Origin: Candidatus Avelusimicrobium intestinale | Lineage (GTDB): Bacteria > Elusimicrobiota > Elusimicrobia > Elusimicrobiales > Elusimicrobiaceae | Assembly: GCA_902765225.1 (NCBI GenBank) | Contig: CACWYV010000001.1 | Span: 310,001 to 374,000 of the forward strand | Length of the DNA stretch: 64,000 nucleotides | Direction of reading: 5' to 3' | Shown: positions 1 to 64,000 of the stretch, in pieces | Numbering within the stretch: the stretch's first letter is position 1 | Layout of the letters: the number at the start of each line of letters is the position of its first letter | Program-made: the position numbers and the translations under genes | The notes under the pieces: model-generated | The model's input: the letters and a program-made list of their open reading frames with translations, nothing else | Told to the model about the DNA's origin: nothing | The model's database searches: none

Positions 1-764
1 ACCATCCGGATGCCAAAACATTAACGGAAATCCGCCAGGGGATTGTGTTTGACCACGTGCATTTTTCCTACGTGCCCGGGCGGGAAGTGTTAAGCGATAT
101 CAATTTGGAAATCCCCGTTGGCAAAACGATTGCTCTGGTAGGTAATTCGGGGGGTGGGAAGACGACAATATCTTCTCTCTTGCCCCGCCTCTACGATATC
201 CACAAAGGAAGTATTAAAATAGACGGAACGGATATTAAGAACATCACCCAAAAGTCCCTGCGCCAACAAATCGCGATGGTGTTTCAGGATAATTTCCTTT
301 TTTCGGGCACCGTGCGGGAGAATATTTTACTGGGCAATAAAAACGCTACAGAGGAAGCCATTTGGCATGCACTAAGAAATGCCTGTTTGGACCAGTTTAT
401 AAAAGAATTGCCCAATGGGTTGGATACGGAAATTGGCGAACGGGGCATTTTGCTCTCCGGCGGACAAAAACAACGTTTGGCGATTGCGCGCGCATTCATT
501 AAAAATGCGCCCATTGTGATTTTAGATGAGGCCACCAGCGCATTGGATAACAAGTCCGAACGGGTCGTGCAAGAGGCTCTGGACAATTTGATGAAAAACC
601 GCACGGTCATTGTAATTGCTCACCGGTTGAGTACCGTTCAAAATGCCGACAAAATTGTGGTTATCAACGATGGCAAAATCGCGGAAGAAGGAACGCATCA
701 GGAATTATTAAAAAAAGACGGTGCCTATGCAGCCTTGTATGCTATGCAATTTAAAGGGAAATAA
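1..764 (+). CDS. MsbA-like ABC exporter, ATPase domain (5' partial)
   Basis: This is the C-terminal nucleotide-binding domain of an ABC exporter. The frame stays open to the left edge of the window, so the gene begins outside it; the GTG at 45 is not a convincing start. About 253 residues are visible. They include a Walker A motif (GNSGGGKT), the signature LLSGGQKQR, Walker B (IVILDEATSALD) and the H-loop IAHRLSTV. The order and spacing match the half-transporter class of MsbA and related lipid or multidrug exporters, whose membrane domain would lie upstream. The lipid A role is inferred from family resemblance and from the envelope-glycan genes downstream; a multidrug exporter is the alternative. 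guaC follows after 17 bp. Confidence 0.85.
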   Translation, partial: HPDAKTLTEIRQGIVFDHVHFSYVPGREVLSDINLEIPVGKTIALVGNSGGGKTTISSLLPRLYDIHKGSIKIDGTDIKNITQKSLRQQIAMVFQDNFLFSGTVRENILLGNKNATEEAIWHALRNACLDQFIKELPNGLDTEIGERGILLSGGQKQRLAIARAFIKNAPIVILDEATSALDNKSERVVQEALDNLMKNRTVIVIAHRLSTVQNADKIVVINDGKIAEEGTHQELLKKDGAYAALYAMQFKGK

Positions 765-781
765 CAAAGAGGAGAAATAAC

Positions 782-1873
782 ATGACGCGTATTATAGATG
801 AACTCCAACTGGATTACAGTGATGTGCTGTTTCGGCCCAAGCGCACCACGTTAAACTCCCGCAGCGAGGCCAATATTTTGCGGGAATATACGTTTAGATG
901 GTATCCCAAAACCCTTCGGGCTTGTGGGATTATGGCTGCTAATATGGCCACCACGGGTACGTTCGCAATGAATGACTCTTTGGAAAAATTTAATGCAGTT
1001 ACTTGCTTGCATAAGCATTATACACCGGAACAACTGGTGGCTTATTTTTCTAAGCCGCATCCGTTGGCATTTATTTCCACCGGTCTCAAAGATAGCAAAG
1101 AGAATTTGTTTAACTTATTGGAACAAAATCCGCACATAGACAAGTTATGCGTGGATATTGCTAACGGTTACATCCCCAAATTGTTGAGTTTTGTTAAAGA
1201 ACTGCGGACCCGTTTCCCTAAGATATTACTGATGGTGGGCAACGTGGTAACGGGTGATATGACGCAAGATTTAATTCTATCCGGCGCGGATATTGTGAAA
1301 GCGGGCATTGGGCCCGGCTCGGTATGCATTACGCGTTCCCAAACCGGCGTTGGCCGGCCGCAGCTATCTACCGTGATGGAAGTGGCCGATGCGGCCCACG
1401 GTGTAGGCGGTATGATTTGCGCCGACGGCGGTTGTACCGTACCGGGAGACGTGGCCAAGGCCTTTGGCGGCGGGGCCGATTTTGTGATGTTGGGGGGCTT
1501 GTTGGCCGGTTCAGACGAGGCCGCCGGACGATTGGTTACGCGCCGCGCTCTGACCAATTGGTATGAACCGAACGGAAAAGAATTGCAAACAGAAGAACGC
1601 CAGTATAAAGAATTTTATGGGATGAGTTCCAAATTAGCCCAACAGAAACATTTTGGCGGCATGGCCCGTTATCGTACTACCGAAGGACGCGAAAAGTTAA
1701 TCCCCTATACCGGTCCGGTCAGCCAGGTTATGGAAAATATTTTAGGGGGATTACGCAGTACGATGTCTTATATCGGAGCGACGAAATTAAAAGATATTCC
1801 CAAATGTACGACCTTTTACCGGGTCAACAAGCAATTGAATACTGTGTTCGCCGACATGAAGGATATTGATTAA
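782..1873 (+). CDS. guaC: GMP reductase
   Basis: GMP reductase converts GMP to IMP with NADPH and releases ammonia, feeding purine interconversion in the cytoplasm. The 363-residue protein is a TIM barrel of the IMPDH/GMPR family. The loop GIGPGSVCIT carries the catalytic cysteine near residue 182. The segments LILSGADIVK, ADGGCTVPGDVAKAFGGGADFVMLGG and the FYGMSS flap are close to GuaC rather than IMP dehydrogenase, and there is no CBS insert. The start ATG has a strong ribosome site (AGAGGAGA) 5 to 6 bases upstream. Its place between a lipid exporter and glycosyltransferases looks incidental. Confidence 0.93.
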   Translation: MTRIIDELQLDYSDVLFRPKRTTLNSRSEANILREYTFRWYPKTLRACGIMAANMATTGTFAMNDSLEKFNAVTCLHKHYTPEQLVAYFSKPHPLAFISTGLKDSKENLFNLLEQNPHIDKLCVDIANGYIPKLLSFVKELRTRFPKILLMVGNVVTGDMTQDLILSGADIVKAGIGPGSVCITRSQTGVGRPQLSTVMEVADAAHGVGGMICADGGCTVPGDVAKAFGGGADFVMLGGLLAGSDEAAGRLVTRRALTNWYEPNGKELQTEERQYKEFYGMSSKLAQQKHFGGMARYRTTEGREKLIPYTGPVSQVMENILGGLRSTMSYIGATKLKDIPKCTTFYRVNKQLNTVFADMKDID

Positions 1874-1973
1874 CGGCTAATCGTCTGTAGATCCTTGATT
1901 GGGCGGATTATATCCCCGGATTGCAAAAAGCCATTTTCCCTATTGGCAAAAAGGAGGCAGTTACTGATAGGGT

Positions 1974-2951
1974 ATGAAGCAGGAACCACTGATTAGTATT
2001 TTAATACCGGTCTATAATGCACAGCCTTTTTTGGCGGAGTGTTTGGACTCGGTGCTCCGTCAAACATACCAAAATTTAGAAGTCATTTGTTTGGATGATG
2101 GGTCCACAGATGACAGCCGGGCTATACTGGATCGCTATGCTAAGCAAGATACCCGGGTACGTGTGCTAGAGCAATCCTGCCTGGGAACGGCCCGCGCCCG
2201 CAACCATCTGCTTGCCGAAATACACGGGGAATATTTCTCTTTTGTGGATGCGGATGATAGCATAGACAAAGAATGCATTTCTCACCTCTATCAAACGGCT
2301 TTGCAACACCAAAGTGACGTTGTCCGGGCGTGGTATTATTTGCAATTCATGCAAGGTTCTTCACGGATCCCCTGTGAAAAAGTGTACAAGGGTTTTCTCC
2401 GTTCCGAGCCGTCTGCCCATCCCGCCCGTCGTATACAAGCCGCGTTGGATGATACGCAGGTTTGGATGAAACTGATAAAAACCTCTTTGGTCAAGGAACA
2501 TCATTTGTCCTTTTTGGATGGTGAATTAGCGGAAGATATATCTTTTGAAATTCTGCTCTACCTGTACGCCTCTAAAATTACGTTTTTAAAAGAACATCTG
2601 TACTGCTACCGGGTAGGTAATGCACGTTCCGCTTCCAGCGACAAACAAGGTTGGGCGGCGGGTACATTGGCTAATTTGTGTTTTGTTTGTGAGGAATTAA
2701 AAGCGCGGAAATTTGCGGATAAGGCCGGTTGGGATAAATTGTGTTGGCTTTTGTTGCATGCGTTGCGCCGGATGCGTAAATTCCCCATTGGTCCCGAAGA
2801 ACAAAAACGGTGTCAAAAAGCCGTGCGTGTGGTGCAGGGGATGTTGCCTCTATGCGGCGGTCGGACGCGTTGGCAGGTGAAACTGTTTCTGTGGGGATGT
2901 CAACACGTAAAAGCAGATAAAATTCCCTATGTGGCGTGGGGGTTCCGATGA
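1974..2951 (+). CDS. Family 2 glycosyltransferase
   Basis: This 325-residue GT-A enzyme probably adds a sugar to an envelope glycan at the inner membrane face. The N-terminus ISILIPVYNAQPFLAECLDSVLRQTY is the typical GT2 nucleotide-sugar site, with LDDGSTDDS following and the metal-binding FVDADDS near residue 95. There is no membrane segment. The ATG at 1974 is the first possible start because an in-frame TAG lies two codons upstream. The nearest Shine-Dalgarno sequence (AGGAGG) is about 16 bases away, which is long. The gene ends in an ATGA overlap with the next glycosyltransferase, so the two are translationally coupled. The sugar transferred cannot be read from sequence. Confidence 0.85.
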   Translation: MKQEPLISILIPVYNAQPFLAECLDSVLRQTYQNLEVICLDDGSTDDSRAILDRYAKQDTRVRVLEQSCLGTARARNHLLAEIHGEYFSFVDADDSIDKECISHLYQTALQHQSDVVRAWYYLQFMQGSSRIPCEKVYKGFLRSEPSAHPARRIQAALDDTQVWMKLIKTSLVKEHHLSFLDGELAEDISFEILLYLYASKITFLKEHLYCYRVGNARSASSDKQGWAAGTLANLCFVCEELKARKFADKAGWDKLCWLLLHALRRMRKFPIGPEEQKRCQKAVRVVQGMLPLCGGRTRWQVKLFLWGCQHVKADKIPYVAWGFR

Positions 2952-3904
2952 ATACAGACAAAGTATCGGTGATCGTTCCTATTTATAACGCCGCGGCTTT
3001 CCTGCCGGCCTGTTTGGACAGTTTGCTTGGGCAAACGTACCACTCGTTAGAAGTGTTGGTAACGGACGACGGTTCGGAAGATAACGGCCCGGCGTTGGTC
3101 AGGCAATATGCCGCGCAAGACAGCCGGGTAAAACTTTTGACCAAAAAACACGTCGGTTTAGGAGATACGTGGCAGTATGGTTTGGACCGCGCGACGGGAG
3201 AATATGTTTGTTTTATAGATGCGGATGATGTACTCCATCCGCAAGCGTTGGAAATGGCTGTACGGGCGGCCGAAGAACACCGGGCTGATTTTGTGGCCTG
3301 GCCGTACTTTTCATTTACCGGGCAAGCCGCGTTTGAAAAGGTGGACTTGTCTGCGGTGCCTAAGCATATATACGATAACCCGGTGTTTATCGGAGCGGAA
3401 AAAATCCATTACGTGGTTTGGGGAAAATTGTGCCGCCGGACGTTGCTAAAGGATATTCATTTTTGGCCGCAAGGAGAATTTATTGATATCGCTTTTGTCT
3501 ATGAAGTGCTATCCCGCAAACCTAAAACCGTGTTATTGGATAGTGCCCTGTACGGGTATAGAAATAATCCGGCGTCTTTCTCTAATAAGGTGATTCGGCC
3601 GCAGAGTATTGCGGAGTGTCACGGGGCGTTACTGCGTATCGCTAAGATATACGACACGCCGGATTTGAACCGGGAAAAAGATTTTTTAGTGCGGGATTTT
3701 ATCCCCCGTATTTTAAAAAACCAACTGTACCGCTGCCGCCACGCCGCGAAGGAAAGCCGTCCGGAAATGTTTGCGCAGTTGGGGCGGGAACTGAAAGATT
3801 TACGGCGGTTGGGGTGGTTTAAATTGGGCGGCAATCGTGTGCACCGTTATTTATTTTATTGGTACCTAATGGGCAGGGCCTCTTTGAAGGAGAAAACAAA
3901 ATGA
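2948..3904 (+). CDS. Family 2 glycosyltransferase
   Basis: This is a second GT2 enzyme of 318 residues, with [26 protein letters not shown] at the N-terminus, VTDDGSEDN next and the metal-binding FIDADDVL motif near residue 93. The start is taken as the ATG at 2948, which overlaps the stop of the preceding gene (ATGA); a GTG four codons earlier is open but less likely. The end overlaps the next gene in the same way. It resembles its upstream neighbour in length and layout, suggesting an old tandem duplication, but the C-terminal halves differ and acceptors are probably different. Confidence 0.85.
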
Positions 3905-4860
3905 CAGCAATCAAGACGATATTGGTTACCGGAGGAACCGGATTTTTAGGATCGCATTTATGCAGACGCCTTATTCAGGACGGCCACCGCGTGATTTGTG
4001 TAGATAACAATTACACCGGCAGTTTGGATAACGTGCGGGATCTGCTTCCTCATCCGCATTTTAAATTTATAGAGCATAACATCATTGAGCCGTTGTCTGT
4101 TGAGGAAAAATTGGATCAAATTTACAATTTGGCTTGTCCGGCTTCTCCGCGGCACTACCAGGGAAAAGCGGCTCTTTTTACCACTAAGACTTGCGTGTTG
4201 GGGGCGCTGAATATGTTGGAACTGGCCAAAAAACACGGTGCGCGTATTTTCCAGTCATCCACTTCGGAAGTGTATGGCGAACCGTCTGTTCATCCGCAGC
4301 CGGAAACATACCGCGGTAACGTCAATCCTATTGGAATCCGTGCTTGCTATGACGAGGGAAAACGTTGCGCGGAAAGTTTGTTTTTTGATTATTACCGGGA
4401 AGAAGGGATAGATATTAAAGTTGTGCGTATTTTTAATACGTATGGACCGTATATGAACCCGGAAGATGGCCGGGTGGTCAGTAACGTAATTTGCCAGGCC
4501 TTGCGCGGGGAAGATATTACCTTGTACGGAGACGGCACGCAAACGCGTTCTTTTTGCTATGTGGACGACTTAATTGAAGGTTTTATCCGTATGATGGATT
4601 CTCCCAAAGGGTTTACGGGTCCTGTCAATTTGGGTAATCCGGGCGAATTTTCTATGAATGAATTGGCCGAACTGGTTATTCAAAAAATAGGCGGTAATCA
4701 TAAAATTGTTTACCGGCCGCTCCCCAAGGATGATCCCACCCACCGAAAGCCCGATATCACATTGGCAAAAGAAAAGCTGCATTGGCAGCCGCGGGTACCC
4801 TTGAGTGAAGGATTGGATAAAACGATTTCTTATTTTAAACACAAAATGGAGGCGAAATAA
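3901..4860 (+). CDS. UDP-glucuronate decarboxylase (UDP-xylose synthase)
   Basis: This extended short-chain dehydrogenase probably converts UDP-glucuronate to UDP-xylose with bound NAD. The 319-residue protein has the Rossmann motif GGTGFLGSH, the segment [12 protein letters not shown], the STSEVYGEP strand and the active-site CYDEGK (YxxxK). The run [17 protein letters not shown] is characteristic of UXS enzymes rather than of dTDP-glucose dehydratases. The start is the ATG at 3901, which overlaps the previous stop. The next gene makes its substrate, UDP-glucuronate, and the two overlap as TAATG. Other sugar epimerases or dehydratases of this fold are the alternative. Confidence 0.85.
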
Positions 4861-6161
4861 TGAAAGTAGCAATTATCGGAACGGGGTATGTCGGTCTTCC
4901 TACGGGGGTAGGGTTGGCGGAACTGGGCAATCAAGTAACGTGTATTGACAGAGAACCCAGTAAAATTGAAGCCTTAAAAGCAGGGAAAATAACATTGTTT
5001 GAAGAAGGTTTAGAGGATCTTTTTCGTAAAAATGTGAAAGAGGGGCGCATTCATTTTACTACTTCTATGAAAGAGGGAGTGGAAACGGCTGATTTGGTAA
5101 TTATTGCCGTGGGAACACCGCCGCATCCCATTACCAAAGAAGCGGACATGAAATATATTCATGCCGCCGCTACGGAGCTGGCCGAACATTTGCAAGGTTA
5201 TACGGTGGTAGCCACAAAATCTACGGTGCCGGTAGGAACCGGAGATGATATTGAGCAGTTGATTTCTAAAAAAAATCCCAAGGCCGACTTTGACGTGGTC
5301 TCCTTGCCGGAATTCCTACGCGAAGGTTTTGCCGTGCACGACTTTTTCCACCCGGACCGTATCGTTGTGGGAGCCAATACCCAGCGGGCCAAGGACGTGA
5401 TTACGGAATTATACAAACCGTTTCAGGGTAAAACGAATATGCTGTTTGTCAAACGACGCTCCAGCGAAACAATTAAATATGCTTCCAACGCTTTCTTGGC
5501 TATTAAAATTCACTACATCAACGAAATGGCCAATTTTTGCGAAAAAGCCGGAGCCGATGTGTACGAAGTGGCAAAAGGAATGGGAGCGGATAGCCGTATC
5601 GGGCCGCGGTTTTTAAATCCCGGACCGGGGTATGGCGGCAGTTGCTTCCCAAAAGATACGAATGCCATGGCTTTTATGGGCCGTGCCAACGGCGTAGATT
5701 TGAGTTTGATTGAAGTGGCTATTAAGGGAAACGACGCCCGCAAAAAGCAAATGGCTAAACGGGTGCTCAATGCGGTTGCCGGGCTGAAATCTCCCCGGAT
5801 TGCGGTCTTAGGGCTGGCGTTTAAGGGCGGAACGGATGATTGCCGTGAAAGCCCGGCGATGGAAATCTTGAACGAAATTTTGGAAACGCCCGGCGTCAAA
5901 GTCACCGTATATGACCCCAAAGCCATGGATAACGCTAAAAAAATATTGGGTGATAAAGTGCAATACGCCGCAGGGGCTTACGAGGCCGCCAAAGGAGCGG
6001 ACGTATTAGTGGTACTGACGGAATGGGACCAGTTTTCCAAATTGGACACAGCAAAACTGGCGGAGTTGATGCACCACAAACGTATCGTGGATTTACGCAA
6101 TACTTTTCGGGCGGAGGAATTGGCTGCAGCCGGGTTTGAATACAGCGGAGTGGGGAAATAA
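4860..6161 (+). CDS. ugd: UDP-glucose 6-dehydrogenase
   Basis: The enzyme oxidises UDP-glucose to UDP-glucuronate using two NAD. The 433 residues show the N-terminal GTGYVGLPTGVGLAELG dinucleotide site, STVPVGT, EFLREG and the catalytic cysteine in GYGGSCFPKDT near residue 262. The C-terminal domain contains GLAFKGGTDDCRESP. Length and motifs are standard for the UGD/AglM group. It overlaps the upstream UXS gene and the downstream galE gene as TAATG, so the three are probably made in step. UDP-glucuronate may be used directly or passed to UXS. Confidence 0.93.
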   Translation: MKVAIIGTGYVGLPTGVGLAELGNQVTCIDREPSKIEALKAGKITLFEEGLEDLFRKNVKEGRIHFTTSMKEGVETADLVIIAVGTPPHPITKEADMKYIHAAATELAEHLQGYTVVATKSTVPVGTGDDIEQLISKKNPKADFDVVSLPEFLREGFAVHDFFHPDRIVVGANTQRAKDVITELYKPFQGKTNMLFVKRRSSETIKYASNAFLAIKIHYINEMANFCEKAGADVYEVAKGMGADSRIGPRFLNPGPGYGGSCFPKDTNAMAFMGRANGVDLSLIEVAIKGNDARKKQMAKRVLNAVAGLKSPRIAVLGLAFKGGTDDCRESPAMEILNEILETPGVKVTVYDPKAMDNAKKILGDKVQYAAGAYEAAKGADVLVVLTEWDQFSKLDTAKLAELMHHKRIVDLRNTFRAEELAAAGFEYSGVGK

Positions 6162-7135
6162 TGTCACGAATTTTGGTGATGGGAGGAGCCGGATATATCG
6201 GCTCGCACACGGTCAAACACTTGTTGGATAACGGGTACGAGGTCGTGGTGGCGGATAATTTGATATACGGGCACCGCGAAGCCGTGGACCCGCGTGCCTC
6301 GTTTATCCGCGCCGATTTGTTGGACGCGGCCTCCTTGGAACAAGTTTTTACGCAATATCCTGTAGAGGCGGTTATTCATTTTGCGGCGTTTGCTTATGTG
6401 GGGGAAAGTGTTACTGCGCCGGAAAAATATTATTTCAATAATGTAGTCGGCACGGTGAATTTACTGCACGCTATGTTGGCACACGGGGTGAAAAAAATTG
6501 TTTTTTCCAGTACCTGCGCTACTTATGGCGAACCGTGCTATACCCCTATTGATGAAAAACATCCGCAAAATCCCATCAACCCATACGGCCGTACCAAACT
6601 CATGATTGAACAAATCTTTGCCGATTATGAACGCGCTTACGGGCTACAACATATTGCATTGCGGTATTTTAATGCCGCGGGCGCGGCGGCGGACGGAACA
6701 ATCGGGGAAAGCCATTCGCCGGAAACTCATTTAATTCCGCTTGTATTGCAGGCCATTCGCGGCGAGCGCGAGCAGATTAACGTATTCGGTACCGATTATG
6801 ACACGCCTGACGGTACTTGCATCCGCGATTATATCCACGTGGAAGATTTGGCGTTAGCGCACCGGCTGGCGGTGGAAAAAATAGGGGCCTACAACGGTTG
6901 TATCAATTTGGGAACGGGTGTCGGCACCAGCGTGAAAGAAATTATCCGTGCGGTACAAGCCGTTAGCGGGAAAACGTGTCCCGTGCATTATGCTGCCCGG
7001 CGCGCGGGCGATCCGGCCCAATTGTTTGCCGATAATAAACTCGCTAAAGAAATTTTGGGTTGGCAGCCCGGTTACACGGATATTCAAGATATTATCCGTA
7101 CTGCTTGGAATTGGGAACAAAATAGGAGATACTAA
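6161..7135 (+). CDS. galE: UDP-glucose 4-epimerase
   Basis: GalE interconverts UDP-glucose and UDP-galactose with tightly bound NAD. The 324-residue protein begins with GGAGYIGSHT and has the catalytic SSTCATYGEP strand and YGRTK (YxxxK) near residues 145 to 149. The segment LRYFNAAGA with GTDYDTPDGTCIRDYIHV is diagnostic of GalE. It overlaps ugd upstream and glf downstream as TAATG. With Glf it forms a route from UDP-glucose through UDP-galactopyranose to UDP-galactofuranose. Confidence 0.94.
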   Translation: MSRILVMGGAGYIGSHTVKHLLDNGYEVVVADNLIYGHREAVDPRASFIRADLLDAASLEQVFTQYPVEAVIHFAAFAYVGESVTAPEKYYFNNVVGTVNLLHAMLAHGVKKIVFSSTCATYGEPCYTPIDEKHPQNPINPYGRTKLMIEQIFADYERAYGLQHIALRYFNAAGAAADGTIGESHSPETHLIPLVLQAIRGEREQINVFGTDYDTPDGTCIRDYIHVEDLALAHRLAVEKIGAYNGCINLGTGVGTSVKEIIRAVQAVSGKTCPVHYAARRAGDPAQLFADNKLAKEILGWQPGYTDIQDIIRTAWNWEQNRRY

Positions 7136-8256
7136 TGCGTAGCGTAAAAAATTTAATCGTGGGGTGTGGATTATCCGGCGCAGTACTTGCGCAACGCTTG
7201 GCCGGTCAAAAAAACGAGGAAGTGTTACTCATTGACCGTCGTTCCCATATCGGTGGAAATATCTTTGATTATAAAGATACGCAAACCGGTATCACCGTTC
7301 ATCAATACGGCCCGCACGTTTTTCATACGCGCAGTAAGGAAGTATGGGATTATCTGAGTCAATTCACGCAGTGGCACCGGTTTATGTACCGGGTAAAAGC
7401 GGTAATTGACGGACGGGAAGTGAATATCCCTTTTAATTTGGATAGTTTATATAGTGTTTTTCCGCACACGTTGGCTGAAAAATTGGAAATAAAATTGTTA
7501 GAGAAATTTGGCTTTAACCAAAAAGTACCCATATTGGAATTGCGCCAAACGAGCGATAAGGACTTAAATTTCTTGGCGCAATACGTGTACGAAAAAGTGT
7601 TCTTGGGTTATACGACCAAGCAATGGGGCGTCAAGCCGGAAGAATTAGATCCGTCCGTTAGTGCCCGTGTGCCGGTGTATATCAGCCGTGATGACCGCTA
7701 TTTCCAAGATGCTTACCAAGCCATTCCGCAAAACGGATATACGTCCCTGGTAAAAAATATGTTGAAACATCCGCAAATTCATGTGGAACTGAATACCGAT
7801 TTCCAAGCGGTAAAAAATAAAATCCGCTACGAACGGCTTTTCTTCACAGGGGCGATTGATGAATTTTTTGATTATGAACTGGGTCGGTTGCCTTACCGCA
7901 GTTTGGATATTGTGTTTCGCACGCACAACGTGCCCTATTTGCAGTCCGGGCCGCAGATTAACTATCCGGAAAATTACGATTATACCCGTTCGGTAGAGTA
8001 TAAGTATTATTTGGACGAAAAGGCCGATAAGACCGTCGTTTCTTATGAATATTCTTGCCCGTTTGAAGAAGGGAAAAACGAACGGTATTATCCCATCCCG
8101 GACGCACAAAACCAGGCCTTGTATGACCGCTACGCGGCTAAAGCAAAAGAACTGAAAAACGTGTGGTTTTTAGGCCGATTGGGGGATTATAAATATTACA
8201 ATATGGACCAAACCGTCTTACGTGCGCTACAATTAGCCGGGGAGATCACAAAATGA
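7135..8256 (+). CDS. glf: UDP-galactopyranose mutase
   Basis: Glf is a flavoenzyme that contracts UDP-galactopyranose to UDP-galactofuranose, the donor for Galf residues in bacterial surface glycans. The 373 residues start with an FAD-binding motif (GCGLSGAVLAQRLA), then IDRRSHIGGNIFDY, HQYGPHVFHT and FNLDSLY. The C-terminal half has SVEYKYY and WFLGRLGDYKYYNMD, all typical of the bacterial enzyme. It overlaps galE (TAATG) and the following glycosyltransferase (ATGA). Its presence predicts a galactofuranose-containing surface glycan. Confidence 0.94.
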   Translation: MRSVKNLIVGCGLSGAVLAQRLAGQKNEEVLLIDRRSHIGGNIFDYKDTQTGITVHQYGPHVFHTRSKEVWDYLSQFTQWHRFMYRVKAVIDGREVNIPFNLDSLYSVFPHTLAEKLEIKLLEKFGFNQKVPILELRQTSDKDLNFLAQYVYEKVFLGYTTKQWGVKPEELDPSVSARVPVYISRDDRYFQDAYQAIPQNGYTSLVKNMLKHPQIHVELNTDFQAVKNKIRYERLFFTGAIDEFFDYELGRLPYRSLDIVFRTHNVPYLQSGPQINYPENYDYTRSVEYKYYLDEKADKTVVSYEYSCPFEEGKNERYYPIPDAQNQALYDRYAAKAKELKNVWFLGRLGDYKYYNMDQTVLRALQLAGEITK

Positions 8257-9368
8257 CGAAGCCGTGTGTATCAGTTGTTGTGCCTATTTACAAGGTGGAA
8301 AAATTCCTGCGCCAGGCCGTGGATTCCATTTTGCGTCAAACATTGCGCGAGATAGAAGTAATTTTAGTAGATGACGGCTCGCCGGATAAATGCCCGGAAA
8401 TTTGTGATGAATATGCCCAAAAAGACAAACGGGTGAAAGTTATCCACCAACCCAACCGTGGGTTAGGTGCGGCGTACAACGCCGGGATCGCCGCTGCCAC
8501 GGGGGAATATATCGGGCTCGTGGAGCCGGACGATTGGATTGAGCCGGAAATGTACGAAGTTATGTACAAAAATGCCAAATACTACGATACGGATGCCACC
8601 AAGTGTGGGTTTTGGGAATATAATTCGTTGGATTCGCAACGCAACCGGGAACGCAAGGGTATTTGGGGAATAGTGTGTAATGAACCGCGCGGCAGTTTTA
8701 AGATTGAAGACTATGAACTGTTGTGTGCCTACCATTCCAGTATATGGTCATACATTTATAAAGCTTCTTTTGTAAAAAAGATTAAATTTGTGGAAACGAA
8801 CGGCGGCGCGGCATATGTAGATGCTCCGTTCGGGTTTGAAGTGCTGTGCCGGGCCCAAAAATTATCCATTGTCCCCCGTTCTTTTTACCATTGGCGGCTA
8901 GAAAATCACGGTAATTCCGTCAGCATTACCGATAAGCGTGTGCTGGCCATGGCGGACAGATTTATAGAAGCCAAAGAAATTTTAAAAAAGACGGGTAAAT
9001 ACGACGCATTAAAAGAAATTTTTTACCTGCACGCCAGAAATGCCAACTATGGGCATTACCGTGCGGTAGAGTATCGGTATAAAAAGGAATATTTCAAAAA
9101 ATTACAGCAACTGTTTGCGGACCTCAAAGAGGACCAGGATTTTTGTTGGAAATATTTGTCCTCTAAAGATAAGCGTTGGATTGAGGCCATCAATCACAAC
9201 CGGTTTTTGGCATCGGACAAAGGACAAATTTTTAAAACTTGGCGGCGCTTTGTGTTGGATGTGTTTATTCGCAAGGAAGGTTTTTTGGTACAAGTGTGCG
9301 GTTGCCAAATAGCCGGGGGAAAATTCCCTTATAGACCGTATTGGTGCCAATGGAAAATAGGAGCGTAA
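8253..9368 (+). CDS. Family 2 glycosyltransferase
   Basis: This 371-residue GT2 enzyme has the N-terminal VSVVVPIYKVEKFLRQAVDSILRQT and VDDGSPDKCPEICDEYA, followed by GLGAAYNAGIAAATGEYIGLVEPDDWIEP. The metal-binding position reads EPDDW rather than DxD, as in many GT2 members related to WcaA/EpsJ types. It overlaps glf by ATGA. The C-terminal 100 residues are basic and aromatic without membrane segments. The next gene starts 2 bp after its stop. The likely role is adding a sugar, perhaps Galf given the neighbour, but the donor is not readable. Confidence 0.85.
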   Translation: MTKPCVSVVVPIYKVEKFLRQAVDSILRQTLREIEVILVDDGSPDKCPEICDEYAQKDKRVKVIHQPNRGLGAAYNAGIAAATGEYIGLVEPDDWIEPEMYEVMYKNAKYYDTDATKCGFWEYNSLDSQRNRERKGIWGIVCNEPRGSFKIEDYELLCAYHSSIWSYIYKASFVKKIKFVETNGGAAYVDAPFGFEVLCRAQKLSIVPRSFYHWRLENHGNSVSITDKRVLAMADRFIEAKEILKKTGKYDALKEIFYLHARNANYGHYRAVEYRYKKEYFKKLQQLFADLKEDQDFCWKYLSSKDKRWIEAINHNRFLASDKGQIFKTWRRFVLDVFIRKEGFLVQVCGCQIAGGKFPYRPYWCQWKIGA

Positions 9369-9370
9369 AT

Positions 9371-11350
9371 ATGGAAACATTAGCGAAACCGCTTTCACTT
9401 AAAATTTGTGTGGGGTATCATAAACCGTCTTTCTTATTAGAGGGCGATTGTTTTGTGCCGGTGTGGGGAGGTAAAGCCGCCGCCGGAGAAATTTCCAAAG
9501 ACGGGGCCGGACTGTCTGCCGAAGAACGCCAATGGATGGAAGCCCACTGCGTGGGGGATGATACGGGGGATAATATCTCCGCCCAAAACCGCCACTATTG
9601 CGAGGCCTCCGTTTTGTATTGGATGTGGAAGAATTACGACAAACTGGGCAACCCGGATTTTATCGGCTATTTGCAATATCGGCGGCATTGGATTTTAAAA
9701 GAGGAATATTTAGAAACTCACCCGGCTGATTTCTATAATCTGGTGGCGAATGAATGTTTCTCGGAAGATTACCAATACAAGATAGGTTTAAGTGAAGAGG
9801 CAATTAAAGCCCAATTGACCGATTGCGACGGCATTTTTTGCGCCAACGATACCAAACGCACCATTGAAGATTACAAAGAACATCATCATTCGCAAGATAT
9901 TAAGTATTGGCACAAAGCACTGGAAATTATTCAAAAAGACTGGCCACAGTACGCCCAAGCGGCAGAGGAGTATAACCACGGCACATGGCATGCGTGGTCC
10001 AACTGTTTTATTATGCGGCGGGAAGATTTTTTGGAGTATTGCCCGTTTTTGTTTGATGTTTTAGCCAAAATTGATGCTTTTGCCAAGCCGGAATATGACC
10101 AAATGACGGTGGAACAACTCCGTGTGCCGGCATACGTTTCCGAAACGATGCTCGGCATTTGGTGGACGTATAAGAAAACGCAAGGGCGGCATTTTAAGAG
10201 TTTACCGTTAATGTATATTAAAAAACCTTTTGACTCTTTGTGTGTACAACCGCGCCATATTTCGCCGTTACATAAAGATGCTATTCCCGTGGTATTTATT
10301 TCAGACGGGGGATATCTGAAATATACTTCTGTTGCCGTTGCGTCTATTTGCCACAATGCCGCAGTAGATAAACAGTATGACATCATCATCTTAGAAGATG
10401 GGAAAATCTCTCCCGAAATGAAGGAACGTTTATGCCACATGGGTACGGAAAATGTTTCCGTCCGGTTTTTCAACGCTTCTTATTACATGCAGCATTATGG
10501 TTTCTCTTCCTTTTTTCACCGGCGATTGAACGTAATGCCCTATTTAAAGTTATTTATTCATGAAATTTTGCGAGATTACAACCGTGCCATTTTTTTGGAC
10601 GGAGATGTGTTGGCTTTGCAAGATGTGGCGCAGTTGTACGAAGTTCCTTTAGGGGGAAAATTGATAGCAGCTGTTCAAGATTGCATTGAAACAAAAGTGC
10701 AAGACGGTTTTTGGGCCTTCCGGCGTAGTTATGTAATGGATAATAATAAAATAGAGGACATAGAACATTATTGTAACTCGGGCGTTTTGGTAATGGACCT
10801 AAAAGCCATGCGTGAAGAACCGGAATTACTCAATCAGTTTGTCTGTGAGGCCCGTTTCCAACATAAGGACCGTTTCCACCACGACCAGGATGTTATCAAT
10901 ACTGTTTTGGAACATAAAATCAAAAGGTTGTCCTGTGCGTATAATTTCCAATCGTGTGTTTTGAGAAAATATTTTTGGGAGCGCGTGCCGGCCTCTACCC
11001 AATTAGAAATGAGGACTGTTTTAAATAACCGGCAGATTGTAGTTTTACATTGCGATGGAGACCCTAAACCCTGGCAACCAAACGGCACAAAAAACTGGTT
11101 AAGTGATTTGTGGTGGAAGTATGCGCGTATGTCTCCGTTTTACGAGGAATTTATCCACCAAACAAGTCCCCGCTGGAACGGCCTTTTGTTGCGGGATGCT
11201 TTACACATAAACCGGGTGCGGTGTCAATATTGGAAGTATCGCATTTTCATGAATGTGGTGTGGGGCAATACGCGTCAGCGCTACAAACGGAAAAAATACG
11301 AATATAGGCGCCGTATAGAGGCCGTTAATTTCTTTTTGGGCGGGCGGTAA
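9371..11350 (+). CDS. DUF4422-GT8 fusion glycosyltransferase
   Basis: This 659-residue protein joins two glycosyltransferase-type domains. Residues 7 to 240 resemble DUF4422 (KICVGYHKP, then LGNPDFIGYLQYRRHW and HAWSNCFIMRREDF). Residues 300 to 560 are a family 8 transferase with VVFISDGGYLKYTSVAVASI and the DxD metal site in AIFLDGDVLAL, then SGVLVMDL and HHDQDVINT. A basic C-terminal tail could hold it at the membrane. The start is the ATG at 9371, behind AGGAG; an in-frame GTG at 9341 inside the previous gene is less likely. It is the last gene of the glycan operon; the strong promoter-like sequence after it serves the tRNA region. Confidence 0.82.
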   Translation: METLAKPLSLKICVGYHKPSFLLEGDCFVPVWGGKAAAGEISKDGAGLSAEERQWMEAHCVGDDTGDNISAQNRHYCEASVLYWMWKNYDKLGNPDFIGYLQYRRHWILKEEYLETHPADFYNLVANECFSEDYQYKIGLSEEAIKAQLTDCDGIFCANDTKRTIEDYKEHHHSQDIKYWHKALEIIQKDWPQYAQAAEEYNHGTWHAWSNCFIMRREDFLEYCPFLFDVLAKIDAFAKPEYDQMTVEQLRVPAYVSETMLGIWWTYKKTQGRHFKSLPLMYIKKPFDSLCVQPRHISPLHKDAIPVVFISDGGYLKYTSVAVASICHNAAVDKQYDIIILEDGKISPEMKERLCHMGTENVSVRFFNASYYMQHYGFSSFFHRRLNVMPYLKLFIHEILRDYNRAIFLDGDVLALQDVAQLYEVPLGGKLIAAVQDCIETKVQDGFWAFRRSYVMDNNKIEDIEHYCNSGVLVMDLKAMREEPELLNQFVCEARFQHKDRFHHDQDVINTVLEHKIKRLSCAYNFQSCVLRKYFWERVPASTQLEMRTVLNNRQIVVLHCDGDPKPWQPNGTKNWLSDLWWKYARMSPFYEEFIHQTSPRWNGLLLRDALHINRVRCQYWKYRIFMNVVWGNTRQRYKRKKYEYRRRIEAVNFFLGGR

Positions 11351-11426
11351 GTAAACACCCTTGTCTGGATTTTATTTCGCTTTCCTTTTAACAGGCGCCC
11401 CGCGCTTGCTGCAAGGGGTCAAGCAA

Positions 11427-11438
11427 TTATGCTATAAT
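11427..11438 (+). promoter_or_regulatory. Extended -10 promoter ahead of tRNA-Val repeats
   Basis: A perfect TATAAT at 11433-11438 is preceded by TG one base upstream, giving an extended -10 element. There is no clear -35 hexamer at the right distance. It sits 20 bases before the first tRNA-like hairpin. Transcription from it would read through all three repeats into tRNA-Val. Confidence 0.6.
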
Positions 11439-11470
11439 AGAAAATAGGTTTCCGTTTGGTTGGCGTGGTG

Positions 11471-11722
11471 CTTGTAGCATAAAGTACGTTCCCGCTGTTG
11501 GGAACGCGCCAACAAAAAACGATTTGAGAAGTTTTAAGCCCAGTTGGCGCAGCGCTTGTAGCATAAAGTACGTTCCCGCTGTTGGGAACGCGCCAACAAA
11601 AAACGATTTGAGAGAATTTAAGCCCAGTTGGCGCAGCGCTTGTAGCATAAAGTACGTTCCCGCTGTTGGGAACGCGCCAACAGAAAACGATTTGAGAAAA
11701 TTTAAGCCCAGTTGGCGCAGCG
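11471..11722 (+). repeat. Three 84-bp tandem repeats containing the tRNA-Val 5' end
   Basis: Three units of exactly 84 bp (11471-11554, 11555-11638, 11639-11722) are nearly identical, differing only in a few bases of the spacer. Each unit ends with the first 17 bases of the downstream tRNA-Val gene, and the last of these is the real tRNA start at 11706. A stem-loop recurs at 11459-11513, 11543-11597 and 11627-11681. Its outer stem GTTGGCG/CGCCAAC encloses CGTTCCC-GCTGTT-GGGAACG, which looks like the tRNA anticodon stem with a six-base loop. The first hairpin has a diverged tRNA-like 5' part but keeps the stem. The units carry no tRNA 3' half, so they are not functional tRNA genes. Confidence 0.93.
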
Positions 11723-11780
11723 GTAGCGCGTTCCCTTGACATGGGAAAGGTCACAGGTTCAATCCCTGTACTGGGCACCA
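11706..11780 (+). tRNA. tRNA-Val(GAC)
   Basis: The acceptor stem pairs GCCCAGT with ACTGGGC, the D arm is GGCGC/GCGC-like, the anticodon stem TTCCC/GGGAA holds the loop TTGACAT (anticodon GAC, read as Val), and the T arm carries GGTTCAATCC. CCA is encoded at 11778-11780. It follows three repeats that copy its own 5' end. A terminator begins 5 bases after the CCA. Confidence 0.95.
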
Positions 11781-11784
11781 TTAG

Positions 11785-11811
11785 AAAACCCACCTTTTTG
11801 GTGGGTTTTTT
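11785..11811 (+). terminator. Terminator of tRNA-Val
   Basis: The hairpin AAAACCCACC / GGTGGGTTTT with a TTTTT loop is followed by a T run, a standard intrinsic terminator. A related one with compensating stem changes lies at 15262-15287. Confidence 0.9.
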
Positions 11812-12201
11812 AATGGTCAGTAGCACACCAACTGCTTGGTGTGCGGCAGGGATTGAAAGGCGGAGCGATGTTTTTGTTTGAGCGTGCGGAAGCCGCGAAA
11901 GGCAAAAACCGCGAGCCCGGCCTGCAGAAAAATTCCGTCAGGAATTTTATCGGAAGGCAACCCCGTACTGGGCAGTTTTTAGAATCCTCGCTTCCCGACG
12001 AGGATTTCTTATTTTATACTGATTTTATGGCCTATCCGGCCCCACGCTCAAAAGGGTCAGTTTTTGCGCGTTTTTGCAGGTTTTTGTAGTTTTATTGTCA
12101 ATATTTTGACAATGCGTCGTACAATACAGAGAGACAGTTTTTAGCAGACCAGTATGGCAATTTGTAAAAATCTATTCTTTGTTAAGAATTATCCTTACAA
12201 A
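11812..12201. other. Non-coding segment with tRNA-like scar
   Basis: I see no credible gene here. The stretch 11961-11974 resembles the tRNA-Val 3' end with one substitution, and a hairpin AATCCTCG/CGAGGATT at 11983-12006 followed by T-rich sequence looks like another terminator. A perfect 7-bp inverted repeat TTGTCAA/TTGACAA with a 4-base gap lies at 12095-12112. Three spaced TTTTTG runs precede it (12061-12087). An 82-codon open frame at 11841-12089 has no family signal and crosses the scar, so it is not called. Confidence 0.5.
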
Positions 12202-12203
12202 TT
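12159..12203. terminator. Hairpin at the end of the kinase gene
   Basis: Nested inverted repeats AATTTGTAA/TTACAAATT (9 bp) and ATTCTT/AAGAAT (6 bp, 4-base loop) end inside the kinase stop codon. There is no T run on the minus strand, so termination is possible but not assured. Confidence 0.4.
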
Positions 12204-13377
12204 ACAGTGCGTTATACGGAATATTTTCTCTAAGTTCTGTAATGTTTTTAAATCGTTTTGAAGGGTCTGGATTTTGTCCTTTTTCTAAAAATTCTCTCAA
12301 ATCTCTATTCTTGATATCTTGAAAATTCTGTTTCCCTGTTAATACAAACATCACAATATGGGTTAAAGCATAAATTTCGTGAGCCATACTATAATTTTTA
12401 AAACCACACAACCGAAGGGCAGGATCATTGCATACACCTTTGAAATGTGTCTCTGTGGTTGTTAAAGTGCTTTCTGGGTATTTAACTAATCCAAAATCCG
12501 ATATTTTTACAACAATAACGTTATCCTCATATTTTTTGATTAAGATATTGCAAGGACTTATATCGCGATGAAACAATTTTTTAGAATGAATATAGGAAAA
12601 TCCTTTTAGAATTTGACTAATAATGTTTTTACGTTGACTAAGATTCAAATTAGGATTATTGTATCTCATAAAATCTAATAGCGTACAATCCATAAATTCC
12701 ATGATATACTGATTATTTTCCTCGTCATACGAATATACTTCTACGATATAAGGAGATTTTAGTGCTTTCATTTCTGTAAACTCTAGTTTAAAACGTTCAA
12801 TTTCCTTCGGAGATAAGTTCTTTTTTGCTCGCTTGAGGACAAAAGTTTTGTTATATAACGTATCGCTATATTTGTATACTTGGGCATAAGAACCTTCCCC
12901 CAACGGAGTGAGCGCAAACTGAGAGAATCCATTCCTTATACTGTTGAAGTGCTGTAAAGGTCGAAAGATGGGTTGAATATAATATAACCGCACCCTTTCA
13001 AAATCACTGGGAATTTCGCTACCACCTGAGCTAAAAAGAAAACATTGGCTTTTGGTAAAAAATTGATGATAATATGCATCTATATCAAAGGCATATTGAG
13101 TGTTCGCTAAGTTAGTATGCAATTCATCAATTACTTGAATTATCCATAATAGTTCACGACTTGGATCCGCTCGAAAATGCCCGCCCGGGATGCGCGTATT
13201 CATTTCTTTTATTAGCTTATTTAAATTTGCATGTAAAGACGAAAATAGTAATTTCAGTTTTTCATTCCGAACTTGTGAATAAAGTGCTAAGAATTCATCA
13301 CTAGCACTATCTCCAAATTCCTGTAATTTATTTTCTATAAATGCGTTTATGATTTGATTTTCTTGTTCAAAAGGCAT
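12202..13377 (-). CDS. Orphan eukaryotic-like Ser/Thr protein kinase
   Basis: This is a 391-residue protein with a C-terminal protein kinase domain from about residue 157. It has the glycine loop LGEGSYAQVYK, the ATP lysine in FVLKRAKK, the catalytic loop HRDISPCN and DFG in ISDFGLVKY, so it should be active. The N-terminal 150 residues form an unassigned, mostly helical region. There is no membrane segment or PASTA repeat, unlike PknB-type kinases, so it is probably cytoplasmic. The ATG has AAAGGGA upstream. Composition is AT-rich like the two lipoprotein genes across the divergent intergenic region, and it lies in the tRNA-bounded island. Its substrate is unknown. Stand-alone kinases of this sort occur in accessory loci, some linked to phage defence, but nothing here proves that. 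Confidence 0.85.
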   Translation of the reverse strand: MPFEQENQIINAFIENKLQEFGDSASDEFLALYSQVRNEKLKLLFSSLHANLNKLIKEMNTRIPGGHFRADPSRELLWIIQVIDELHTNLANTQYAFDIDAYYHQFFTKSQCFLFSSGGSEIPSDFERVRLYYIQPIFRPLQHFNSIRNGFSQFALTPLGEGSYAQVYKYSDTLYNKTFVLKRAKKNLSPKEIERFKLEFTEMKALKSPYIVEVYSYDEENNQYIMEFMDCTLLDFMRYNNPNLNLSQRKNIISQILKGFSYIHSKKLFHRDISPCNILIKKYEDNVIVVKISDFGLVKYPESTLTTTETHFKGVCNDPALRLCGFKNYSMAHEIYALTHIVMFVLTGKQNFQDIKNRDLREFLEKGQNPDPSKRFKNITELRENIPYNAL

Positions 13378-13515
13378 AAAATTTCCCTTTAAATGTCCGT
13401 GTTTCCTTCTTTGTTATTATATAATAAGTAAATTTAAGCTGCTCAAACATGCCATATAATATGCTTTATATCATCATTTTGAAGGAAAAACAGAAATATA
13501 TACCTTGAAATGTTT

Positions 13516-13521
13516 TATAAT
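13516..13521 (+). promoter_or_regulatory. Possible -10 element for the structured RNA
   Basis: A perfect TATAAT lies about 35 bases before the start-stop codon pair and the hairpin array. No matching -35 hexamer is evident, so the promoter is tentative. Confidence 0.4.
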
Positions 13522-13541
13522 GGAAGTATATTAAGATTTTT

Positions 13542-13561
13542 GGAGGGTAAATTTTATGTAA
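13542..13561 (+). promoter_or_regulatory. Ribosome site followed directly by ATG-TAA
   Basis: A strong Shine-Dalgarno (GGAGGG, 13542-13547) is followed after 8 bases by ATG (13556) and immediately by TAA (13559). This is a minimal start-stop frame that could hold an initiating ribosome at the edge of the structured RNA. The stop overlaps the first hairpin arm. Confidence 0.45.
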
Positions 13562-13790
13562 GCCCTAGGCGGGCTTGATTACAATTAGTACTGTTTTTGG
13601 TTGTCTATTATAGACATCACTGTTGCTTAGGCAACGGAGAAGCCAAACCGAAAACGGTCGCTATGGCTAATAGAAACGGCCTTATAACCCGTCTCTATTA
13701 GCAGTAATCCTGTACTTGATTTGATATCAAGCAGGTAGGCGACTGTTATTTGTGTGATTGGCTTCTCACAAATGACGGTCGTCTTTTGTT
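13560..13790 (+). ncRNA. Structured non-coding RNA candidate with pseudoknot
   Basis: Seven hairpins follow one another with few unpaired bases. Stems are 13560-13565/13571-13576; 13602-13607/13611-13616; 13622-13626/13631-13635; 13647-13650/13655-13658; 13666-13674/13694-13702 with inner 13676-13679/13689-13692; 13709-13712/13732-13735 with inner 13715-13720/13726-13731; and a 17-bp stem 13738-13754/13767-13783. The loop of the last stem (13758-13766) is fully complementary to 13638-13646, which lies between two earlier hairpins, giving a long-range pseudoknot. TTTTGTTTTG follows the last stem, so it may also end transcription. I recognise no known class: it lacks the tmRNA, RNase P, SRP, 6S and T-box signatures. 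It could be the leader of the lipoprotein operon 50 bases downstream or an independent RNA. Confidence 0.6.
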
Positions 13791-13836
13791 TTGTATGAGT
13801 ACGGCCTGGGAAAAGGGAATATACTTGGAGAAAAAA

Positions 13837-14472
13837 ATGAAAATAGGACATTATTTGCTTGGCATGATTATAGGTAGTATTTTATGTGGCTGTGCAACAA
13901 ACCCATGGAAGGAATTTTACAATGACGAAGGTCTTGTTGTTACCAAAGACCCACATATACAGGTACGTATAGAAGAAACATCGAATTTACGAGACAGAGT
14001 GGCATATTACTTGTCTCAAGGCTACGTGGTAATTGGTTCTTCGCATTTTGAAAGTGAATGGGTCCCTAGATCCAAAGCATTGAAAGTAGCTCAGCAAAAT
14101 GGAGCAACTCTTGTTGTTGTCGGACACCAACCCACCGGAACACGACAACATAATTATACACTGGCTATTCCACAAACACATACAATTTATCATCAAGGAC
14201 AAATTAACTCTTACACAAATACCAATTCTCACACAGATGTTTATGCAAGAGGTAATATCTATGGTTCTAGGAGTGGTAGTGCTTGGTTTAATGCTAATGC
14301 AAATGTAAATACGAATACCGACACGTACACCAATACTTCATATCAAGGGACATCTACTTATCAAACAATGCAGTTTGTGAACGGATCGTATCAAACCGCT
14401 ATATTTGAACAACTAGCAGTTTTTATGGTCCCCAAAGAAAAAATAGAACAAGGAGAAGAAATTTATGAATAA
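13837..14472 (+). CDS. Hypothetical lipoprotein, Asn/Thr-rich
   Basis: This 211-residue protein begins with a lipoprotein signal peptide and a lipobox ending in Cys19 (ILCGC). The middle part reads GYVVIGSSHFESE, then ALKVAQQNGATLVVVGHQPTGT, a pattern I associate with a widespread but uncharacterised family of secreted proteins. From about residue 115 it is low complexity, with alternating Asn and Thr. The start at 13837 has GGAG 7 bases upstream and gives the signal peptide; an earlier in-frame GTG at 13750 falls inside the structured RNA and is rejected. It overlaps the next lipoprotein gene by 8 bp. Composition is AT-rich, as in the rest of the island. The function is unknown. Confidence 0.75.
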   Translation: MKIGHYLLGMIIGSILCGCATNPWKEFYNDEGLVVTKDPHIQVRIEETSNLRDRVAYYLSQGYVVIGSSHFESEWVPRSKALKVAQQNGATLVVVGHQPTGTRQHNYTLAIPQTHTIYHQGQINSYTNTNSHTDVYARGNIYGSRSGSAWFNANANVNTNTDTYTNTSYQGTSTYQTMQFVNGSYQTAIFEQLAVFMVPKEKIEQGEEIYE

Positions 14473-15115
14473 GATTATTTACATTTTTGTGTTAATATGT
14501 TTTATTAACGGCTGTGCTACATTCACTTCAGGCTCCTTACCAAAGACGCCTAAAGGACAAATAACACTCCCCAAAACCTATAAGAAACAAGACGTTTCTT
14601 TTTCTGTGTCTTACTACCAACAAGTAGGAGATGATATTATAATTAATGAAAAGAAATTAAGGGATGCTGTTAAACAGACTTTTATACGATCTGGATTGTT
14701 TAAAAAAGTAACATATAGACCTTTTTCGCTAAATCTTCCGAACCATTATCATTTTGATCTTAAACTAACAGGAACTCCTATAGAGAAACAATATTCATTG
14801 GGTATGTTGGGAGGTTGTACAGCGGCCATATTGCCTATATGGTTTAATTACTATGTAGACATTTCAATGTTCCATTTCAAAAATGGCAGAGAGTTGTATT
14901 CTGCTACTACTAGTGAAAGAGCGACTGATTTGGTTTGGCTTCCGTTAGTAATCACCTGGCCGTTTTTAAATCACGGAACTATAGGGTCAATGATAAAAAA
15001 CACAACCATGCGTTATTTCCTTTACCAAATCAAAGAGCATGAATTACGGCATATGGAACAAAAACCGATATCAGATGAGACAAAAGATGAAAATTTAGAT
15101 ATTGAAGAGCAATAG
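14465..15115 (+). CDS. Hypothetical lipoprotein
   Basis: This 216-residue protein starts with a lipoprotein signal (MNKIIYIFVLICFINGC, lipobox INGC). The region of residues 112 to 130 (GMLGGCTAAILPIWF) and another near 158 to 170 (LVWLPLVITWPFL) are hydrophobic and could enter a membrane. The C-terminus is acidic. It overlaps the preceding lipoprotein gene by 8 bp, so they are probably co-translated and may act together in the outer membrane. I do not recognise a family. The end lies about 120 bp before the island's right boundary repeat. Confidence 0.72.
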   Translation: MNKIIYIFVLICFINGCATFTSGSLPKTPKGQITLPKTYKKQDVSFSVSYYQQVGDDIIINEKKLRDAVKQTFIRSGLFKKVTYRPFSLNLPNHYHFDLKLTGTPIEKQYSLGMLGGCTAAILPIWFNYYVDISMFHFKNGRELYSATTSERATDLVWLPLVITWPFLNHGTIGSMIKNTTMRYFLYQIKEHELRHMEQKPISDETKDENLDIEEQ

Positions 15116-15421
15116 ATTCCACAGTTGTTTTCTCTTGTGGCAGCCCCCGCACGCATGCTAACGCATGCTTAGCGAAAGGCAAGCATGGCGAGGTGGGGTC
15201 GCGAGCGGCGCGCGTCGGCAAGCCGACTTGTGACCAATTCCCCTGTACTGGGCACCATTGGAAAACCCGCCGAAAGGCGGGTTTTTTAATAGTCAGTAGC
15301 GCATAAACTGTTTTAGGTGGGGTAGAATTTGTAATATTTATAAGGACAGTAAGATGTTGTTTAATCCGCTTGTCGTAACTGTCTATATTATCAAACTATC
15401 CCAGGAGTGCCGGCAAATAGG
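15116..15421. other. Island right edge and non-coding segment
   Basis: No gene is seen. The left part (15130-15240) is GC-rich with short inverted repeats such as GCATGC pairs and GTCGGC/GCCGAC, unlike the AT-rich genes before it. At 15240-15259 lies a copy of the tRNA-Val 3' end including CCA, without the rest of the tRNA. Its terminator (15262-15287) and the following GTCAGTAGC match the sequence downstream of the real tRNA. The remaining 120 bases before the pilin stop hold nothing I can name. Confidence 0.6.
15262..15287 (+). terminator. Terminator beside the tRNA 3' fragment
   Basis: The hairpin AAAACCCGCC / GGCGGGTTTT with a GAAA loop precedes a T run. It parallels the tRNA-Val terminator, with ACC/GGT replaced by GCC/GGC on both arms. 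Confidence 0.88.
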
Positions 15422-16045
15422 TCAATAGGAACTATTCGTACGGATAACACCGCGGAAACTTTTACAGATTTTTTTGCATACAGCATCATTCCTGTCTTTA
15501 CAAAAACAGCCCAATTGGCCATTCCAATTCTCTTCCTGCCACCAAGTGCCTTCTCCTGCATTTTGAAATCCGTATTCCAATCCTATATTCATATCGTACC
15601 AGGTACACGGGGCCTGATCCTCATAACAATACCATAAAGTAACGCCATATGTATTACGGTCGTCATATGTAAAATAAGCAAAAGTTGCCTTGTTGCCACA
15701 ATACATTGCACGGGTTTCGCTAGTAGGAGGGATACACGTAGAAGGAAGCTCAATATCTAACGATCCCAGTTCCTGCCAACCGCCATATCTACCATTTGCA
15801 AGATAATACCGCTCATTCGCCTCGGCTAAACTTCTAAGTAACGGCAAATAGGAACTCAAACGGGCTTTATGTACAACATACTTGTATTGCGGCACAGCGA
15901 TAGAAGCCAAAATGCCAATAATTAATACAACTACTAATAATTCAATAAGGGTGAACCCTTTTCTTCTGTTTGTAAACCTGGAGAGATTCCGTGTCACATA
16001 CGGAATGCCTTTGTTTTTACTACTCTGATAGTTGGTGTTTTCCAT
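15422..16045 (-). CDS. Type IV pilin-like protein
   Basis: This 207-residue prepilin has an unusually long leader of about 29 residues before the cleavage motif KGFTLIELLVVVLIIGILASIAVPQY, which prepilin peptidase would cut after Gly and methylate at Phe. The hydrophobic helix is followed by a globular domain with many cysteines (CIPPTSETRAMYC, CYEDQAPC, CFC, VCKKIC), probably disulfide-linked outside the cell. The ATG at 16045 is preferred; an upstream extension would run through a poly-T tract that is better explained as promoter. There is no ribosome site, and the predicted transcript start lies only a few bases before the ATG. It could be a major pilin or a type II secretion pseudopilin. 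No pilus assembly genes are nearby. Confidence 0.88.
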   Translation of the reverse strand: MENTNYQSSKNKGIPYVTRNLSRFTNRRKGFTLIELLVVVLIIGILASIAVPQYKYVVHKARLSSYLPLLRSLAEANERYYLANGRYGGWQELGSLDIELPSTCIPPTSETRAMYCGNKATFAYFTYDDRNTYGVTLWYCYEDQAPCTWYDMNIGLEYGFQNAGEGTWWQEENWNGQLGCFCKDRNDAVCKKICKSFRGVIRTNSSY

Positions 16046-16050
16046 ACATA

Positions 16051-16084
16051 AGCATACTATCAAAAAAAAAAAAAGTTTTGTCAA
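16051..16084 (-). promoter_or_regulatory. Pilin promoter with T13 tract in the spacer
   Basis: On the minus strand a perfect TTGACA (16084-16079) is followed by AAAC and 13 T residues (16074-16062), then GATAGT (17-base spacer) or TAGTAT (19-base spacer) as -10. The whole homopolymer lies between the two promoter hexamers, so slippage would change their spacing and could switch pilin expression. The start point would fall 4 to 6 bases before the ATG. Confidence 0.6.
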
Positions 16085-16158
16085 ATGTACGATGTAAAGA
16101 TTCACGAATGGAAATAACAAGGCGCGAGATCCCTCCCTTCGTGGCAGAGATACACATA

Positions 16159-16185
16159 AAAAACCCCGGCGCAGCCGGGGTTTTT
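16159..16185. terminator. Bidirectional terminator-like hairpin
   Basis: AAAAACCCCGGC and GCCGGGGTTTTT pair over 12 bp around a GCA loop. It lies just after the end of the minus-strand DUF4402 fragment and can act on both strands. Confidence 0.85.
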
Positions 16186-16202
16186 AGATTCAACTGCGAA
16201 TT

Positions 16203-16490
16203 TTAGTACGTCACGGACACGGCATACGTTCCGCTGTATACGCCCGCCGGCTGGTGGGCACCTACTTGCAGCGTGCCTCCTATGTGGAACGTGATATCCG
16301 AACCTGTACCGGTACCTGAGGCATCATGCGCGAACGAGCTTACCGTCATGCTATTGTCGCCGCTGGTAATGGTAGCGGAAGCCGGCAAGTTCACGGTATA
16401 ACTTTCTCCGGACCCTACTCCGCTGAGGGTGAATTCATCGGCACTTACGGCATCGGCGTCACCGTATGCTGATACACCGCCACCGGGATT
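16203..16490 (-). pseudogene. DUF4402 domain fragment, 5' truncated
   Basis: This reads as the C-terminal half of a DUF4402 protein, a secreted beta-sandwich. Visible parts are ADEFTLSGVGSGESYTVNLP, MTVSSFAHDASG and the diagnostic end IGGTLQVGAHQPAGVYSGTYAVSVTY followed by stop. The signal peptide and first half of the domain are absent; upstream the frame runs into the antisense of the oppositely facing fragment. Although the open frame continues to 16739, those residues have no domain logic. It is probably a dead fragment left by a rearrangement. Confidence 0.72.
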
Positions 16491-16770
16491 GGCTTGCGCG
16501 GTCGGCAGTGTGACTGCGGATAGTTTTACGGTGGCGGCCACCAATGCTATTAACTTCAGCGTTACGCTGCCAACGTCTGCCATTACCCTTTCTAATAGCA
16601 ACGGCCCCGGTACGTTAACGGTGGATAATTTTACTTCTTCCTGTTCTTCTTCTTGTCCCGTCGCCGCCAATGGGTCTACCTCCTTTACGGTGGGTGGCAC
16701 ATTGCACGTGCCGGCCAGCCCTGTGCCGGGGGAATACACGGGCGTTTACCCGGTTTCCCTGGTTTATTAA
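16488..16770 (+). pseudogene. DUF4402 domain fragment, 5' truncated (opposite strand)
   Basis: This is a second DUF4402 C-terminal half, in the opposite direction from the first and joined to it near 16488. It has VTADSFTVAATNAINFSVTLP, LTVDNFTSS and FTVGGTLHVPASPVPGEYTGVYPVSLVY, then stop. It is a paralogue of the minus-strand copy rather than an inverted duplicate, since the residues differ widely. The break falls at nearly the same domain position in both. No start codon with a signal peptide is available. Confidence 0.72.
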
Positions 16771-16818
16771 GACTCGGTAGCGGGGAAAAAGTAAGTGGTA
16801 ATCTGGCGCCAAAATTGT

Positions 16819-16824
16819 TATAAT
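16819..16824 (+). promoter_or_regulatory. -10 element of glmU
   Basis: A perfect TATAAT lies 38 bases before the glmU start. The -35 region (TGGTAA at 16796) is weak. Confidence 0.45.
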
Positions 16825-16861
16825 ATTCCTGTAATTTCTTTTTAGGCAAGAGTTAAACAAA

Positions 16862-18265
16862 ATGGTAGCCCAAAAAAACTTGTGTGTATTAATCCTCGCT
16901 GCCGGCAAGGGCACGCGAATGAAGTCTTCTCTCCCCAAACCGTTACATCCTGTTTGCGGATCTCCGATTATATCCTACATTTTAAAAGCCGCCCAAGCGT
17001 TGCAACCGGCGGCCATTGGCGTTGTGGTAGGTCACGAATCTAATCAAGTGATTGATGCGGTTAATGCGCACATGTCCGCTTGGGGCATTACGGCACCGAT
17101 CGTATTTATCCAGCAAAAAGAATTAACCGGTTCCGGTTCGGCCGTCAAAGCGGCTATTCCCCTGTTGCAAAAATTTGAGAAAGTACTTGTTCTGAACGGA
17201 GATACGCCTTTGTTGCGCGCGGCTACCTTGCGGCAGATGACGGACTGTTTTTTATCCGGTCAAAACGGAGCGTTGGTATGTGGCGTATCTGTACCCAATC
17301 CGCACGGGTACGGGCGCATTGTGCGTAACGAGCACGGCGGTTTTGAAGCTATCGTGGAAGAAGCGGATGCTGACGACGCCGTTAAACAAATTACCGAAAT
17401 TAACAGCGGAATGTATTTGTTTGATTCCAAAGCATTGCAGGCGGCTCTTTCGCAACTGATTCCGCAAGGGCCGAAGAATGAATACTATTTGACCGATACA
17501 CTTACCTTTATCAGCCAAATGAATCATCCCGTTTTGGTTTATACGGTATCAGATTACACGGAAGCGCTTGGAGTGAATAGCAAAGCACAACTAGCCGAAG
17601 CCGGGCAAATTTTACGTGCCCGCACAGCTGCGCGCCTGATGGACGAAGGCGTTACGCTGGTCAACCCGTACGATGTATATATTGATGAACAAGTCCAAAT
17701 CGGTGCCGATACGGTTATCTATCCCGGGACGTATATTTTAGGGAAAACCGTTATTGGCCGTAACTGCCTCTTGGAGGGCGGTGTATACATTAAAGATTCC
17801 GTGTTGGCGGACAACGTGACAGTTAAAATGGGCACTTACATAGAGGAAGCCACGGTAGAAGAAACGTGCCAACTGGGGCCGTACGCACACTTGCGGCCGC
17901 AATCCGTATTAAAGAAAGGGGCCAAGGTGGGCAATTTTAGCGAAATTAAGAAATCCACCATTGGCGAAGGTTCCAAGGTCAATCACTTAAGTTACATTGG
18001 GGATACGCAAATGGGGGCCGGGGTGAATATCGGTGCCGGTACCATTACGTGTAACTACGATGGGGTAAATAAACATCCAACGGTCATTGAGGATCATGTG
18101 TTTGTAGGGTCCAATGTCAATTTTGTAGCACCCGTTACGGTGCGGCAGTATGCAAAAATCGGTGCAGGGTCTACCATTACAAAAGAGGTAGCAGCAAATT
18201 CTTTGGGTATCGCCCGGGCGCGCCAGGTTGTATTGGAAAATAAAGGTGCCAAAAAAAATGACTAA
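16862..18265 (+). CDS. glmU: Bifunctional GlcNAc-1-P uridyltransferase / GlcN-1-P acetyltransferase
   Basis: GlmU makes UDP-GlcNAc, the precursor of peptidoglycan and lipid A, in the cytoplasm. The 467 residues have the N-terminal uridyltransferase site LILAAGKGTRMKSSLPKPLH and NGDTPLL, then a left-handed beta-helix acetyltransferase from about residue 250, with hexapeptide repeats, RPQSVLKKGAKVGNFSEIKKS, INIGAGTITCNYDG-like and VFVGSNVNFVAPV. The length is normal. It overlaps prs by 8 bp, so the two are coupled. Confidence 0.95.
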   Translation: MVAQKNLCVLILAAGKGTRMKSSLPKPLHPVCGSPIISYILKAAQALQPAAIGVVVGHESNQVIDAVNAHMSAWGITAPIVFIQQKELTGSGSAVKAAIPLLQKFEKVLVLNGDTPLLRAATLRQMTDCFLSGQNGALVCGVSVPNPHGYGRIVRNEHGGFEAIVEEADADDAVKQITEINSGMYLFDSKALQAALSQLIPQGPKNEYYLTDTLTFISQMNHPVLVYTVSDYTEALGVNSKAQLAEAGQILRARTAARLMDEGVTLVNPYDVYIDEQVQIGADTVIYPGTYILGKTVIGRNCLLEGGVYIKDSVLADNVTVKMGTYIEEATVEETCQLGPYAHLRPQSVLKKGAKVGNFSEIKKSTIGEGSKVNHLSYIGDTQMGAGVNIGAGTITCNYDGVNKHPTVIEDHVFVGSNVNFVAPVTVRQYAKIGAGSTITKEVAANSLGIARARQVVLENKGAKKND

Positions 18266-19202
18266 AAGTGTGAATGGTGATTTACGTATTTTCTCCGGCA
18301 ATGCCAACATTGCCCTCGCGCAAAAAATTTGCGGCCATTTAAATATGGAGTTGGGCAAATTGCGCGCTGAACGGTTTGCCGACGGGGAAATAGATGTCCA
18401 AATTTTGGAAAGCGTCCGCGCGCACGACTGCTATATCGTCCAACCCACGTGCCCGCCCGTCAACGAAAATTTGATGGAATTGCTGATTATGATTGACGCT
18501 TTTAAACGTGCCAGCGCCGGGAAAATTACGGCTGTGATTCCGTACTTCGGCTATGCCCGCGCGGACCGGAAGTCCTCGCCCCGGGTGCCGATCACTGCCA
18601 AATTGGCCTGTAACTTAATTGCCGAAGCGGGAGCCGACCGTATTATGACGGTAGATTTACACGCCGGGCAAATTCAGGGTTTTTTTGATATTCCGGTGGA
18701 CCATTTACGGGCACGCAAAGTGTTTTTAGATTATTTCCGAGATTTTGACCACAAAGATATTGTGGTTATTTCCCCGGATGTGGGTGGCGTGGAACGCGCC
18801 CGTAAATTTGCCGCGCGTATGGATGCGGGCTTGGTTATTATTGATAAACGCCGCCCCAAACCCAATGAGGCGGTAGTGTATAACGTCATCGGGGACGTGC
18901 AAGATAAAATTGCCATTATTTTTGATGATATCGTGGATACGGCCGGTACGCTGACGACCGTCGCCCAAAAAATCAAAGAACGCGGTGCGCGGGAAATTTA
19001 TGCGGCGTGTGCCCATGGGTTACTCTCGCGCAATGCCGTGGAACGGATCAACAATTCCGCTATCAAAAAGTTAGTCATCAGTGACTCTTTGCCCATGCGG
19101 GATTTGGGTCCGAAAGTGGATGTGCTGTCGGTTTCGTATTTACTCGCGGATGCGATTAAACGCAATCACGACGGTCGTTCCATCAGCGATATGTTTAATT
19201 AA
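18258..19202 (+). CDS. prs: Ribose-phosphate pyrophosphokinase
   Basis: Prs makes PRPP from ribose 5-phosphate and ATP for nucleotide, His and Trp synthesis. The 314-residue protein has RIFSGNANIALAQKI, the pyrophosphate region FADGEIDVQI, YFGYARADRKSSPR, the metal-binding VDLHAGQIQGFF and the PRPP loop IFDDIVDTAGT. The start is the ATG at 18258, overlapping the end of glmU, with AAAGGTG upstream. The glmU-prs-rplY-pth order is a common bacterial cluster. Confidence 0.95.
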   Translation: MTKSVNGDLRIFSGNANIALAQKICGHLNMELGKLRAERFADGEIDVQILESVRAHDCYIVQPTCPPVNENLMELLIMIDAFKRASAGKITAVIPYFGYARADRKSSPRVPITAKLACNLIAEAGADRIMTVDLHAGQIQGFFDIPVDHLRARKVFLDYFRDFDHKDIVVISPDVGGVERARKFAARMDAGLVIIDKRRPKPNEAVVYNVIGDVQDKIAIIFDDIVDTAGTLTTVAQKIKERGAREIYAACAHGLLSRNAVERINNSAIKKLVISDSLPMRDLGPKVDVLSVSYLLADAIKRNHDGRSISDMFN

Positions 19203-19232
19203 ACCTTTTTGAAAGGAAACTTGGAGGACAGA

Positions 19233-19922
19233 ATGGAAAAAGTAACAATAGAAGCCGTCAGCCGCGAAGGCATCGGCGTCAAAGGGGCCCTTTCCCACAT
19301 TCGTGCGGAAAAGAAAGTCCCGGCCGTAGTTTATGGCGGCCATAAAGAACCGGTAAGCATTACCGTGGCTGTAAAAGATTTGGAAAAAATCATGAAAGCC
19401 GGTAAAAATACCTTGGTAGAAATGACGTTAAACGGAGAGAAAGAATTAGTACTCGTTAAAGAAGTACAATTCCATGCCGTAACCGATAATCCTATCCATG
19501 CGGATTTTCAACGCGTCAGCATGAAGGATAAAATGGATGTGGTCGTTCCGCTCAAATTGGAAGGTACTCCGGCGGATGTGGCGCAATACGGTGCTATTAT
19601 TGAACACATCTTGCGCGAAATTGAAGTACGCGCTTTGGTCAGTGCTATCCCGCACGAAATTGTGTTGGATATTACGCCCATGACCATCAACAAAGGTATT
19701 TTGGCAGGGGATATCAAATTGCCGCAAGGCGTGGAACTTATTACGGATGCCGAAGCACCCGTGGTGCACTTGGCTATTCCGAAAGACGATACGCCTGCTC
19801 CTGCGCCGGCTGCTGACGCGGCTGCCGCTCAGCCGGAAAGTTCTTCTACCAAAGGCAAGAAGGACGAAGAAGGCAACTTGGCTAAAGACAATAAAGACGC
19901 CGCCAAGGACGCCAAGAAATAA
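19233..19922 (+). CDS. rplY: 50S ribosomal protein L25 (CTC type)
   Basis: L25 binds 5S rRNA in the large ribosomal subunit. This 229-residue long form has the N-terminal 5S-binding beta-barrel (residues 1 to 95, KVPAVVYGGHKEPVSI) and the C-terminal TL5 domain (residues 100 to 185). A low-complexity tail rich in Ala, Pro, Lys and Asp follows. The ATG at 19233 is preceded by GGAGG. It sits between prs and pth, as in many bacteria. Confidence 0.93.
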   Translation: MEKVTIEAVSREGIGVKGALSHIRAEKKVPAVVYGGHKEPVSITVAVKDLEKIMKAGKNTLVEMTLNGEKELVLVKEVQFHAVTDNPIHADFQRVSMKDKMDVVVPLKLEGTPADVAQYGAIIEHILREIEVRALVSAIPHEIVLDITPMTINKGILAGDIKLPQGVELITDAEAPVVHLAIPKDDTPAPAPAADAAAAQPESSSTKGKKDEEGNLAKDNKDAAKDAKK

Positions 19923-19925
19923 TCT

Positions 19926-20486
19926 ATGGCTATTCTCCTGGCGGGGCTGGGTAATCCCGGGGCCGAATATGCGCGCACGCGGCACAATGCCGGATTTAGG
20001 GTGTTGGACGCTTGCGCAGCCAAATGGGGGGCTGAGTGGAAACCCTGGCAAAAACTGGGAGAATATGCCAAAGTTTGTGTGGGCGGAACAGATGTATATT
20101 TGTTAAAACCGCTTACGTATATGAACGAATCGGGTCGGGCTGTTAGCAGCCTGGCCCGGTTCTATAAAATCCTGCCGCAAAATTGCGTGATTTGCTTTGA
20201 CGAGGTGGCCCTGCCTGTGGGGCAGTTGCGTTTGCGTAAAAGCGGTTCGGCCGGCGGTCAAAAAGGGATGAAAAGTGTTATTGAACAATTAGGCACGCAA
20301 GACATTGTCCGTTTGCGGGTGGGTATTGGCCCTAAGCCCGAAAAAATAGATTTAGTCAACTTTGTTCTCGGCCGGTTTTCCGCCGCGGATGAGGAAGTCT
20401 TAAATCCAACGATTGGAAAAGCGGTTAGCGCATTAGAAACCTACTTAATCCAAGGGCTTGAAAAAGCCATGAATATGGTGAACTAA
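19926..20486 (+). CDS. pth: Peptidyl-tRNA hydrolase
   Basis: Pth frees tRNA from dropped-off peptidyl-tRNA. The 186-residue protein has GLGNPG (Asn10), the catalytic His in RHNAGF, TYMNESG (Asn68) and CFDEVALP (Asp93). The segment usually read GGHNGLKS is GGQKGMKS here, so the His and Asn at positions 113 and 114 of the E. coli protein are replaced by Gln and Lys; the core His20/Asp93 pair is kept, so activity is still likely. The start follows the rplY stop by 3 bases and has no clear ribosome site, suggesting translational coupling. A diverged fragment of the same gene lies 0.5 kb downstream. Confidence 0.93.
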   Translation: MAILLAGLGNPGAEYARTRHNAGFRVLDACAAKWGAEWKPWQKLGEYAKVCVGGTDVYLLKPLTYMNESGRAVSSLARFYKILPQNCVICFDEVALPVGQLRLRKSGSAGGQKGMKSVIEQLGTQDIVRLRVGIGPKPEKIDLVNFVLGRFSAADEEVLNPTIGKAVSALETYLIQGLEKAMNMVN

Positions 20487-20487
20487 A

Positions 20488-20958
20488 ATGAAAAAATGTC
20501 TGGTGATTTTTTTAAGTGTCTTATTCCTTTGTGCATGCGGCCGTGGAAAACGGATTTCCGAAAAATCAGGGTCTTATCGTAAAAAGCTTGATACATATTA
20601 TTATAGTATGGGAATTTATGGAACTGTACAAGTTGAAACAAAGGGGGAGTCTTTTGAAGTATTAGCTTGGTCTTATGCAAAAGATAAAGAGAATGTGTTT
20701 TACAAGTTTTACCGGCTCCCGGGGGCAGATCCCGAAACATTTGAATTATTAGGGGATTATTATGGGAAAGATAAAAATTATGTTTTTTTTCAACATTACC
20801 GTTTGCCTGGGGCAAATCCAGCCACATTTAGAGTACTGACATTGTTTTCTGGCTATGATGATAAACATGTATTTCATGGGGATAGGCTAGTTGGTCAAAC
20901 GAATATTAATTCTTTTTATGCTCGTGAAAAAAACGGGACTCAAGTAGGATCTTTTTAG
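20488..20958 (+). CDS. DKNYY-family lipoprotein
   Basis: This 156-residue protein has a lipoprotein signal (MKKCLVIFLSVLFLCAC, Cys17) and repeats of the DKNYY type: SYAKDKENVFYKFYRLPGADPETFELL, then YYGKDKNYVFFQHYRLPGANPATFRVL, then a weaker GYDDKHVFHGDRL. Such proteins are exported and their role is unknown. The gene begins 1 base after pth and is AT-rich compared with its neighbours. It lies between the intact pth gene and a pth fragment, so it was probably inserted by a recombination event. Confidence 0.8.
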   Translation: MKKCLVIFLSVLFLCACGRGKRISEKSGSYRKKLDTYYYSMGIYGTVQVETKGESFEVLAWSYAKDKENVFYKFYRLPGADPETFELLGDYYGKDKNYVFFQHYRLPGANPATFRVLTLFSGYDDKHVFHGDRLVGQTNINSFYAREKNGTQVGSF

Positions 20959-21076
20959 ACAAGGATCACGTTTTTGTATTTGATGAAGTGACATTACCGG
21001 TTGGGCAGTTGCGTTTGCGCAAAAGCGGTTCGGCCGGCTCCCTTAGCGGTTCCTTTAACTATTACTTACTTCCTTA
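20958..21076 (+). pseudogene. Fragment of a second pth gene
   Basis: Translation in one frame gives FDEVTLPVGQLRLRKSGSAG, almost identical to residues 97 to 116 of the intact Pth (FDEVALPVGQLRLRKSGSAG). The DNA match is strong from the GGGCAGTTGCGTTTGCG segment to GGCCGGC, with silent differences before it. There is no start codon, and the similarity ends abruptly on the right. This is a partial duplication of pth flanking the DKNYY gene. Confidence 0.8.
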
Positions 21077-21101
21077 ATTGAGGGAATAGTTTGCTGTTTA
21101 G

Positions 21102-21136
21102 CCTGCACGCGCTACGCGTGCGGGATTTTATATAAT
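21102..21136 (+). promoter_or_regulatory. Hairpin and -10 box upstream of pheS
   Basis: A GC-rich inverted repeat (GCACGCG/CGCGTGC, 3-base loop) is followed by TATAAT at 21131-21136, which ends only 7 bases before the pheS ATG. No ribosome site is visible. If the box is used, the mRNA would start at or next to the ATG, giving a leaderless transcript. The -35 region would lie inside the hairpin and is poor. Confidence 0.4.
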
Positions 21137-21142
21137 AATAGT

Positions 21143-22183
21143 ATGACTATTGCCGAATTTCACACTGCCTGCCAAACCATTGAGCAGGAATATAAAACGA
21201 AAATTGCCCACGCGGACACGTTGCCCGCTGTGGAAGAATTGCGTATCGCGGCTTTGGGCCGCAAAGGAGTTTTGACGGAACTCCTCAAAAATCTGAAAGA
21301 TTTTTCTATAGAAGATAAAAAAACGGCCGGGCCGCTGGGCAACGCTTTAAAAGCCGCGTTGGCTACTGCTTTGGACGAAAAAACATCTTCGTTGGCTGCC
21401 CAACAAATTAACGAAGAATTAAACCGGGTGGACTTGGACTTAACGCTCCCCGGGTATCCCGTGGCCAAAGGCCACCGCCATCCGTTGGCTGTGGCGCAGG
21501 ACCGTATGACCGATATTTTGGCGCGGCTGGGTTTTGAATGGGCCGAAGGTCCGTGGGTGGAGGATGAAAAACATAATTTTGATTTATTAAATATTCCGCT
21601 GCACCACCCGGCGCGCGACGCGCAAGATACCTTTTTTGTGGATAACAAAATGCCGCTCGTGTTGCGTACACACACGTCCAACGTGCAAAGCCGGTATATG
21701 GAAAAACACCGTCCGCCCTTGCGTATTATGGCGCCGGGACGTGTGTTCCGTAACGACAGTTTGGATGCTACGCACAGCCCCGTGTTCCACCAAATTGAAG
21801 GGTTGTACGTGGATAAAAATGTCAGCATGGCCGATTTAAAAAGCGACCTGACGGCTTTTATGAAAGGGCTGTTTGGCAATAAGGCCGAAATTCGTTTCCG
21901 TCCGTCATTTTTCCCGTTTACGGAGCCGAGTGTGGAAGTGGATGTAAAATGTGTTTTTTGCCAGGGGAAAGGGTGCCCGGTGTGTAAATCCAGCGGTTGG
22001 ATTGAAATGTTAGGCGCAGGAGTTGTCCACCCCAACGTGTTAAAAAATTGCGGCATTGACCCCGAAGAATTTAGCGGGTATGCCTTTGGTATGGGTGTGG
22101 AACGGTTGGCGATGATGATGCTTAACATCAAAGATATCCGCACCTTCTACGAAAACGACCTGCGCATTTTGAAACAATTTTAA
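21143..22183 (+). CDS. pheS: Phenylalanyl-tRNA synthetase alpha subunit
   Basis: PheS is the catalytic subunit that charges tRNA-Phe with Phe as an alpha2beta2 enzyme. The 346 residues have an N-terminal coiled-coil arm (1 to 85), then the class II core with LPGYPVAKGHRHPL, motif 2 at PGRVFRNDSLDATHSPVFHQIEG and motif 3 GYAFGMGVERLAMM. Four cysteines (CVFCxxxxCPVC, near residue 272) form a zinc-like knuckle inside the core. It is followed by pheT after 9 bases. Confidence 0.95.
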   Translation: MTIAEFHTACQTIEQEYKTKIAHADTLPAVEELRIAALGRKGVLTELLKNLKDFSIEDKKTAGPLGNALKAALATALDEKTSSLAAQQINEELNRVDLDLTLPGYPVAKGHRHPLAVAQDRMTDILARLGFEWAEGPWVEDEKHNFDLLNIPLHHPARDAQDTFFVDNKMPLVLRTHTSNVQSRYMEKHRPPLRIMAPGRVFRNDSLDATHSPVFHQIEGLYVDKNVSMADLKSDLTAFMKGLFGNKAEIRFRPSFFPFTEPSVEVDVKCVFCQGKGCPVCKSSGWIEMLGAGVVHPNVLKNCGIDPEEFSGYAFGMGVERLAMMMLNIKDIRTFYENDLRILKQF

Positions 22184-22192
22184 GGAGCCGTT

Positions 22193-24577
22193 ATGAAGAT
22201 TTTATATTCTTGGCTGAAAGACTTTATTGAGTTGGATTTAACCCCCGCGCAGCTGGCGCAAAAACTGACGGAGTTAGGGATTGAGGTGGCCTCTATGCAA
22301 ACCACCGGGGCCGATTTTGAAGGGGTGTTTGTTGCCCAAATCACCCAAATTGAAGACCATCCCAATTCCGATCACTTGCATTTGGTCACCTTGGACCTGG
22401 GGAACGGGAAAACCCAACGTGTAGTATGCGGAGCCCCGAACGTGGCTGTGGGACAAAAAGTACCGCTGGCACGCGTCGGTGCGCGGTTGGGTAAAGAAGT
22501 ATTGAAGCCGGCCGTCATCCGCGGAGTCCCTTCCGAAGGGATGATTTGTTCGTCGGATGAATTGGGGCTTACCCATACCCGGGCGCATGGTATCTTGGTG
22601 CTAGATGAGCAGTTGCCGTTGGGAACGGACGTGGCCTCGTTGTACGGTAAGGCCGATACCTTATTTGATTTGGAAATCACCTCAAACCGTCCCGATTTGT
22701 TATCCCACTTGGGGGTAGCGCGGGAGTTGGGGGCTTTGCTGAATAAACCCGTCAAATTGCCGGAAATTAAAGATATCCCCGGGCAAGGTACGTCCTTGGA
22801 GGTGGACATCCAAAATCCGCAGGCTTGCACGCGCTATATCGGGCGGATTATCCGCGGGGTAAAAAATGTACCGTCGCCCGATTGGTTGCAACAACGGTTG
22901 TCTGCCATGGGGCTGAACCCCAAAAATGCGTTGGTGGATATTACCAACTATGTGATGTTTGAACTCGGTAATCCGCTCCACGCGTTTGATTTACGCTTGG
23001 TGGAAGGCGGTAAAATTGTCGTTCGTAATGCCACCGCCGGGGAAAAATTTACCATCTTGGACGGCCGTGAATTGACGTTGGACGAAGCGTGCCTGATGAT
23101 TGCCGATACGAAAAAAGCCACTGCTTTGGCAGGTATCATGGGCGGGCTCAACAGCGGTATCCAGGATGACACAACAGATATTTTTATAGAAGCGGCCCAT
23201 TTTGATGCGCCGACTATCAACAAAACTGTCAAACGGTTTGGCCTGTCTTCCGATTCCGCCCAGCGTTTTGAACGCGGTACGGATGTAAACGGGGCTCTTT
23301 TAGCCATGCGGCGTGCCAGCGAATTGTTTGTGCAAATCTGCGGCGGTACGGCCAGCGAAATTCGGGACGTTTATCCCACGCCTTATAAAAACCCAACGGT
23401 GAAATTTACGCCGGCAGAAATCAATAAAATTTTGGGTACACAAATATCCGAAGAACGGCTTAAAGAAATCTTTGCCCGTTTGGCGCAGGAATTTAATGCA
23501 GAGGGGGAAAAATGGACGTTTGTGGCTCCTACGCACCGGCGCGATTTAAACCACAAGTGGGACTTGGCCGAAGAAGCCGCGCGCTTTGCCGGATACGACC
23601 AAATTCCCGTTTCTTCTACCAAGGCGTTTGTTTCTTTTTGCGACGCCCCCAAAGGAGTAGAATTGGGACGCCGGTTTGCCAACGCGCTTATCGGGCTTGG
23701 GTTCTGCGAATGTAAAAACATTGATTTCTTGGGCGAGAAAGAGTTAAAGGCCTTTGGACAAGACCCCAAAAATTGTATCCGCATTAAAAATGCCTTGGCA
23801 CGGGGCTGGGATTATTTGCGCCCGGTTTTATTGCCGGCCTTGCTAAAAAACGTGGAGAGCAATTTGCGTTTCGGCAACCGTAATTTGGCCCTATTTGAAG
23901 CCACCAAAACGTTCCAAGCGATTAAAGGTTTCCCTGTTGAAAATTATGCGGTGGCGGGTGTGTTGTGCGGTACGTTGGAGCAAGATAAGTTCTTCGGCGC
24001 GCCGGAAAAGCCCGTTGATTTTTACTTGCTCAAGGGAATTATGCAGGCACTCCTGCGTGATGTGGAAGGCGTTTGTTTTACGGCGGCTTCGGCAGTGCCC
24101 GGATATATGCATCCCAAAATCTGTATGGATATCACCCTGGGCGGGAAAGCCATTGGCCGGTTTGGTAAACTTCATCCGCTAACGCTAAAAGCGTTTGGTA
24201 TCAAAACCGCGGACGTATGGGCTTTTGAATTTGCCACCAAGCAAATGGAAAAAAGTTTCTCCGCGCAAAATTTCAATCCCATTGCACCGGTAGCTGTGTT
24301 TCCGCCGTCCTTGCGGGATTTGTCCGTAGTGGTGGATAAAAAAATCACTTACGCCCAAATCGTTTCCGCCTTGGAGAAAACTCCGTTGGACGTGGAAATG
24401 ACGTATCATCTCATTGATTTGTACGAAGGAGAACATTTACCAAATGGCAAAAAGAGTATTACTTTTTCTCTCGCGTTTTCCAAACCGGAGTGTACGTTGA
24501 AAGACGCGCAGACGGATGCGGCTTTTGGGCGCATTGTAGAGCAATTAAAAACGCAAGTCGGGGCGGAATTACGGTAA
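22193..24577 (+). CDS. pheT: Phenylalanyl-tRNA synthetase beta subunit
   Basis: PheT is the editing and tRNA-binding subunit. The 794 residues show the N-terminal tRNA-binding domain (about 40 to 150, VAQITQIEDHPNSDHLHL), the B3/B4 editing domain (210 to 380, RIIRGVKNVPSPDWLQQRL), the B5 domain (about 400 to 470), the catalytic-like core with EEAARFAGYDQIP, and the C-terminal anticodon-binding FDX-ACB domain (PPSLRDLSVVVDKKITYAQI). The length is standard. A good ribosome site (AAGGAG) precedes the ATG. Confidence 0.95.
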   Translation: MKILYSWLKDFIELDLTPAQLAQKLTELGIEVASMQTTGADFEGVFVAQITQIEDHPNSDHLHLVTLDLGNGKTQRVVCGAPNVAVGQKVPLARVGARLGKEVLKPAVIRGVPSEGMICSSDELGLTHTRAHGILVLDEQLPLGTDVASLYGKADTLFDLEITSNRPDLLSHLGVARELGALLNKPVKLPEIKDIPGQGTSLEVDIQNPQACTRYIGRIIRGVKNVPSPDWLQQRLSAMGLNPKNALVDITNYVMFELGNPLHAFDLRLVEGGKIVVRNATAGEKFTILDGRELTLDEACLMIADTKKATALAGIMGGLNSGIQDDTTDIFIEAAHFDAPTINKTVKRFGLSSDSAQRFERGTDVNGALLAMRRASELFVQICGGTASEIRDVYPTPYKNPTVKFTPAEINKILGTQISEERLKEIFARLAQEFNAEGEKWTFVAPTHRRDLNHKWDLAEEAARFAGYDQIPVSSTKAFVSFCDAPKGVELGRRFANALIGLGFCECKNIDFLGEKELKAFGQDPKNCIRIKNALARGWDYLRPVLLPALLKNVESNLRFGNRNLALFEATKTFQAIKGFPVENYAVAGVLCGTLEQDKFFGAPEKPVDFYLLKGIMQALLRDVEGVCFTAASAVPGYMHPKICMDITLGGKAIGRFGKLHPLTLKAFGIKTADVWAFEFATKQMEKSFSAQNFNPIAPVAVFPPSLRDLSVVVDKKITYAQIVSALEKTPLDVEMTYHLIDLYEGEHLPNGKKSITFSLAFSKPECTLKDAQTDAAFGRIVEQLKTQVGAELR

Positions 24578-24581
24578 ACGT

Positions 24582-24845
24582 ATGCAAGAGAAATTAAAAC
24601 AGTTGGAGTTGTTGGTTTCCCAGTTGGCGGCACATCAAAAAAATACACAAAGAGAGAATACCGCCCTCAAGCAACGGGTGTACGTGTTGGAAGAAACCGT
24701 CACGAAACTGAAAACCGCCGAGGCCGAAATGCGTACGCTCAAAGAATGGAAGAAAAATGCGCAAACGGTTTTGCGGCGTTTGTCTGTAAGAATAGATAAA
24801 GAGCTGGAAAAAGCCAAACAAGCCGAAGGGAAAATCGTTTCGTAA
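24582..24845 (+). CDS. Small coiled-coil protein, ZapB-like
   Basis: This 87-residue protein is almost entirely coiled coil, with heptads such as LKQLELLVSQLAAH and ALKQRVYVLEETVTKLKTAEAEMRTLKEW. It starts 4 bases after pheT ends and is followed by a terminator. Cell-division factors ZapA and ZapB often lie just after pheT, and the size and pattern fit the ZapB/DUF904 type. The division role is inferred from position and shape only. Confidence 0.65.
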   Translation: MQEKLKQLELLVSQLAAHQKNTQRENTALKQRVYVLEETVTKLKTAEAEMRTLKEWKKNAQTVLRRLSVRIDKELEKAKQAEGKIVS

Positions 24846-24860
24846 GGATTATACAATAAA

Positions 24861-24899
24861 AAGCGGATGTCACCCGGAAGGGGTGCATCCGCTTTTTTT
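24861..24899. terminator. Terminator between convergent genes
   Basis: The hairpin AAAGCGGATG...CATCCGCTTT contains an inner ACCC/GGGT stem and is followed by seven T residues. It ends the pheST operon and may also serve the opposing gene. Confidence 0.92.
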
Positions 24900-24912
24900 G
24901 TTTAAATGAGTA

Positions 24913-25872
24913 TCAATGAAACTCGGCCGAGCGGAAAAATTGGCGGGCAATTTTAAGTGCGGCGGAAATTTCATCCGGTTCCGGTCCGGCATTTACTTTG
25001 CTGAGTAACATTTCATGATTGGAAACGGCATGGATGATTTGGTCCATGAGATCCCCGCGGTCCACTTCGCGCTCTATGGCATCAATGACGGCCTCTGCGT
25101 TGCGGGGAGCCATAATGTTTTCTACCCCGGCGTGTAACATGGCGATTGCGTTGTTTACTTCTTGTTTCGGTTTGCCGTGAAAGAGCGGAAATCCTACCAC
25201 ACATCCTTTGTAATTGAGCCGTTTTTTGAGTAGATCCTTTACTACCTTGTCGGATAAAGTGGCAATATGATCGTTATCTATGTTCGGAAAAACCATGTGT
25301 GCCGGCATGACGGCATCCGCGCGGCGGAACAAATGTTTATAAGGTACAAACTCGGCATCTTCCATTTGCGGCAATGTTTTCAGTACGCCGGATTCTCCCG
25401 GAAAGTATTTGATACAATTGAGGGCTCCGGCGTTGGAAATCCCGGCCAACATATCCCCGGCTAAGCGAGTTACGGTGAGAGGTACCGGCGAAAAAGCGGG
25501 AGACGCATCCCCCAAATCTACTACCGGAGCCAGTAGCCAATCCAACCCGGCGGCCCGGGCAATCCGGCCCAACAAATTCCCTTTGCGGTAGGCCGCATCT
25601 TGCGAGCGGGACATCTTTACCAATTTCCGGTTGGGAGGCAGGGAAGGGGCATCCACCAATACCTCTGATAAATCTTCTTGAAAATCCGCGCAAAAAAGTA
25701 ATTGCCCGCTGGTAGAAACATCATTCATGCGCCGGGTAAAGTCGCGCGCTTGTTCGGCGGTGGCGCCATATACGCAAAACCCACCTACGCCGCGCCGCGC
25801 CAGCGCTTCTGCCTGGGCGATATCGCTCTGACCAAACCAAAAACCGGGAAAAACAATTCGTGCGGGTTTCAT
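24913..25872 (-). CDS. GH3/NagZ-like protein, probably catalytically inactive
   Basis: This 319-residue protein has the TIM-barrel layout of family 3 beta-N-acetylglucosaminidases. Visible matches are GVGGFCVYGATAEQ, LLAPVVDLGD, CIKYFPGE (NagZ reads AKHFPGHG), PYKHLFRRADAVMPAHMVFPNID and TLSDKVVKDLLKKRL. The nucleophile motif SDDL is replaced by GFPLF, and the His/Asp dyad loop after FPG is changed to ESGVLKTLPQ. It may bind a muropeptide or glycan without cutting it. No signal peptide is seen, so it is probably cytoplasmic like NagZ. The upstream hydrolase-like gene ends 17 bases before its start, suggesting an operon. Confidence 0.72.
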   Translation of the reverse strand: MKPARIVFPGFWFGQSDIAQAEALARRGVGGFCVYGATAEQARDFTRRMNDVSTSGQLLFCADFQEDLSEVLVDAPSLPPNRKLVKMSRSQDAAYRKGNLLGRIARAAGLDWLLAPVVDLGDASPAFSPVPLTVTRLAGDMLAGISNAGALNCIKYFPGESGVLKTLPQMEDAEFVPYKHLFRRADAVMPAHMVFPNIDNDHIATLSDKVVKDLLKKRLNYKGCVVGFPLFHGKPKQEVNNAIAMLHAGVENIMAPRNAEAVIDAIEREVDRGDLMDQIIHAVSNHEMLLSKVNAGPEPDEISAALKIARQFFRSAEFH

Positions 25873-25889
25873 TGCGGTGACTCCTGGCG

Positions 25890-26747
25890 TTAATCTTGTA
25901 AAGGGGGTTGAAATTCCGGGGTGGCTGCCGATTCATCTTCGTCCGGAGCTAACGGCGGGCGTTGCGGTGTTTTGAGCCATTGTATGACAGTTGGAATTAA
26001 GTGCTGGTTAAGCATCTCGTGCGAAGTTTTATCGTACGCGGTCAAAAAGGTAACTTTTCCGCTATCCGGACCGATCGTTAAATACGCTACATTGCGTAGG
26101 ATGCTGGCCTCCAAAAAAGATTTTTTGTCATCGGCGCTGGCGGCAATAAGCACGTCGCCTTTGTAGTGACGCATAGGTTCAATGGCCAGTACATCGCGAA
26201 TGTTGACCGAGGGATTGATTAACCCCAAGTGCGTAATCGCGGGCAGGGAAAGCGTACTTTTAACGGCCACATTGGCTCCCAATCCCACGCCCAGGACGAC
26301 AGTCTGTTCCGCGGGAATTTTTTTCGTGCGCAGAAAAGCCAATGCCGCCGCTACGTCTAAGGTCATTTGGTTGAAGGGATTATCTTCTCCTTCCCGGGCA
26401 AAAGTAGAGGCTGGCTTTTCTCCCGCGCTGGCTCCGTATCCGCGCAAGTCCACAGCCAGGTAACCCATGCCCTCTTGGGCGAGTGCTTTGGCAAGCGGAT
26501 CAAAGGCTTCTTTGTTTTTCCCCAGATCATGCAGTAAAACGACGGTGGGGTTTTCTTCCGCTTCGGGTGCCAAATAGAGAGCGGATAATGTCCAATCGTC
26601 ACTTGTTTTCAAGGTGACCGGTTCAGCCAACGTGACGGTAGGCTGCAAAACGGGTTTACCGTTGGGTTTTGCGACCGCATCCCCAGTTCCCAGATTTATT
26701 GCCAAGACAGAAATGATAAATAGGATAAATAAATTTTTTAGTTTCAT
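25890..26747 (-). CDS. Exported alpha/beta-hydrolase-like protein lacking the nucleophile
   Basis: This 285-residue protein has a signal peptide (MKLKNLFILFIISVLAINLGTGDAVA) and an alpha/beta hydrolase core: TVVLLHDLGKNKEAFDPLAKALAQEG, VDLRGYGASAG and VVLGVGLGANVA, then SADDKKSF and SHEML. The nucleophile elbow should read GxSxG but is GVGLG, with Gly in place of Ser; the acid and His candidates remain. It may be a binding protein or use another residue. The ATG at 26747 has no close ribosome site. A 4-codon frame (26758 to 26744) behind AGAGGAG overlaps it by ATGA and may couple translation. The C-terminus is Pro-rich. Confidence 0.75.
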   Translation of the reverse strand: MKLKNLFILFIISVLAINLGTGDAVAKPNGKPVLQPTVTLAEPVTLKTSDDWTLSALYLAPEAEENPTVVLLHDLGKNKEAFDPLAKALAQEGMGYLAVDLRGYGASAGEKPASTFAREGEDNPFNQMTLDVAAALAFLRTKKIPAEQTVVLGVGLGANVAVKSTLSLPAITHLGLINPSVNIRDVLAIEPMRHYKGDVLIAASADDKKSFLEASILRNVAYLTIGPDSGKVTFLTAYDKTSHEMLNQHLIPTVIQWLKTPQRPPLAPDEDESAATPEFQPPLQD

Positions 26748-26909
26748 AAGATATTCATTTTGGAATTTGACTCCTCTGTAAACATTATACCAATAAAAGC
26801 CCGTCTTCCCCAACTTTTTGCGTACGCGAACTATTTTTTCGCCGTATTTTAACTAAATTAGTATAATAAAAAGATACAGGGTTAAACCGTCCCTGGAAAG
26901 GAGAGAGTC

Positions 26910-28055
26910 ATGGCCCCTGCCAAACCGAACGCGAAGCATATTTTGATTGTAGCCGGAGATGTCTCCGGTGATATCCATGCGGCCGGGTTGATCCGTGCGC
27001 TCAAAGCGGCGGACCCAACCCTCTCCATTACGGCCATCGGCGGTAAAAATATGCAACCGCTGTGCGATTGTTTCTTATACGATTTGGCCGGTACAGGGGC
27101 CAGCGGGTTTGTGGAACCTTTGAAAAAGATGCCGTTGTGGATGAATCTGTTGCGCCAAATTTGCAACTATATGGATACCCAATATCCATCTGCGGTAATT
27201 ATGGTGGATTTCTACGGATTTAACCACCAGGTGCTTATTCAAGCTAACAAACGGCATATTCCGGCCTATTATTATGTTACTCCGCAGGTATGGGCTTCAC
27301 GCCAGTACCGGGCGGCGCAATTAGCGCGGCTAACTAAAAAAATGTTTGTGATTTATCCGTTTGAGCCGGATTTTCATAAAAAGTTTGGCGGTAACGCGGT
27401 TTTTTTGGGTAACCCGTTATTGGACATCATGCCGCAACCTCTTGATAAAACTTATCAAATCAGCGATCCGGCGAATCATCCGTGGCAATTGGGATTGTTG
27501 CCCGGCAGCCGCGAGGGGGAAATCAGGCGGTTAGCACCGGTTTTTTATCAGGCATTTAAATTATTACTGAAGGATTTTCCCCGCACGCAAGCGCATATGT
27601 TTTTGTTGCCGGATGCAGACGAAAACGCCGTCGCCTCTTTGTTGGGGGAAACACCCCATCCGCAGTTTCATTTCGTAAAAGATAAAAATTATGAAAAGCG
27701 CAGCCAAATGGATTTTTTGCTGGCGTGTTCCGGCACGGCTACGTTGGAAAATGCCCTGTTGGGAGTGCCGATGGTGGTGGCTTATAAAATGTTCTGGCCC
27801 ACTTATCAGATTGCCAAAATGGTTATTCGGGTCAAGTATATTTCGTTAGTTAATTTGTTAGCGGACCAGGAAGTGGTCAAGGAACTCATTCAATACGAAG
27901 CCACGCCGATGGCGTTGGCAAATGTAACCCGGCAGATGTTTGAACACCCGCAACAATTGACGAAAATGCGCGAGCAGTTGTTATCGTTGCGCGCTTCGTT
28001 GGGTGAGCCGGGCGTCGCTGCGCGGGCGGCACGGGAAATTTTAAACGACTTGTAG
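26910..28055 (+). CDS. lpxB: Lipid-A-disaccharide synthase
   Basis: LpxB joins lipid X and UDP-diacylglucosamine to form the lipid A disaccharide on the inner membrane. The 381-residue GT19 protein has ILIVAGDVSGDIHAAGLI (commonly AGEASGD), VDFYGFNHQVL, the YYVTPQVWAS segment, LLPGSREGEIRRL and CSGTATLENALLGVPMVVAY. Length and motifs are standard. The ATG follows AAAGGAGAG. It is read away from the preceding minus-strand gene, and a short rel gene follows after 8 bases. Confidence 0.93.
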   Translation: MAPAKPNAKHILIVAGDVSGDIHAAGLIRALKAADPTLSITAIGGKNMQPLCDCFLYDLAGTGASGFVEPLKKMPLWMNLLRQICNYMDTQYPSAVIMVDFYGFNHQVLIQANKRHIPAYYYVTPQVWASRQYRAAQLARLTKKMFVIYPFEPDFHKKFGGNAVFLGNPLLDIMPQPLDKTYQISDPANHPWQLGLLPGSREGEIRRLAPVFYQAFKLLLKDFPRTQAHMFLLPDADENAVASLLGETPHPQFHFVKDKNYEKRSQMDFLLACSGTATLENALLGVPMVVAYKMFWPTYQIAKMVIRVKYISLVNLLADQEVVKELIQYEATPMALANVTRQMFEHPQQLTKMREQLLSLRASLGEPGVAARAAREILNDL

Positions 28056-28063
28056 GATACAGT

Positions 28064-29518
28064 ATGGAAGAAGCACCGGATTTGCAGGCCTTGCTGCGTA
28101 AGTTCAAGGAATATAATCCGCATCAGGATACCTCCCTGATTGAGAAGGCCTACCATTTTGCCCAAAAAGCGCACGGTTCCCAAAAGCGCGAAAGCGGCGA
28201 GCCGTACTTTACCCATTGCCAGCATGTAGCCAATATTTTAATGGATTTTAATCTGGACGCCGATACCATTTGTGCCGGGTTGTTGCACGATACGGTGGAA
28301 GATACGCCCATTACATTGGAAGACTTACGCAAAGAATTTAATCCCCAAGTGGCCCATATGGTGCAAGGGGTGACTAAAATCAGTGATTTGCAATTCTCAT
28401 CTACGGACGAAGAAACGGTGGAAAATTGGCGCAAAATGCTTATTGCGGTAGCCGAGGATGTGCGCGTTATTCTAATTAAACTGGCGGACCGCACCCACAA
28501 TATGCGTACGCTGGCTGCCCTTCCGCCCGAACGCCAGCAACTCAAAGCGTATGAGACCATTTCTTTGTATGCCCCGTTGGCCCAACGGTTGGGGATGTTT
28601 ACCATCAAAACAGATCTGGAAGATTTATCTTTCAAATATCTTCACCCCGTTGAATATGCCACGCTTAAAAAAGAGGTGGAAGCCCGCACGGCAGACCGGC
28701 AAGAGGCATTAGCGAAATTCAAAAAGCACTTGGAGCCGGTGTTGAAAGAAGCCCATTTGGATACCCGCATTTTAGCACGTGCCAAAAATTATTATTCCAT
28801 TTACCGTAAAATGCAAAACCAGCATCTTTCTTTTGCGGAAATTCAAGATTCCCTGGGTGTGCGTATTATTACCAAAACGGTGCAAGATTGTTACCGTGCT
28901 TTGGGGGCCGTGCATAGTGTGTTTAAACCGATTGCCGGCACCTTTACCGATTATATTGCTACGCCCAAAGCCAATATGTACCAAAGTATTCATACAACGG
29001 TTCTTTCTCCGGATGGGGATATTATTGAATTGCAAATTCGCACCGAGGAAATGCACCGTACCTGTGAATACGGTATCGCCGCACATTGGCGTTACAAGAC
29101 GGGCAATACCAAGCAGGATAAAAATTTTGACGAGAAAATTAACTGGATACGCCGCTGGATTGAATGGCAGCAGGATTTAACGGCCCCGCGGGAATTTTTG
29201 GAAGGATTTAAGACGGACGTGGATTTGCAACAGATTTTTGTGTTTACGCCCCAAGCGGATGTGAAATCTCTTCCGGTGGGGGCCACGCCGATTGATTTTG
29301 CCTATGCCATTCACACGGATATCGGCAACCATTATGTGGGAGCCAAGGTTAATAACCGCATGGTACGTATGGACTATGTATTTAAAACGGGTGACGTGTG
29401 CGAAATTATTACCCGTAAAAACGGCGAACCGAAGCGCGACTGGCTGACGTTTGCCAAAACGGCGGGAGCCCGCAGCCACATTAAACGCTTTTTGCGTGAT
29501 AAAGGAATTAAATTATGA
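28064..29518 (+). CDS. RelA/SpoT (p)ppGpp synthetase/hydrolase, short form
   Basis: This 484-residue stringent-response enzyme has the HD hydrolase domain (about 22 to 170, HCQHVA, LLHDTVEDT, LADRTHNMRT), the synthetase domain (about 210 to 340, AKNYYSIYRKM, SLGVRIITKT, FTDYIATPKANMYQSIHTTV) and a TGS domain (about 395 to 455, IFVFTP...LPVGATPIDFAYAIHTDIG). It stops after TGS and lacks the helical, zinc-finger and ACT domains that bring full-length Rel to about 730 residues. Hydrolase residues are intact, so it is probably bifunctional, but ribosome and amino-acid sensing must differ. The next gene overlaps it by ATGA. Confidence 0.9.
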   Translation: MEEAPDLQALLRKFKEYNPHQDTSLIEKAYHFAQKAHGSQKRESGEPYFTHCQHVANILMDFNLDADTICAGLLHDTVEDTPITLEDLRKEFNPQVAHMVQGVTKISDLQFSSTDEETVENWRKMLIAVAEDVRVILIKLADRTHNMRTLAALPPERQQLKAYETISLYAPLAQRLGMFTIKTDLEDLSFKYLHPVEYATLKKEVEARTADRQEALAKFKKHLEPVLKEAHLDTRILARAKNYYSIYRKMQNQHLSFAEIQDSLGVRIITKTVQDCYRALGAVHSVFKPIAGTFTDYIATPKANMYQSIHTTVLSPDGDIIELQIRTEEMHRTCEYGIAAHWRYKTGNTKQDKNFDEKINWIRRWIEWQQDLTAPREFLEGFKTDVDLQQIFVFTPQADVKSLPVGATPIDFAYAIHTDIGNHYVGAKVNNRMVRMDYVFKTGDVCEIITRKNGEPKRDWLTFAKTAGARSHIKRFLRDKGIKL

Positions 29519-29835
29519 ATTTACCGCAACAACCTTTTACGTGCCCGCGCTGCCATTTGTTGGTGGAAGAAAAAGATAATTTTTGCCGTCATTGCGGTAA
29601 AACATTAAAAACGGGGCAAACATTTTTTTATTCGCATACAGGTATTATTTTACTGGCCGTTTTGATAGGGCCGTTTGCGTTGCCGTGCGTATGGATGTCC
29701 AAACAAATCAGTCTCACTGCCAAGGGCATTTACACGGCGGTGTTACTTATCTTAGGTGTTTTGCTCGTCCAAATGTGTTACCGCATGTACCAATTAACGT
29801 TGTCCGTTACGCAAGGTTATCTGGGTGCATTTTAA
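29515..29835 (+). CDS. Zinc-ribbon membrane protein
   Basis: This 106-residue protein starts with a zinc ribbon (CPRC at residues 10 to 13 and CRHC at 24 to 27), followed by two hydrophobic segments (about 42 to 58 and 69 to 88). It overlaps the rel stop codon by ATGA, so it is likely co-translated with Rel. Its role is unknown; a sensor or adaptor at the membrane is possible. Confidence 0.7.
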   Translation: MNLPQQPFTCPRCHLLVEEKDNFCRHCGKTLKTGQTFFYSHTGIILLAVLIGPFALPCVWMSKQISLTAKGIYTAVLLILGVLLVQMCYRMYQLTLSVTQGYLGAF

Positions 29836-29914
29836 AAATCCTTCCAAAGGCATTCGTCATATTTGATATAATATAGAGTATTCTTTTAGTTAGAAGTAAG
29901 GAGAAATAACGTAC

Positions 29915-31303
29915 ATGACTGATGAAGAAGTAAAACACAACGTGACCAGAACCGGCCACCCGAAAGGCTTGTATATGCTTTTTATGGTGGAGATGTGGGA
30001 ACGTTTCAACTACTACGGTATGCGGGCGCTTTTGGCGCTGTTCATGGTAAGTACCGTCATTGGGTTTAGCAAGGCTACATCCAGTAAAGTATATGGGATA
30101 TTTACGGCCCTGGTGTATTTGACGCCTGTCATAGGCGGATACCTGGCGGATCGTTATATCGGTAAACGCCACTCCATTACCATTGGGGCTATTTTGATGG
30201 CGCTCGGCCAATTTACGTTGGCTTCGTACGAAATTATCCCCCCGGTGGTCGCTTTGGCGATGGGGCTTACCCTTATCATTATTGGTAACGGGTTTTTCAA
30301 ACCGAATATTTCCACGATTGTTGGGGAACTTTATGAACCGAACGATGTGCGCCGTGACGGCGGTTTTACCATCTTTTATATGGGTATTAACGTCGGGGCG
30401 TTTTTTGCACCGTTTGTATGCGGGTTTTTGGGTGAACCCGGTGCCGGTATGGACCCGGTAGCCGCATACGCTAAATGGAAATACGGTTTCATGGCGGCCG
30501 GTATCGGTATGGTTATCGGTTTGGTGTGGTATTTGGTATCTCAAGAGAAATACTTGGGGCACGTGGGCTTATTGCCGGCCCGAAAAGCCAGCAAAATCCA
30601 AGACCCGGCCGAAGTGGCCAAAGCCCAAGCGGCCGAACAGCCTCTTTCGCCGGAAGATTGGGATAAAATTAAAGCCATCTTTACGTTTACGTTCTTTGCC
30701 GTGTTCTTCTTTACATTCTTTGAACAAGCGGGAACGTCGCTCAACTTCTTTGCGGCCGAGGCCACTAACTTAACGCCTGTTTTGCCGTTTATCGGGCCCA
30801 TTACCTTGAAGGCTTCGTACTTCCAAGCCATTAACCCGATTTGTGTGGTGTTATTTGCCCCGTTATTTGCTAAGTTATGGATTCGGTTGGGCAGCAAAGA
30901 CCCGACCATTCCCACTAAATTCGGGTGGGGTTTATTCCTGCAAGGCATTGCTTTTGCCATCATCGCGGTGGCGGCCTCGCTGTTCCAAGCCCATGGGCCT
31001 GTAAGCGCGTTGTGGCTCGTGTTTATGTACATGTTCTGCACGATGGGCGAACTGTGCTTGAGCCCGGTGGGCCTTTCCATGGTGACCAAATTAGCGCCTG
31101 TTAAATTTATGTCCTTATTCATGGGGATATGGTTAATGGGTTCCTTCTTTGGGAACATCTTGGCGGGGTTGTTGGCCAGCCAGTACGAATCGTGGAGTTT
31201 GACCACGTTGTTCTCGGTGCCGGCCATCGGCTCCATGCTCTTCGGTGTAATTATGTGGTTTATGACCAAGCAGATTACCCGGTGGATGCACGGCGTGCAT
31301 TAA
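29915..31303 (+). CDS. POT-family proton-coupled peptide transporter
   Basis: This 462-residue membrane protein imports di- and tripeptides with protons. The N-terminal ExxER motif (EMWERFNYYGMRALL) and GGYLADRYIGKRHSI, GNGFFKPNISTIVG and the later FFTFFEQAGTSLNFFA are typical of the DtpT/PTR2 family. About 14 membrane segments are visible. The ATG has AAGGAG upstream and a terminator follows. Confidence 0.93.
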   Translation: MTDEEVKHNVTRTGHPKGLYMLFMVEMWERFNYYGMRALLALFMVSTVIGFSKATSSKVYGIFTALVYLTPVIGGYLADRYIGKRHSITIGAILMALGQFTLASYEIIPPVVALAMGLTLIIIGNGFFKPNISTIVGELYEPNDVRRDGGFTIFYMGINVGAFFAPFVCGFLGEPGAGMDPVAAYAKWKYGFMAAGIGMVIGLVWYLVSQEKYLGHVGLLPARKASKIQDPAEVAKAQAAEQPLSPEDWDKIKAIFTFTFFAVFFFTFFEQAGTSLNFFAAEATNLTPVLPFIGPITLKASYFQAINPICVVLFAPLFAKLWIRLGSKDPTIPTKFGWGLFLQGIAFAIIAVAASLFQAHGPVSALWLVFMYMFCTMGELCLSPVGLSMVTKLAPVKFMSLFMGIWLMGSFFGNILAGLLASQYESWSLTTLFSVPAIGSMLFGVIMWFMTKQITRWMHGVH

Positions 31304-31321
31304 AACGGTTTACCGTAAGAC

Positions 31322-31357
31322 AAAAACACCCCGGAGAATTTTTCCGGGGTGTTTTTT
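31322..31357. terminator. Terminator after the peptide transporter
   Basis: AAAAACACCCCGGA pairs with TCCGGGGTGTTTTT around a short loop and a T run follows. It lies between convergent genes and probably serves both. Confidence 0.92.
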
Positions 31358-31369
31358 GTCGGAATCAAA

Positions 31370-31912
31370 TCATTTTAACACAGAGCCGGCCTTGGCCAGG
31401 GTTTCTACAACCTTTTCATGCCCTTGAGCCGCGGCAACAGAAAGAGCCGTTTTTCCGTTATAGGCTTTCATATTGATATCGGCTCCTTTGTCCAGTAGCA
31501 ATTGAATGATTGGTAAGTGTCCGTTTTCGGCCGCTAATATGAGGGCTGTTTTTCCGTTTCTGTCCCGTACGTTTATTTGGGCTCCCTTTTTAAGGGCCTG
31601 TCGGGCGGCATCTTCATTTCCTTGTAAAGCGGCTTCCAAGAGGGCTTTATTCTCTTGAACGGGAACGGGCTTTGGGGGAGGCGGGGTCGCGGGCTTTTGT
31701 ACATCCGAGGTACCCTTGGCCGGTTTGTCAATCAGCCGTAGCGTTCTGCGGATTTCGTTGTTGTCATTTAGCGTAGAAGTGGACCCGGTAGAAGCAAGTT
31801 GTATATTGCGGTGTATTCTGTACAATAATTGGGTACCGGCCCCTAACATACAACACAGAGCCACCGCCGTCAATATATATTTTACGATTTGAATTTTATC
31901 TTTTAGTCGCAT
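31370..31912 (-). CDS. Membrane-anchored ankyrin-repeat protein
   Basis: This 180-residue protein has one N-terminal membrane helix (about 11 to 30), a Pro-rich linker (70 to 88) and about three ankyrin repeats from residue 90 onward (ALLEAALQGNEDAARQALKKGAQINVRDRNGKTALILAAENGH and so on). The repeats probably face the periplasm and bind a partner protein. It starts 3 bases after the end of the larger ankyrin gene, so the two are expressed together. Confidence 0.85.
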   Translation of the reverse strand: MRLKDKIQIVKYILTAVALCCMLGAGTQLLYRIHRNIQLASTGSTSTLNDNNEIRRTLRLIDKPAKGTSDVQKPATPPPPKPVPVQENKALLEAALQGNEDAARQALKKGAQINVRDRNGKTALILAAENGHLPIIQLLLDKGADINMKAYNGKTALSVAAAQGHEKVVETLAKAGSVLK

Positions 31913-31915
31913 ATT

Positions 31916-33190
31916 TTAGTCCTTGAAGTGATGTTCTTGGCGCCATGTTTCGGCTCGCTTTAATAGTACTTGTTCGGACGTTCCTGTCTGGCGTATCAAA
32001 TCAAGCACTGCGCGGCCCTGTCTGTCTTTATGATTCAAATTAGCCCCATGTGTAACGAGGGCTTCCAGGATTTGGTTGTGGTCTCTTCCCACATCGTACG
32101 AAAATACAGAGTAAATATTAGCCAGTACTTGGGTTTCAACCGTTTTATACAGATTGGATTCCAGCGCCCATAGAAGGGCAGTGCGGCCTTCCTGGTCATG
32201 TATGTTGGGGTTGGTGTGCCAATTCAGTAGTTCCTGTACCGGAGCGATATGTCCGCCACCGGCTGCCAACATAAGAGGGGTTATACCGTATTTATTTTGT
32301 TGTTCGGGGTCTGCGTTGTTTTGTAAGAGTGTACGCAACAGAGGCATTTCACCTTTGAGTGCCGCAAACATAAGCGGTGTGTTACCGTTGGCATCTGCCT
32401 CATTTACCTTTGCTCCGGCCTTCAGCAACATATCTGCGATTGTCAAGTTTGGATCATCTTGGGTGGCCAAATAGATTAAAGCGGTTACTTGCCCGCGTGC
32501 CTTATGATGTACATCGGCCCCGTGTTGCAGAAGCGTGCGGACAATTTGTACACTCTCGTTCAATTCATTAAGTTGTTCGTCACTCAGTTTTTGATCGTGA
32601 AAGCGCATCTTTAAAAATGTATTGGAAACAGCACTTCGTACGGCTTCAAGAAGCGGCGTGTGTTGCCGGGAATCGGCTTGGTTGACTTGGGCTCCTTTGC
32701 TTAATAGCCAGCGCACCAAATCTACGTCGTGTATCCGCACAGCGGCTATCAGCGGAGTTGTGCCATGTAAAGAACGGGAGTTGATATCGGCTCCGTGGGT
32801 TAGCAGAAAGCGAATCATATCGCGGTCGCCTTTTTCAATAGCACCGACCAACACAGGCCAGCCGTTTGGATGAAGAACATTGATATTCGCGCCCTGTTTC
32901 AAATTTTGTTCCATAGCGGCGAAATCACGTTTTTCAAATGCTTGAATAAACGGACCGTTAAACGGTATGGCCCGGGCCGCTTGTTCGGCTGTTAGGTTGG
33001 TTTGCGGAGTGTATTGTCCCGACGAAACCGGTTGGGGGGTTGGGCGCGGGGGTTGGGAGTGAGCCGCACGGGCGGGTTTCCCCTGCGGCTGCGGGTGGTT
33101 TTTTTGCCACAGATAAGCCCCGCCTGCCAAAATGAATAAAAAGAAAAAAACACTTACCCAAAACAATAAAGCACGTTTTTCGCCAGACAT
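31916..33190 (-). CDS. Membrane-anchored ankyrin-repeat protein
   Basis: This 424-residue protein has an N-terminal membrane helix (about 8 to 26), a Pro/Gln-rich linker (28 to 65) and at least seven ankyrin repeats (residue 80 to the end), with motifs such as NGNTPLMFAALKGE and YGITPLMLAAGGGH. The start is the ATG at 33190 with AGAGGT just upstream; earlier in-frame codons are open but unlikely. It is the first of two ankyrin genes in the same direction. Confidence 0.85.
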   Translation of the reverse strand: MSGEKRALLFWVSVFFFLFILAGGAYLWQKNHPQPQGKPARAAHSQPPRPTPQPVSSGQYTPQTNLTAEQAARAIPFNGPFIQAFEKRDFAAMEQNLKQGANINVLHPNGWPVLVGAIEKGDRDMIRFLLTHGADINSRSLHGTTPLIAAVRIHDVDLVRWLLSKGAQVNQADSRQHTPLLEAVRSAVSNTFLKMRFHDQKLSDEQLNELNESVQIVRTLLQHGADVHHKARGQVTALIYLATQDDPNLTIADMLLKAGAKVNEADANGNTPLMFAALKGEMPLLRTLLQNNADPEQQNKYGITPLMLAAGGGHIAPVQELLNWHTNPNIHDQEGRTALLWALESNLYKTVETQVLANIYSVFSYDVGRDHNQILEALVTHGANLNHKDRQGRAVLDLIRQTGTSEQVLLKRAETWRQEHHFKD

Positions 33191-33271
33191 AGGATACCTC
33201 TGATTTTTACCGGAATATACCGTATTATCTAAAAAAGGAAGAAGGGTGTCAATAAAATGTCTTATAAATTT

Positions 33272-33315
33272 ACAACACCGGACCAAGGGATTATAATCCG
33301 CTTGTCCGGTGTTGT
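33272..33315. repeat. Long near-perfect palindrome
   Basis: A 12-bp perfect stem (ACAACACCGGAC with GTCCGGTGTTGT) encloses AAG/CTT and GGAT/ATCC, giving nearly 20 bp of pairing. It lies between the YtxH gene end and the ankyrin operon start. There is no T run, so it is a weak terminator candidate or another signal. Confidence 0.7.
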
Positions 33316-33382
33316 GTTAAACTAATTGTATGTCCCAACCAATAAGTATCGGTTGATATATATTACAGAGATAAGACGTAGG

Positions 33383-33694
33383 CTATTCTTCGTCTTTTTT
33401 GAATTTGGCCGCAATTTCTTCTTTGCGTTTGTTCCATTCTTTGACTACTTTGTCTTTGCCTTCGGTAATTTTTTCCCGCGCAGTCTCGGCCTTTTCTTTT
33501 AATTGGTTTTTCCATTCATTGGCATGCTCTAACACGAAATCCTTTTTATCTTCGTAGGTTTCATCGGCCCAACGTTTGAGTTTGCGGCGGGTTGTTTCGC
33601 CTTTGGCGGGAGCAAATAATACCCCCAAGGCAATTCCGGTTACGGCTCCTAGTAAAAATGCGGCCAGACTGGTTTCTGTATTTCGGTTACACAT
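33383..33694 (-). CDS. YtxH-like small membrane protein
   Basis: This 103-residue protein has one hydrophobic segment with the GxxxG-rich LGAVTGIALGVLFAPAKG pattern of the YtxH/GvpP family, then a highly charged helical tail (residues 35 to 103) rich in Lys and Glu. Members are membrane-anchored stress proteins of uncertain function. A ribosome site (GGGAGGA) precedes the ATG. It is divergent from nfnB. Confidence 0.8.
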   Translation of the reverse strand: MCNRNTETSLAAFLLGAVTGIALGVLFAPAKGETTRRKLKRWADETYEDKKDFVLEHANEWKNQLKEKAETAREKITEGKDKVVKEWNKRKEEIAAKFKKDEE

Positions 33695-33782
33695 AATTTC
33701 CTCCCCTTAGTTTGTATAATGTATATAGATATTGTACAACAAATCCGTACATTTTACGCAGTAAAAATAGGGAGATCTTACT

Positions 33783-35174
33783 ATGCCAAATCCGTCTGCA
33801 CCCCGCCAACAGGGCAAACAACAAGACCCGCAAGTCCGCAAGAAGAATTTTGAGGAAGTAGCCCAAATTTTCACGCCGGAAGAAGCGTGCGCCGAGGCCG
33901 AGCGCTGCCTGACGTGCCAAAATGCCCGTTGCCAGGCCAATTGCCCCGTTGGGGTGCAAATTCCGGCGTTTATTGCTTTGTTGAAAAAGGGGGATGTCGG
34001 CGCAGCCTTAAGTAAAATTATGGAAACCAGTTTGTTGCCGGCCATTTGCGGCCGTGTGTGTCCGCAAGAGAAACATTGTGAAGGCAACTGTGTGCTGAAG
34101 GACAAATTCGGCTCCGTAAACATTGGGATGTTGGAACGTTATACCGCCGATACTGCCCGGCAAAAAGGGTTATTAAAAACTCCGCAGTGTGCTGCCCCCA
34201 GTGGGAAAAAAGTAGTTTGTATCGGTTCCGGCCCGTCGTCTATCGCGGCGGCGGCGGAATTGGCCCGTGCCGGACACGAAGTAACCGTTTTGGAGGCCTT
34301 GCACGCATTTGGCGGTGTTTTACGCTACGGGATACCGTCTTTCCGGTTGCCGCGCGAAGTAATTGACCGCGAAATTGAAACCGTGAAAGCCATGGGAGTT
34401 AAATTCCAAACGGATGTGTTGGTGGGAGCGACGGAAAAAGTGGCGGATTTGCTCCGGCAGTTTGATGCAGTATATATCGGAAGCGGGGCGGGGTTGCCTA
34501 CCATGTTGGGAATTCCCGGTGAAAGCGCAGTAGGGGTATACAGTGCCAATGAATTTTTAACGCGTGTTAATTTGATGCAGGCCTATAAATTCCCGCAGAC
34601 GGATACGCCGGTTCAAATTGGCAAACGGGTAGTTGTACTGGGAGGTGGCAATAGCGCGATGGATGCGGCCCGCTGTGCGATGCGGTTAGGGCCGGATAGC
34701 GTAACCGTAGCATATCGCCGCAGCGCGGCTGAAATGCCTGCCCGGGCCGCGGAAGTATTACACGCGCAGGAAGAAGGGGTACAATTTGAGTATTTGATTA
34801 CTCCCAAAGAAGTATTACAAGATGAAAACGGTCGCGTATGCGGCATTCGGTGTACCCGCAACGAACTGGGGGCGCCGGATGCGAAAGGACGCCGCCGCCC
34901 GGTTGAAATTGCCGGTTCGGAATTTGTTTTACCGGCTGATACGGTCATAGTAGCCATCGGTCAACGGCCCAACCCCATTATTGCCAAAACTACACCGGAG
35001 TTGAAAACCAGCGAGCGCGGTGTATTGGAATTGGATGAACAGGGGAAAACATCCCTGCCGGGAGTGTACGCCGGCGGTGATATCATCCGCGGCGGAGCGA
35101 CGGTGCTTTTGGCGATGAAGGACGGTATTGAAGCGGCCCGTCGTATTAACCGCTATTTAAGTGAGGGAAAATAA
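33783..35174 (+). CDS. nfnB: NfnB-type NADPH:ferredoxin oxidoreductase large subunit
   Basis: This 463-residue iron-sulfur flavoprotein resembles the small subunit of glutamate synthase. It has the N-terminal cluster cysteines (CLTCQNARCQANCPVG, then CGRVCPQEKHCEGNC), an FAD site (VVCIGSGPSSIAAAAELA) and an NADPH site (VVLGGGNSAMDAARCAMR), with YAGGDIIRGGATVLLAM near the end. The next gene encodes the partner NfnA, so the pair is probably electron-bifurcating NADH-dependent reduced ferredoxin:NADP oxidoreductase. A stand-alone GltD-like role is the alternative. Confidence 0.88.
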   Translation: MPNPSAPRQQGKQQDPQVRKKNFEEVAQIFTPEEACAEAERCLTCQNARCQANCPVGVQIPAFIALLKKGDVGAALSKIMETSLLPAICGRVCPQEKHCEGNCVLKDKFGSVNIGMLERYTADTARQKGLLKTPQCAAPSGKKVVCIGSGPSSIAAAAELARAGHEVTVLEALHAFGGVLRYGIPSFRLPREVIDREIETVKAMGVKFQTDVLVGATEKVADLLRQFDAVYIGSGAGLPTMLGIPGESAVGVYSANEFLTRVNLMQAYKFPQTDTPVQIGKRVVVLGGGNSAMDAARCAMRLGPDSVTVAYRRSAAEMPARAAEVLHAQEEGVQFEYLITPKEVLQDENGRVCGIRCTRNELGAPDAKGRRRPVEIAGSEFVLPADTVIVAIGQRPNPIIAKTTPELKTSERGVLELDEQGKTSLPGVYAGGDIIRGGATVLLAMKDGIEAARRINRYLSEGK

Positions 35175-35175
35175 T

Positions 35176-36030
35176 ATGGAAGAAAATACCATTTTGAAAA
35201 AAGAAAATTTAAATAGTGCCGTTGTAAAATTTGTGATTTATAAGCCGCTTGTTGCACGGGCGGCCCGGGCCGGACAATTTGTCATTCTGCGCGGGCGTGA
35301 AGGAGGCGAACGGGTACCGGTTACTTTGGTGGATTGGGATGCGCAAGCCGGAACAATTACCGTAATTATACAAGCCATTGGTAAATCTACCGGGATGTTC
35401 AATTCTTTGGCGAGTGGTGAAAAATTTTTAAATGTGGCCGGTCCGTTGGGTACTCCCGTGGAAATTAAAAACTACGGTACGGTGGCGGTAGTTGGCGGCG
35501 GAGTGGGAATTGCGGAAGTATACCCGATCGCGCGTGCGTTTAAACAAGCCGGAAACCGCGTAATTGCCGTGCTTGGGGCGCGCACAAAAGAGTTACTTAT
35601 TTTGGAAAAAGAAATGGCGTCTTTGTGTGATAAAACCGTTTGCGCTACGGATGACGGTTCTTACGGGTTAAAGGGGATGGTAACGGATGCCGTGCAGCAG
35701 TTGTATGACGCAGGGGAAAAAATTCAGGCAGGTTTTATTATCGGGCCGATACCCATGATGAAATTTACGGCGCGTTTAATGGATAAATTAGGTATGACTC
35801 CTTACGCCAGTTTAAACCCCATTATGTTGGACGGAACGGGTATGTGCGGGTGTTGCCGCGTGACGGTGGAAGGGCGTGTGCGTTTTGCCTGTGTGGAGGG
35901 CCCGATGTTCCCCGCCCGCACCATTGATTTTGATGAACTCATCCGCCGGACCAGTGAGTATAAGCCATTGGAAAAAGAAAGTTTGGCCCGCTTTGAAAAA
36001 GACCACGTATGTAAATGCGGATTACATTAA
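35176..36030 (+). CDS. nfnA: NfnA-type FAD/NAD-binding small subunit
   Basis: This 284-residue protein has a ferredoxin-reductase fold: an FAD domain (RGREGGERVPVTLVDWD), NAD domain (VVGGGVGIAEVYPIARA) and a C-terminal 2Fe-2S motif (MCGCCRVTVEGRVRFAC). This architecture is shared by NfnA, PyrK-like and sulfide dehydrogenase subunits. Directly after nfnB, it should bind NAD and pass electrons to NfnB. The start is the ATG at 35176 behind GAGGGA. A terminator follows. Confidence 0.88.
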   Translation: MEENTILKKENLNSAVVKFVIYKPLVARAARAGQFVILRGREGGERVPVTLVDWDAQAGTITVIIQAIGKSTGMFNSLASGEKFLNVAGPLGTPVEIKNYGTVAVVGGGVGIAEVYPIARAFKQAGNRVIAVLGARTKELLILEKEMASLCDKTVCATDDGSYGLKGMVTDAVQQLYDAGEKIQAGFIIGPIPMMKFTARLMDKLGMTPYASLNPIMLDGTGMCGCCRVTVEGRVRFACVEGPMFPARTIDFDELIRRTSEYKPLEKESLARFEKDHVCKCGLH

Positions 36031-36047
36031 AAATAGGTACGCGGAAA

Positions 36048-36080
36048 AAAGCCGGAGGCCTTGTAGGCCTCCGGCTTTGC
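36048..36080. terminator. Bidirectional terminator after nfnA
   Basis: AAAGCCGGAGGCC pairs perfectly over 13 bp with GGCCTCCGGCTTT around TTGTA. It separates convergent genes. Confidence 0.92.
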
Positions 36081-36097
36081 TTTTATGAAAGAGAGAA

Positions 36098-39000
36098 TTA
36101 CTCATCCCATCCGCCGAGTAATTCGTCGTATACATCCTGTGCACTTAAGGAGGACGTAGCGCTGGATTTTTGGTTATGAGGGGTTTGTTTATGTGCGCGG
36201 GCAGCATCTCTTAAGGTGCTTGCCAACTGTTCAAAGATTGAACTGCGCAATTCTTCTACCTCTAACAGGGTAACCGATGTGTCCGTCCACAGTTTATTTA
36301 ATTTTTGACGGGCATCTTTGATGCGTGCTTCCGCTTCGGGGGAAGAATATAATTTGCGCAAGAGGTCCAACCTGGCCTCATTTTTCGTGCGCCAAACGTT
36401 GGTGGCTTCTTCGGACGTGCGTACTTTAAGGACTTCTTGTTCGTCTAATTGTTCCCATCCTTCTTCCGTACTGATGAGGTCTATGATGAAATAATTAAGA
36501 TAGTTATACGCATCCCATTGGTCTTGTACTGCTTGTATGTCTTTTTCTTTGGCAGCCTGGGCGGTTTTCCGGCTAATTGTATTATACCGGGCAGTCAAAT
36601 AGACGTAAGGCAACGGTTCCATTTTCAATAAACCGGTCCGACGCTGTAGGATAGCTTCTTGGATATACAGGGCGTTCGGTTTAACAAGCGCTTGCTGATA
36701 CTTTCGTTCCACTTCCGCTAAAGATAAGCGGGGGTTGTTCCACAGGTCTTTTATCTCTTGTTGGACTTCCTTGAGTACGGTAGGAGCCAGCGACCAATTT
36801 TCCGCAAAATATGCCATCTCTCCTGTAGAGGCCAATTGATTTACAAATGTTTCCCATTCGCGGCTAAGTGCCCGGCGGGCTTCTTGCACTTTTTGGGCAG
36901 GCAGCTCTTGCCACACTTCATCTTCTTCCAACGATTGGGCGTTTTCCAGTGTACGCGCAATTTCCCAGTTGATATGGACTAACTCTTCATAAGTCTTTGC
37001 GTTTTGCGGTTGTTTGGAGACAGCCTGTATGCGCGACAAAATCTGGTCGTACGAAACCGTTAAGAAAACTTGTTCCGACGGATTATATTGGCCAACATTT
37101 TCCCGCAGCATGTCAACCAGACTTTGTTGTTGGGCCAGAATATCTTTGGCCGGAAAAGCTTTCCAAGCGTCCGGCGTTGTTAAATTGGTTTCAAACGACA
37201 GGCACTGGCTCAACTTTTGTGAATATTGCAAGATATGTTGTTCCGCTTTTTCTTCATCAACTTTTTGGGCATCTTGATCCAACTGGTGCAGCGTGGTTGC
37301 GTGCAAGGCGGCCAAGTAGAGGTATTGGTTGACCGACCAGTCCCCATTCCATACCTTACGGGTTCCGTACAGCGTTTTTTGAGTCGGACGGCTGACGGAC
37401 TGGCCTATTTGGTGTATTTCTCCCAATGATTCTTGCAGTTGTTGCTTCTGTGTCGCGATGTAAGACAAATTCGCTTTCCGGGATCCTTCTTTCAGGAAAT
37501 CAGTTACTTGCAGGTTCTTTTTCGCATAAAAATTTAATTTATGACTGGCTTCGTCCCAGAGTTTTTCCCACCAGGATTTTTTGGAAGTACGCATAGATTC
37601 CAAGGTAGGAAAATCCGCCGTGGGTATGGATCCCATAAACAGAGACTTTTGCGGTTGGTCTTTCGTTTGGGGGGCCAACGTTTGATTCTTTAATTGTTGA
37701 AGGCGGACTTTCTCTCGGCTTAAATAGCGATAGAAATCTACTGTTTCCGCGGTGGCCGTAGATAGTGTTGGTTCTATGGCGGCCAGATGCAAATCTATGT
37801 TTACGAGGGTCTGCTGTATCTGCACCGGGTCCCACCATGTCTCTGCTATTTTGGCAGTTGCATTTTGAGCATTAATTCCTTGGGCGATTTGGAAACGCGC
37901 ACGATCAGCGGTGTGGGCAATATCCGTGCGGGTTTGGTCCCCTACTAAATCCAGCAATCCGCGTTTTGCTCTGGGAGCCAAGAACGGCGCAGTGAATAAA
38001 GCCCCGGCCTGATCACCTTCTGTCTTGCGGAAGAAATGCACTCTATCCGGTATGAAATTCGGTGGAATTTGATTTCCCTTTATAGGATCAAGCACATCTG
38101 CATGTTTGGCGCGTTCTTCGTTTGTTTGCCGGAGCATCTCCTTTTCCAATATGGGTTGTTGAATAGAATAGGCCAAGCGGTCCAATACATCCCATCCGGC
38201 AAAGAAGAGGAAATTTCCCTTGAGCAGATGAATCATGGGGTCATTTGCCAAAATTGGTAATTTGTTTAACAAGTTTACCTGATCAGATTTGATAAAATGC
38301 TGGGCCAAAAGGTCTGCTAAGTCATTTCCGATGTTTTCTTCTCCGAAGCCAAATGCACCGGCATGTTTGACAGGGTTAAAATTTGCGGGGATTTCCTTAG
38401 GCAAGGCCGTATTAGGGCGAATGGCCAACACCGGGGAGGAGGTAATACCTCTTGAGGCATTTGTTTTCCCGGCGAACAATTTGGCATCATAGGCGGCCCG
38501 TTTGGTTTCGTCCGATAAAGTTGCGTATATGTCGGTTAGCTTTTGGCTTTGCGCCGTAGCTTCCCTCTCTAAGGCAGGATTCATTTTATCCGGATGGATT
38601 TCCTTCATTTTGGCTCTGTAGGCCTTTTTTATCTGTTTTATGTCGGCATCCGGTGCTACTCCCAACATTCTGTAATAGTTTTCTTGCTTAAGCAAATTGT
38701 CTGCCCGTTTCCGGAATTCCCTTGGGGTGATACGTTCCCAGGCTTTTGTTTCGGGGTTAATTCCCCAGTATTCAAATACACTTTCTTGAAATCCGGCTTT
38801 TCTGCCCAGTGCCCCGGTGGCAGCTTTGCTAGCTGCTAAATCGTTTTGCAGAGAGGCATTGATGGTAGTAGTTAACTGTCGTTCCTTGGTTACCAAAGAA
38901 TTGGGTATCCACCAACGGGAAGGACGAGTCAGCGGATTGAGATTGAAAGGTCCGCCTGTGGCAGTTAACACTTCCTCGCCGCCGCGCCCGTAAGAGGAAA

Positions 39001-41623
39001 TGGCACGGTACATGCGGGCCTTCCCCAACGGTGATGTGATGGGACTTCCCCCCAAATTGTGCGGCAAGAATACAGCCGATTTATAGTGGAAACCAGGGCG
39101 ATGACTAAAGACGTGGTATATTTCCGCAGCGGGTTCCTCGTTCATCATAAAATTGGAAAAACGTTTCCCAAAACCTGCCGCATGCTTGGCGTCTGTTCCG
39201 CCAGTAACGTATCCGGTCCCGGAACGGGTAATAGATTGTTTAACTTCTCTGAAATTTAATTCAAATCCCGGCGAGCTGGGGCCGAACCCTTGGCGTAATT
39301 TTTTCCCAAAACCAGACAGTGTACCTGTCGGTTGGGCACTGGTCAGACCGATGGCATTCTTGGGCGCGGGAGAAGGATCGGTAGGGACTTTGATTGTTTC
39401 CGTGCGGGTGGTGGACAGAGAAATACCACTCTTGCTTAAAGTACGTTCCAATTTTTGGCTATATTTCCACCCTTGACGCATTTTGGCGGAAAAACGCCCA
39501 ATGCGGGACTTCGCGGAAAGGCCTTGGGCTTTCCGCGCCACGTTGAATGCTTGCGGTACAAAACCGACGGTGCGGACAGACCGTCCGATTACGCGGAAAG
39601 CAAGACCGACTACCGGGCCAAGCAGAATGGCCCACGCAACGGTTTCTCCTGCCAACCGGGCAAACATTTTCCCGTTTTCGGCATCCACCGCACGCCAATT
39701 GAGGGCATTTTGGAAATATAGGGGGTGTGCGCGGCCGTCCGTGCCGAAGACATAAGTCGGCTTTGGCATAGATTTGCCGGTTTGTGGGTCAAAATAGGGG
39801 GCATCGTCGCTTTCTTTACGGTGTTGTAACAAAATTGTTTTAGAAGTATCCGGCACGTAACGGTTATATTGTTCGCTCCAGACCGTGTCGGGCGCTGTGA
39901 TAGGCGTTAAATCATTGACAATCCGTGTCAATGAATCGGCTAATACGCGCATTTGGTTGGAATCTAATCCGTATCCGTCCAATTTATATCCGGTATCCGT
40001 AAGCGGATAGTATAAATCCACCGTATAGCGGGCCAACCGGTTGCGGGTTTGGTCTTCCAGTTTTTGGCTGAGTTCGCCGGAAATCAACTGTAAGGCCACA
40101 ATGCGCGTTTGTGTATTGTGGGACGGTTCGGCTAATTCCGTCAGCACAGGTAAGATATCCTCGCCGATACTCGCTTCCTTGGCCGCGAGCAATATGGTGC
40201 TGATAATATTCGCAAACGGAGTATCAAATGGCGTGGGGCGAACACGGCCGAGGACATCGGTTTTGGTTTCCGCTTCAAACATTTTTACCAACGTAAGAAG
40301 GTGCTGCGGGCGTCTGATTAGCATCACATACGTGGCGGTATATTCAGCCTGTTGGGTCAACAATGGTTCGGCACCCGAACGGGGGTTTTGGGCCTTGTCT
40401 TTTAATTGTTTGAGTTCGCGGGTAAAGTCCATCAAAAAGTTATCATACAATTGGCTGTTGGGGGAAGTGGCCGTTTCCGCGTACATAAACGGTCGGGTTT
40501 GAATTTCAAAACCGGCAGGAAGTTGGGCGGGGATGTCCTCGGCCCGGTCGAACATTTGGGTGTATTGTTCGCAAAATTCTTCATACGTCAGGGTTGGGAC
40601 CAAAGAACCGGATTTCCCTTCCGCTTGCCGGGCGGGTTGGGCTTTGGCCTGGTTCTGTTTGTACTTCTGGTAAACGGCCCGGCTCGGTACGACGGCAAAT
40701 CGGTTGGATTGCGATTGCGTTTGGGTGTACATCATCCCTAAGAAATCCTCTTCCCCCAGGAAGCGGTGAATTTGGTACAGTAAAATGCGCAACTCGCTAC
40801 GCGCCATAATCAAGGCATAAGAATCGTCTTTAGGCAAATGTTTTAAGCGGTACAACGCGCGTTGTTGTAAACGGGGCAAAAACGCCCGAAATTCTTCGTT
40901 TACCGAGGAAACGGAGGCGGTATCTTGAAGTATTTTTGTGAGTTGGTCGGAAAAAAACTGGGCAACAAAGGCCGTCAATTGGTAATCCGCCTGGAAAAAA
41001 GCGTCGTTAGCTTCCCGTTGGGGAGTAATAAGCGGATCTAAATATTCCGTCAAATCGGAAAGGGAAAGTTCATCTTTTGCCAATTGGATAAAGAAAGTTT
41101 GTAACGCTTCCGACTGTCGCGGCATAAATAATTTTTGAAACTCCGGGTGAGTCGCGGAAGTGTTGGGGGATGTTTTCAGCGGTTGCCGCAGTTCTTGTTG
41201 GACTTGGTTCCAATCAATTTGTGCAGCCGGGTCCGGTGCGGGGGCCGCCTCTTCCCACCCGTGCATCTTTTTAATCCGCGTGTATTCATTCGCCAATTGG
41301 TGCAGTTGGGCCACGATTTGGCCCAGCTCTAAAAATTCCACCGGAGATTTGATCTCCAGCGTGTCATACGTGTTGGCCAAATCGTTCATTTGGCGGCCGT
41401 ATTCTTCGTTTAATGCTTCTAAAGAGGTAGCGGGTAACGTGCCGGGAACAAGACCCCAGTTTTGCACGGGCAGAGCAGTGGCGTAGTACGCCGCGCGCAA
41501 GCGGGCTTCCACGGGATTTTGTACGTTTGAGGACTTCTGGTTGGTTTGTGCGTAGACCACTTCCGGGATTAATATATTATAAGCAAATACCAAAATCATG
41601 AAACGGCAAATCCAAGTTACCAT
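36098..41623 (-). CDS. Giant exported protein with an internal J domain
   Basis: This 1841-residue protein starts with a signal peptide (residues 1 to 25, FAYNILIPEVVYAQ). The bulk is predicted helical and rich in Gln and Ala, without a family I know. A hydrophobic segment (about 660 to 680, AWAILLGPVVGLAFRVIG) may span the membrane. Near residues 983 to 1055 lies a J domain with the HPD tripeptide (EIHPDKMNPAL) and KKAYRAKMKE helix. The final 40% has repeated helical pairs. J domains normally stimulate cytoplasmic Hsp70, so topology is puzzling: with the signal peptide and one membrane helix, residues after 680 could lie in the cytoplasm. A palindromic element shared with another exported-protein gene lies upstream. 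A strong ribosome site (AAGGAG) precedes the ATG. Confidence 0.75.
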   Translation of the reverse strand: MVTWICRFMILVFAYNILIPEVVYAQTNQKSSNVQNPVEARLRAAYYATALPVQNWGLVPGTLPATSLEALNEEYGRQMNDLANTYDTLEIKSPVEFLELGQIVAQLHQLANEYTRIKKMHGWEEAAPAPDPAAQIDWNQVQQELRQPLKTSPNTSATHPEFQKLFMPRQSEALQTFFIQLAKDELSLSDLTEYLDPLITPQREANDAFFQADYQLTAFVAQFFSDQLTKILQDTASVSSVNEEFRAFLPRLQQRALYRLKHLPKDDSYALIMARSELRILLYQIHRFLGEEDFLGMMYTQTQSQSNRFAVVPSRAVYQKYKQNQAKAQPARQAEGKSGSLVPTLTYEEFCEQYTQMFDRAEDIPAQLPAGFEIQTRPFMYAETATSPNSQLYDNFLMDFTRELKQLKDKAQNPRSGAEPLLTQQAEYTATYVMLIRRPQHLLTLVKMFEAETKTDVLGRVRPTPFDTPFANIISTILLAAKEASIGEDILPVLTELAEPSHNTQTRIVALQLISGELSQKLEDQTRNRLARYTVDLYYPLTDTGYKLDGYGLDSNQMRVLADSLTRIVNDLTPITAPDTVWSEQYNRYVPDTSKTILLQHRKESDDAPYFDPQTGKSMPKPTYVFGTDGRAHPLYFQNALNWRAVDAENGKMFARLAGETVAWAILLGPVVGLAFRVIGRSVRTVGFVPQAFNVARKAQGLSAKSRIGRFSAKMRQGWKYSQKLERTLSKSGISLSTTRTETIKVPTDPSPAPKNAIGLTSAQPTGTLSGFGKKLRQGFGPSSPGFELNFREVKQSITRSGTGYVTGGTDAKHAAGFGKRFSNFMMNEEPAAEIYHVFSHRPGFHYKSAVFLPHNLGGSPITSPLGKARMYRAISSYGRGGEEVLTATGGPFNLNPLTRPSRWWIPNSLVTKERQLTTTINASLQNDLAASKAATGALGRKAGFQESVFEYWGINPETKAWERITPREFRKRADNLLKQENYYRMLGVAPDADIKQIKKAYRAKMKEIHPDKMNPALEREATAQSQKLTDIYATLSDETKRAAYDAKLFAGKTNASRGITSSPVLAIRPNTALPKEIPANFNPVKHAGAFGFGEENIGNDLADLLAQHFIKSDQVNLLNKLPILANDPMIHLLKGNFLFFAGWDVLDRLAYSIQQPILEKEMLRQTNEERAKHADVLDPIKGNQIPPNFIPDRVHFFRKTEGDQAGALFTAPFLAPRAKRGLLDLVGDQTRTDIAHTADRARFQIAQGINAQNATAKIAETWWDPVQIQQTLVNIDLHLAAIEPTLSTATAETVDFYRYLSREKVRLQQLKNQTLAPQTKDQPQKSLFMGSIPTADFPTLESMRTSKKSWWEKLWDEASHKLNFYAKKNLQVTDFLKEGSRKANLSYIATQKQQLQESLGEIHQIGQSVSRPTQKTLYGTRKVWNGDWSVNQYLYLAALHATTLHQLDQDAQKVDEEKAEQHILQYSQKLSQCLSFETNLTTPDAWKAFPAKDILAQQQSLVDMLRENVGQYNPSEQVFLTVSYDQILSRIQAVSKQPQNAKTYEELVHINWEIARTLENAQSLEEDEVWQELPAQKVQEARRALSREWETFVNQLASTGEMAYFAENWSLAPTVLKEVQQEIKDLWNNPRLSLAEVERKYQQALVKPNALYIQEAILQRRTGLLKMEPLPYVYLTARYNTISRKTAQAAKEKDIQAVQDQWDAYNYLNYFIIDLISTEEGWEQLDEQEVLKVRTSEEATNVWRTKNEARLDLLRKLYSSPEAEARIKDARQKLNKLWTDTSVTLLEVEELRSSIFEQLASTLRDAARAHKQTPHNQKSSATSSLSAQDVYDELLGGWDE

Positions 41624-41689
41624 AAAAACTCCTTGGGGCCCATATTCCCCTTTATTTTATTATAGCGGTTTGGGGGTAAAAAACAAGAC

Positions 41690-41765
41690 CCAGGCCCGAC
41701 GGAAAAAGGACCTAGGAAACAGGGCCAAAAAGGCCTATGCTTTTATAGGTCTAAAGGCCTAGATG
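41690..41765 (-). promoter_or_regulatory. Palindromic upstream element, copy 1
   Basis: On the minus strand, 70 to 140 bases before the giant gene, AGACCTA is followed after 8 bases by TAGGCC, TTTTT and GGCCCT, then by a second CCTAGGTCCTTT. The same order occurs at 58896-58930 on the plus strand upstream of the exported metalloprotease gene. Confidence 0.5.
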
Positions 41766-41784
41766 CGGTAACAGAAGTAAGGAA

Positions 41785-42708
41785 TTAGTGGCGGCCGGAA
41801 AACGGGGATTTGGCGGCCGCTATAATGGCCGCTACCATACTTGCCGGGTCGGCTTGGTGGCATCCGGCGATATCAAAAGCTGTACCGTGCGCGGGGGAAG
41901 TGCGCGCAAAAGGTAACCCGGCTGTGAAGTGAACAATAGGATGTCGGGCGGCCAGTTTCAAGCCCAGTAGGGCCTGGTCGTGGTACATACATAAGAGTCC
42001 GTCATACGTTCCCCGGCAGTGGGCCAGCCAAGCGGCATCCGTGGGTAACGGACCGTTAATCCGTAATCCCCGTCGGCGCAATTTACGCAGAACGGGAAGT
42101 AAAATTTCGTTTTCTTCGGTGCCGAATTTTCCGTTGTCGCTGGCGTGTGGGTTTACGGCACATAGTCCGACAGACGGATGACGCAGACCGGCTTGTTGCA
42201 GAGCGTGGATAAAAGCAAGAGCGCGTTGTTCCACGCGGGCTTGCGTAAGCGGCAAATGAGCCAAGGCCGCGTGTTCTGTTACTAACGCACACCGTAATTT
42301 CCCGCTGATAAACATCATAAGGCCCTCGGCTCCGGTAGCCGCGCGTAAGAGTTCGGTATGTCCGGTGAACGGTACCTCTGCCAGCGTCCAGCTCTGTTTG
42401 GAAATAGGGGCCGTTACCAGCGGAAGGTGGCGTTGTAAGGCCAATTTGGCCCCCAGTCGTACCGCCCGGTAGGAAATCAGGCCGCCTGCCCGGGAAGGGG
42501 CATGCTTGCGCGGTAAGGGATTTGTATTTTCCAATGCGATTAACCGGCCCAGTCTTTCCGTAAATCCGGCACGCAGCAAAGAGGTGGGTTCTCCTATAAC
42601 AATAGCCCGGCACGCACGTTGTACGCGTGCATTTTGCAAGGCGCGGACGGTTATCTCGGGCCCGATGCCTAAAGGGTCCCCTGCGGTGATGAGTACAAGC
42701 GGTTTCAT
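41785..42708 (-). CDS. pdxA: 4-hydroxythreonine-4-phosphate dehydrogenase
   Basis: PdxA oxidises 4-phosphohydroxy-threonine with NAD in pyridoxal phosphate synthesis. The 307 residues have ITAGDPLGIGPEI, TAPISKQSW, FTGHTELL, CAVNPHASDNGKFGTEE, MYHDQALLGLK and GLPFARTSPAHGTAFDIAG, with the metal-binding histidines in place. It is followed upstream on the same strand by two parvulin genes, with a terminator between. Confidence 0.93.
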   Translation of the reverse strand: MKPLVLITAGDPLGIGPEITVRALQNARVQRACRAIVIGEPTSLLRAGFTERLGRLIALENTNPLPRKHAPSRAGGLISYRAVRLGAKLALQRHLPLVTAPISKQSWTLAEVPFTGHTELLRAATGAEGLMMFISGKLRCALVTEHAALAHLPLTQARVEQRALAFIHALQQAGLRHPSVGLCAVNPHASDNGKFGTEENEILLPVLRKLRRRGLRINGPLPTDAAWLAHCRGTYDGLLCMYHDQALLGLKLAARHPIVHFTAGLPFARTSPAHGTAFDIAGCHQADPASMVAAIIAAAKSPFSGRH

Positions 42709-42716
42709 ATCTCTAC

Positions 42717-42746
42717 AAAAAAGGGAATTCTTGCGAATTCCCTTTT
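42717..42746. terminator. Terminator between pdxA and the parvulin genes
   Basis: AAAAAGGGAATTC pairs with GAATTCCCTTTTT around TTGC, ending in a T run on both strands. Confidence 0.88.
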
Positions 42747-42762
42747 TCCCCGTACAGTAAAA

Positions 42763-43947
42763 CTATTTAGCGGATTTGTTTTGCGTTTGTGCCTTTTGTT
42801 CTTGCTCGGCTTTGGCGGCTTGTTCGGCTAAGATTTTATCCGATTCAAATGTCTTGGTAATTTTGATATCCGCCTTGTGATACAAGCTCTCAATATAATC
42901 GGCCATGGCTTTTTGGACGCGTTGTTGGGCGAGGTATTGGCCTAAATCCTGGGCAATATCTTTGAACTCCACCGTCCGTTCGGCACGTTTTTCTTTGATT
43001 TTAATCAAGTGGTATCCCAAGTCCGTTTTGATAGGCGCACTGACTTTTCCTACCGGCAGAGAGAACGCTTGTTTGTCAATTTCCTTAGGAGCCACCCCCG
43101 GAATTAAAATCATATCACCGCCGCTGGCCAAAGAGGTTTTATCTTCGGTGTATTTTTGTACCGCAGCCGAAAAGTCCAACCCGCCGTCCAGTTCTTTTTT
43201 AATTTGAGCGGCCAAGGCTTCTTTTTTCTTTACATCTTCGGGTTTCATATCTTGGGTAACGGCTAAATAAATATGCCCGATACGCACTTGCTCGGATGTT
43301 AATTGTTTGAGCCGTGCCGCAATGGCTTGGGCTTCCCGTAATTGGAGCGGATTTTCTTTTTCCAATGCTTTGATTTTTTTGGTATCGTTTTTGAGCACCA
43401 TTTGGACCCGTTCAAACAATTCTTTGGCATCGGCTTCTTCCACCGGTTTGACGGTCTCGCGCAGTTTTCCGTCCATCAGTTTGCGTACGGCCACATCCTT
43501 GCTGATGCGTTCCCGGTAGCGTTTCAACGTCATACCTTGTTTTTTAAGGGCTTCGTTAAAGCGTTTGTCGGCTCCGGCGGCATCTTCTTTGCCGGTTTTT
43601 TCGTCCACAACAAAACGGGCTTTAATTTCGTTAATGCCGGCATCAATTTCCGAATCTTTTACCTGAATTTTGGCTTCTTGTGCGGCCTGGTACAAGAGTT
43701 CCTTGGAAATAAGTTCTTTGATGACTTCACGTCCTAAAATATCCTTGGCGTACGGCTGGGCCAGAAACTGTGGTGCGGCAGCTTGGTACTGTTCCACGGC
43801 ACTGTCCAGGTATGCGTCATATTCCGAGGTGAGCACCGGTTTACCGTTTACGGTGGCCACGGAACCTTCCATTACTTTGGCATAGGCATTGCAGCCTAGT
43901 AAGGCCGCTACAGAAACGGCCCATATCCATTTATTCTGTTTTTTCAT
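42763..43947 (-). CDS. SurA/PpiC-like periplasmic peptidyl-prolyl isomerase
   Basis: This 394-residue protein has a signal peptide (MKKQNKWIWAVSVAALLGCNAYA), a SurA-type N-terminal chaperone region with VNGKPVLTSEYDAYLDSAV, and one parvulin domain (about 225 to 345) showing RIGHIYLAV, DFSAAVQKYTEDKTSLASGGDM and GYHLIKIKEKR. It probably helps outer-membrane protein folding in the periplasm. The ATG at 43947 has GAGGT upstream and overlaps the end of the next parvulin gene. The tail is Gln- and Lys-rich. Confidence 0.88.
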   Translation of the reverse strand: MKKQNKWIWAVSVAALLGCNAYAKVMEGSVATVNGKPVLTSEYDAYLDSAVEQYQAAAPQFLAQPYAKDILGREVIKELISKELLYQAAQEAKIQVKDSEIDAGINEIKARFVVDEKTGKEDAAGADKRFNEALKKQGMTLKRYRERISKDVAVRKLMDGKLRETVKPVEEADAKELFERVQMVLKNDTKKIKALEKENPLQLREAQAIAARLKQLTSEQVRIGHIYLAVTQDMKPEDVKKKEALAAQIKKELDGGLDFSAAVQKYTEDKTSLASGGDMILIPGVAPKEIDKQAFSLPVGKVSAPIKTDLGYHLIKIKEKRAERTVEFKDIAQDLGQYLAQQRVQKAMADYIESLYHKADIKITKTFESDKILAEQAAKAEQEQKAQTQNKSAK

Positions 43948-44830
43948 CAATAGTTACCTCGTATTTTTGTTGTAATTTTTCTAAAATTTTATCCAGTTTT
44001 TTGTTTTCCAATACGGAGCGAATGCGGGGAGCAGCTTCTTTATAAGGCAAGCGTCTCTCTTTGGTTTTCATAATAATGTGAAAGCCGAGTGCCGTCTTAA
44101 AAAATCCCTGTACGCTGCCGGGAACGGAGTTGGCGGCAATCACTTCAATCTCCGGCAAAAACTCGCCAGGCATAAAGGTAAATTGCTCGTCGCGGATAGA
44201 TTCCGGGGCAATGCTGTATTGGCGGGCCATGGTCTTCCAACTGGAGGGAGAGCGTTTGAGTGTGCGTAATACTTGGTCAGCCGTTTGGGCATTGTCCAAA
44301 ATGATTTGTTGCACTGTCATTTCGTACGGATATTTTTTATAATACGTATCAATTTCTTCGTCGGAAACGTGCAGATCCCCGCTATCGTGTCGTTGTTGAT
44401 ACCAGAGTTCTTCCAACATATGCTTGGAATAATCGTTGTAAATGGCCTCCAGTTGGGCGCGTTTTTGTTCAACCAAGGTTTGAAAATCGTCTGTTTGGTC
44501 CAAGTGACTGGCCAACGCATCGGCTTGAATCAGTTTTTCCCGCAGAATCACTTGTTGTAAACTTTGGCGGCCGAACGGCGTTTTTACAAAATCGTAATCT
44601 TGTTTGGAAAGCAAGGGGATTCTTTCCTGGATATCTTGCTCCGATACAACTTGTGCGACCAAATCCGTTTGCAGCGGGAGTGCCGGAGCATTGGAAGATT
44701 GCGAGACGGAAACGGGAGCTGTTGACGGCGCAGCCGCTGCAGCGGCAGCCGATGTTTGCTCTGCGGGCTTTTGGCAGGCGGTTGCGGTTAGTAAGATGGA
44801 TAATGATAAAACGGTTACAAATCTTCTCAT
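43931..44830 (-). CDS. Parvulin-type lipoprotein/periplasmic chaperone
   Basis: This 299-residue protein has an N-terminal signal ending TATAC, a weak lipobox, then an Ala-rich linker. The C-terminal parvulin domain (about 165 to 275) has VQQIILDNAQTADQVLRTLKRSPSSWKTMARQYS and GFHIIMKTKERR. It overlaps the following parvulin gene by 17 bp, and the two probably act together on exported proteins. mfd ends upstream 12 bases from its start. Confidence 0.82.
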   Translation of the reverse strand: MRRFVTVLSLSILLTATACQKPAEQTSAAAAAAAPSTAPVSVSQSSNAPALPLQTDLVAQVVSEQDIQERIPLLSKQDYDFVKTPFGRQSLQQVILREKLIQADALASHLDQTDDFQTLVEQKRAQLEAIYNDYSKHMLEELWYQQRHDSGDLHVSDEEIDTYYKKYPYEMTVQQIILDNAQTADQVLRTLKRSPSSWKTMARQYSIAPESIRDEQFTFMPGEFLPEIEVIAANSVPGSVQGFFKTALGFHIIMKTKERRLPYKEAAPRIRSVLENKKLDKILEKLQQKYEVTIDEKTE

Positions 44831-44842
44831 ACTAATACTATA

Positions 44843-47800
44843 TCATTTTTCAACCGAAAGTATCCGTTCCAAAAAAGATAAAGTTTCTTGGGCAAAATGC
44901 AACGGGGTTTGGCCTTGCGGGGCAAGGATGCGTACGCCGTCTCCGTTTTTGGATTTGGTAAAAGCAATTTGTGCGGCACCAAATCGGCCCAGTAATTCGG
45001 CCGGGAACGTGGGCGGCATTTGAAAACGGCGGACAAATAACAGTTCCAATTGGTCATCCAGCCAATCTAAATGATAAATCCCCAAGCGGCCGGCCCGCGC
45101 GGATAGAGCAAATACGGCGGTCAAATTCCGTATTTCCGGCGGGATGGGGCCGCATAAATCGGTTAATTGGGCGAGCAATTGAGTGGTTTTCTCATCGTCG
45201 GCACTCATCAGGGCTTTGTAATATTTTAAGCGTTCCGCCTCATCCGGCAGGTAATCCGGCGGGATATAAGCCGGTAACGGTAAATTAACGGAAGTGCGTC
45301 GCTGGGGTTCGGGGCGTTGGCCGCGTAATTTTTTTACTTCGGCTGCCACTAAATCGCAATATAAACTCAGGCCGACTTCATTGGCATAGCCGTGTTGTTT
45401 GACCCCCAACAATTCGCCTGCACCGCGGATTTCCATATCCCGCAGGGCCAAGCGGAAACCACTGCCGAGTTCGCTAAATTCCAACAAGGCGGAAAGCCGT
45501 TTTTTGGCTTCTTCCGTGGGGTCTTTTTCCGGCGTGGGTTTCCAGCGGACGGCGGCCAGTTCGGCAAAGGTGTTTTCCTCGTGGGAAGGGGTTTGGAACA
45601 ACCAATCGGGGTGGAATAAATAACAATAAGCCCGGGTACTGCCGCGCCCGATGCGCCCGCGTAACTGGTAAAGTTGGGCTAACCCAAATTGGTGGGCATT
45701 TTCTACAATAAGCGTATTGGCGTTCGTAATATCAATGCCGGATTCTATGATAGTGGAGGCCAACAGGACATCATATTTACCGTTATTAAAATCCCACAAC
45801 GTTTGTTCCAATTCCTTTTCCGGCATCTGGCCATGAGCCGTACAAATACGGGCCTGGGGAACCAGTTGTTGTAAAAGGAGCAAACGCGATTGCATGCTTT
45901 GTACGCTATTATATACATAGTATACTTGACCGCCGCGGGCCAGTTCTTGGTTAATGGCCGAAGCCGCGAGTTCGTTATTCCACGGGGTAACGATCGTTTT
46001 GATAGGGGTGCGCCCGCGCGGGGGAGTATCAATAAGGGAAATATCCCGCAAAGAAGAAAGAGATTGATTGAGCGTACGCGGAATCGGCGTAGCACTGAGC
46101 AAAAGCGAATGAACGCCGGCACATTTGGCCCGGATCTTCTCTTTTTGTTTCACACCGAAGCGGTGTTCTTCGTCAATAATCACCAAGCCCAGGTTTTTTA
46201 GCACAAGGTCTTTACTCATCAAACGGTGGGTGCCGATAATGATGTCACAAATTCCGTTCTTCAATTCTTCTATGACCGCGCGTTGTTCTTTGGGGGTTTG
46301 AAAACGGCACAGCATGCGGATATTGACCGGAAATCCCGCCATGCGTTTGGTAAAAGTTTTGTAATGTTGGGCGGTTAAAATGGTGGTGGGAACCAGCATC
46401 ATTACCTGTTTGCCGGACAGAACGGTTTTCAGGGCGGCCCGCATGGCTACTTCCGTTTTACCGAAACCCACGTCTCCTACGAGGACGCGGTCCATGGGTT
46501 TGGGGAGAGATAAATCATGCAATGTATCCGCGATGGCCTGTTCTTGGCCGGGGGTTAATACGTAAGGGAAAGAATCCGCAAACTCTTGTTCCAAGCGGGA
46601 GTCGCCCGGTAAATCCGGTGCGGCGGTGGCTTGGCGCAGAGCTTCCAGTTTTAAGATTTCCTGGGCTGTTTTTTGGGCTTCTTCCTTGACGCGTTTTTTA
46701 ATTTCTTTCCACGAAGTTCCACCCAATACGGACAAGGTAGGCCGCTTGCCGCCCGCCCCGATATATTTTTGTACTTTTTTGAAATCGTACATGGGTACAT
46801 ACAGGCGGCTGCCGCGGCGGTATTCCAAGATAAGACAATCGGTGGGGTTTTCCTCTTTGTCCAAAATTTCTAGCCCCAGGTAACGGCCAATGCCGTGTTC
46901 CTGATGTACGACATAATCGCCCGTTTCTAATTCTTTGAAACGAACCCGTTTGGCATTTTCCAGGTCAAAGTTGCGCAATACCCGGGTGGAATTATAATGG
47001 CGGCTGAGTAAATCGTTGGAAGTAATGAAAGCCTGTTTTTCGCCCGGGATGTAAAATCCTTGTGTGAGGGGAGAAACGGAAAAAGATACGTTGCGCGCGT
47101 GCGGATAATCGGTTAGTAAATCGCTTAAACGGTCCAATTCGCCCCGGTTTAAGCAACAGATGTGCACGGTGTAACCTTCTTTTTGTAACCGGGCGATTTC
47201 TTGGTCGGCCAGTTGCATATTGGCTCCAAAGGGCAGGGGGGCTTTGAAATCTGCATAAACGGCTCCTTCGCAGGCCAGGTCCGTCAAAATGCGGGCTCCC
47301 GGGTAGGTCTGCCAAGTAAATCCGGCCGGGGGTTGGTCAAAAATAAATAAAGTGTCCGGCACATAATCGGCTAAAACGGCGGGGGTGTTGTCAAACGTAA
47401 GCGGCAAAATAATGGCTTTGTCCAGGGGGTGTTTCGTGTTTTGGGTGTCTAGGTCAAACGCGCTGATAAGTTCTATGCGGTTTCCGGAAAAATAGAGGCG
47501 CAGCGGTAGCGGTTCATTGGGACAAAAAATATCCACTACACTGCCGCGTGCGGCGTACGTACCGGGGCTTTCGGTGTAATCTTCGCGGGTATAGCCGGAA
47601 GATTCTAATAAGTCCAACAGTTCTTGGCGCCGGAGTGTATCGCCCCGGCAGATGGTGCGGGTGCGGGTTTGGAATTCACGGCGGTCCGGCAATGGGGCAA
47701 CCAAACTTTCGTAGGAGGTAACGGTGATTTGCGGGCCGGAATGGGTAAGCAGTTGGTGCAGTGCTGCCAAGCGGCCGGGGCCGGCATCCGGGAACGGTAA

Positions 47801-47983
47801 GACGAAGGTCCCTTTCGGGGCAAATTCCCGGGCGGCTTCTTCAAAATCAACGGGATCTTCCGCAGTGACCAAAAGGATACGAGTGGCCGACGGTAACAAA
47901 CGGCGGCAGACAAAATACATCTTGGCGGCGCTGTTGGGCAGGCCGTAGATAAAAGAAGACGAGGCTTGCTGCGGTGATGCCAT
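44843..47983 (-). CDS. mfd: Transcription-repair coupling factor
   Basis: Mfd removes RNA polymerase stalled at DNA damage and recruits UvrA. The 1046 residues show the UvrB-like N-terminal region, the RNA-polymerase-interacting CarD-like module (GDYVVHQEHGIGRYLG, near residue 355), and a RecG-like helicase with Walker A GDVGFGKTEVAMRA, DEEH box IIDEEHRFGV and TIIESGIDITNANTLI, then the TRCF C-terminal domain. It is about 100 residues shorter than the E. coli protein. The uvrB gene lies 14 kb away. Confidence 0.95.
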   Translation of the reverse strand: MASPQQASSSFIYGLPNSAAKMYFVCRRLLPSATRILLVTAEDPVDFEEAAREFAPKGTFVLPFPDAGPGRLAALHQLLTHSGPQITVTSYESLVAPLPDRREFQTRTRTICRGDTLRRQELLDLLESSGYTREDYTESPGTYAARGSVVDIFCPNEPLPLRLYFSGNRIELISAFDLDTQNTKHPLDKAIILPLTFDNTPAVLADYVPDTLFIFDQPPAGFTWQTYPGARILTDLACEGAVYADFKAPLPFGANMQLADQEIARLQKEGYTVHICCLNRGELDRLSDLLTDYPHARNVSFSVSPLTQGFYIPGEKQAFITSNDLLSRHYNSTRVLRNFDLENAKRVRFKELETGDYVVHQEHGIGRYLGLEILDKEENPTDCLILEYRRGSRLYVPMYDFKKVQKYIGAGGKRPTLSVLGGTSWKEIKKRVKEEAQKTAQEILKLEALRQATAAPDLPGDSRLEQEFADSFPYVLTPGQEQAIADTLHDLSLPKPMDRVLVGDVGFGKTEVAMRAALKTVLSGKQVMMLVPTTILTAQHYKTFTKRMAGFPVNIRMLCRFQTPKEQRAVIEELKNGICDIIIGTHRLMSKDLVLKNLGLVIIDEEHRFGVKQKEKIRAKCAGVHSLLLSATPIPRTLNQSLSSLRDISLIDTPPRGRTPIKTIVTPWNNELAASAINQELARGGQVYYVYNSVQSMQSRLLLLQQLVPQARICTAHGQMPEKELEQTLWDFNNGKYDVLLASTIIESGIDITNANTLIVENAHQFGLAQLYQLRGRIGRGSTRAYCYLFHPDWLFQTPSHEENTFAELAAVRWKPTPEKDPTEEAKKRLSALLEFSELGSGFRLALRDMEIRGAGELLGVKQHGYANEVGLSLYCDLVAAEVKKLRGQRPEPQRRTSVNLPLPAYIPPDYLPDEAERLKYYKALMSADDEKTTQLLAQLTDLCGPIPPEIRNLTAVFALSARAGRLGIYHLDWLDDQLELLFVRRFQMPPTFPAELLGRFGAAQIAFTKSKNGDGVRILAPQGQTPLHFAQETLSFLERILSVEK

Positions 47984-48010
47984 GGTTCACCTTAGAGTAT
48001 GGAAAGCAGG

Positions 48011-50128
48011 CTAGAAACTTTCCGGTTCTGTACCGGAAATGAATGCTTCCAAAAATTTATTACGGTCCGTAGGCATGGCTAACTTGCCCGTGGTCGGGTT
48101 GATATATGCAAAAGAAATGCCTTCCGGAACGGCGAAGTCGTCGTTAGGTTCGTCCTGAAGGATCTTCTCCATGATTTCCGTCCACCAACGGGCGGTCGTG
48201 CTTCCGGTGAAACGGGCTCCGTTTTCGTGGGAAGTATCGTCGTCGTATCCCATCCAGGCCGCGGCGGCGGTGTGTGGGGTCATCCCGATAAACCACATGT
48301 CACGGTGGCTTTGGGTCGTTCCTGTCTTGCCGGCAATATTGCGGCCCAACCGGTTGACATACGCACCGCTTCCGCGTTGGGTAACGCCTTTCATCATGTT
48401 GATCAGTAAGTAAGCATGTTGGGGGTCAAATTCGGCGGTTTCGGTGGGAACGTGTTGTTCTAAAATCCGTCCGTTGGCATCTTCTACCCGTTCAATAAAG
48501 TAGTTATCGGTATGAATGCCGCCGTTGGCAAAAGTAGTCAAAGCGGCCAAATGTTCGTCCATTTCTAACACGCTAACACCCAGCGCCAAGGCCGGCACGC
48601 GGGGTAATTTGGCCGTTATACCGGCTTTGCGGGCTACGCGGATAACGGCTTGCGGAGAAACGGCATCAATTAAGTTGACGGCTACTAAGTTTTTAGATTT
48701 TTCCAATCCTCTGCGCAGCGTAATCCATCCGTCGCTTCTGCCGCCGTAGTTACGCGGAACCCACACATTAAAATCGCGGCTGGCAATAAACGGTTGGCGG
48801 GCTAAGTCCAAGGAATATAAATCGGAATTTTCATCAAACGCGCGCCAGTTTGTACCGTCGTGAAAGAACATGGTAGGCAAATCTTTTACCAAGGTGGCAG
48901 GCGTATATCCTTTTTGCAGGGCTGCCATCCACACATAAGGTTTAAATGACGAGCCTGGCTGACGGTGGGCTTGGGTGGCGCGGTTAAATTTGCTTTCGGT
49001 AAAGTCTCTCCCGCCGATCATCACGCGCACCGCACCGGATTTTACATCCCGCACTAAGAACGCCCCTTGCAAACGCGGAGCAGTTTCTTGCGGGGTTTGT
49101 TCCTCTTCGCTTACGGCGGAAGTATCGGCTTCGGCGTCGTTGGGGTCAATTTCTATTCCCAGGCCTTTGGCAACTTGTTCATCATATTCCTGCAACTTTT
49201 TATTCATGATTTCTTCGGCCAAGGCTTGTTGTTCAATGTCTATGGTGGTGTAAATGTTTAACCCGGCTTTCCACAATACATCCATCCCGTACTTGGGTTC
49301 CAAAATACGGCGGATGTGCTCAATGAAGTATTGGCCCGGTTTCTTTTCGGGGGCCGGGGGCTCTGCCGGTAAGACTTCTTGTTTGGCGCGGGCGAGTTCA
49401 TCTTTGTTCAAATAACCCTGTTCATGCATCACGTCCAACACCAAGTTGCGCCGGCGTAAGGCTAAGTTGGGATTTACAAACGGATTGTACCGCCCCGGAG
49501 CCGGAATTAAACCCACCAGCATGGCAGACTCGCCGGGGGTTAGTTCGGATAAGTCTTTATCAAAATATTTTTTGGCGGCTGATTTCACGCCGTAGGCGCC
49601 GCTCCCTAAATAGATTTCGTTAAGGTATAATTGTAAAATTTCCGGCTTGCTGAACTTGTGTTCAATTTGAATAGCCAAAATAATTTCACGTATTTTGCGG
49701 ATGAGTTTTTTCTCCTGGGATAAAAAGACCCCGCGCGAAAGTTGCTGCGTCAACGTGGAAGCCCCCTGTTTGGCGCGTCCGGTAATTAAGTCGTGCAAGA
49801 GGGCACGTAAAATGCCGCGTGCGGAAAATCCGGCGTGCTGGAAGAAATTGCGGTCTTCCATAGCGACTACCGCATTTTGCAAATCTACGGGAATATCCTC
49901 CAGCGGAACCATACTGCGTTTCTCAATGGAGAACTCGTGTATGAGTTGGTTGTTGCGGTCGTATACTTTGGTAGTTAAGGAAGGGGTGTATTCCTCCATT
50001 TCATATACGGGGGGCAACCCGGAAAAAATATAATGCATAAATACCGCCAATCCAATCATAGCGGCAAACAACACGGTTAGTACCGTGCCAATAAAAAATT
50101 TAGAAAAGAAAAAATGTTTACGAGCCAT
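48011..50128 (-). CDS. Penicillin-binding protein 1A
   Basis: This 705-residue class A PBP polymerises and crosslinks peptidoglycan. It has an N-terminal membrane helix, a GT51 transglycosylase domain (about 60 to 235, VAMEDRNFFQHAGFSARGILRAL, KRGVFLSQ-like and GSGAYGVKSAAKKYF), and a transpeptidase domain with the SxxK nucleophile in QPGSSFKPYVW, SKN and KTGTTQ. An acidic insertion sits near residue 340. A short remnant reading frame lies upstream. Confidence 0.93.
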   Translation of the reverse strand: MARKHFFFSKFFIGTVLTVLFAAMIGLAVFMHYIFSGLPPVYEMEEYTPSLTTKVYDRNNQLIHEFSIEKRSMVPLEDIPVDLQNAVVAMEDRNFFQHAGFSARGILRALLHDLITGRAKQGASTLTQQLSRGVFLSQEKKLIRKIREIILAIQIEHKFSKPEILQLYLNEIYLGSGAYGVKSAAKKYFDKDLSELTPGESAMLVGLIPAPGRYNPFVNPNLALRRRNLVLDVMHEQGYLNKDELARAKQEVLPAEPPAPEKKPGQYFIEHIRRILEPKYGMDVLWKAGLNIYTTIDIEQQALAEEIMNKKLQEYDEQVAKGLGIEIDPNDAEADTSAVSEEEQTPQETAPRLQGAFLVRDVKSGAVRVMIGGRDFTESKFNRATQAHRQPGSSFKPYVWMAALQKGYTPATLVKDLPTMFFHDGTNWRAFDENSDLYSLDLARQPFIASRDFNVWVPRNYGGRSDGWITLRRGLEKSKNLVAVNLIDAVSPQAVIRVARKAGITAKLPRVPALALGVSVLEMDEHLAALTTFANGGIHTDNYFIERVEDANGRILEQHVPTETAEFDPQHAYLLINMMKGVTQRGSGAYVNRLGRNIAGKTGTTQSHRDMWFIGMTPHTAAAAWMGYDDDTSHENGARFTGSTTARWWTEIMEKILQDEPNDDFAVPEGISFAYINPTTGKLAMPTDRNKFLEAFISGTEPESF

Positions 50129-50161
50129 ACCCTTTCATTATATCAAAATTGTTTTCTCTCC

Positions 50162-50252
50162 GCCTATTTGGAATTTCGCGCTTTGTCTTGATACTCTTTA
50201 ACAATGGCCTGTGTAAGCCGCCGCAGTTCGGCTTCTTCCTGGCCTTGGTGGA
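50162..50252 (-). pseudogene. Remnant of a helical protein C-terminus
   Basis: On the minus strand a frame reads GQEEAELRRLTQAIVKEYQDKARNSK and then stops. It has coding-like residue use but no start codon; a TGA lies a few codons upstream. It may be the decayed 3' end of a gene that once preceded the PBP gene. Confidence 0.35.
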
Positions 50253-50316
50253 ATCACAAGGCCAAACTATTGTAAAATAAAAAAGAACCCTGTGAAGAGA
50301 CGAACTGTAGAGAATT

Positions 50317-51405
50317 ATGAAAAAAGCCAAAAAGCAAAAACAACTTGCGGTTCAACCGGCGCAGACTTCCCGGCGCAAGAAGACCAATCGTTCGGCAGAC
50401 GTTCGGGATATGTGGGGCGGATATGAATTTGTACTGTTGGTGAATCCGGCAACGTACCAGGCGAACTGGCTGGGCGGGCGGCACCGACCGGTGGCGGGCC
50501 TTTACCAACAGGAGCCACACGCGCAAGCCTTGCAAACAGCCGTTAAACAGGGGATGTATCATTACGAATGGGTTGGGACCCGGCGGGGACAGGCCAACTT
50601 GTATCAAACCACTTGTGTAACGTTGCGGTCTGCGGAAGGAACCGTGGACGGAGTGCTCTCTTTTTCGCGCAATATTACACACCGGATGCAAGCATACGGG
50701 ACGGATCAAACCGACGGCCTGCGGGATTTTTCCGCGCCGCGGACGTTTTCCCAAATTTTGTTGGCTTCGCGCGAAACGGAAAAAAAGGAAATTTCAAAAG
50801 CGTTGCATGATGAAATTGGCTCCAGTGCGGTCATGCTGACGGCGCTACTTAGTTTGGTCCGGGCCAGCGTAAAAAGCGGTCACAAAAAACAGGCGTTACA
50901 AGATTTAACCCAACTGGATAGCCAACTTAAAGAGAGTTTGGAACGGATGAAAAATATTGTGGTGTCCATGCGTCCGCCACGGCTGGAGAATAAGGGCGGT
51001 CTGGGCGGAGCGTTGCGGGACTTGCTGGATAATATCAGCGCATTGGGACACCTGTCTTATACCTTTGATTATGAAGAAAGCGCAGAGTCGGTACATCTTT
51101 CCGATGATGTCAAAATTTTATTGTACCGCATTGTGCAGGAAGCCCTAACCAATACGGTGAAACATGCCCGGGCGAAACGGGTTCACGTAGCACTTAAACA
51201 AGCCGGGGAAAATATCCGGTTGACCGTGAGCGATGACGGCGTGGGCTTTCGGCCCGGCCGGCAACGTTCTATTGAACACGTTGGGCTGTTAGCCATGCGG
51301 GACAGTGTAGAATTATTAGGCGGAGATATTTCTATTAAAAGTGCGCCCGGTAAAGGGACGCGTATAGAAGTAATTTGTCCGCGTGTTGTATATGGGGGAA
51401 AATAA
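50317..51405 (+). CDS. Soluble NarL-type sensor histidine kinase
   Basis: This 362-residue protein has a basic N-terminal 30 residues, a PAS-like sensor (about 40 to 130, YHYEWVGTRRGQANLYQTTCVTLRS), and a HisKA_3 dimerisation domain with the phospho-acceptor His in KALHDEIGSSAVML, then a HATPase domain with QEALTNTVKHA, DDGVGF and GKGTRIEV. There is no membrane segment, so the signal is probably internal. The regulator gene starts directly after its stop codon. Confidence 0.88.
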   Translation: MKKAKKQKQLAVQPAQTSRRKKTNRSADVRDMWGGYEFVLLVNPATYQANWLGGRHRPVAGLYQQEPHAQALQTAVKQGMYHYEWVGTRRGQANLYQTTCVTLRSAEGTVDGVLSFSRNITHRMQAYGTDQTDGLRDFSAPRTFSQILLASRETEKKEISKALHDEIGSSAVMLTALLSLVRASVKSGHKKQALQDLTQLDSQLKESLERMKNIVVSMRPPRLENKGGLGGALRDLLDNISALGHLSYTFDYEESAESVHLSDDVKILLYRIVQEALTNTVKHARAKRVHVALKQAGENIRLTVSDDGVGFRPGRQRSIEHVGLLAMRDSVELLGGDISIKSAPGKGTRIEVICPRVVYGGK

Positions 51406-52050
51406 ATGAAAAAAATTGTACTTGCAGATGACCATGCCATTGTTCGTACGGGGGTACGTGCCGTATTGGAACGGCTGGGGAAGGATATGGAAATATCGGC
51501 GGAGATTGAAAACGGCCGGGAACTGGTGGATTATGCCAAAACCCACCCGGACGAAGTGTACGTAGTAGATATCTCTATGCCGGTCATGAATGGGATAGAT
51601 GCCGTAGAACAAATGACGAAACGTCACCCGGATATTAAAATCGTTATGCTCAGCATGTATGATGACCGTATGTCCGTGGAGAAATCACTGAAGGCCGGGG
51701 CCCGCGGATTTATCGTAAAGGTATCCGCAGCGGATGAAATTGTCAACGCCATAGAGGAAGTTGCGGCCGGACGGTTTTATTTGTGTAACAAAGTATCTAA
51801 GTACATTGTGCAGGGGTTTTTAGGTAAAGCGGGAAACCGCAAACGCGACGGAAGCGGCCTCACCCCGAAAGAAAAAGAAGTTTTACAATTGATTGCGGAA
51901 GGATACAGCAGCAAACAGATTGCCAAAACATTTAATCTGTCGCTCAACACGGTTCACGTGCACCGCAATAACATTATGAAAAAATTGGGTATCCATAAAC
52001 AGACGGAACTGGTCCGTTTTGCCCTTAAGGAAGGAATTGCCCAGTTGTAA
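51406..52050 (+). CDS. NarL/FixJ-type response regulator
   Basis: This 214-residue DNA-binding regulator has a receiver domain (phospho-Asp in VYVVDISMPVMNG) and a LuxR-type HTH (LTPKEKEVLQLIAEGYSSKQIAKTFNLSLNTVHVHRNNIMKKL). It follows the histidine kinase gene with no gap and is its likely partner. Its target genes are not evident here. Confidence 0.93.
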   Translation: MKKIVLADDHAIVRTGVRAVLERLGKDMEISAEIENGRELVDYAKTHPDEVYVVDISMPVMNGIDAVEQMTKRHPDIKIVMLSMYDDRMSVEKSLKAGARGFIVKVSAADEIVNAIEEVAAGRFYLCNKVSKYIVQGFLGKAGNRKRDGSGLTPKEKEVLQLIAEGYSSKQIAKTFNLSLNTVHVHRNNIMKKLGIHKQTELVRFALKEGIAQL

Positions 52051-52059
52051 AGGAGACGT

Positions 52060-52668
52060 ATGCGTATTATTGCCGGAACTGCCCGCGGGCGGAGAATTTT
52101 TTCCGTATCCAAAAATTTGCCAGTGAAACCGATTTCGGACCGGATTAAACAATCCGTGTTTGATATTATCCGCCCGCGTTTGCCCGGTGCCCGGATGTTG
52201 GATTTGTTCGCAGGTACGGGAAACGTATCGTTGGAAGCCCTTTCGCGCGGAGTGTTGCGGGCTGTGATGGTGGACCGGGAAGTGGCCTGCATTAAAAATA
52301 TACACCGCAATTTGGCGCATCTGGGCTTTGAAGACCGTGCGAAAGTGCTACGCGGTGATGTGCTTAAACCCTTGGATTATTTATTGGCTTATAGCGATAA
52401 CGAGGGCTATGATATTATCTTTATGGGGCCGCCGTACCGCGATATCAATAATAAAATGTTGTCTTTATCCGCACCGGCTTTGGCCAACGTGGCATCCGCC
52501 GGGCTGTTAGCACCCAAGGGAATTATTATCTTGCAGACGCATAAAACGGAAGAGTTTGCCGTGCCCGCCGGGTTGGAAATATACCGCGTGGAGAAATACG
52601 GTGACACGCTGGTGCATTTTTTGCGTGCGTGTCCACCGCACCGGGAGGAGCAACCGGATGTTAAGTGA
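52060..52668 (+). CDS. rsmD: 16S rRNA guanine-966 N2-methyltransferase
   Basis: RsmD methylates G966 of 16S rRNA. The 202 residues have MRIIAGTARGRRIFS, the substrate loop RPISDRIK-like (KPISDRIKQSVFDI), the SAM site LDLFAGTGNVSLEALSRG and the catalytic region that normally reads DPPY but is GPPY here (IIFMGPPYRD). Loss of that Asp is odd for a common enzyme and could reduce or alter activity. The ATG has AAGGAG. It overlaps the next gene by 11 bp. Confidence 0.88.
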   Translation: MRIIAGTARGRRIFSVSKNLPVKPISDRIKQSVFDIIRPRLPGARMLDLFAGTGNVSLEALSRGVLRAVMVDREVACIKNIHRNLAHLGFEDRAKVLRGDVLKPLDYLLAYSDNEGYDIIFMGPPYRDINNKMLSLSAPALANVASAGLLAPKGIIILQTHKTEEFAVPAGLEIYRVEKYGDTLVHFLRACPPHREEQPDVK

Positions 52669-53413
52669 TCCGTACGAATTAAATTTTTCCAAGGTGAAAA
52701 CATACCGGGAATGTCCGTTGGCATATAAGTACAAATATGTGGACGGAAAAAAAGAAGGATTAGTTCCGGCTTCTTCGTTAGGCGTTTCTATTCACCGCAC
52801 CTTGGAAGAATACCACCGTTGCAGTAATGACCCGTCCGAATTATTATCTTATTATGATGATTGCTGGTTGGGGGCCGGATACGCCAGTGCCGGCGAGCAA
52901 ATGGAGTGGTATTTGAAAGGTAAAAAGATGTTGGAAACCTATGCCGAGCGGGAATATGAGCGCAAAACAACCGTGGATAGCACCGAACGGGAGTTTATTT
53001 TTCAGGAAGGTCCGTGGACACTACGTGGAAAAATAGACCGCATTGATAAACATCCGGACGGTTCGTGGGAAGTGATTGACTATAAAACCGGGACGGATGT
53101 GGATATGGATGCCCAAGTAACGGATTCGTTGCAGTTGGGTATTTATTCGGTCGGTGCACGCCGGGCTTGGCATTTGGAACGCGGATGCGCAACCATTTAT
53201 TTTGTGGCGTTTGACAAAACGATTAGCGCCCCTTTTGATTCTTTTGACGAACAGAAAATCATGGACACATTTATCAAAACCGGAGAGAAAATTGTAGCGC
53301 AAGATTACACGCCCCGGACGGAAGGATGTGCCCAATGTCCCTTCAATACCCGTTGTGAAAAAGCCGTCCTGCCTAACGCAGCATCTGCCGGGGGAACCAC
53401 TTCGTCTTACTGA
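52658..53413 (+). CDS. PD-(D/E)XK nuclease with Fe-S cluster (RecB/Cas4-like)
   Basis: This 251-residue protein matches RecB-family single-domain nucleases. It begins NFSKVKTYRECPLAYKYKYV, followed by SSLGVSIHRTLEEYH, GKIDRID and VIDYKTG (the D and ExK equivalents), QLGIYSVG, and ends with CAQCPFNTRC. Four cysteines (one near residue 19, three near 225 to 234) suggest a 4Fe-4S cluster as in AddB and Cas4. No CRISPR locus is near, so a DNA-repair role is more likely. The start ATG has GGGAGGAG. Confidence 0.82.
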   Translation: MLSDPYELNFSKVKTYRECPLAYKYKYVDGKKEGLVPASSLGVSIHRTLEEYHRCSNDPSELLSYYDDCWLGAGYASAGEQMEWYLKGKKMLETYAEREYERKTTVDSTEREFIFQEGPWTLRGKIDRIDKHPDGSWEVIDYKTGTDVDMDAQVTDSLQLGIYSVGARRAWHLERGCATIYFVAFDKTISAPFDSFDEQKIMDTFIKTGEKIVAQDYTPRTEGCAQCPFNTRCEKAVLPNAASAGGTTSSY

Positions 53414-53466
53414 TATCGCATGAACTTAAAAACCCGGACCGTTTTGTGTTTGCGGTTCGGGTTTTT

Positions 53467-54567
53467 CTATATATTTTGGCACGCTTGGCGTAAGTATTTT
53501 ACTGTGTATTTTTGGGCTGCTTCCGTGCCTTTGGCTACATCCGCCAAAACGATGATTTGGGGGGGGAGTAAATCGGGCGGGATATTTTTTTTATCCAATT
53601 GCCCGCAAATAAATAAGACGGGTTTTTTGTGTTTTCGTGCCAGTTGCAAAACGATCCCGGGGGCTTTGCCGTAGAAAGTCTGGGCGTCCAGTTTCCCTTC
53701 ACCGGTGATGACGAGGTCTGCCCACTGGATTTGTTTTTCTATTTGGGCTTTGCGGAAAAGGAGGTCCGTGCCCGGGCACAACTCAGCATTGTAACAACCG
53801 TACAACCCCGCCCCAATGGCACCGGCCGCACCGCTCCCGGGAATAGTGGCAATTGATTTTCCGGTTGTTTTCTCTAAAACGTCTGCCCATACAGTCAGAG
53901 CTTTTTCCAATTGTTTAACCTGCGTAGGGGTAGCCCCCTTTTGCGGACCGAAAACCCGAGCCGAACCTAAGGGGCCCAGTAATGGGTTAGTTACATCACA
54001 AACCCCAATAACTTTTACGCCGTCAAACCACTCGCGTAGAGTAGATAAATCCAGGTGAGATAAAGAAAGCAGCCCCTTGGCTCCCGGGGCAATTTCGCCC
54101 CCGTTTTTGTCCAACAGCTTAGCCCCGCAGGCAGCAGCCATGCCGGCTCCGCCGTCGTTACAAGCCACTCCACCCAATCCTACATAAATTGTTTTGGCAC
54201 CGTGTTTGACCGCTCCGCGAAGTACCTGTCCCACGCCGTACGAGGAAGCCCCTAAGGGGTCCAATTGGTTTTTGGGAATACGGCCCAAGCCGCAGACACG
54301 GGCTGTTTCCACCGCGGCTGTTTTCCCATCGGATAGCATGAGAAAAGAAGTGCCCCTTTTATTTAGAAAAGCATCCGGCGCGGCCAAAGCGATCGGTTGG
54401 GCATGCGGATCTAACGTGCGGAAAAAATCCAAAAATCCGTCACCGCCGTCACTAATAGGCCATGCCCGTACCGTATGGCGGGGGGACAAATCCTGTGTTA
54501 AAATTCGGGCTGCATATCTGGCTGAGATAGTACCTTTAAAAGCATTAGGCAAAGCAAGTACTTTCAT
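53467..54567 (-). CDS. Glycerate kinase
   Basis: This 366-residue kinase phosphorylates glycerate, in the GlxK/GarK family. It begins MKVLALPNAFKGTISARYAARIL, has PISDGGDGFLDFF, GLGGVACNDGGAGMA, VCDVTNPLLGPLGSARVFGPQKGA, PGSGAAGAIGAGLYG, DLVITGEGKLDAQTFYGKAPG and ends QKYTVKYL. It overlaps the preceding gene as TAATG on the minus strand. Confidence 0.9.
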   Translation of the reverse strand: MKVLALPNAFKGTISARYAARILTQDLSPRHTVRAWPISDGGDGFLDFFRTLDPHAQPIALAAPDAFLNKRGTSFLMLSDGKTAAVETARVCGLGRIPKNQLDPLGASSYGVGQVLRGAVKHGAKTIYVGLGGVACNDGGAGMAAACGAKLLDKNGGEIAPGAKGLLSLSHLDLSTLREWFDGVKVIGVCDVTNPLLGPLGSARVFGPQKGATPTQVKQLEKALTVWADVLEKTTGKSIATIPGSGAAGAIGAGLYGCYNAELCPGTDLLFRKAQIEKQIQWADLVITGEGKLDAQTFYGKAPGIVLQLARKHKKPVLFICGQLDKKNIPPDLLPPQIIVLADVAKGTEAAQKYTVKYLRQACQNI

Positions 54568-55883
54568 TAGAATTTCCAGCTTAACTGTACTTGAATGACG
54601 GTATTAGAGGTGGCCGATTTTTTCAGTTCATCTTTACGCGGAGTGAACACTTGGCGTGCTTCCAGCCCAATCATCAAATCATCCACCCACGTTTCTACTC
54701 CGATTCCGACCGAGCCGGCGGGCCCGCTGGCGGATAAGGAATTGCTAAAGGATGTATACGTGGTAGAGCCGGCCGGAGTGGTCTCACCGTTATAATTCAG
54801 GGAAAGCATTTCGTATTGGGCGGCAGCTGTTAGGTAAAATGAAAAACGGTGCTTGGGATTCAAATAATAATTAGCCGCCAACCCGGCGGATAAAAGACTG
54901 CCGCTGGATTGGGCCTCTATGGTCTCTACGCTGTTGACAAAAGAAAATTCATTTTTGGGAATATTTGCAAACGCAAGTGTCGGGCCGAGCCATAAATTGC
55001 TTTCTTTCACCCGCCACAAAAATTTACCGGATACTACTAGGCTCGTTCCGCCAATATCCAGTTCTTTTTCTCCCAAATCCCGCGTGTTGGAGCCAACGGC
55101 TATCGGACCGGAGGCCTTTAAGTCTAGCGGCATCACGCCGGTTTGTATGGAAAGGTATTTGGAGAAGTTTCTTTCCACCCGTTTGGTCGGTTTTTGTTCG
55201 GTGGGAGAAGGCTTTTTGTTGGCGGATAATTCTTGCTTGGCTTGGGCCGCGTAGTCCTGTTGACTGATGGTACCGGATTTGACGTTTTTAAGAAACATTT
55301 CCTCGTCACTTAACGGCCGCGGGGCAACAGTTTGTACTTGGGCTGACGGCGTTTGCACTTGCCCGTTCACCACGGTGGCGGTTTTGGCTTCAAATACTTG
55401 GTCAATATCCGCATCAAAAGTCAGCCCGCCCGCTCCGGCTACTTTCCCGGCCGGCAAAGTGGCTTGCGCGGCCGCTTGTGCTTGCAGTTGTTGCTCGCGC
55501 TGGATTTGTTTTTCCACAAATTCCTGTTGGGCGTTGCCGCGGTCGTAATCGTAGGCTTCAATAGTGACAATCTGCGGTACATCTACATGGACGATGGACC
55601 CGTCGTCCGTTTGGAGTTTGATGTTGAACTCATCCATGTCCAAAATCACGCCGACCAGTTGCGTACCACCCTTTAAAATGAGGCGGTGTTTATCAGGCAA
55701 AATTTGTTCAATTTCGCGTTGGTTAAGCGTAATTGTCCCGTATGAAGTAGCCAAATTAAGTGTATATTCCGTTTGCGATACAATAGACCCACTGACTAAG
55801 GTGCCGTCCTTCATTTTAAGGGTTTCGGCGGTTGCGGCAAACGGCACAAACAACAGAAAACTTAATATAAAAAATTTTTTCAT
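54567..55883 (-). CDS. Exported protein with a C-terminal beta-barrel
   Basis: This 438-residue protein has a signal peptide (MKKFFILSFLLFVPFAATA), an N-terminal domain of SH3-like strands (20 to 110, LKMKDGTLVSGSIVSQTEYTLNL), a Gln-rich coil (110 to 225) and about 200 residues of alternating strands ending in WKF, the C-terminal Phe of outer-membrane barrels. It is probably an outer-membrane protein with a periplasmic or lipoprotein-like N-terminus. No family name is known to me. It overlaps glycerate kinase as TAATG, though no functional link is apparent. Confidence 0.7.
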   Translation of the reverse strand: MKKFFILSFLLFVPFAATAETLKMKDGTLVSGSIVSQTEYTLNLATSYGTITLNQREIEQILPDKHRLILKGGTQLVGVILDMDEFNIKLQTDDGSIVHVDVPQIVTIEAYDYDRGNAQQEFVEKQIQREQQLQAQAAAQATLPAGKVAGAGGLTFDADIDQVFEAKTATVVNGQVQTPSAQVQTVAPRPLSDEEMFLKNVKSGTISQQDYAAQAKQELSANKKPSPTEQKPTKRVERNFSKYLSIQTGVMPLDLKASGPIAVGSNTRDLGEKELDIGGTSLVVSGKFLWRVKESNLWLGPTLAFANIPKNEFSFVNSVETIEAQSSGSLLSAGLAANYYLNPKHRFSFYLTAAAQYEMLSLNYNGETTPAGSTTYTSFSNSLSASGPAGSVGIGVETWVDDLMIGLEARQVFTPRKDELKKSATSNTVIQVQLSWKF

Positions 55884-55900
55884 ACGGCGTTTAGATAAAA

Positions 55901-55925
55901 AGAGGGCGTACGAAATACGCCCTCT
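55901..55925 (-). terminator. Terminator between minus-strand genes
   Basis: AGAGGGCGTA pairs with TACGCCCTCT around CGAAA; on the minus strand it is followed by TTTTT. Confidence 0.9.
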
Positions 55926-55931
55926 TATAAG

Positions 55932-56243
55932 TTATTTGGTTTGAGTTTTAGCCGGTTCGGCTTGCGCTTTGCAGCAGCACGGGGCAACCGCCTGTTTGAT
56001 TTGGTGCAGGGCCTTTAAGATTTTAGCCATGGCCAAGCAAAATACGGTTATTACGAAATAACTAACTGTAATTTGTATCAAGGTTTCCCACGAGATCAAA
56101 CTCCAATGATAAATCCCGTATCCCATTTGAACCAACCAATATGCGAAGGTAATGTAAAAAAATACAAAAAACACAACTGAAAGTCCTTTCAAGCACAACC
56201 AGTTGTGCGGAAACCATTTAGCGCATTTGCAGCATTTAGACAT
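55932..56243 (-). CDS. Small Cys-rich membrane protein, unknown
   Basis: This 103-residue protein has a cysteine-rich N-terminus (CCKCAKWFPHNWLCLKG), two membrane helices (about 22 to 40 and 54 to 75) and a C-terminal CCC motif before a Lys/Ala tail. The cysteines may bind metal. It has no recognised family. A ribosome site (AAGGAG) lies before the ATG. Confidence 0.65.
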   Translation of the reverse strand: MSKCCKCAKWFPHNWLCLKGLSVVFFVFFYITFAYWLVQMGYGIYHWSLISWETLIQITVSYFVITVFCLAMAKILKALHQIKQAVAPCCCKAQAEPAKTQTK

Positions 56244-56331
56244 AATTTACTCCTTGTTACTTGAGATAGGGTTCTCCCCCTGTAAACATTGTATCAAAAG
56301 CGGGGGGCGGTGTGTCAATTCGGTTTGCCGG

Positions 56332-57993
56332 CTATTTTAATCGGCCGGCTTCGTGTAATAATTCCCGGGCGTGGGTAAGGGCAGCGGAATTTTTAGCGGT
56401 GGAACCCCCCAGCATACGGGCAATTTCCCGGACTAAATCTTCTCCGGCCAGCGGAGTAATAGATACGCGGGTAGTATTTTTAGTAGCGGTTTTATCTACA
56501 TGAAAATTTACATGGGCTTGTGCTGCTACCTGTGCCAAGTGTGTTACACAGAGCACCTGCTTGCCTTGAGCCACTCCGCGTAGTTTCTGGCCGACCAAAT
56601 GGCCGGTTTCGCCGCCGATACCGGCATCTATTTCGTCAAATACCATGACGGGTACCGTAGGAGCCAAGACCGTTTTTAGGCCCAACATGACACGGGAAAT
56701 TTCGCCCCCGGAAGCTATATTTTTAAGCGGGCGTAGCGGTTGGCCCGGGTTGGGGGAAAACAGAAACTCCACGCGGTCTGCCCCGGTGGGGGTTAGGTTT
56801 TCTTCATCCATTTCTACGGCTACGGAAAATTTAACTTGGTTAAAACCGAGGGGACGGATTTCTTCCGTAATTTTTTTGGCCAGTTTTGCGGCGGCTTTCA
56901 TGCGTTTTTCGTGTAAAGTGCGGGCCAATTCCAGAACGAGTTCTTGTCGGTGGGCCAGTTCGTTTTCCAAATCTTGTTCGTGTTCTTCGGCGTGTTGTAA
57001 ATTTTTGATTTTTGTGCGTAAATCTTCGGCGCAGGCCAATACGTCGGTCAGTTCCGGGCCGTATTTGGCTTTTAAACGTTTGAGTTTTTCGTGGCGTGAG
57101 AGCATTTTGTCCAGCGTGGCGGGATCTGCTTCCATATCCGCTTGGTAGGAACCCAACGTTTGGGCGGCATCCTCCAGCGTGGTAAGGGCGGAATTGACCT
57201 CTTGGGCCAGACTATGTAAATTGTCATCCAGCGTAGCCATTTGCTCCAGCAACTTGGCCGCACGGGCCGTACGGACTGTAGCCGCTTGTTCGGCTTGGTA
57301 CAATTCGGTGCAGGCTTCTTGCGCCCAGGCCGATAGTTTGCCTGCGTGTTTCAATTTGGGCAGGGCCTGCTCCAGTTGAATATCTTCGTTAGCGGTAGGG
57401 CGAATATCCTCAATTTCTTTTAATTGATAGGCGTACAAATCTAACAATCGTTCTTTTTCTTGCGCGCTTAAACGTAGCGCCTCTAACCGGTTGCGGGTTT
57501 CTTGTAAGCGGGTATAGGCAGCTTGTATTTCCTGTAATAAAGAGGCGTGATTGGCAAACCGGTCCAACAAAGTTAGGTGAATGGCGGCGTGCAATAAACT
57601 TTGGTGATCGTGCTGCCCGTGGAAATCTACCAAATACCGGCCCAAATGCGCTAGTACGGAAACCGTCACGGCCCGTCCCTCTAACAAGGCTTTTCCCTTT
57701 CCTTTCGCGTCCAGTTCGCGCCGCAGGGTAAAACGGTCGGCGTTCAATTGATATTGTGCGCGTATTTCCGGCGGCAGAGAGGCACTTTCAAATTCGGCCG
57801 ATACACTCATGCGGGAAGCTCCGTCCCGGATGACAGATACATCCCCGCGGGCCCCCAATACAAACCCCAGGGCTTCAATCACGATGGATTTCCCTGCGCC
57901 CGTTTCTCCGGAAAACACAGTCAGTCCGTCGCCAAAGTCCAGCGTCAAATCGTCAATAATGGCAAAATCACGGATGTGCAAGCGCGTGAGCAT
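56332..57993 (-). CDS. recN: DNA repair protein RecN
   Basis: RecN is an SMC-like ATPase in double-strand break repair. The 553 residues start MLTRLHIRDFAIIDDLTLDFGDGLTVFSGETGAGKSIVIEALGFVLGARGD with Walker A, then a long coiled coil (about 140 to 380) and the C-terminal ATPase with ASGGEISRVMLGLK, VFDEIDAGIGGETGHLVG and CVTHLAQVAAQAH. It starts just after the nadK stop codon. Confidence 0.95.
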   Translation of the reverse strand: MLTRLHIRDFAIIDDLTLDFGDGLTVFSGETGAGKSIVIEALGFVLGARGDVSVIRDGASRMSVSAEFESASLPPEIRAQYQLNADRFTLRRELDAKGKGKALLEGRAVTVSVLAHLGRYLVDFHGQHDHQSLLHAAIHLTLLDRFANHASLLQEIQAAYTRLQETRNRLEALRLSAQEKERLLDLYAYQLKEIEDIRPTANEDIQLEQALPKLKHAGKLSAWAQEACTELYQAEQAATVRTARAAKLLEQMATLDDNLHSLAQEVNSALTTLEDAAQTLGSYQADMEADPATLDKMLSRHEKLKRLKAKYGPELTDVLACAEDLRTKIKNLQHAEEHEQDLENELAHRQELVLELARTLHEKRMKAAAKLAKKITEEIRPLGFNQVKFSVAVEMDEENLTPTGADRVEFLFSPNPGQPLRPLKNIASGGEISRVMLGLKTVLAPTVPVMVFDEIDAGIGGETGHLVGQKLRGVAQGKQVLCVTHLAQVAAQAHVNFHVDKTATKNTTRVSITPLAGEDLVREIARMLGGSTAKNSAALTHARELLHEAGRLK

Positions 57994-57994
57994 A

Positions 57995-58819
57995 TCAGCG
58001 GTTCCCCCAGTTGAATTTTCGGTTTAACATGGTAAAAAAGTCGCGCTTGGGGCTCATTAAAAAACGGGCCTTATGTTCATAAGGAGAAATCTGCACCTGC
58101 GTATGGGGCGGCAGGGATAAATTTTCCTGCCCGTCTATCGTTAATCCGGCACCGTCTAACGGTGTTTTCAAAACGGGGTACAATTCCAATTTTTTCCCGG
58201 TCGGAAGCAAAATCGGGCGTTGACTGAGTGTATGGGGACAAATAGGGGTAACCAGTAGCCCCTCTACCCCGGGTGCTACAATCGGCCCGCCGGCAGCCAA
58301 GGCGTATGCGGTGGAGCCGGTGGGCGTGGAAATGAGTACCCCGTCTCCAAAATAGGGAGGCAAAGGATGGGCATCAAAGGCGGCTTCTACCGTTAATACA
58401 CGGGCTTTATCCGCGTGTATGACGCAATCGTTTAGGGCCAGCAACTGTTGCACCAGGCAATCGGGCGATTGGATGCGAACAGATAACATCATCCGCTCCT
58501 GTAAGATAAATTTTCCGTCCAGTAAATCTGCCAAGGCGGTTTCCCATTCTTCCTTTTCGCAGGCGGCCAAAAATCCCAGCGTTCCGCAGTTGACTCCCAA
58601 CAGGGGGATACGGCGCGGAGCACATTCGCGCGCACAACGTAGCATCGTTCCGTCTCCGCCCATACAAATAAGGATATCTGTTTGCGATAAATTTTCAAAA
58701 TCGGTTGTAGTCTGTGCCGCAACACCGTGCTTGCTCAGCCAGGCGGCGGCTTGTTCGGCCGGTTGTTGGTTTTGCGTTTTCTGTGCGTTATAAAAAACAG
58801 TTGCGTGTGAAAAAGACAT
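57995..58819 (-). CDS. nadK: NAD kinase
   Basis: NadK makes NADP from NAD. The 274-residue protein has the GGDGTMLRCAR motif, GVNCGTLGFLAAC, LNDCVIHADKA and the TPTGSTAYALAAGGPIVAPG catalytic loop. The start is the ATG at 58819 (MSFSHATVFYN); an earlier in-frame codon gives an extra 26 residues that look non-coding. The pair nadK-recN in this order is common. Confidence 0.93.
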   Translation of the reverse strand: MSFSHATVFYNAQKTQNQQPAEQAAAWLSKHGVAAQTTTDFENLSQTDILICMGGDGTMLRCARECAPRRIPLLGVNCGTLGFLAACEKEEWETALADLLDGKFILQERMMLSVRIQSPDCLVQQLLALNDCVIHADKARVLTVEAAFDAHPLPPYFGDGVLISTPTGSTAYALAAGGPIVAPGVEGLLVTPICPHTLSQRPILLPTGKKLELYPVLKTPLDGAGLTIDGQENLSLPPHTQVQISPYEHKARFLMSPKRDFFTMLNRKFNWGNR

Positions 58820-58887
58820 ACCAGTATTGTAGCAATTTCTATCCCCGGCCGTATAACCGGTCTTTTTTCGGGACGGGATTTTCAGAG

Positions 58888-58935
58888 GGCTGCCCAAAAG
58901 ACCTAGAGAGAAAGTAGGTCCTTTGGCCCTTGTGC
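58888..58935 (+). promoter_or_regulatory. Palindromic upstream element, copy 2
   Basis: AAAAGACCTA, 9 bases, then TAGGTCCTTTGGCCCTTGT. The arms GCCCAAAAGACCTA and TAGGTCCTTTGGCC pair over 12 of 14 positions. It ends 59 bases before the metalloprotease gene and matches copy 1 upstream of the giant gene in the same relative orientation. Confidence 0.5.
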
Positions 58936-58988
58936 CGAGGCGATATATTCTCTATGATATAGTTATATAGAGGAAAGATGAAGAGTAT

Positions 58989-60605
58989 ATGAAAAAAATA
59001 ATTATTTTGTTTGCTTGTTGTTTCCCGGTGGTTTCTCTGGGAGCCACTGGACCTTGGGGGTTGTGGAATCGCGCCGTTTTTAATCATACCTTTGCTGTAG
59101 ATAAACTGCTTACAAACCGGCCTATTACGTATGCTTTTGAAGGGGAATTTTCACCGGAAGAAAAAGAATTAGTGCGCCAGGCCTTCCTTGTTTGGATACA
59201 ACAACCGCTGCAATATATTCAAGAAAGTAAACGCGAACAGGAATTTCAAGATATCATTCCCATTTTGCAACGCGGGGTCAATTTGATTCAGGAAGTTTCT
59301 GGGCCAGGACAGGCAGATCTTACGTTGGAATGGGCCGAATTGGCCGAACACATAGGCGGGTCGGTTATGCCCCCAAATGATAAGATGTTGGTCAATCTGA
59401 TTATCAGAAACAATATGGAATTTTTTTATCGTATAGTTGCCCATGAGGTGGGGCACATCTTTGGATTAGGGGATCAGTATTGGAACGGCATGGAACAGAG
59501 CTCGCCGATTTACCATACGGACTTAAACACCACACAGGGCAGCATCATGCGCAGTTTGGACGATTTGCAAAAATTTTCTTGCGACGATGCCGACGGGTTA
59601 ATCAATCTCATGGATTTGCGTATATCTCAACAGAATGGACATTTCTCCAAACGGGCACGGAACGGATGGAAAAGTTTGTGTCCCGGCTCTACGCAAGTGT
59701 ACAAACAGGCCCAACCCACCCAGTATGCTTCTCCTGTCACGCGGGAGCGGGACCGTTGGGAAGATTTTACGGACGAACGGACTTATTTTGTGCGACAAGA
59801 ACAACGGGGTAAGATGAAGAACCATAAAGTTTCCGTGTCCCTGCCGGATTTGCTTGCGTTGTTCAATATCGGCGAAGAAGACCGCGTCCAACGGGACCAG
59901 GCCGGCCGGATTGAGGCGATTGTCAATAAAAAATTTGTTCGCCGGTTTTCTTATATTCCCGGAGAAAATGAACGGTCGGATTATCCGAAATTGAATATTC
60001 TTCTGCAGACACCGGACGGAACTGTGTTGGAAGTTTTTTCGTTTTTGGTGCAGCCGGATGTCCAAAGTATTAGTTATTTGAATGAAAATAAAGTAGTGGA
60101 CGGGCTTGTTATTGAGGCCCCGGGGAAAGGAGTGCACATAGAAGGGGAGAAAGAAGCCACGTACCACCTGCGGCGGGTTTTTAAACGGGCAGCCGATGCC
60201 GAAAAGGAAGCGGGAATATTCTTTGTTTCCGGGGAAGTAAAAGTGGATACGCTGGAGAAAAGCAACGTGGTGTATAAGTTTTGGTTGACCGAGCGTTCTG
60301 ATTTTTATGATTTCTTTGTTTCTGCCTGTGAGACAAATACACGGGATCAAAAGCCTACCGTTCATTTTGTAATTTCGCAAAACCGCGAGTCCTGGCTTCC
60401 GGCTAGTTCCCGTGTGAATCCGCTGCCGGAAGAAAAGGAAGTTTTTGCCAAGGCGTTTGCATTTTTGCAAGATAATCAAAAATGGCTGGCCAGTTATTAC
60501 CAAAACTTCTACCCGGTTTTGTTTGGGCAGTCGTCCACCGAATATATCCAAGAGCAACTCAAGCAGGCCCTGCACCCCGGCGTAAATAGAAATATGGTAA
60601 AATAA
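58989..60605 (+). CDS. Exported metzincin-type zinc metalloprotease
   Basis: This 538-residue protein has a signal peptide (MKKIIILFACCFPVVSLG) and the metzincin zinc site HEVGHIFGLGD (His152, Glu153, His156, Asp162 as third ligand position) with a downstream Met-turn (SIMRS near 187). The N-terminal part is therefore a protease domain of the M10/M57 type; residues 250 to 538 form a domain without a known family. It is probably periplasmic or secreted. A 4-codon frame (58978 to 58992) overlaps the start as ATGA. A shared palindromic element is upstream. tRNA-Glu lies 8 bp after the stop. Confidence 0.83.
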   Translation: MKKIIILFACCFPVVSLGATGPWGLWNRAVFNHTFAVDKLLTNRPITYAFEGEFSPEEKELVRQAFLVWIQQPLQYIQESKREQEFQDIIPILQRGVNLIQEVSGPGQADLTLEWAELAEHIGGSVMPPNDKMLVNLIIRNNMEFFYRIVAHEVGHIFGLGDQYWNGMEQSSPIYHTDLNTTQGSIMRSLDDLQKFSCDDADGLINLMDLRISQQNGHFSKRARNGWKSLCPGSTQVYKQAQPTQYASPVTRERDRWEDFTDERTYFVRQEQRGKMKNHKVSVSLPDLLALFNIGEEDRVQRDQAGRIEAIVNKKFVRRFSYIPGENERSDYPKLNILLQTPDGTVLEVFSFLVQPDVQSISYLNENKVVDGLVIEAPGKGVHIEGEKEATYHLRRVFKRAADAEKEAGIFFVSGEVKVDTLEKSNVVYKFWLTERSDFYDFFVSACETNTRDQKPTVHFVISQNRESWLPASSRVNPLPEEKEVFAKAFAFLQDNQKWLASYYQNFYPVLFGQSSTEYIQEQLKQALHPGVNRNMVK

Positions 60606-60613
60606 TAGTACGA

Positions 60614-60687
60614 GTCCCGTTCGTCTAGTGGCCTAGGACGCCGCCCTCTCAAGGCGGAGATCACGAGTTCGAATCTCGTACGGGACG
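60614..60687 (+). tRNA. tRNA-Glu(CTC)
   Basis: The acceptor stem GTCCCGT pairs with ACGGGAC, discriminator G follows and CCA is not encoded. The anticodon stem CCGCC/GGCGG holds the loop CTCTCAA with anticodon CTC. The T arm has GAGTTCGAATCTC. Confidence 0.95.
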
Positions 60688-60724
60688 GTTTTTTATGTAA
60701 TGCGTACGCAAATGTGGGGGACGT

Positions 60725-61777
60725 ATGGAGTTATCGGTTTTACAAATCTGTTTATTGTCGGTTTTGTTGGTAGGAGTTTTTGTTCTTCCGTTGAGTGTAC
60801 ACAAAGTAGAAGAAAACTTGGAAATTTTTCTGTTTTGTTGTGGCGTAACGGCGGTATCCATTTCGCACGTATGGAGTTGGCCGTTGGTAGAGGCCGCTTT
60901 GAAAGACCCTATCAAAATTACCCTAGCCGTACTGATAGCCGGGTTTTTATTTCGTCAATTCAATACCCCTTTGCAGCATATCACACAAAAGGCCGTTGCT
61001 AAAATCGGCTTGCGTTGGACGATGTTTTTAATCGTCTGTATATTGGGGTTGGTTTCCAGTTTGATTACAGCGATCATTGCGGCCTTGGTGCTGGCGGAAG
61101 TGGTAGTAATGTTGCCGCTGGTACGCGAACAACGGGTAAAATTGGTCGTTTTGGCGTGTTTTTCTATAGGGATGGGGGCGGTGCTAACGGCTATCGGCGA
61201 ACCGCTGGGAACGATTGTGATTTCTAAATTATCCGGTGCACCGCACCACGCGGGTTTTTTCTATCTCATAGAACATGTAGGTTGGTTTGTATTGGCGGGG
61301 ATTTTGCTGATGGGTATATTAGCCGCGCGGCTTAAAGCCGGCAAACATGCTCCCGGTGAGCACGCCACCGATACCCGGGAAGACCGTTCTCTTAAAAGTA
61401 TTTTAATGCGGACGGCGAAGGTCTATTTATTTGTGATGGCTTTGGTGCTTTTAGGGGATGGGCTTAAACCGTTTGCATTGCGTACGGTATCGCACCTATC
61501 AGAAAATTGGCTCTACTGGATTAACTCCGTTTCTGCCGTGTTGGATAATGCCACGTTGGCCGCTATAGAAGTCACGCCGGAGATTTCCGACCGCTCCCTC
61601 ACGTTTCTGCTCATGAGTTTGATTTTATCGGGCGGAATGATGATTCCGGGGAATATTCCCAATATTATTTGTGCCTCTAAACTGGGTATTAAAAGTAAAG
61701 AGTGGGTCAAAAATGCGCTGGGGTTAGGTGCGGCGATGATGGCCGGATTTTTCGTGCTTTTGCATATTGTATTGTAA
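60725..61777 (+). CDS. DUF1646 ion-transporter-like membrane protein
   Basis: This 350-residue membrane protein has about ten helices. VHKVEENLEIFLFCCGVTAVSISHVWSW and PIKITLAVLIAGFLF near the start, AIGEPLGTIVISKLSG in the middle and NSVSAVLDNATLAAIEVTPEIS and GGMMIPGNIPNIICASKLGIKSKEW at the end match the DUF1646 branch of the NhaD/ArsB ion-transporter group. The substrate, perhaps a cation or anion exchange, is unproven. GGGGGA precedes the ATG. Confidence 0.82.
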   Translation: MELSVLQICLLSVLLVGVFVLPLSVHKVEENLEIFLFCCGVTAVSISHVWSWPLVEAALKDPIKITLAVLIAGFLFRQFNTPLQHITQKAVAKIGLRWTMFLIVCILGLVSSLITAIIAALVLAEVVVMLPLVREQRVKLVVLACFSIGMGAVLTAIGEPLGTIVISKLSGAPHHAGFFYLIEHVGWFVLAGILLMGILAARLKAGKHAPGEHATDTREDRSLKSILMRTAKVYLFVMALVLLGDGLKPFALRTVSHLSENWLYWINSVSAVLDNATLAAIEVTPEISDRSLTFLLMSLILSGGMMIPGNIPNIICASKLGIKSKEWVKNALGLGAAMMAGFFVLLHIVL

Positions 61778-61785
61778 ATCCCGTT

Positions 61786-63774
61786 TTATTTTAGCTTCAT
61801 TTGACGCAGTTCAAACAAGCGGTCGCGTAATTCGGCGGCCAGTTCAAAATTAAGTGCATCGGCCGCCTGGTGCATCTGTTGTTCTAAATCTTTTTCTATG
61901 CCTTTGATGTTTTTAGCCGTGGGTACAGGAAGCGACTCGGCCAATACTCCAAACGCACTGGTTTGGGCTTGCTGCTCAAATTCCTTCAATTCTACTTCTG
62001 TTTTTTGAATAGTTTTAGGAGTAATATGATGCTCTTTATTGTAGGCCTCTTGTAATTGGCGGCGGCGATTCATTTCGTTAAGGGCATATTTGATGGAATC
62101 GGTTTTTCGGTCCGCGTACAAAATTACTTCGCCTCCGGCGTTGCGTGCGGCCCGGCCGGAGATTTGAATAAGCGTAGTCGTGTTGCGCAAAAAACCTTCG
62201 TTATCTGCACCCAAAATGGCTACCAACCCCACTTGCGGGATATCTATCCCTTCGCGCAGTAGGTTAATTCCTACCAGCACATCAAATTTTCCTTGCCGAA
62301 ATTCTTTTAAAATTTCCACGCGGTCCAGTGCATCAATATCCGAATGTAAATAGCGCGTTTTGATGTTATGCTCCGTAAAATAAGTACTTAAATCTTCGGC
62401 CGTTTTTTTGGTAAGTGCAAGCACCAACGTCCGTTCGTGTTTGGCGGTATGCTCGTTAATTTTTTCCACCAAATGGTCAATTTGTCCGGCGGTAGGATGG
62501 ACTTCCACTTTCGGATCTACCAGCCCGGTCGGACGGATAACTTGTTCCACAATGTTGTTGCCGCATACAGTCAGTTCATACGGCCCCGGGGTGGCGGACA
62601 CAAAAACAGTAGCAGGCATTAACTGTTCAAATTCCTCAAATTTAAGAGGCCGGTTATCTAAGGCTGAAGGCAAGCGGAATCCAAAATCCACCAGCATCTG
62701 TTTGCGGGCGCGGTCTCCATTAAACATGCCGCGCACTTGCGGCAACGCCACGTGGGACTCATCCACCATCAGCAAGAAGTCGTCATACCGTTTGAAATAA
62801 TCTATCAGGGTAGAAGGCCGCTCTCCGGGTTGGCGGCCGTCCATATAACGGGAATAATTTTCAATGCCGGAGCAAAATCCTGCTTGCGTCAGCATTTCCA
62901 AATCGTATTCCGTACGTTGTTTTAAACGATAGGCCTCCATCTCTTTGCCTTGTGCCAGTAATTCGGCATGACGCACTTGTAAATCAGCCCGGATTTGTTC
63001 CAGTGCATTTTGGGTATCTTCATCCGTTGCCACAAAATGTTTGGCCGGATAAATCCACGCTTCTTTTAATTCCGCTACTATATTGCCGGTGATGGGGTGA
63101 ATTTCGTAAATATGGGTAATGGTGCGACCCGTAATTTCAATGCGAAGAGCGTTTGAACTGTAAGGGGTCATAATATCTATATTGGGCCCGCGTGTGCGGA
63201 ACTGACCGGAAGAAAATTCCATTTCGTCGCGGTGATATTGAATTTTAATTAACTGGCCCGAAAGTTGCGCCCGTGTCATTTCCATTCCCGGTTTTACATA
63301 AATGCGCATTTCACGGAAACTGTCCGGCGAGCCGATATTGTAAATGCACGATACAGAGGCCACTACCAGTACGTCTTTGCGGGATATCAAAGAGGTGGTT
63401 GCCTTTAAACGCAATTTGTCAATTTGTTCGTTGATGGCGGAGTCTTTTTCAATGTAAGTATCGGTTTGTGGGATGTAGGCCTCGGGCTGGTAATAGTCGT
63501 AATAAGAGATAAAATATTCCACGGCATTGTGGGGGAAAAATTGTTTGAACTCGCCGTACAGTTGGGCCGCCAATACCTTGTTGGGGGATAAAATTAGTGT
63601 GGGTTTATTCAGCCGCGTGATGACATTGGCCATGGTGAATGTCTTGCCCGAGCCCGTTACTCCCAGAAGTGTTTGGCGTTTTTTGCCGTCTAAAATACCT
63701 TGGGTAAGCGTGTCAATGGCTTTGGGTTGGTCGCCGGCCGGTTTAAAATGAGAAACAAGTTCAAAATGGTCCAT
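61786..63774 (-). CDS. uvrB: Excinuclease ABC subunit B
   Basis: UvrB is the damage-verifying helicase of nucleotide excision repair. The 662 residues show Walker A GVTGSGKTFTMAN, the beta-hairpin YYDYYQPEAYIPQTDTYIEKDS, DESHV (VDESHVALPQVRGM), VGINLLREGIDIPQV, QISGRAARN, and a C-terminal UVR motif (IKGIEKDLEQQMHQAADALNFELAAELRDRL). It is of standard length. Confidence 0.96.
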   Translation of the reverse strand: MDHFELVSHFKPAGDQPKAIDTLTQGILDGKKRQTLLGVTGSGKTFTMANVITRLNKPTLILSPNKVLAAQLYGEFKQFFPHNAVEYFISYYDYYQPEAYIPQTDTYIEKDSAINEQIDKLRLKATTSLISRKDVLVVASVSCIYNIGSPDSFREMRIYVKPGMEMTRAQLSGQLIKIQYHRDEMEFSSGQFRTRGPNIDIMTPYSSNALRIEITGRTITHIYEIHPITGNIVAELKEAWIYPAKHFVATDEDTQNALEQIRADLQVRHAELLAQGKEMEAYRLKQRTEYDLEMLTQAGFCSGIENYSRYMDGRQPGERPSTLIDYFKRYDDFLLMVDESHVALPQVRGMFNGDRARKQMLVDFGFRLPSALDNRPLKFEEFEQLMPATVFVSATPGPYELTVCGNNIVEQVIRPTGLVDPKVEVHPTAGQIDHLVEKINEHTAKHERTLVLALTKKTAEDLSTYFTEHNIKTRYLHSDIDALDRVEILKEFRQGKFDVLVGINLLREGIDIPQVGLVAILGADNEGFLRNTTTLIQISGRAARNAGGEVILYADRKTDSIKYALNEMNRRRQLQEAYNKEHHITPKTIQKTEVELKEFEQQAQTSAFGVLAESLPVPTAKNIKGIEKDLEQQMHQAADALNFELAAELRDRLFELRQMKLK

Positions 63775-63781
63775 GTATGGC

Positions 63782-64000
63782 TTATTTCACGCCGGTGTGA
63801 ATGAAGGCCGTATCCAATACGCCGGGGAATAACTGGGCAATGCCGTCAATCATAAACTGCATAGCAATGGCGCACAGAATCATTCCCATAAAGCGGATGA
63901 CAATTTGCGTGCCGTTGCGTCCGATTTTATCAAAAATATATTGTGAACTTACCAACACCATTGCCACAATGCAGGAACTGAGAAATAGCATTAAAATCAT
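63782..64000 (-). CDS. MarC-family membrane protein (5' partial)
   Basis: The last 72 residues of a membrane protein are visible, with hydrophobic MILMLFLSSCIVAMVLVSSQYIF and then IGRNGTQIVIRFMGMILCAIAMQFMIDGI, which matches the C-terminal helix of the MarC/UPF0056 family. The rest lies beyond the right edge. It ends 7 bases after the uvrB start codon region. The function of MarC proteins is unsettled. Confidence 0.6.
   Translation of the reverse strand: MILMLFLSSCIVAMVLVSSQYIFDKIGRNGTQIVIRFMGMILCAIAMQFMIDGIAQLFPGVLDTAFIHTGVK

Follow-up and report, generated by a model that had tools for sequence, protein, structure and literature searches.

The window analysed here, a stretch of 64,000 nucleotides from Candidatus Avelusimicrobium intestinale, carries a structured leader RNA that most likely represents a new class of cis-acting transcription attenuator, in which each copy appears to hold a private pairing key (Table 1). 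The RNA, ~240 bases long, belongs to a strongly covarying family in Elusimicrobiota that was previously uncatalogued.

Structure, covariation and distribution of the RNA family

The initial annotation of this DNA had described a large structured RNA of unrecognised class at 13560-13790, with a terminal-stem loop, TTGGCTTCTC, fully complementary to an upstream stretch, GAGAAGCCAA; it was to be abandoned if homologues lacked compensatory changes or if an Rfam family matched. Folding agreed with it. Indeed, the minimum free energy (MFE) was -95.3 kcal/mol as compared with -57.2 +/- 4.8 kcal/mol for dinucleotide shuffles (z = -7.9, with 0 of 200 shuffles as good), and the hairpins lay where described. 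In an alignment of 23 homologues, 96.3% of the cells of the whole structure were paired, 41 pairs had changed on both sides, and 0 of 500 shuffles reached any of five structure measures. The helix between the two complementary strands, hereafter the key helix (13637-13646 with 13758-13767), is fully complementary in the window and was 96.6% paired in the 23 homologues, with 66 both-side changes against a shuffled mean of 17.6. Its covariation was 0.843 versus 0.219 in shuffled alignments and at most 0.195 in slid registers, and alignment A1 held one single-side change in this helix against 66 double changes. Compensatory changes were therefore present, and the covariation shows the pairing to be real. 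Incidentally, we noticed that the key helix (A1 columns 121-129 with 255-263) is almost without G-U pairs, while the other helices have many G-U intermediates.

A search of the window with Rfam 15 at the gathering cut-off matched only tRNAs. At relaxed thresholds, the best matches were miRNA models at 18 bits or less, against a 90-bit cut-off, and were judged to be chance. The T-box model RF00230 was matched at neither setting in the window; nine further loci of the RNA gave no match except a tRNA, and the HEARO model RF02033 found nothing at the window or at these nine loci (Rfam search alone). Neither of the two grounds for abandoning the initial annotation arose. Not all of the structure is equally kept: P1 was unrecognisable in many copies of the rumen genome G019, P3 was absent in some copies (L080, L098, L103), and P2a and P2b kept their shape across copies, not their sequence. 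The unpaired ACAATTT and the P3 loop were conserved; otherwise little unpaired sequence was kept outside the switching strands described below.

Within the same GTDB family, blastn returned copies of 95-96% identity from three further genomes, besides many of 67-82%. The unit shared by the homologues begins shortly ahead of the -10 box and extends ~25 nt beyond the T tract, and the flanking genes differ. A covariance model (R1), seeded on the subfamily of the window so that it may miss divergent copies, and with E-values from a short calibration, had a match in at least 80 of 90 genomes of the family and in at least 93 of 341 genomes of the phylum; its matches in the phylum fell in the family of the window and in one other family outside its order. 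The genomes examined closely were mostly metagenome-assembled, and their sequences are related to one another. Exhaustive searches of single genomes gave 4 full-length copies in the genome of the window, 17 matches in G054, 39 in G085 and 107 in G019; short self-complementary hits to the opposite strand may be among these counts, and G019, of 1.7 Mb, has up to ~107 copies. Among the matches listed for an 18-base pattern of the RNA, some of which are chance, most were named uncultured Elusimicrobium, Elusimicrobiaceae or Elusimicrobiales, several of them from rumen or faeces. Viral carriage was considered and rejected: the pattern matched five IMG/VR contigs, none of which had the RNA by the covariance model, so that these matches were taken as chance. 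In the same re-scan, seven pattern-matching contigs named for other phyla were without the RNA, and three bins named 'uncultured bacterium' had it. A plasmid collection gave no match to the RNA, and in the literature, which was incompletely covered, we found no paper on a structured RNA or a pilin attenuator of Elusimicrobiota.

Table 1. Features of the leader RNA and its locus, in window positions
Feature	Position	Strand	Basis or remark
Leader RNA	13558-13791		between divergent protein-kinase gene and two lipoprotein-like genes
Protein-kinase gene, divergent	12202-13377		Pfam Pkinase
-10 box TATAAT	13516-13521	+	kept in homologues
GGAGGG, Shine-Dalgarno-like	13542-13547	+	followed by start-stop ATG TAA at 13556-13561
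P1 hairpin	13559-13577	+	fold
P2, including inner stems P2a and P2b	13588-13660	+	fold
P2 5' strand GTACTGTTTTTGG	13588-13600	+	partner 13648-13660 in putative terminator state
P2a and P2b inner hairpins	13602-13637	+	fold, covariation
Key 5' arm GAGAAGCCAA	13637-13646	+	complementarity, covariation
P2 3' strand and toehold CCGAAAACGGTCGC	13648-13661	+	predicted partner: P2 5' strand (terminator) or P5 5' arm (antiterminator)
P3 hairpin	13666-13702	+	fold, covariation
P3 loop palindrome TTATAA	13682-13687	+	9-nt loop, 2+6+1 geometry; predicted kissing-loop dimer site
P4 hairpin (variable)	13709-13735	+	fold, alignment
P5 hairpin, putative terminator	13737-13784	+	arms 13737-13754 and 13767-13784, then TTTTGTTTTG
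P5 5' arm segment GCGACTGTT	13739-13747	+	partner 13653-13661 in putative antiterminator state
Key 3' arm TTGGCTTCTC, in P5 loop	13758-13767	+	complementarity, covariation
Lipoprotein-like gene, first in led transcript	13837-14472	+	without Pfam match
Second lipoprotein-like gene	14465-15115	+	overlaps first lipoprotein-like gene

Position of the RNA before co-directional genes

Nearly all copies examined lie before a gene of the same orientation. With ORFs called mechanically around 102 copies, the next ORF was co-directional with the RNA in 96, its start codon lying at a median of 46 nt after the RNA. In 92 copies of G019, -10-like boxes peaked 21-22 and 31-35 nt upstream of P2, which indicates that transcripts start close to the RNA; a third cluster, 10-11 nt upstream of P2, is the conserved ACAAT motif itself. 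In the window, the promoter scanner chose a different pair (TTGAAA at 13505 and TATATT at 13527-13532) over the conserved TATAAT. A riboregulator of the lipoprotein operon, one of the roles first suggested for this RNA, fits the promoter-proximal leader and the terminator-like hairpin, which precedes the start codon of the lipoprotein gene by ~46 nt; other genes are preceded by homologues in the same arrangement. An RNA partner of the kinase system, also suggested, found no echo in the homologues, beside which the kinase is not conserved.

In G019, 89 of the 96-98 copies or led ORFs examined were pilin-like, as were 34 of 95 led ORFs at loci outside this genome. The other led genes encode type III and other DNA methylases, restriction proteins, glycosyltransferases, sulfatases, outer-membrane proteins and lipoproteins. 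The led genes as a whole share no metabolic pathway and suggest no ligand; these types of genes resemble the usual list of phase-variable genes. The genomes G019, G054 and G085 each have more than 100 pilin-like (PF07963) genes in 1.4-1.8 Mb, a very large expansion. The notion that all pilins are led by the RNA was rejected, as G000 has 57 pilin-like genes and 4 RNAs, and G060 has 58 and none was found; the pilin promoters inspected in these two genomes had no such leader. A translated leader peptide was rejected as well: the window has an ATG-TAA after GGAGGG, but most homologues are without a start codon there, and in the close subfamily GGAG is common and the ATG is not. No match to CsrA (PF02599) was found in six genomes in which the controls were positive, and the RNA does not look like a CsrA-regulated leader.

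Several features of the surroundings were noticed in passing. The 3' end of a tRNA-Val (11764-11794) is repeated at 15241-15271, 3.5 kb downstream (94% over 31 nt), which places the kinase, the RNA and the lipoproteins in a small tRNA-flanked islet with no evident integrase. Three tandem 96-nt copies with 84-nt spacing, 94% alike, lie at 11459-11722, immediately ahead of tRNA-Val and reaching into its 5' end, and contain inverted GTTGGCG/CGCCAAC repeats. The copies L003 and L004, which are closest to the RNA of the window, have by eye serine-recombinase-like ORFs ~0.5-1.1 kb upstream, and at L032, L034, L148 and L157 divergent ORFs upstream of the RNA resemble, again by eye, filamentous-phage or plasmid replication proteins.

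Competing folds, private keys and a palindromic loop

The strand CCGAAAACGGTCGC directly 3' of the key's 5' arm is the 3' strand of P2 and is also complementary to the P5 5' arm segment GCGACTGTT, itself directly 5' of the key's partner strand. Owing to these adjacencies, key and core join into a single uninterrupted long-range helix that encloses P3 and P4 and shares strands with both P2 and P5. When the P5 3' arm was deleted in silico, mimicking a transcript yet to reach the terminator, the long-range helix was in the MFE fold of 97 of 100 RNAs. It was worth a median of 24.4 kcal/mol over the same bases single stranded, and 14.5 kcal/mol in the window. The full-length MFE fold of the window is the terminator state; the antiterminator would thus be only kinetically accessible. 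A covariation test specific to the long-range fold is given by the toehold beyond P2: at columns 106/189, outside P2, the 194 RNAs have C-G in 93, U-G in 86, U-A in 15 and no mispair, and the four toehold pairs were paired in 690 of 776 cells against a mean of 663 and a maximum of 673 in 1000 shuffles.

Of 100 RNAs, 96 have a terminal hairpin of 16 pairs or more. In the window its T tract is interrupted (TTTTGTTTTG), and a pattern scanner limited to loops of 3-8 nt called no terminator there. We thus found what an attenuator would be expected to hold, namely an intrinsic-terminator-like hairpin just upstream of a co-directional gene and a covariation-supported candidate antiterminator that is mutually exclusive with it and shares its strands. 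The '9-bp pseudoknot' of the initial annotation stands as far as the pairing goes, but not as a simultaneous formation of P5 and key helix: in our folding models the key pairing sits more naturally in a competing nested helix than in a true pseudoknot, and is more likely one half of a two-state switch.

The key differs from copy to copy. A match of at least 8 Watson-Crick pairs was found for 86% of the keys with their own loop and for 2.8% with the loop of another copy. All 95 readable keys of G019 were distinct, as were 16 of 16, 6 of 6 and 5 of 5 in three more genomes. Between copies, keys were 31% identical, which is near chance, and the remainder of the RNA 61%. None of 231 same-genome pairs of at least 65% identity shared a key, whereas 19 of 26 different-genome pairs of at least 90% identity did. 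These figures for one key per copy are not phylogenetically independent, however, and include only three same-genome pairs of at least 80% identity. The near-identical paralogues L081/L082 and L085/L126 are 92% identical with keys at 40%, and L073 and L088, ~2% different outside the key and leading the same kind of gene, yet have different keys; a distant pair of one genome, L103/L157, has keys one base apart. In L068 (G001:C48, 226-471), near a contig end, the key arms are mismatched and each fits a different relative, so that this copy is either a chimeric assembly or a natural recombinant. On these alignments, keys appear common to many close orthologues and essentially never to paralogues. 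A search for trans partners of the keys in 585 kb of G019 gave no excess (0.95 versus 1.09). Grafting a foreign key into 100 prefixes left a long-range helix in 78 of them, which indicates that under this energy model the helix can do without its own key. Since the core is common to all copies, only the private key would confine the long helix to its own transcript, and the simplest reading is that keys would insulate paralogues from one another.

In 136 of 166 RNAs, the P3 loop holds a self-complementary hexamer at exactly the same register (other offsets, 0 to 6 sequences). Eight palindromes occur (UAAUUA, UUAUAA, UUCGAA, UCAUGA, UUGCAA, CUCGAG, CUAUAG and CUGCAG), and a palindromic P3 loop is also present in a second family (L338, L339, L341). 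A self-complementary hexamer kept by covariation in one hairpin-loop register is what we looked for in a candidate kissing loop, and such conserved symmetry points to RNA-RNA dimers. The loop is thereby a predicted kissing-loop dimer site, at which leader RNAs probably dimerise.

Proposed mechanism, alternatives and known systems

We regard as probable a two-state leader acting in cis as a transcription attenuator, each copy with its private key. The leader would be transcribed from its own -10 promoter and would decide whether polymerase stops before the downstream gene. In the off state (T), P2 (CTGTTTTTGG with CCAAAAACAG) and the P5 hairpin with its T tract would form. In the on state (AT), the emerging P5 5' arm and loop would pair with the P2 3' strand and the adjacent key strand, starting on the unpaired toehold TCG(C); the long helix would break P2 and hold the P5 5' arm, so that the terminator is delayed or prevented. 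Up to ~100 sister RNAs have the core in common, and it would be the copy's own key of 9-13 nt that lets the long helix close only within its own transcript, while the palindromic P3 loops would allow dimers between leaders. The exclusive pairings with their covariation, the shape of the terminator, the position as a leader, the private keys and the palindrome in register can be read directly from sequence; actual termination and read-through, the direction of control, dimerisation and the insulation of paralogues by keys are what we infer from it. The likeliest role is a part in a switchable programme of surface and defence genes. A wider scheme is improbable in our judgement: genome-wide RNA addressing, in which ~100 pilin and surface genes would each have a private-key leader that restricts antitermination to its own RNA, and a handful of palindromic loop types would let leaders kiss in trans. 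Terminated leaders of some genes could then control others, so that surface variants would be expressed selectively or to the exclusion of one another through RNA alone.

Other readings account for part of the data. A metabolite- or signal-sensing riboswitch, with the same expression platform and a ligand pocket in P1/P2a/P2b/P3, would suit the leader position, the terminator/antiterminator platform, the many genes under one module and the conserved unpaired ACAATTT and P3 loop; we think it unlikely, given the little unpaired conservation outside the switching strands, the P1 unrecognisable or P3 missing in some copies, the P2a/P2b that keep shape and not sequence, and targets without a common metabolic pathway, though neither the sparse conservation nor the mixed targets are decisive against a ligand. 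Somewhat less likely still is a static, true pseudoknot, in which P5 and the pairing of the key with its loop would exist side by side in a rigid fold, for example as a protein-binding or stability element. The strong key covariation, the place of the key in the P5 loop and the full-length MFE fold, which keeps P5, agree with it; yet the key continues in register into the helix between the P2 3' strand and the 5' arm of P5. That helix shows covariation beyond P2 and would be a superfluous second pairing, and there would be no explanation for a T tract placed directly ahead of a co-directional gene.

That the downstream gene is a mere neighbour of an independent small RNA gene of ~250 nt, acting in trans and perhaps as a kissing dimer, seems to us rather doubtful. 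Its own promoter and terminator, the palindromic loop and the near-identical copies before unrelated genes (window, L003, L004, L005) are what such a gene would have, but a co-directional ORF so regularly placed is unexpected for it, and no surplus of key matches was seen elsewhere in 585 kb of G019. The single-stranded DNA signal of the initial annotation, read as a folded mobile-element site that would be attC-like or serve packaging or replication, is highly improbable. The tRNA-flanked islet of the window and the integrase-like, serine-recombinase-like or Rep-like ORFs seen by eye beside some copies speak for it, and a key almost free of G-U would suit DNA; against this, the other helices do use G-U, the -10 box and T tract are positioned as for a leader, and most copies are pilin leaders without such neighbours.

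The proposed cis-acting attenuator with private keys suggests an RNA-based control of large surface-gene families, one gene at a time, and offers a mechanism, open to testing, by which a hundred or so related pilin genes could be managed in one bacterium. Its keys let one ask how many near-identical RNA switches can stay independent in one cell and, together with the palindromes, would be natural examples of orthogonal RNA parts. More generally, the gut and rumen genomes of Elusimicrobiota hold an uncatalogued RNA class with very strong covariation.

Among known systems, the terminator/antiterminator attenuators and transcriptional riboswitches (trp, T-box, SAM) are alike in being leader RNAs with mutually exclusive, strand-sharing long helices and a hairpin and T tract just before the gene. 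Unlike them, this RNA has no Rfam match, no leader peptide or specifier was seen, and it has a private key per copy, up to ~100 copies and a palindromic predicted dimer loop; in what was searched it is restricted to Elusimicrobiota. The HIV-1 DIS kissing loop has 9 nt arranged as 2 + a 6-nt palindrome + 1. The P3 loop is like it in geometry only, being part of a bacterial leader of unrelated sequence with eight palindromes and a predicted dimer. GEMM (c-di-GMP/cGAMP) riboswitches are also multi-copy leaders before pilin and surface genes, but differ in size and architecture, and Rfam matched the present RNA to no such model at gathering or relaxed thresholds. Finally, phase-variable surface families and phasevarions involve genes of the same sorts (pilins, glycosyltransferases, lipoproteins, type III R-M methylases); the known cases switch DNA by repeats, inversion or gene conversion, whereas in the present RNA it is the matched key within the leader that varies.
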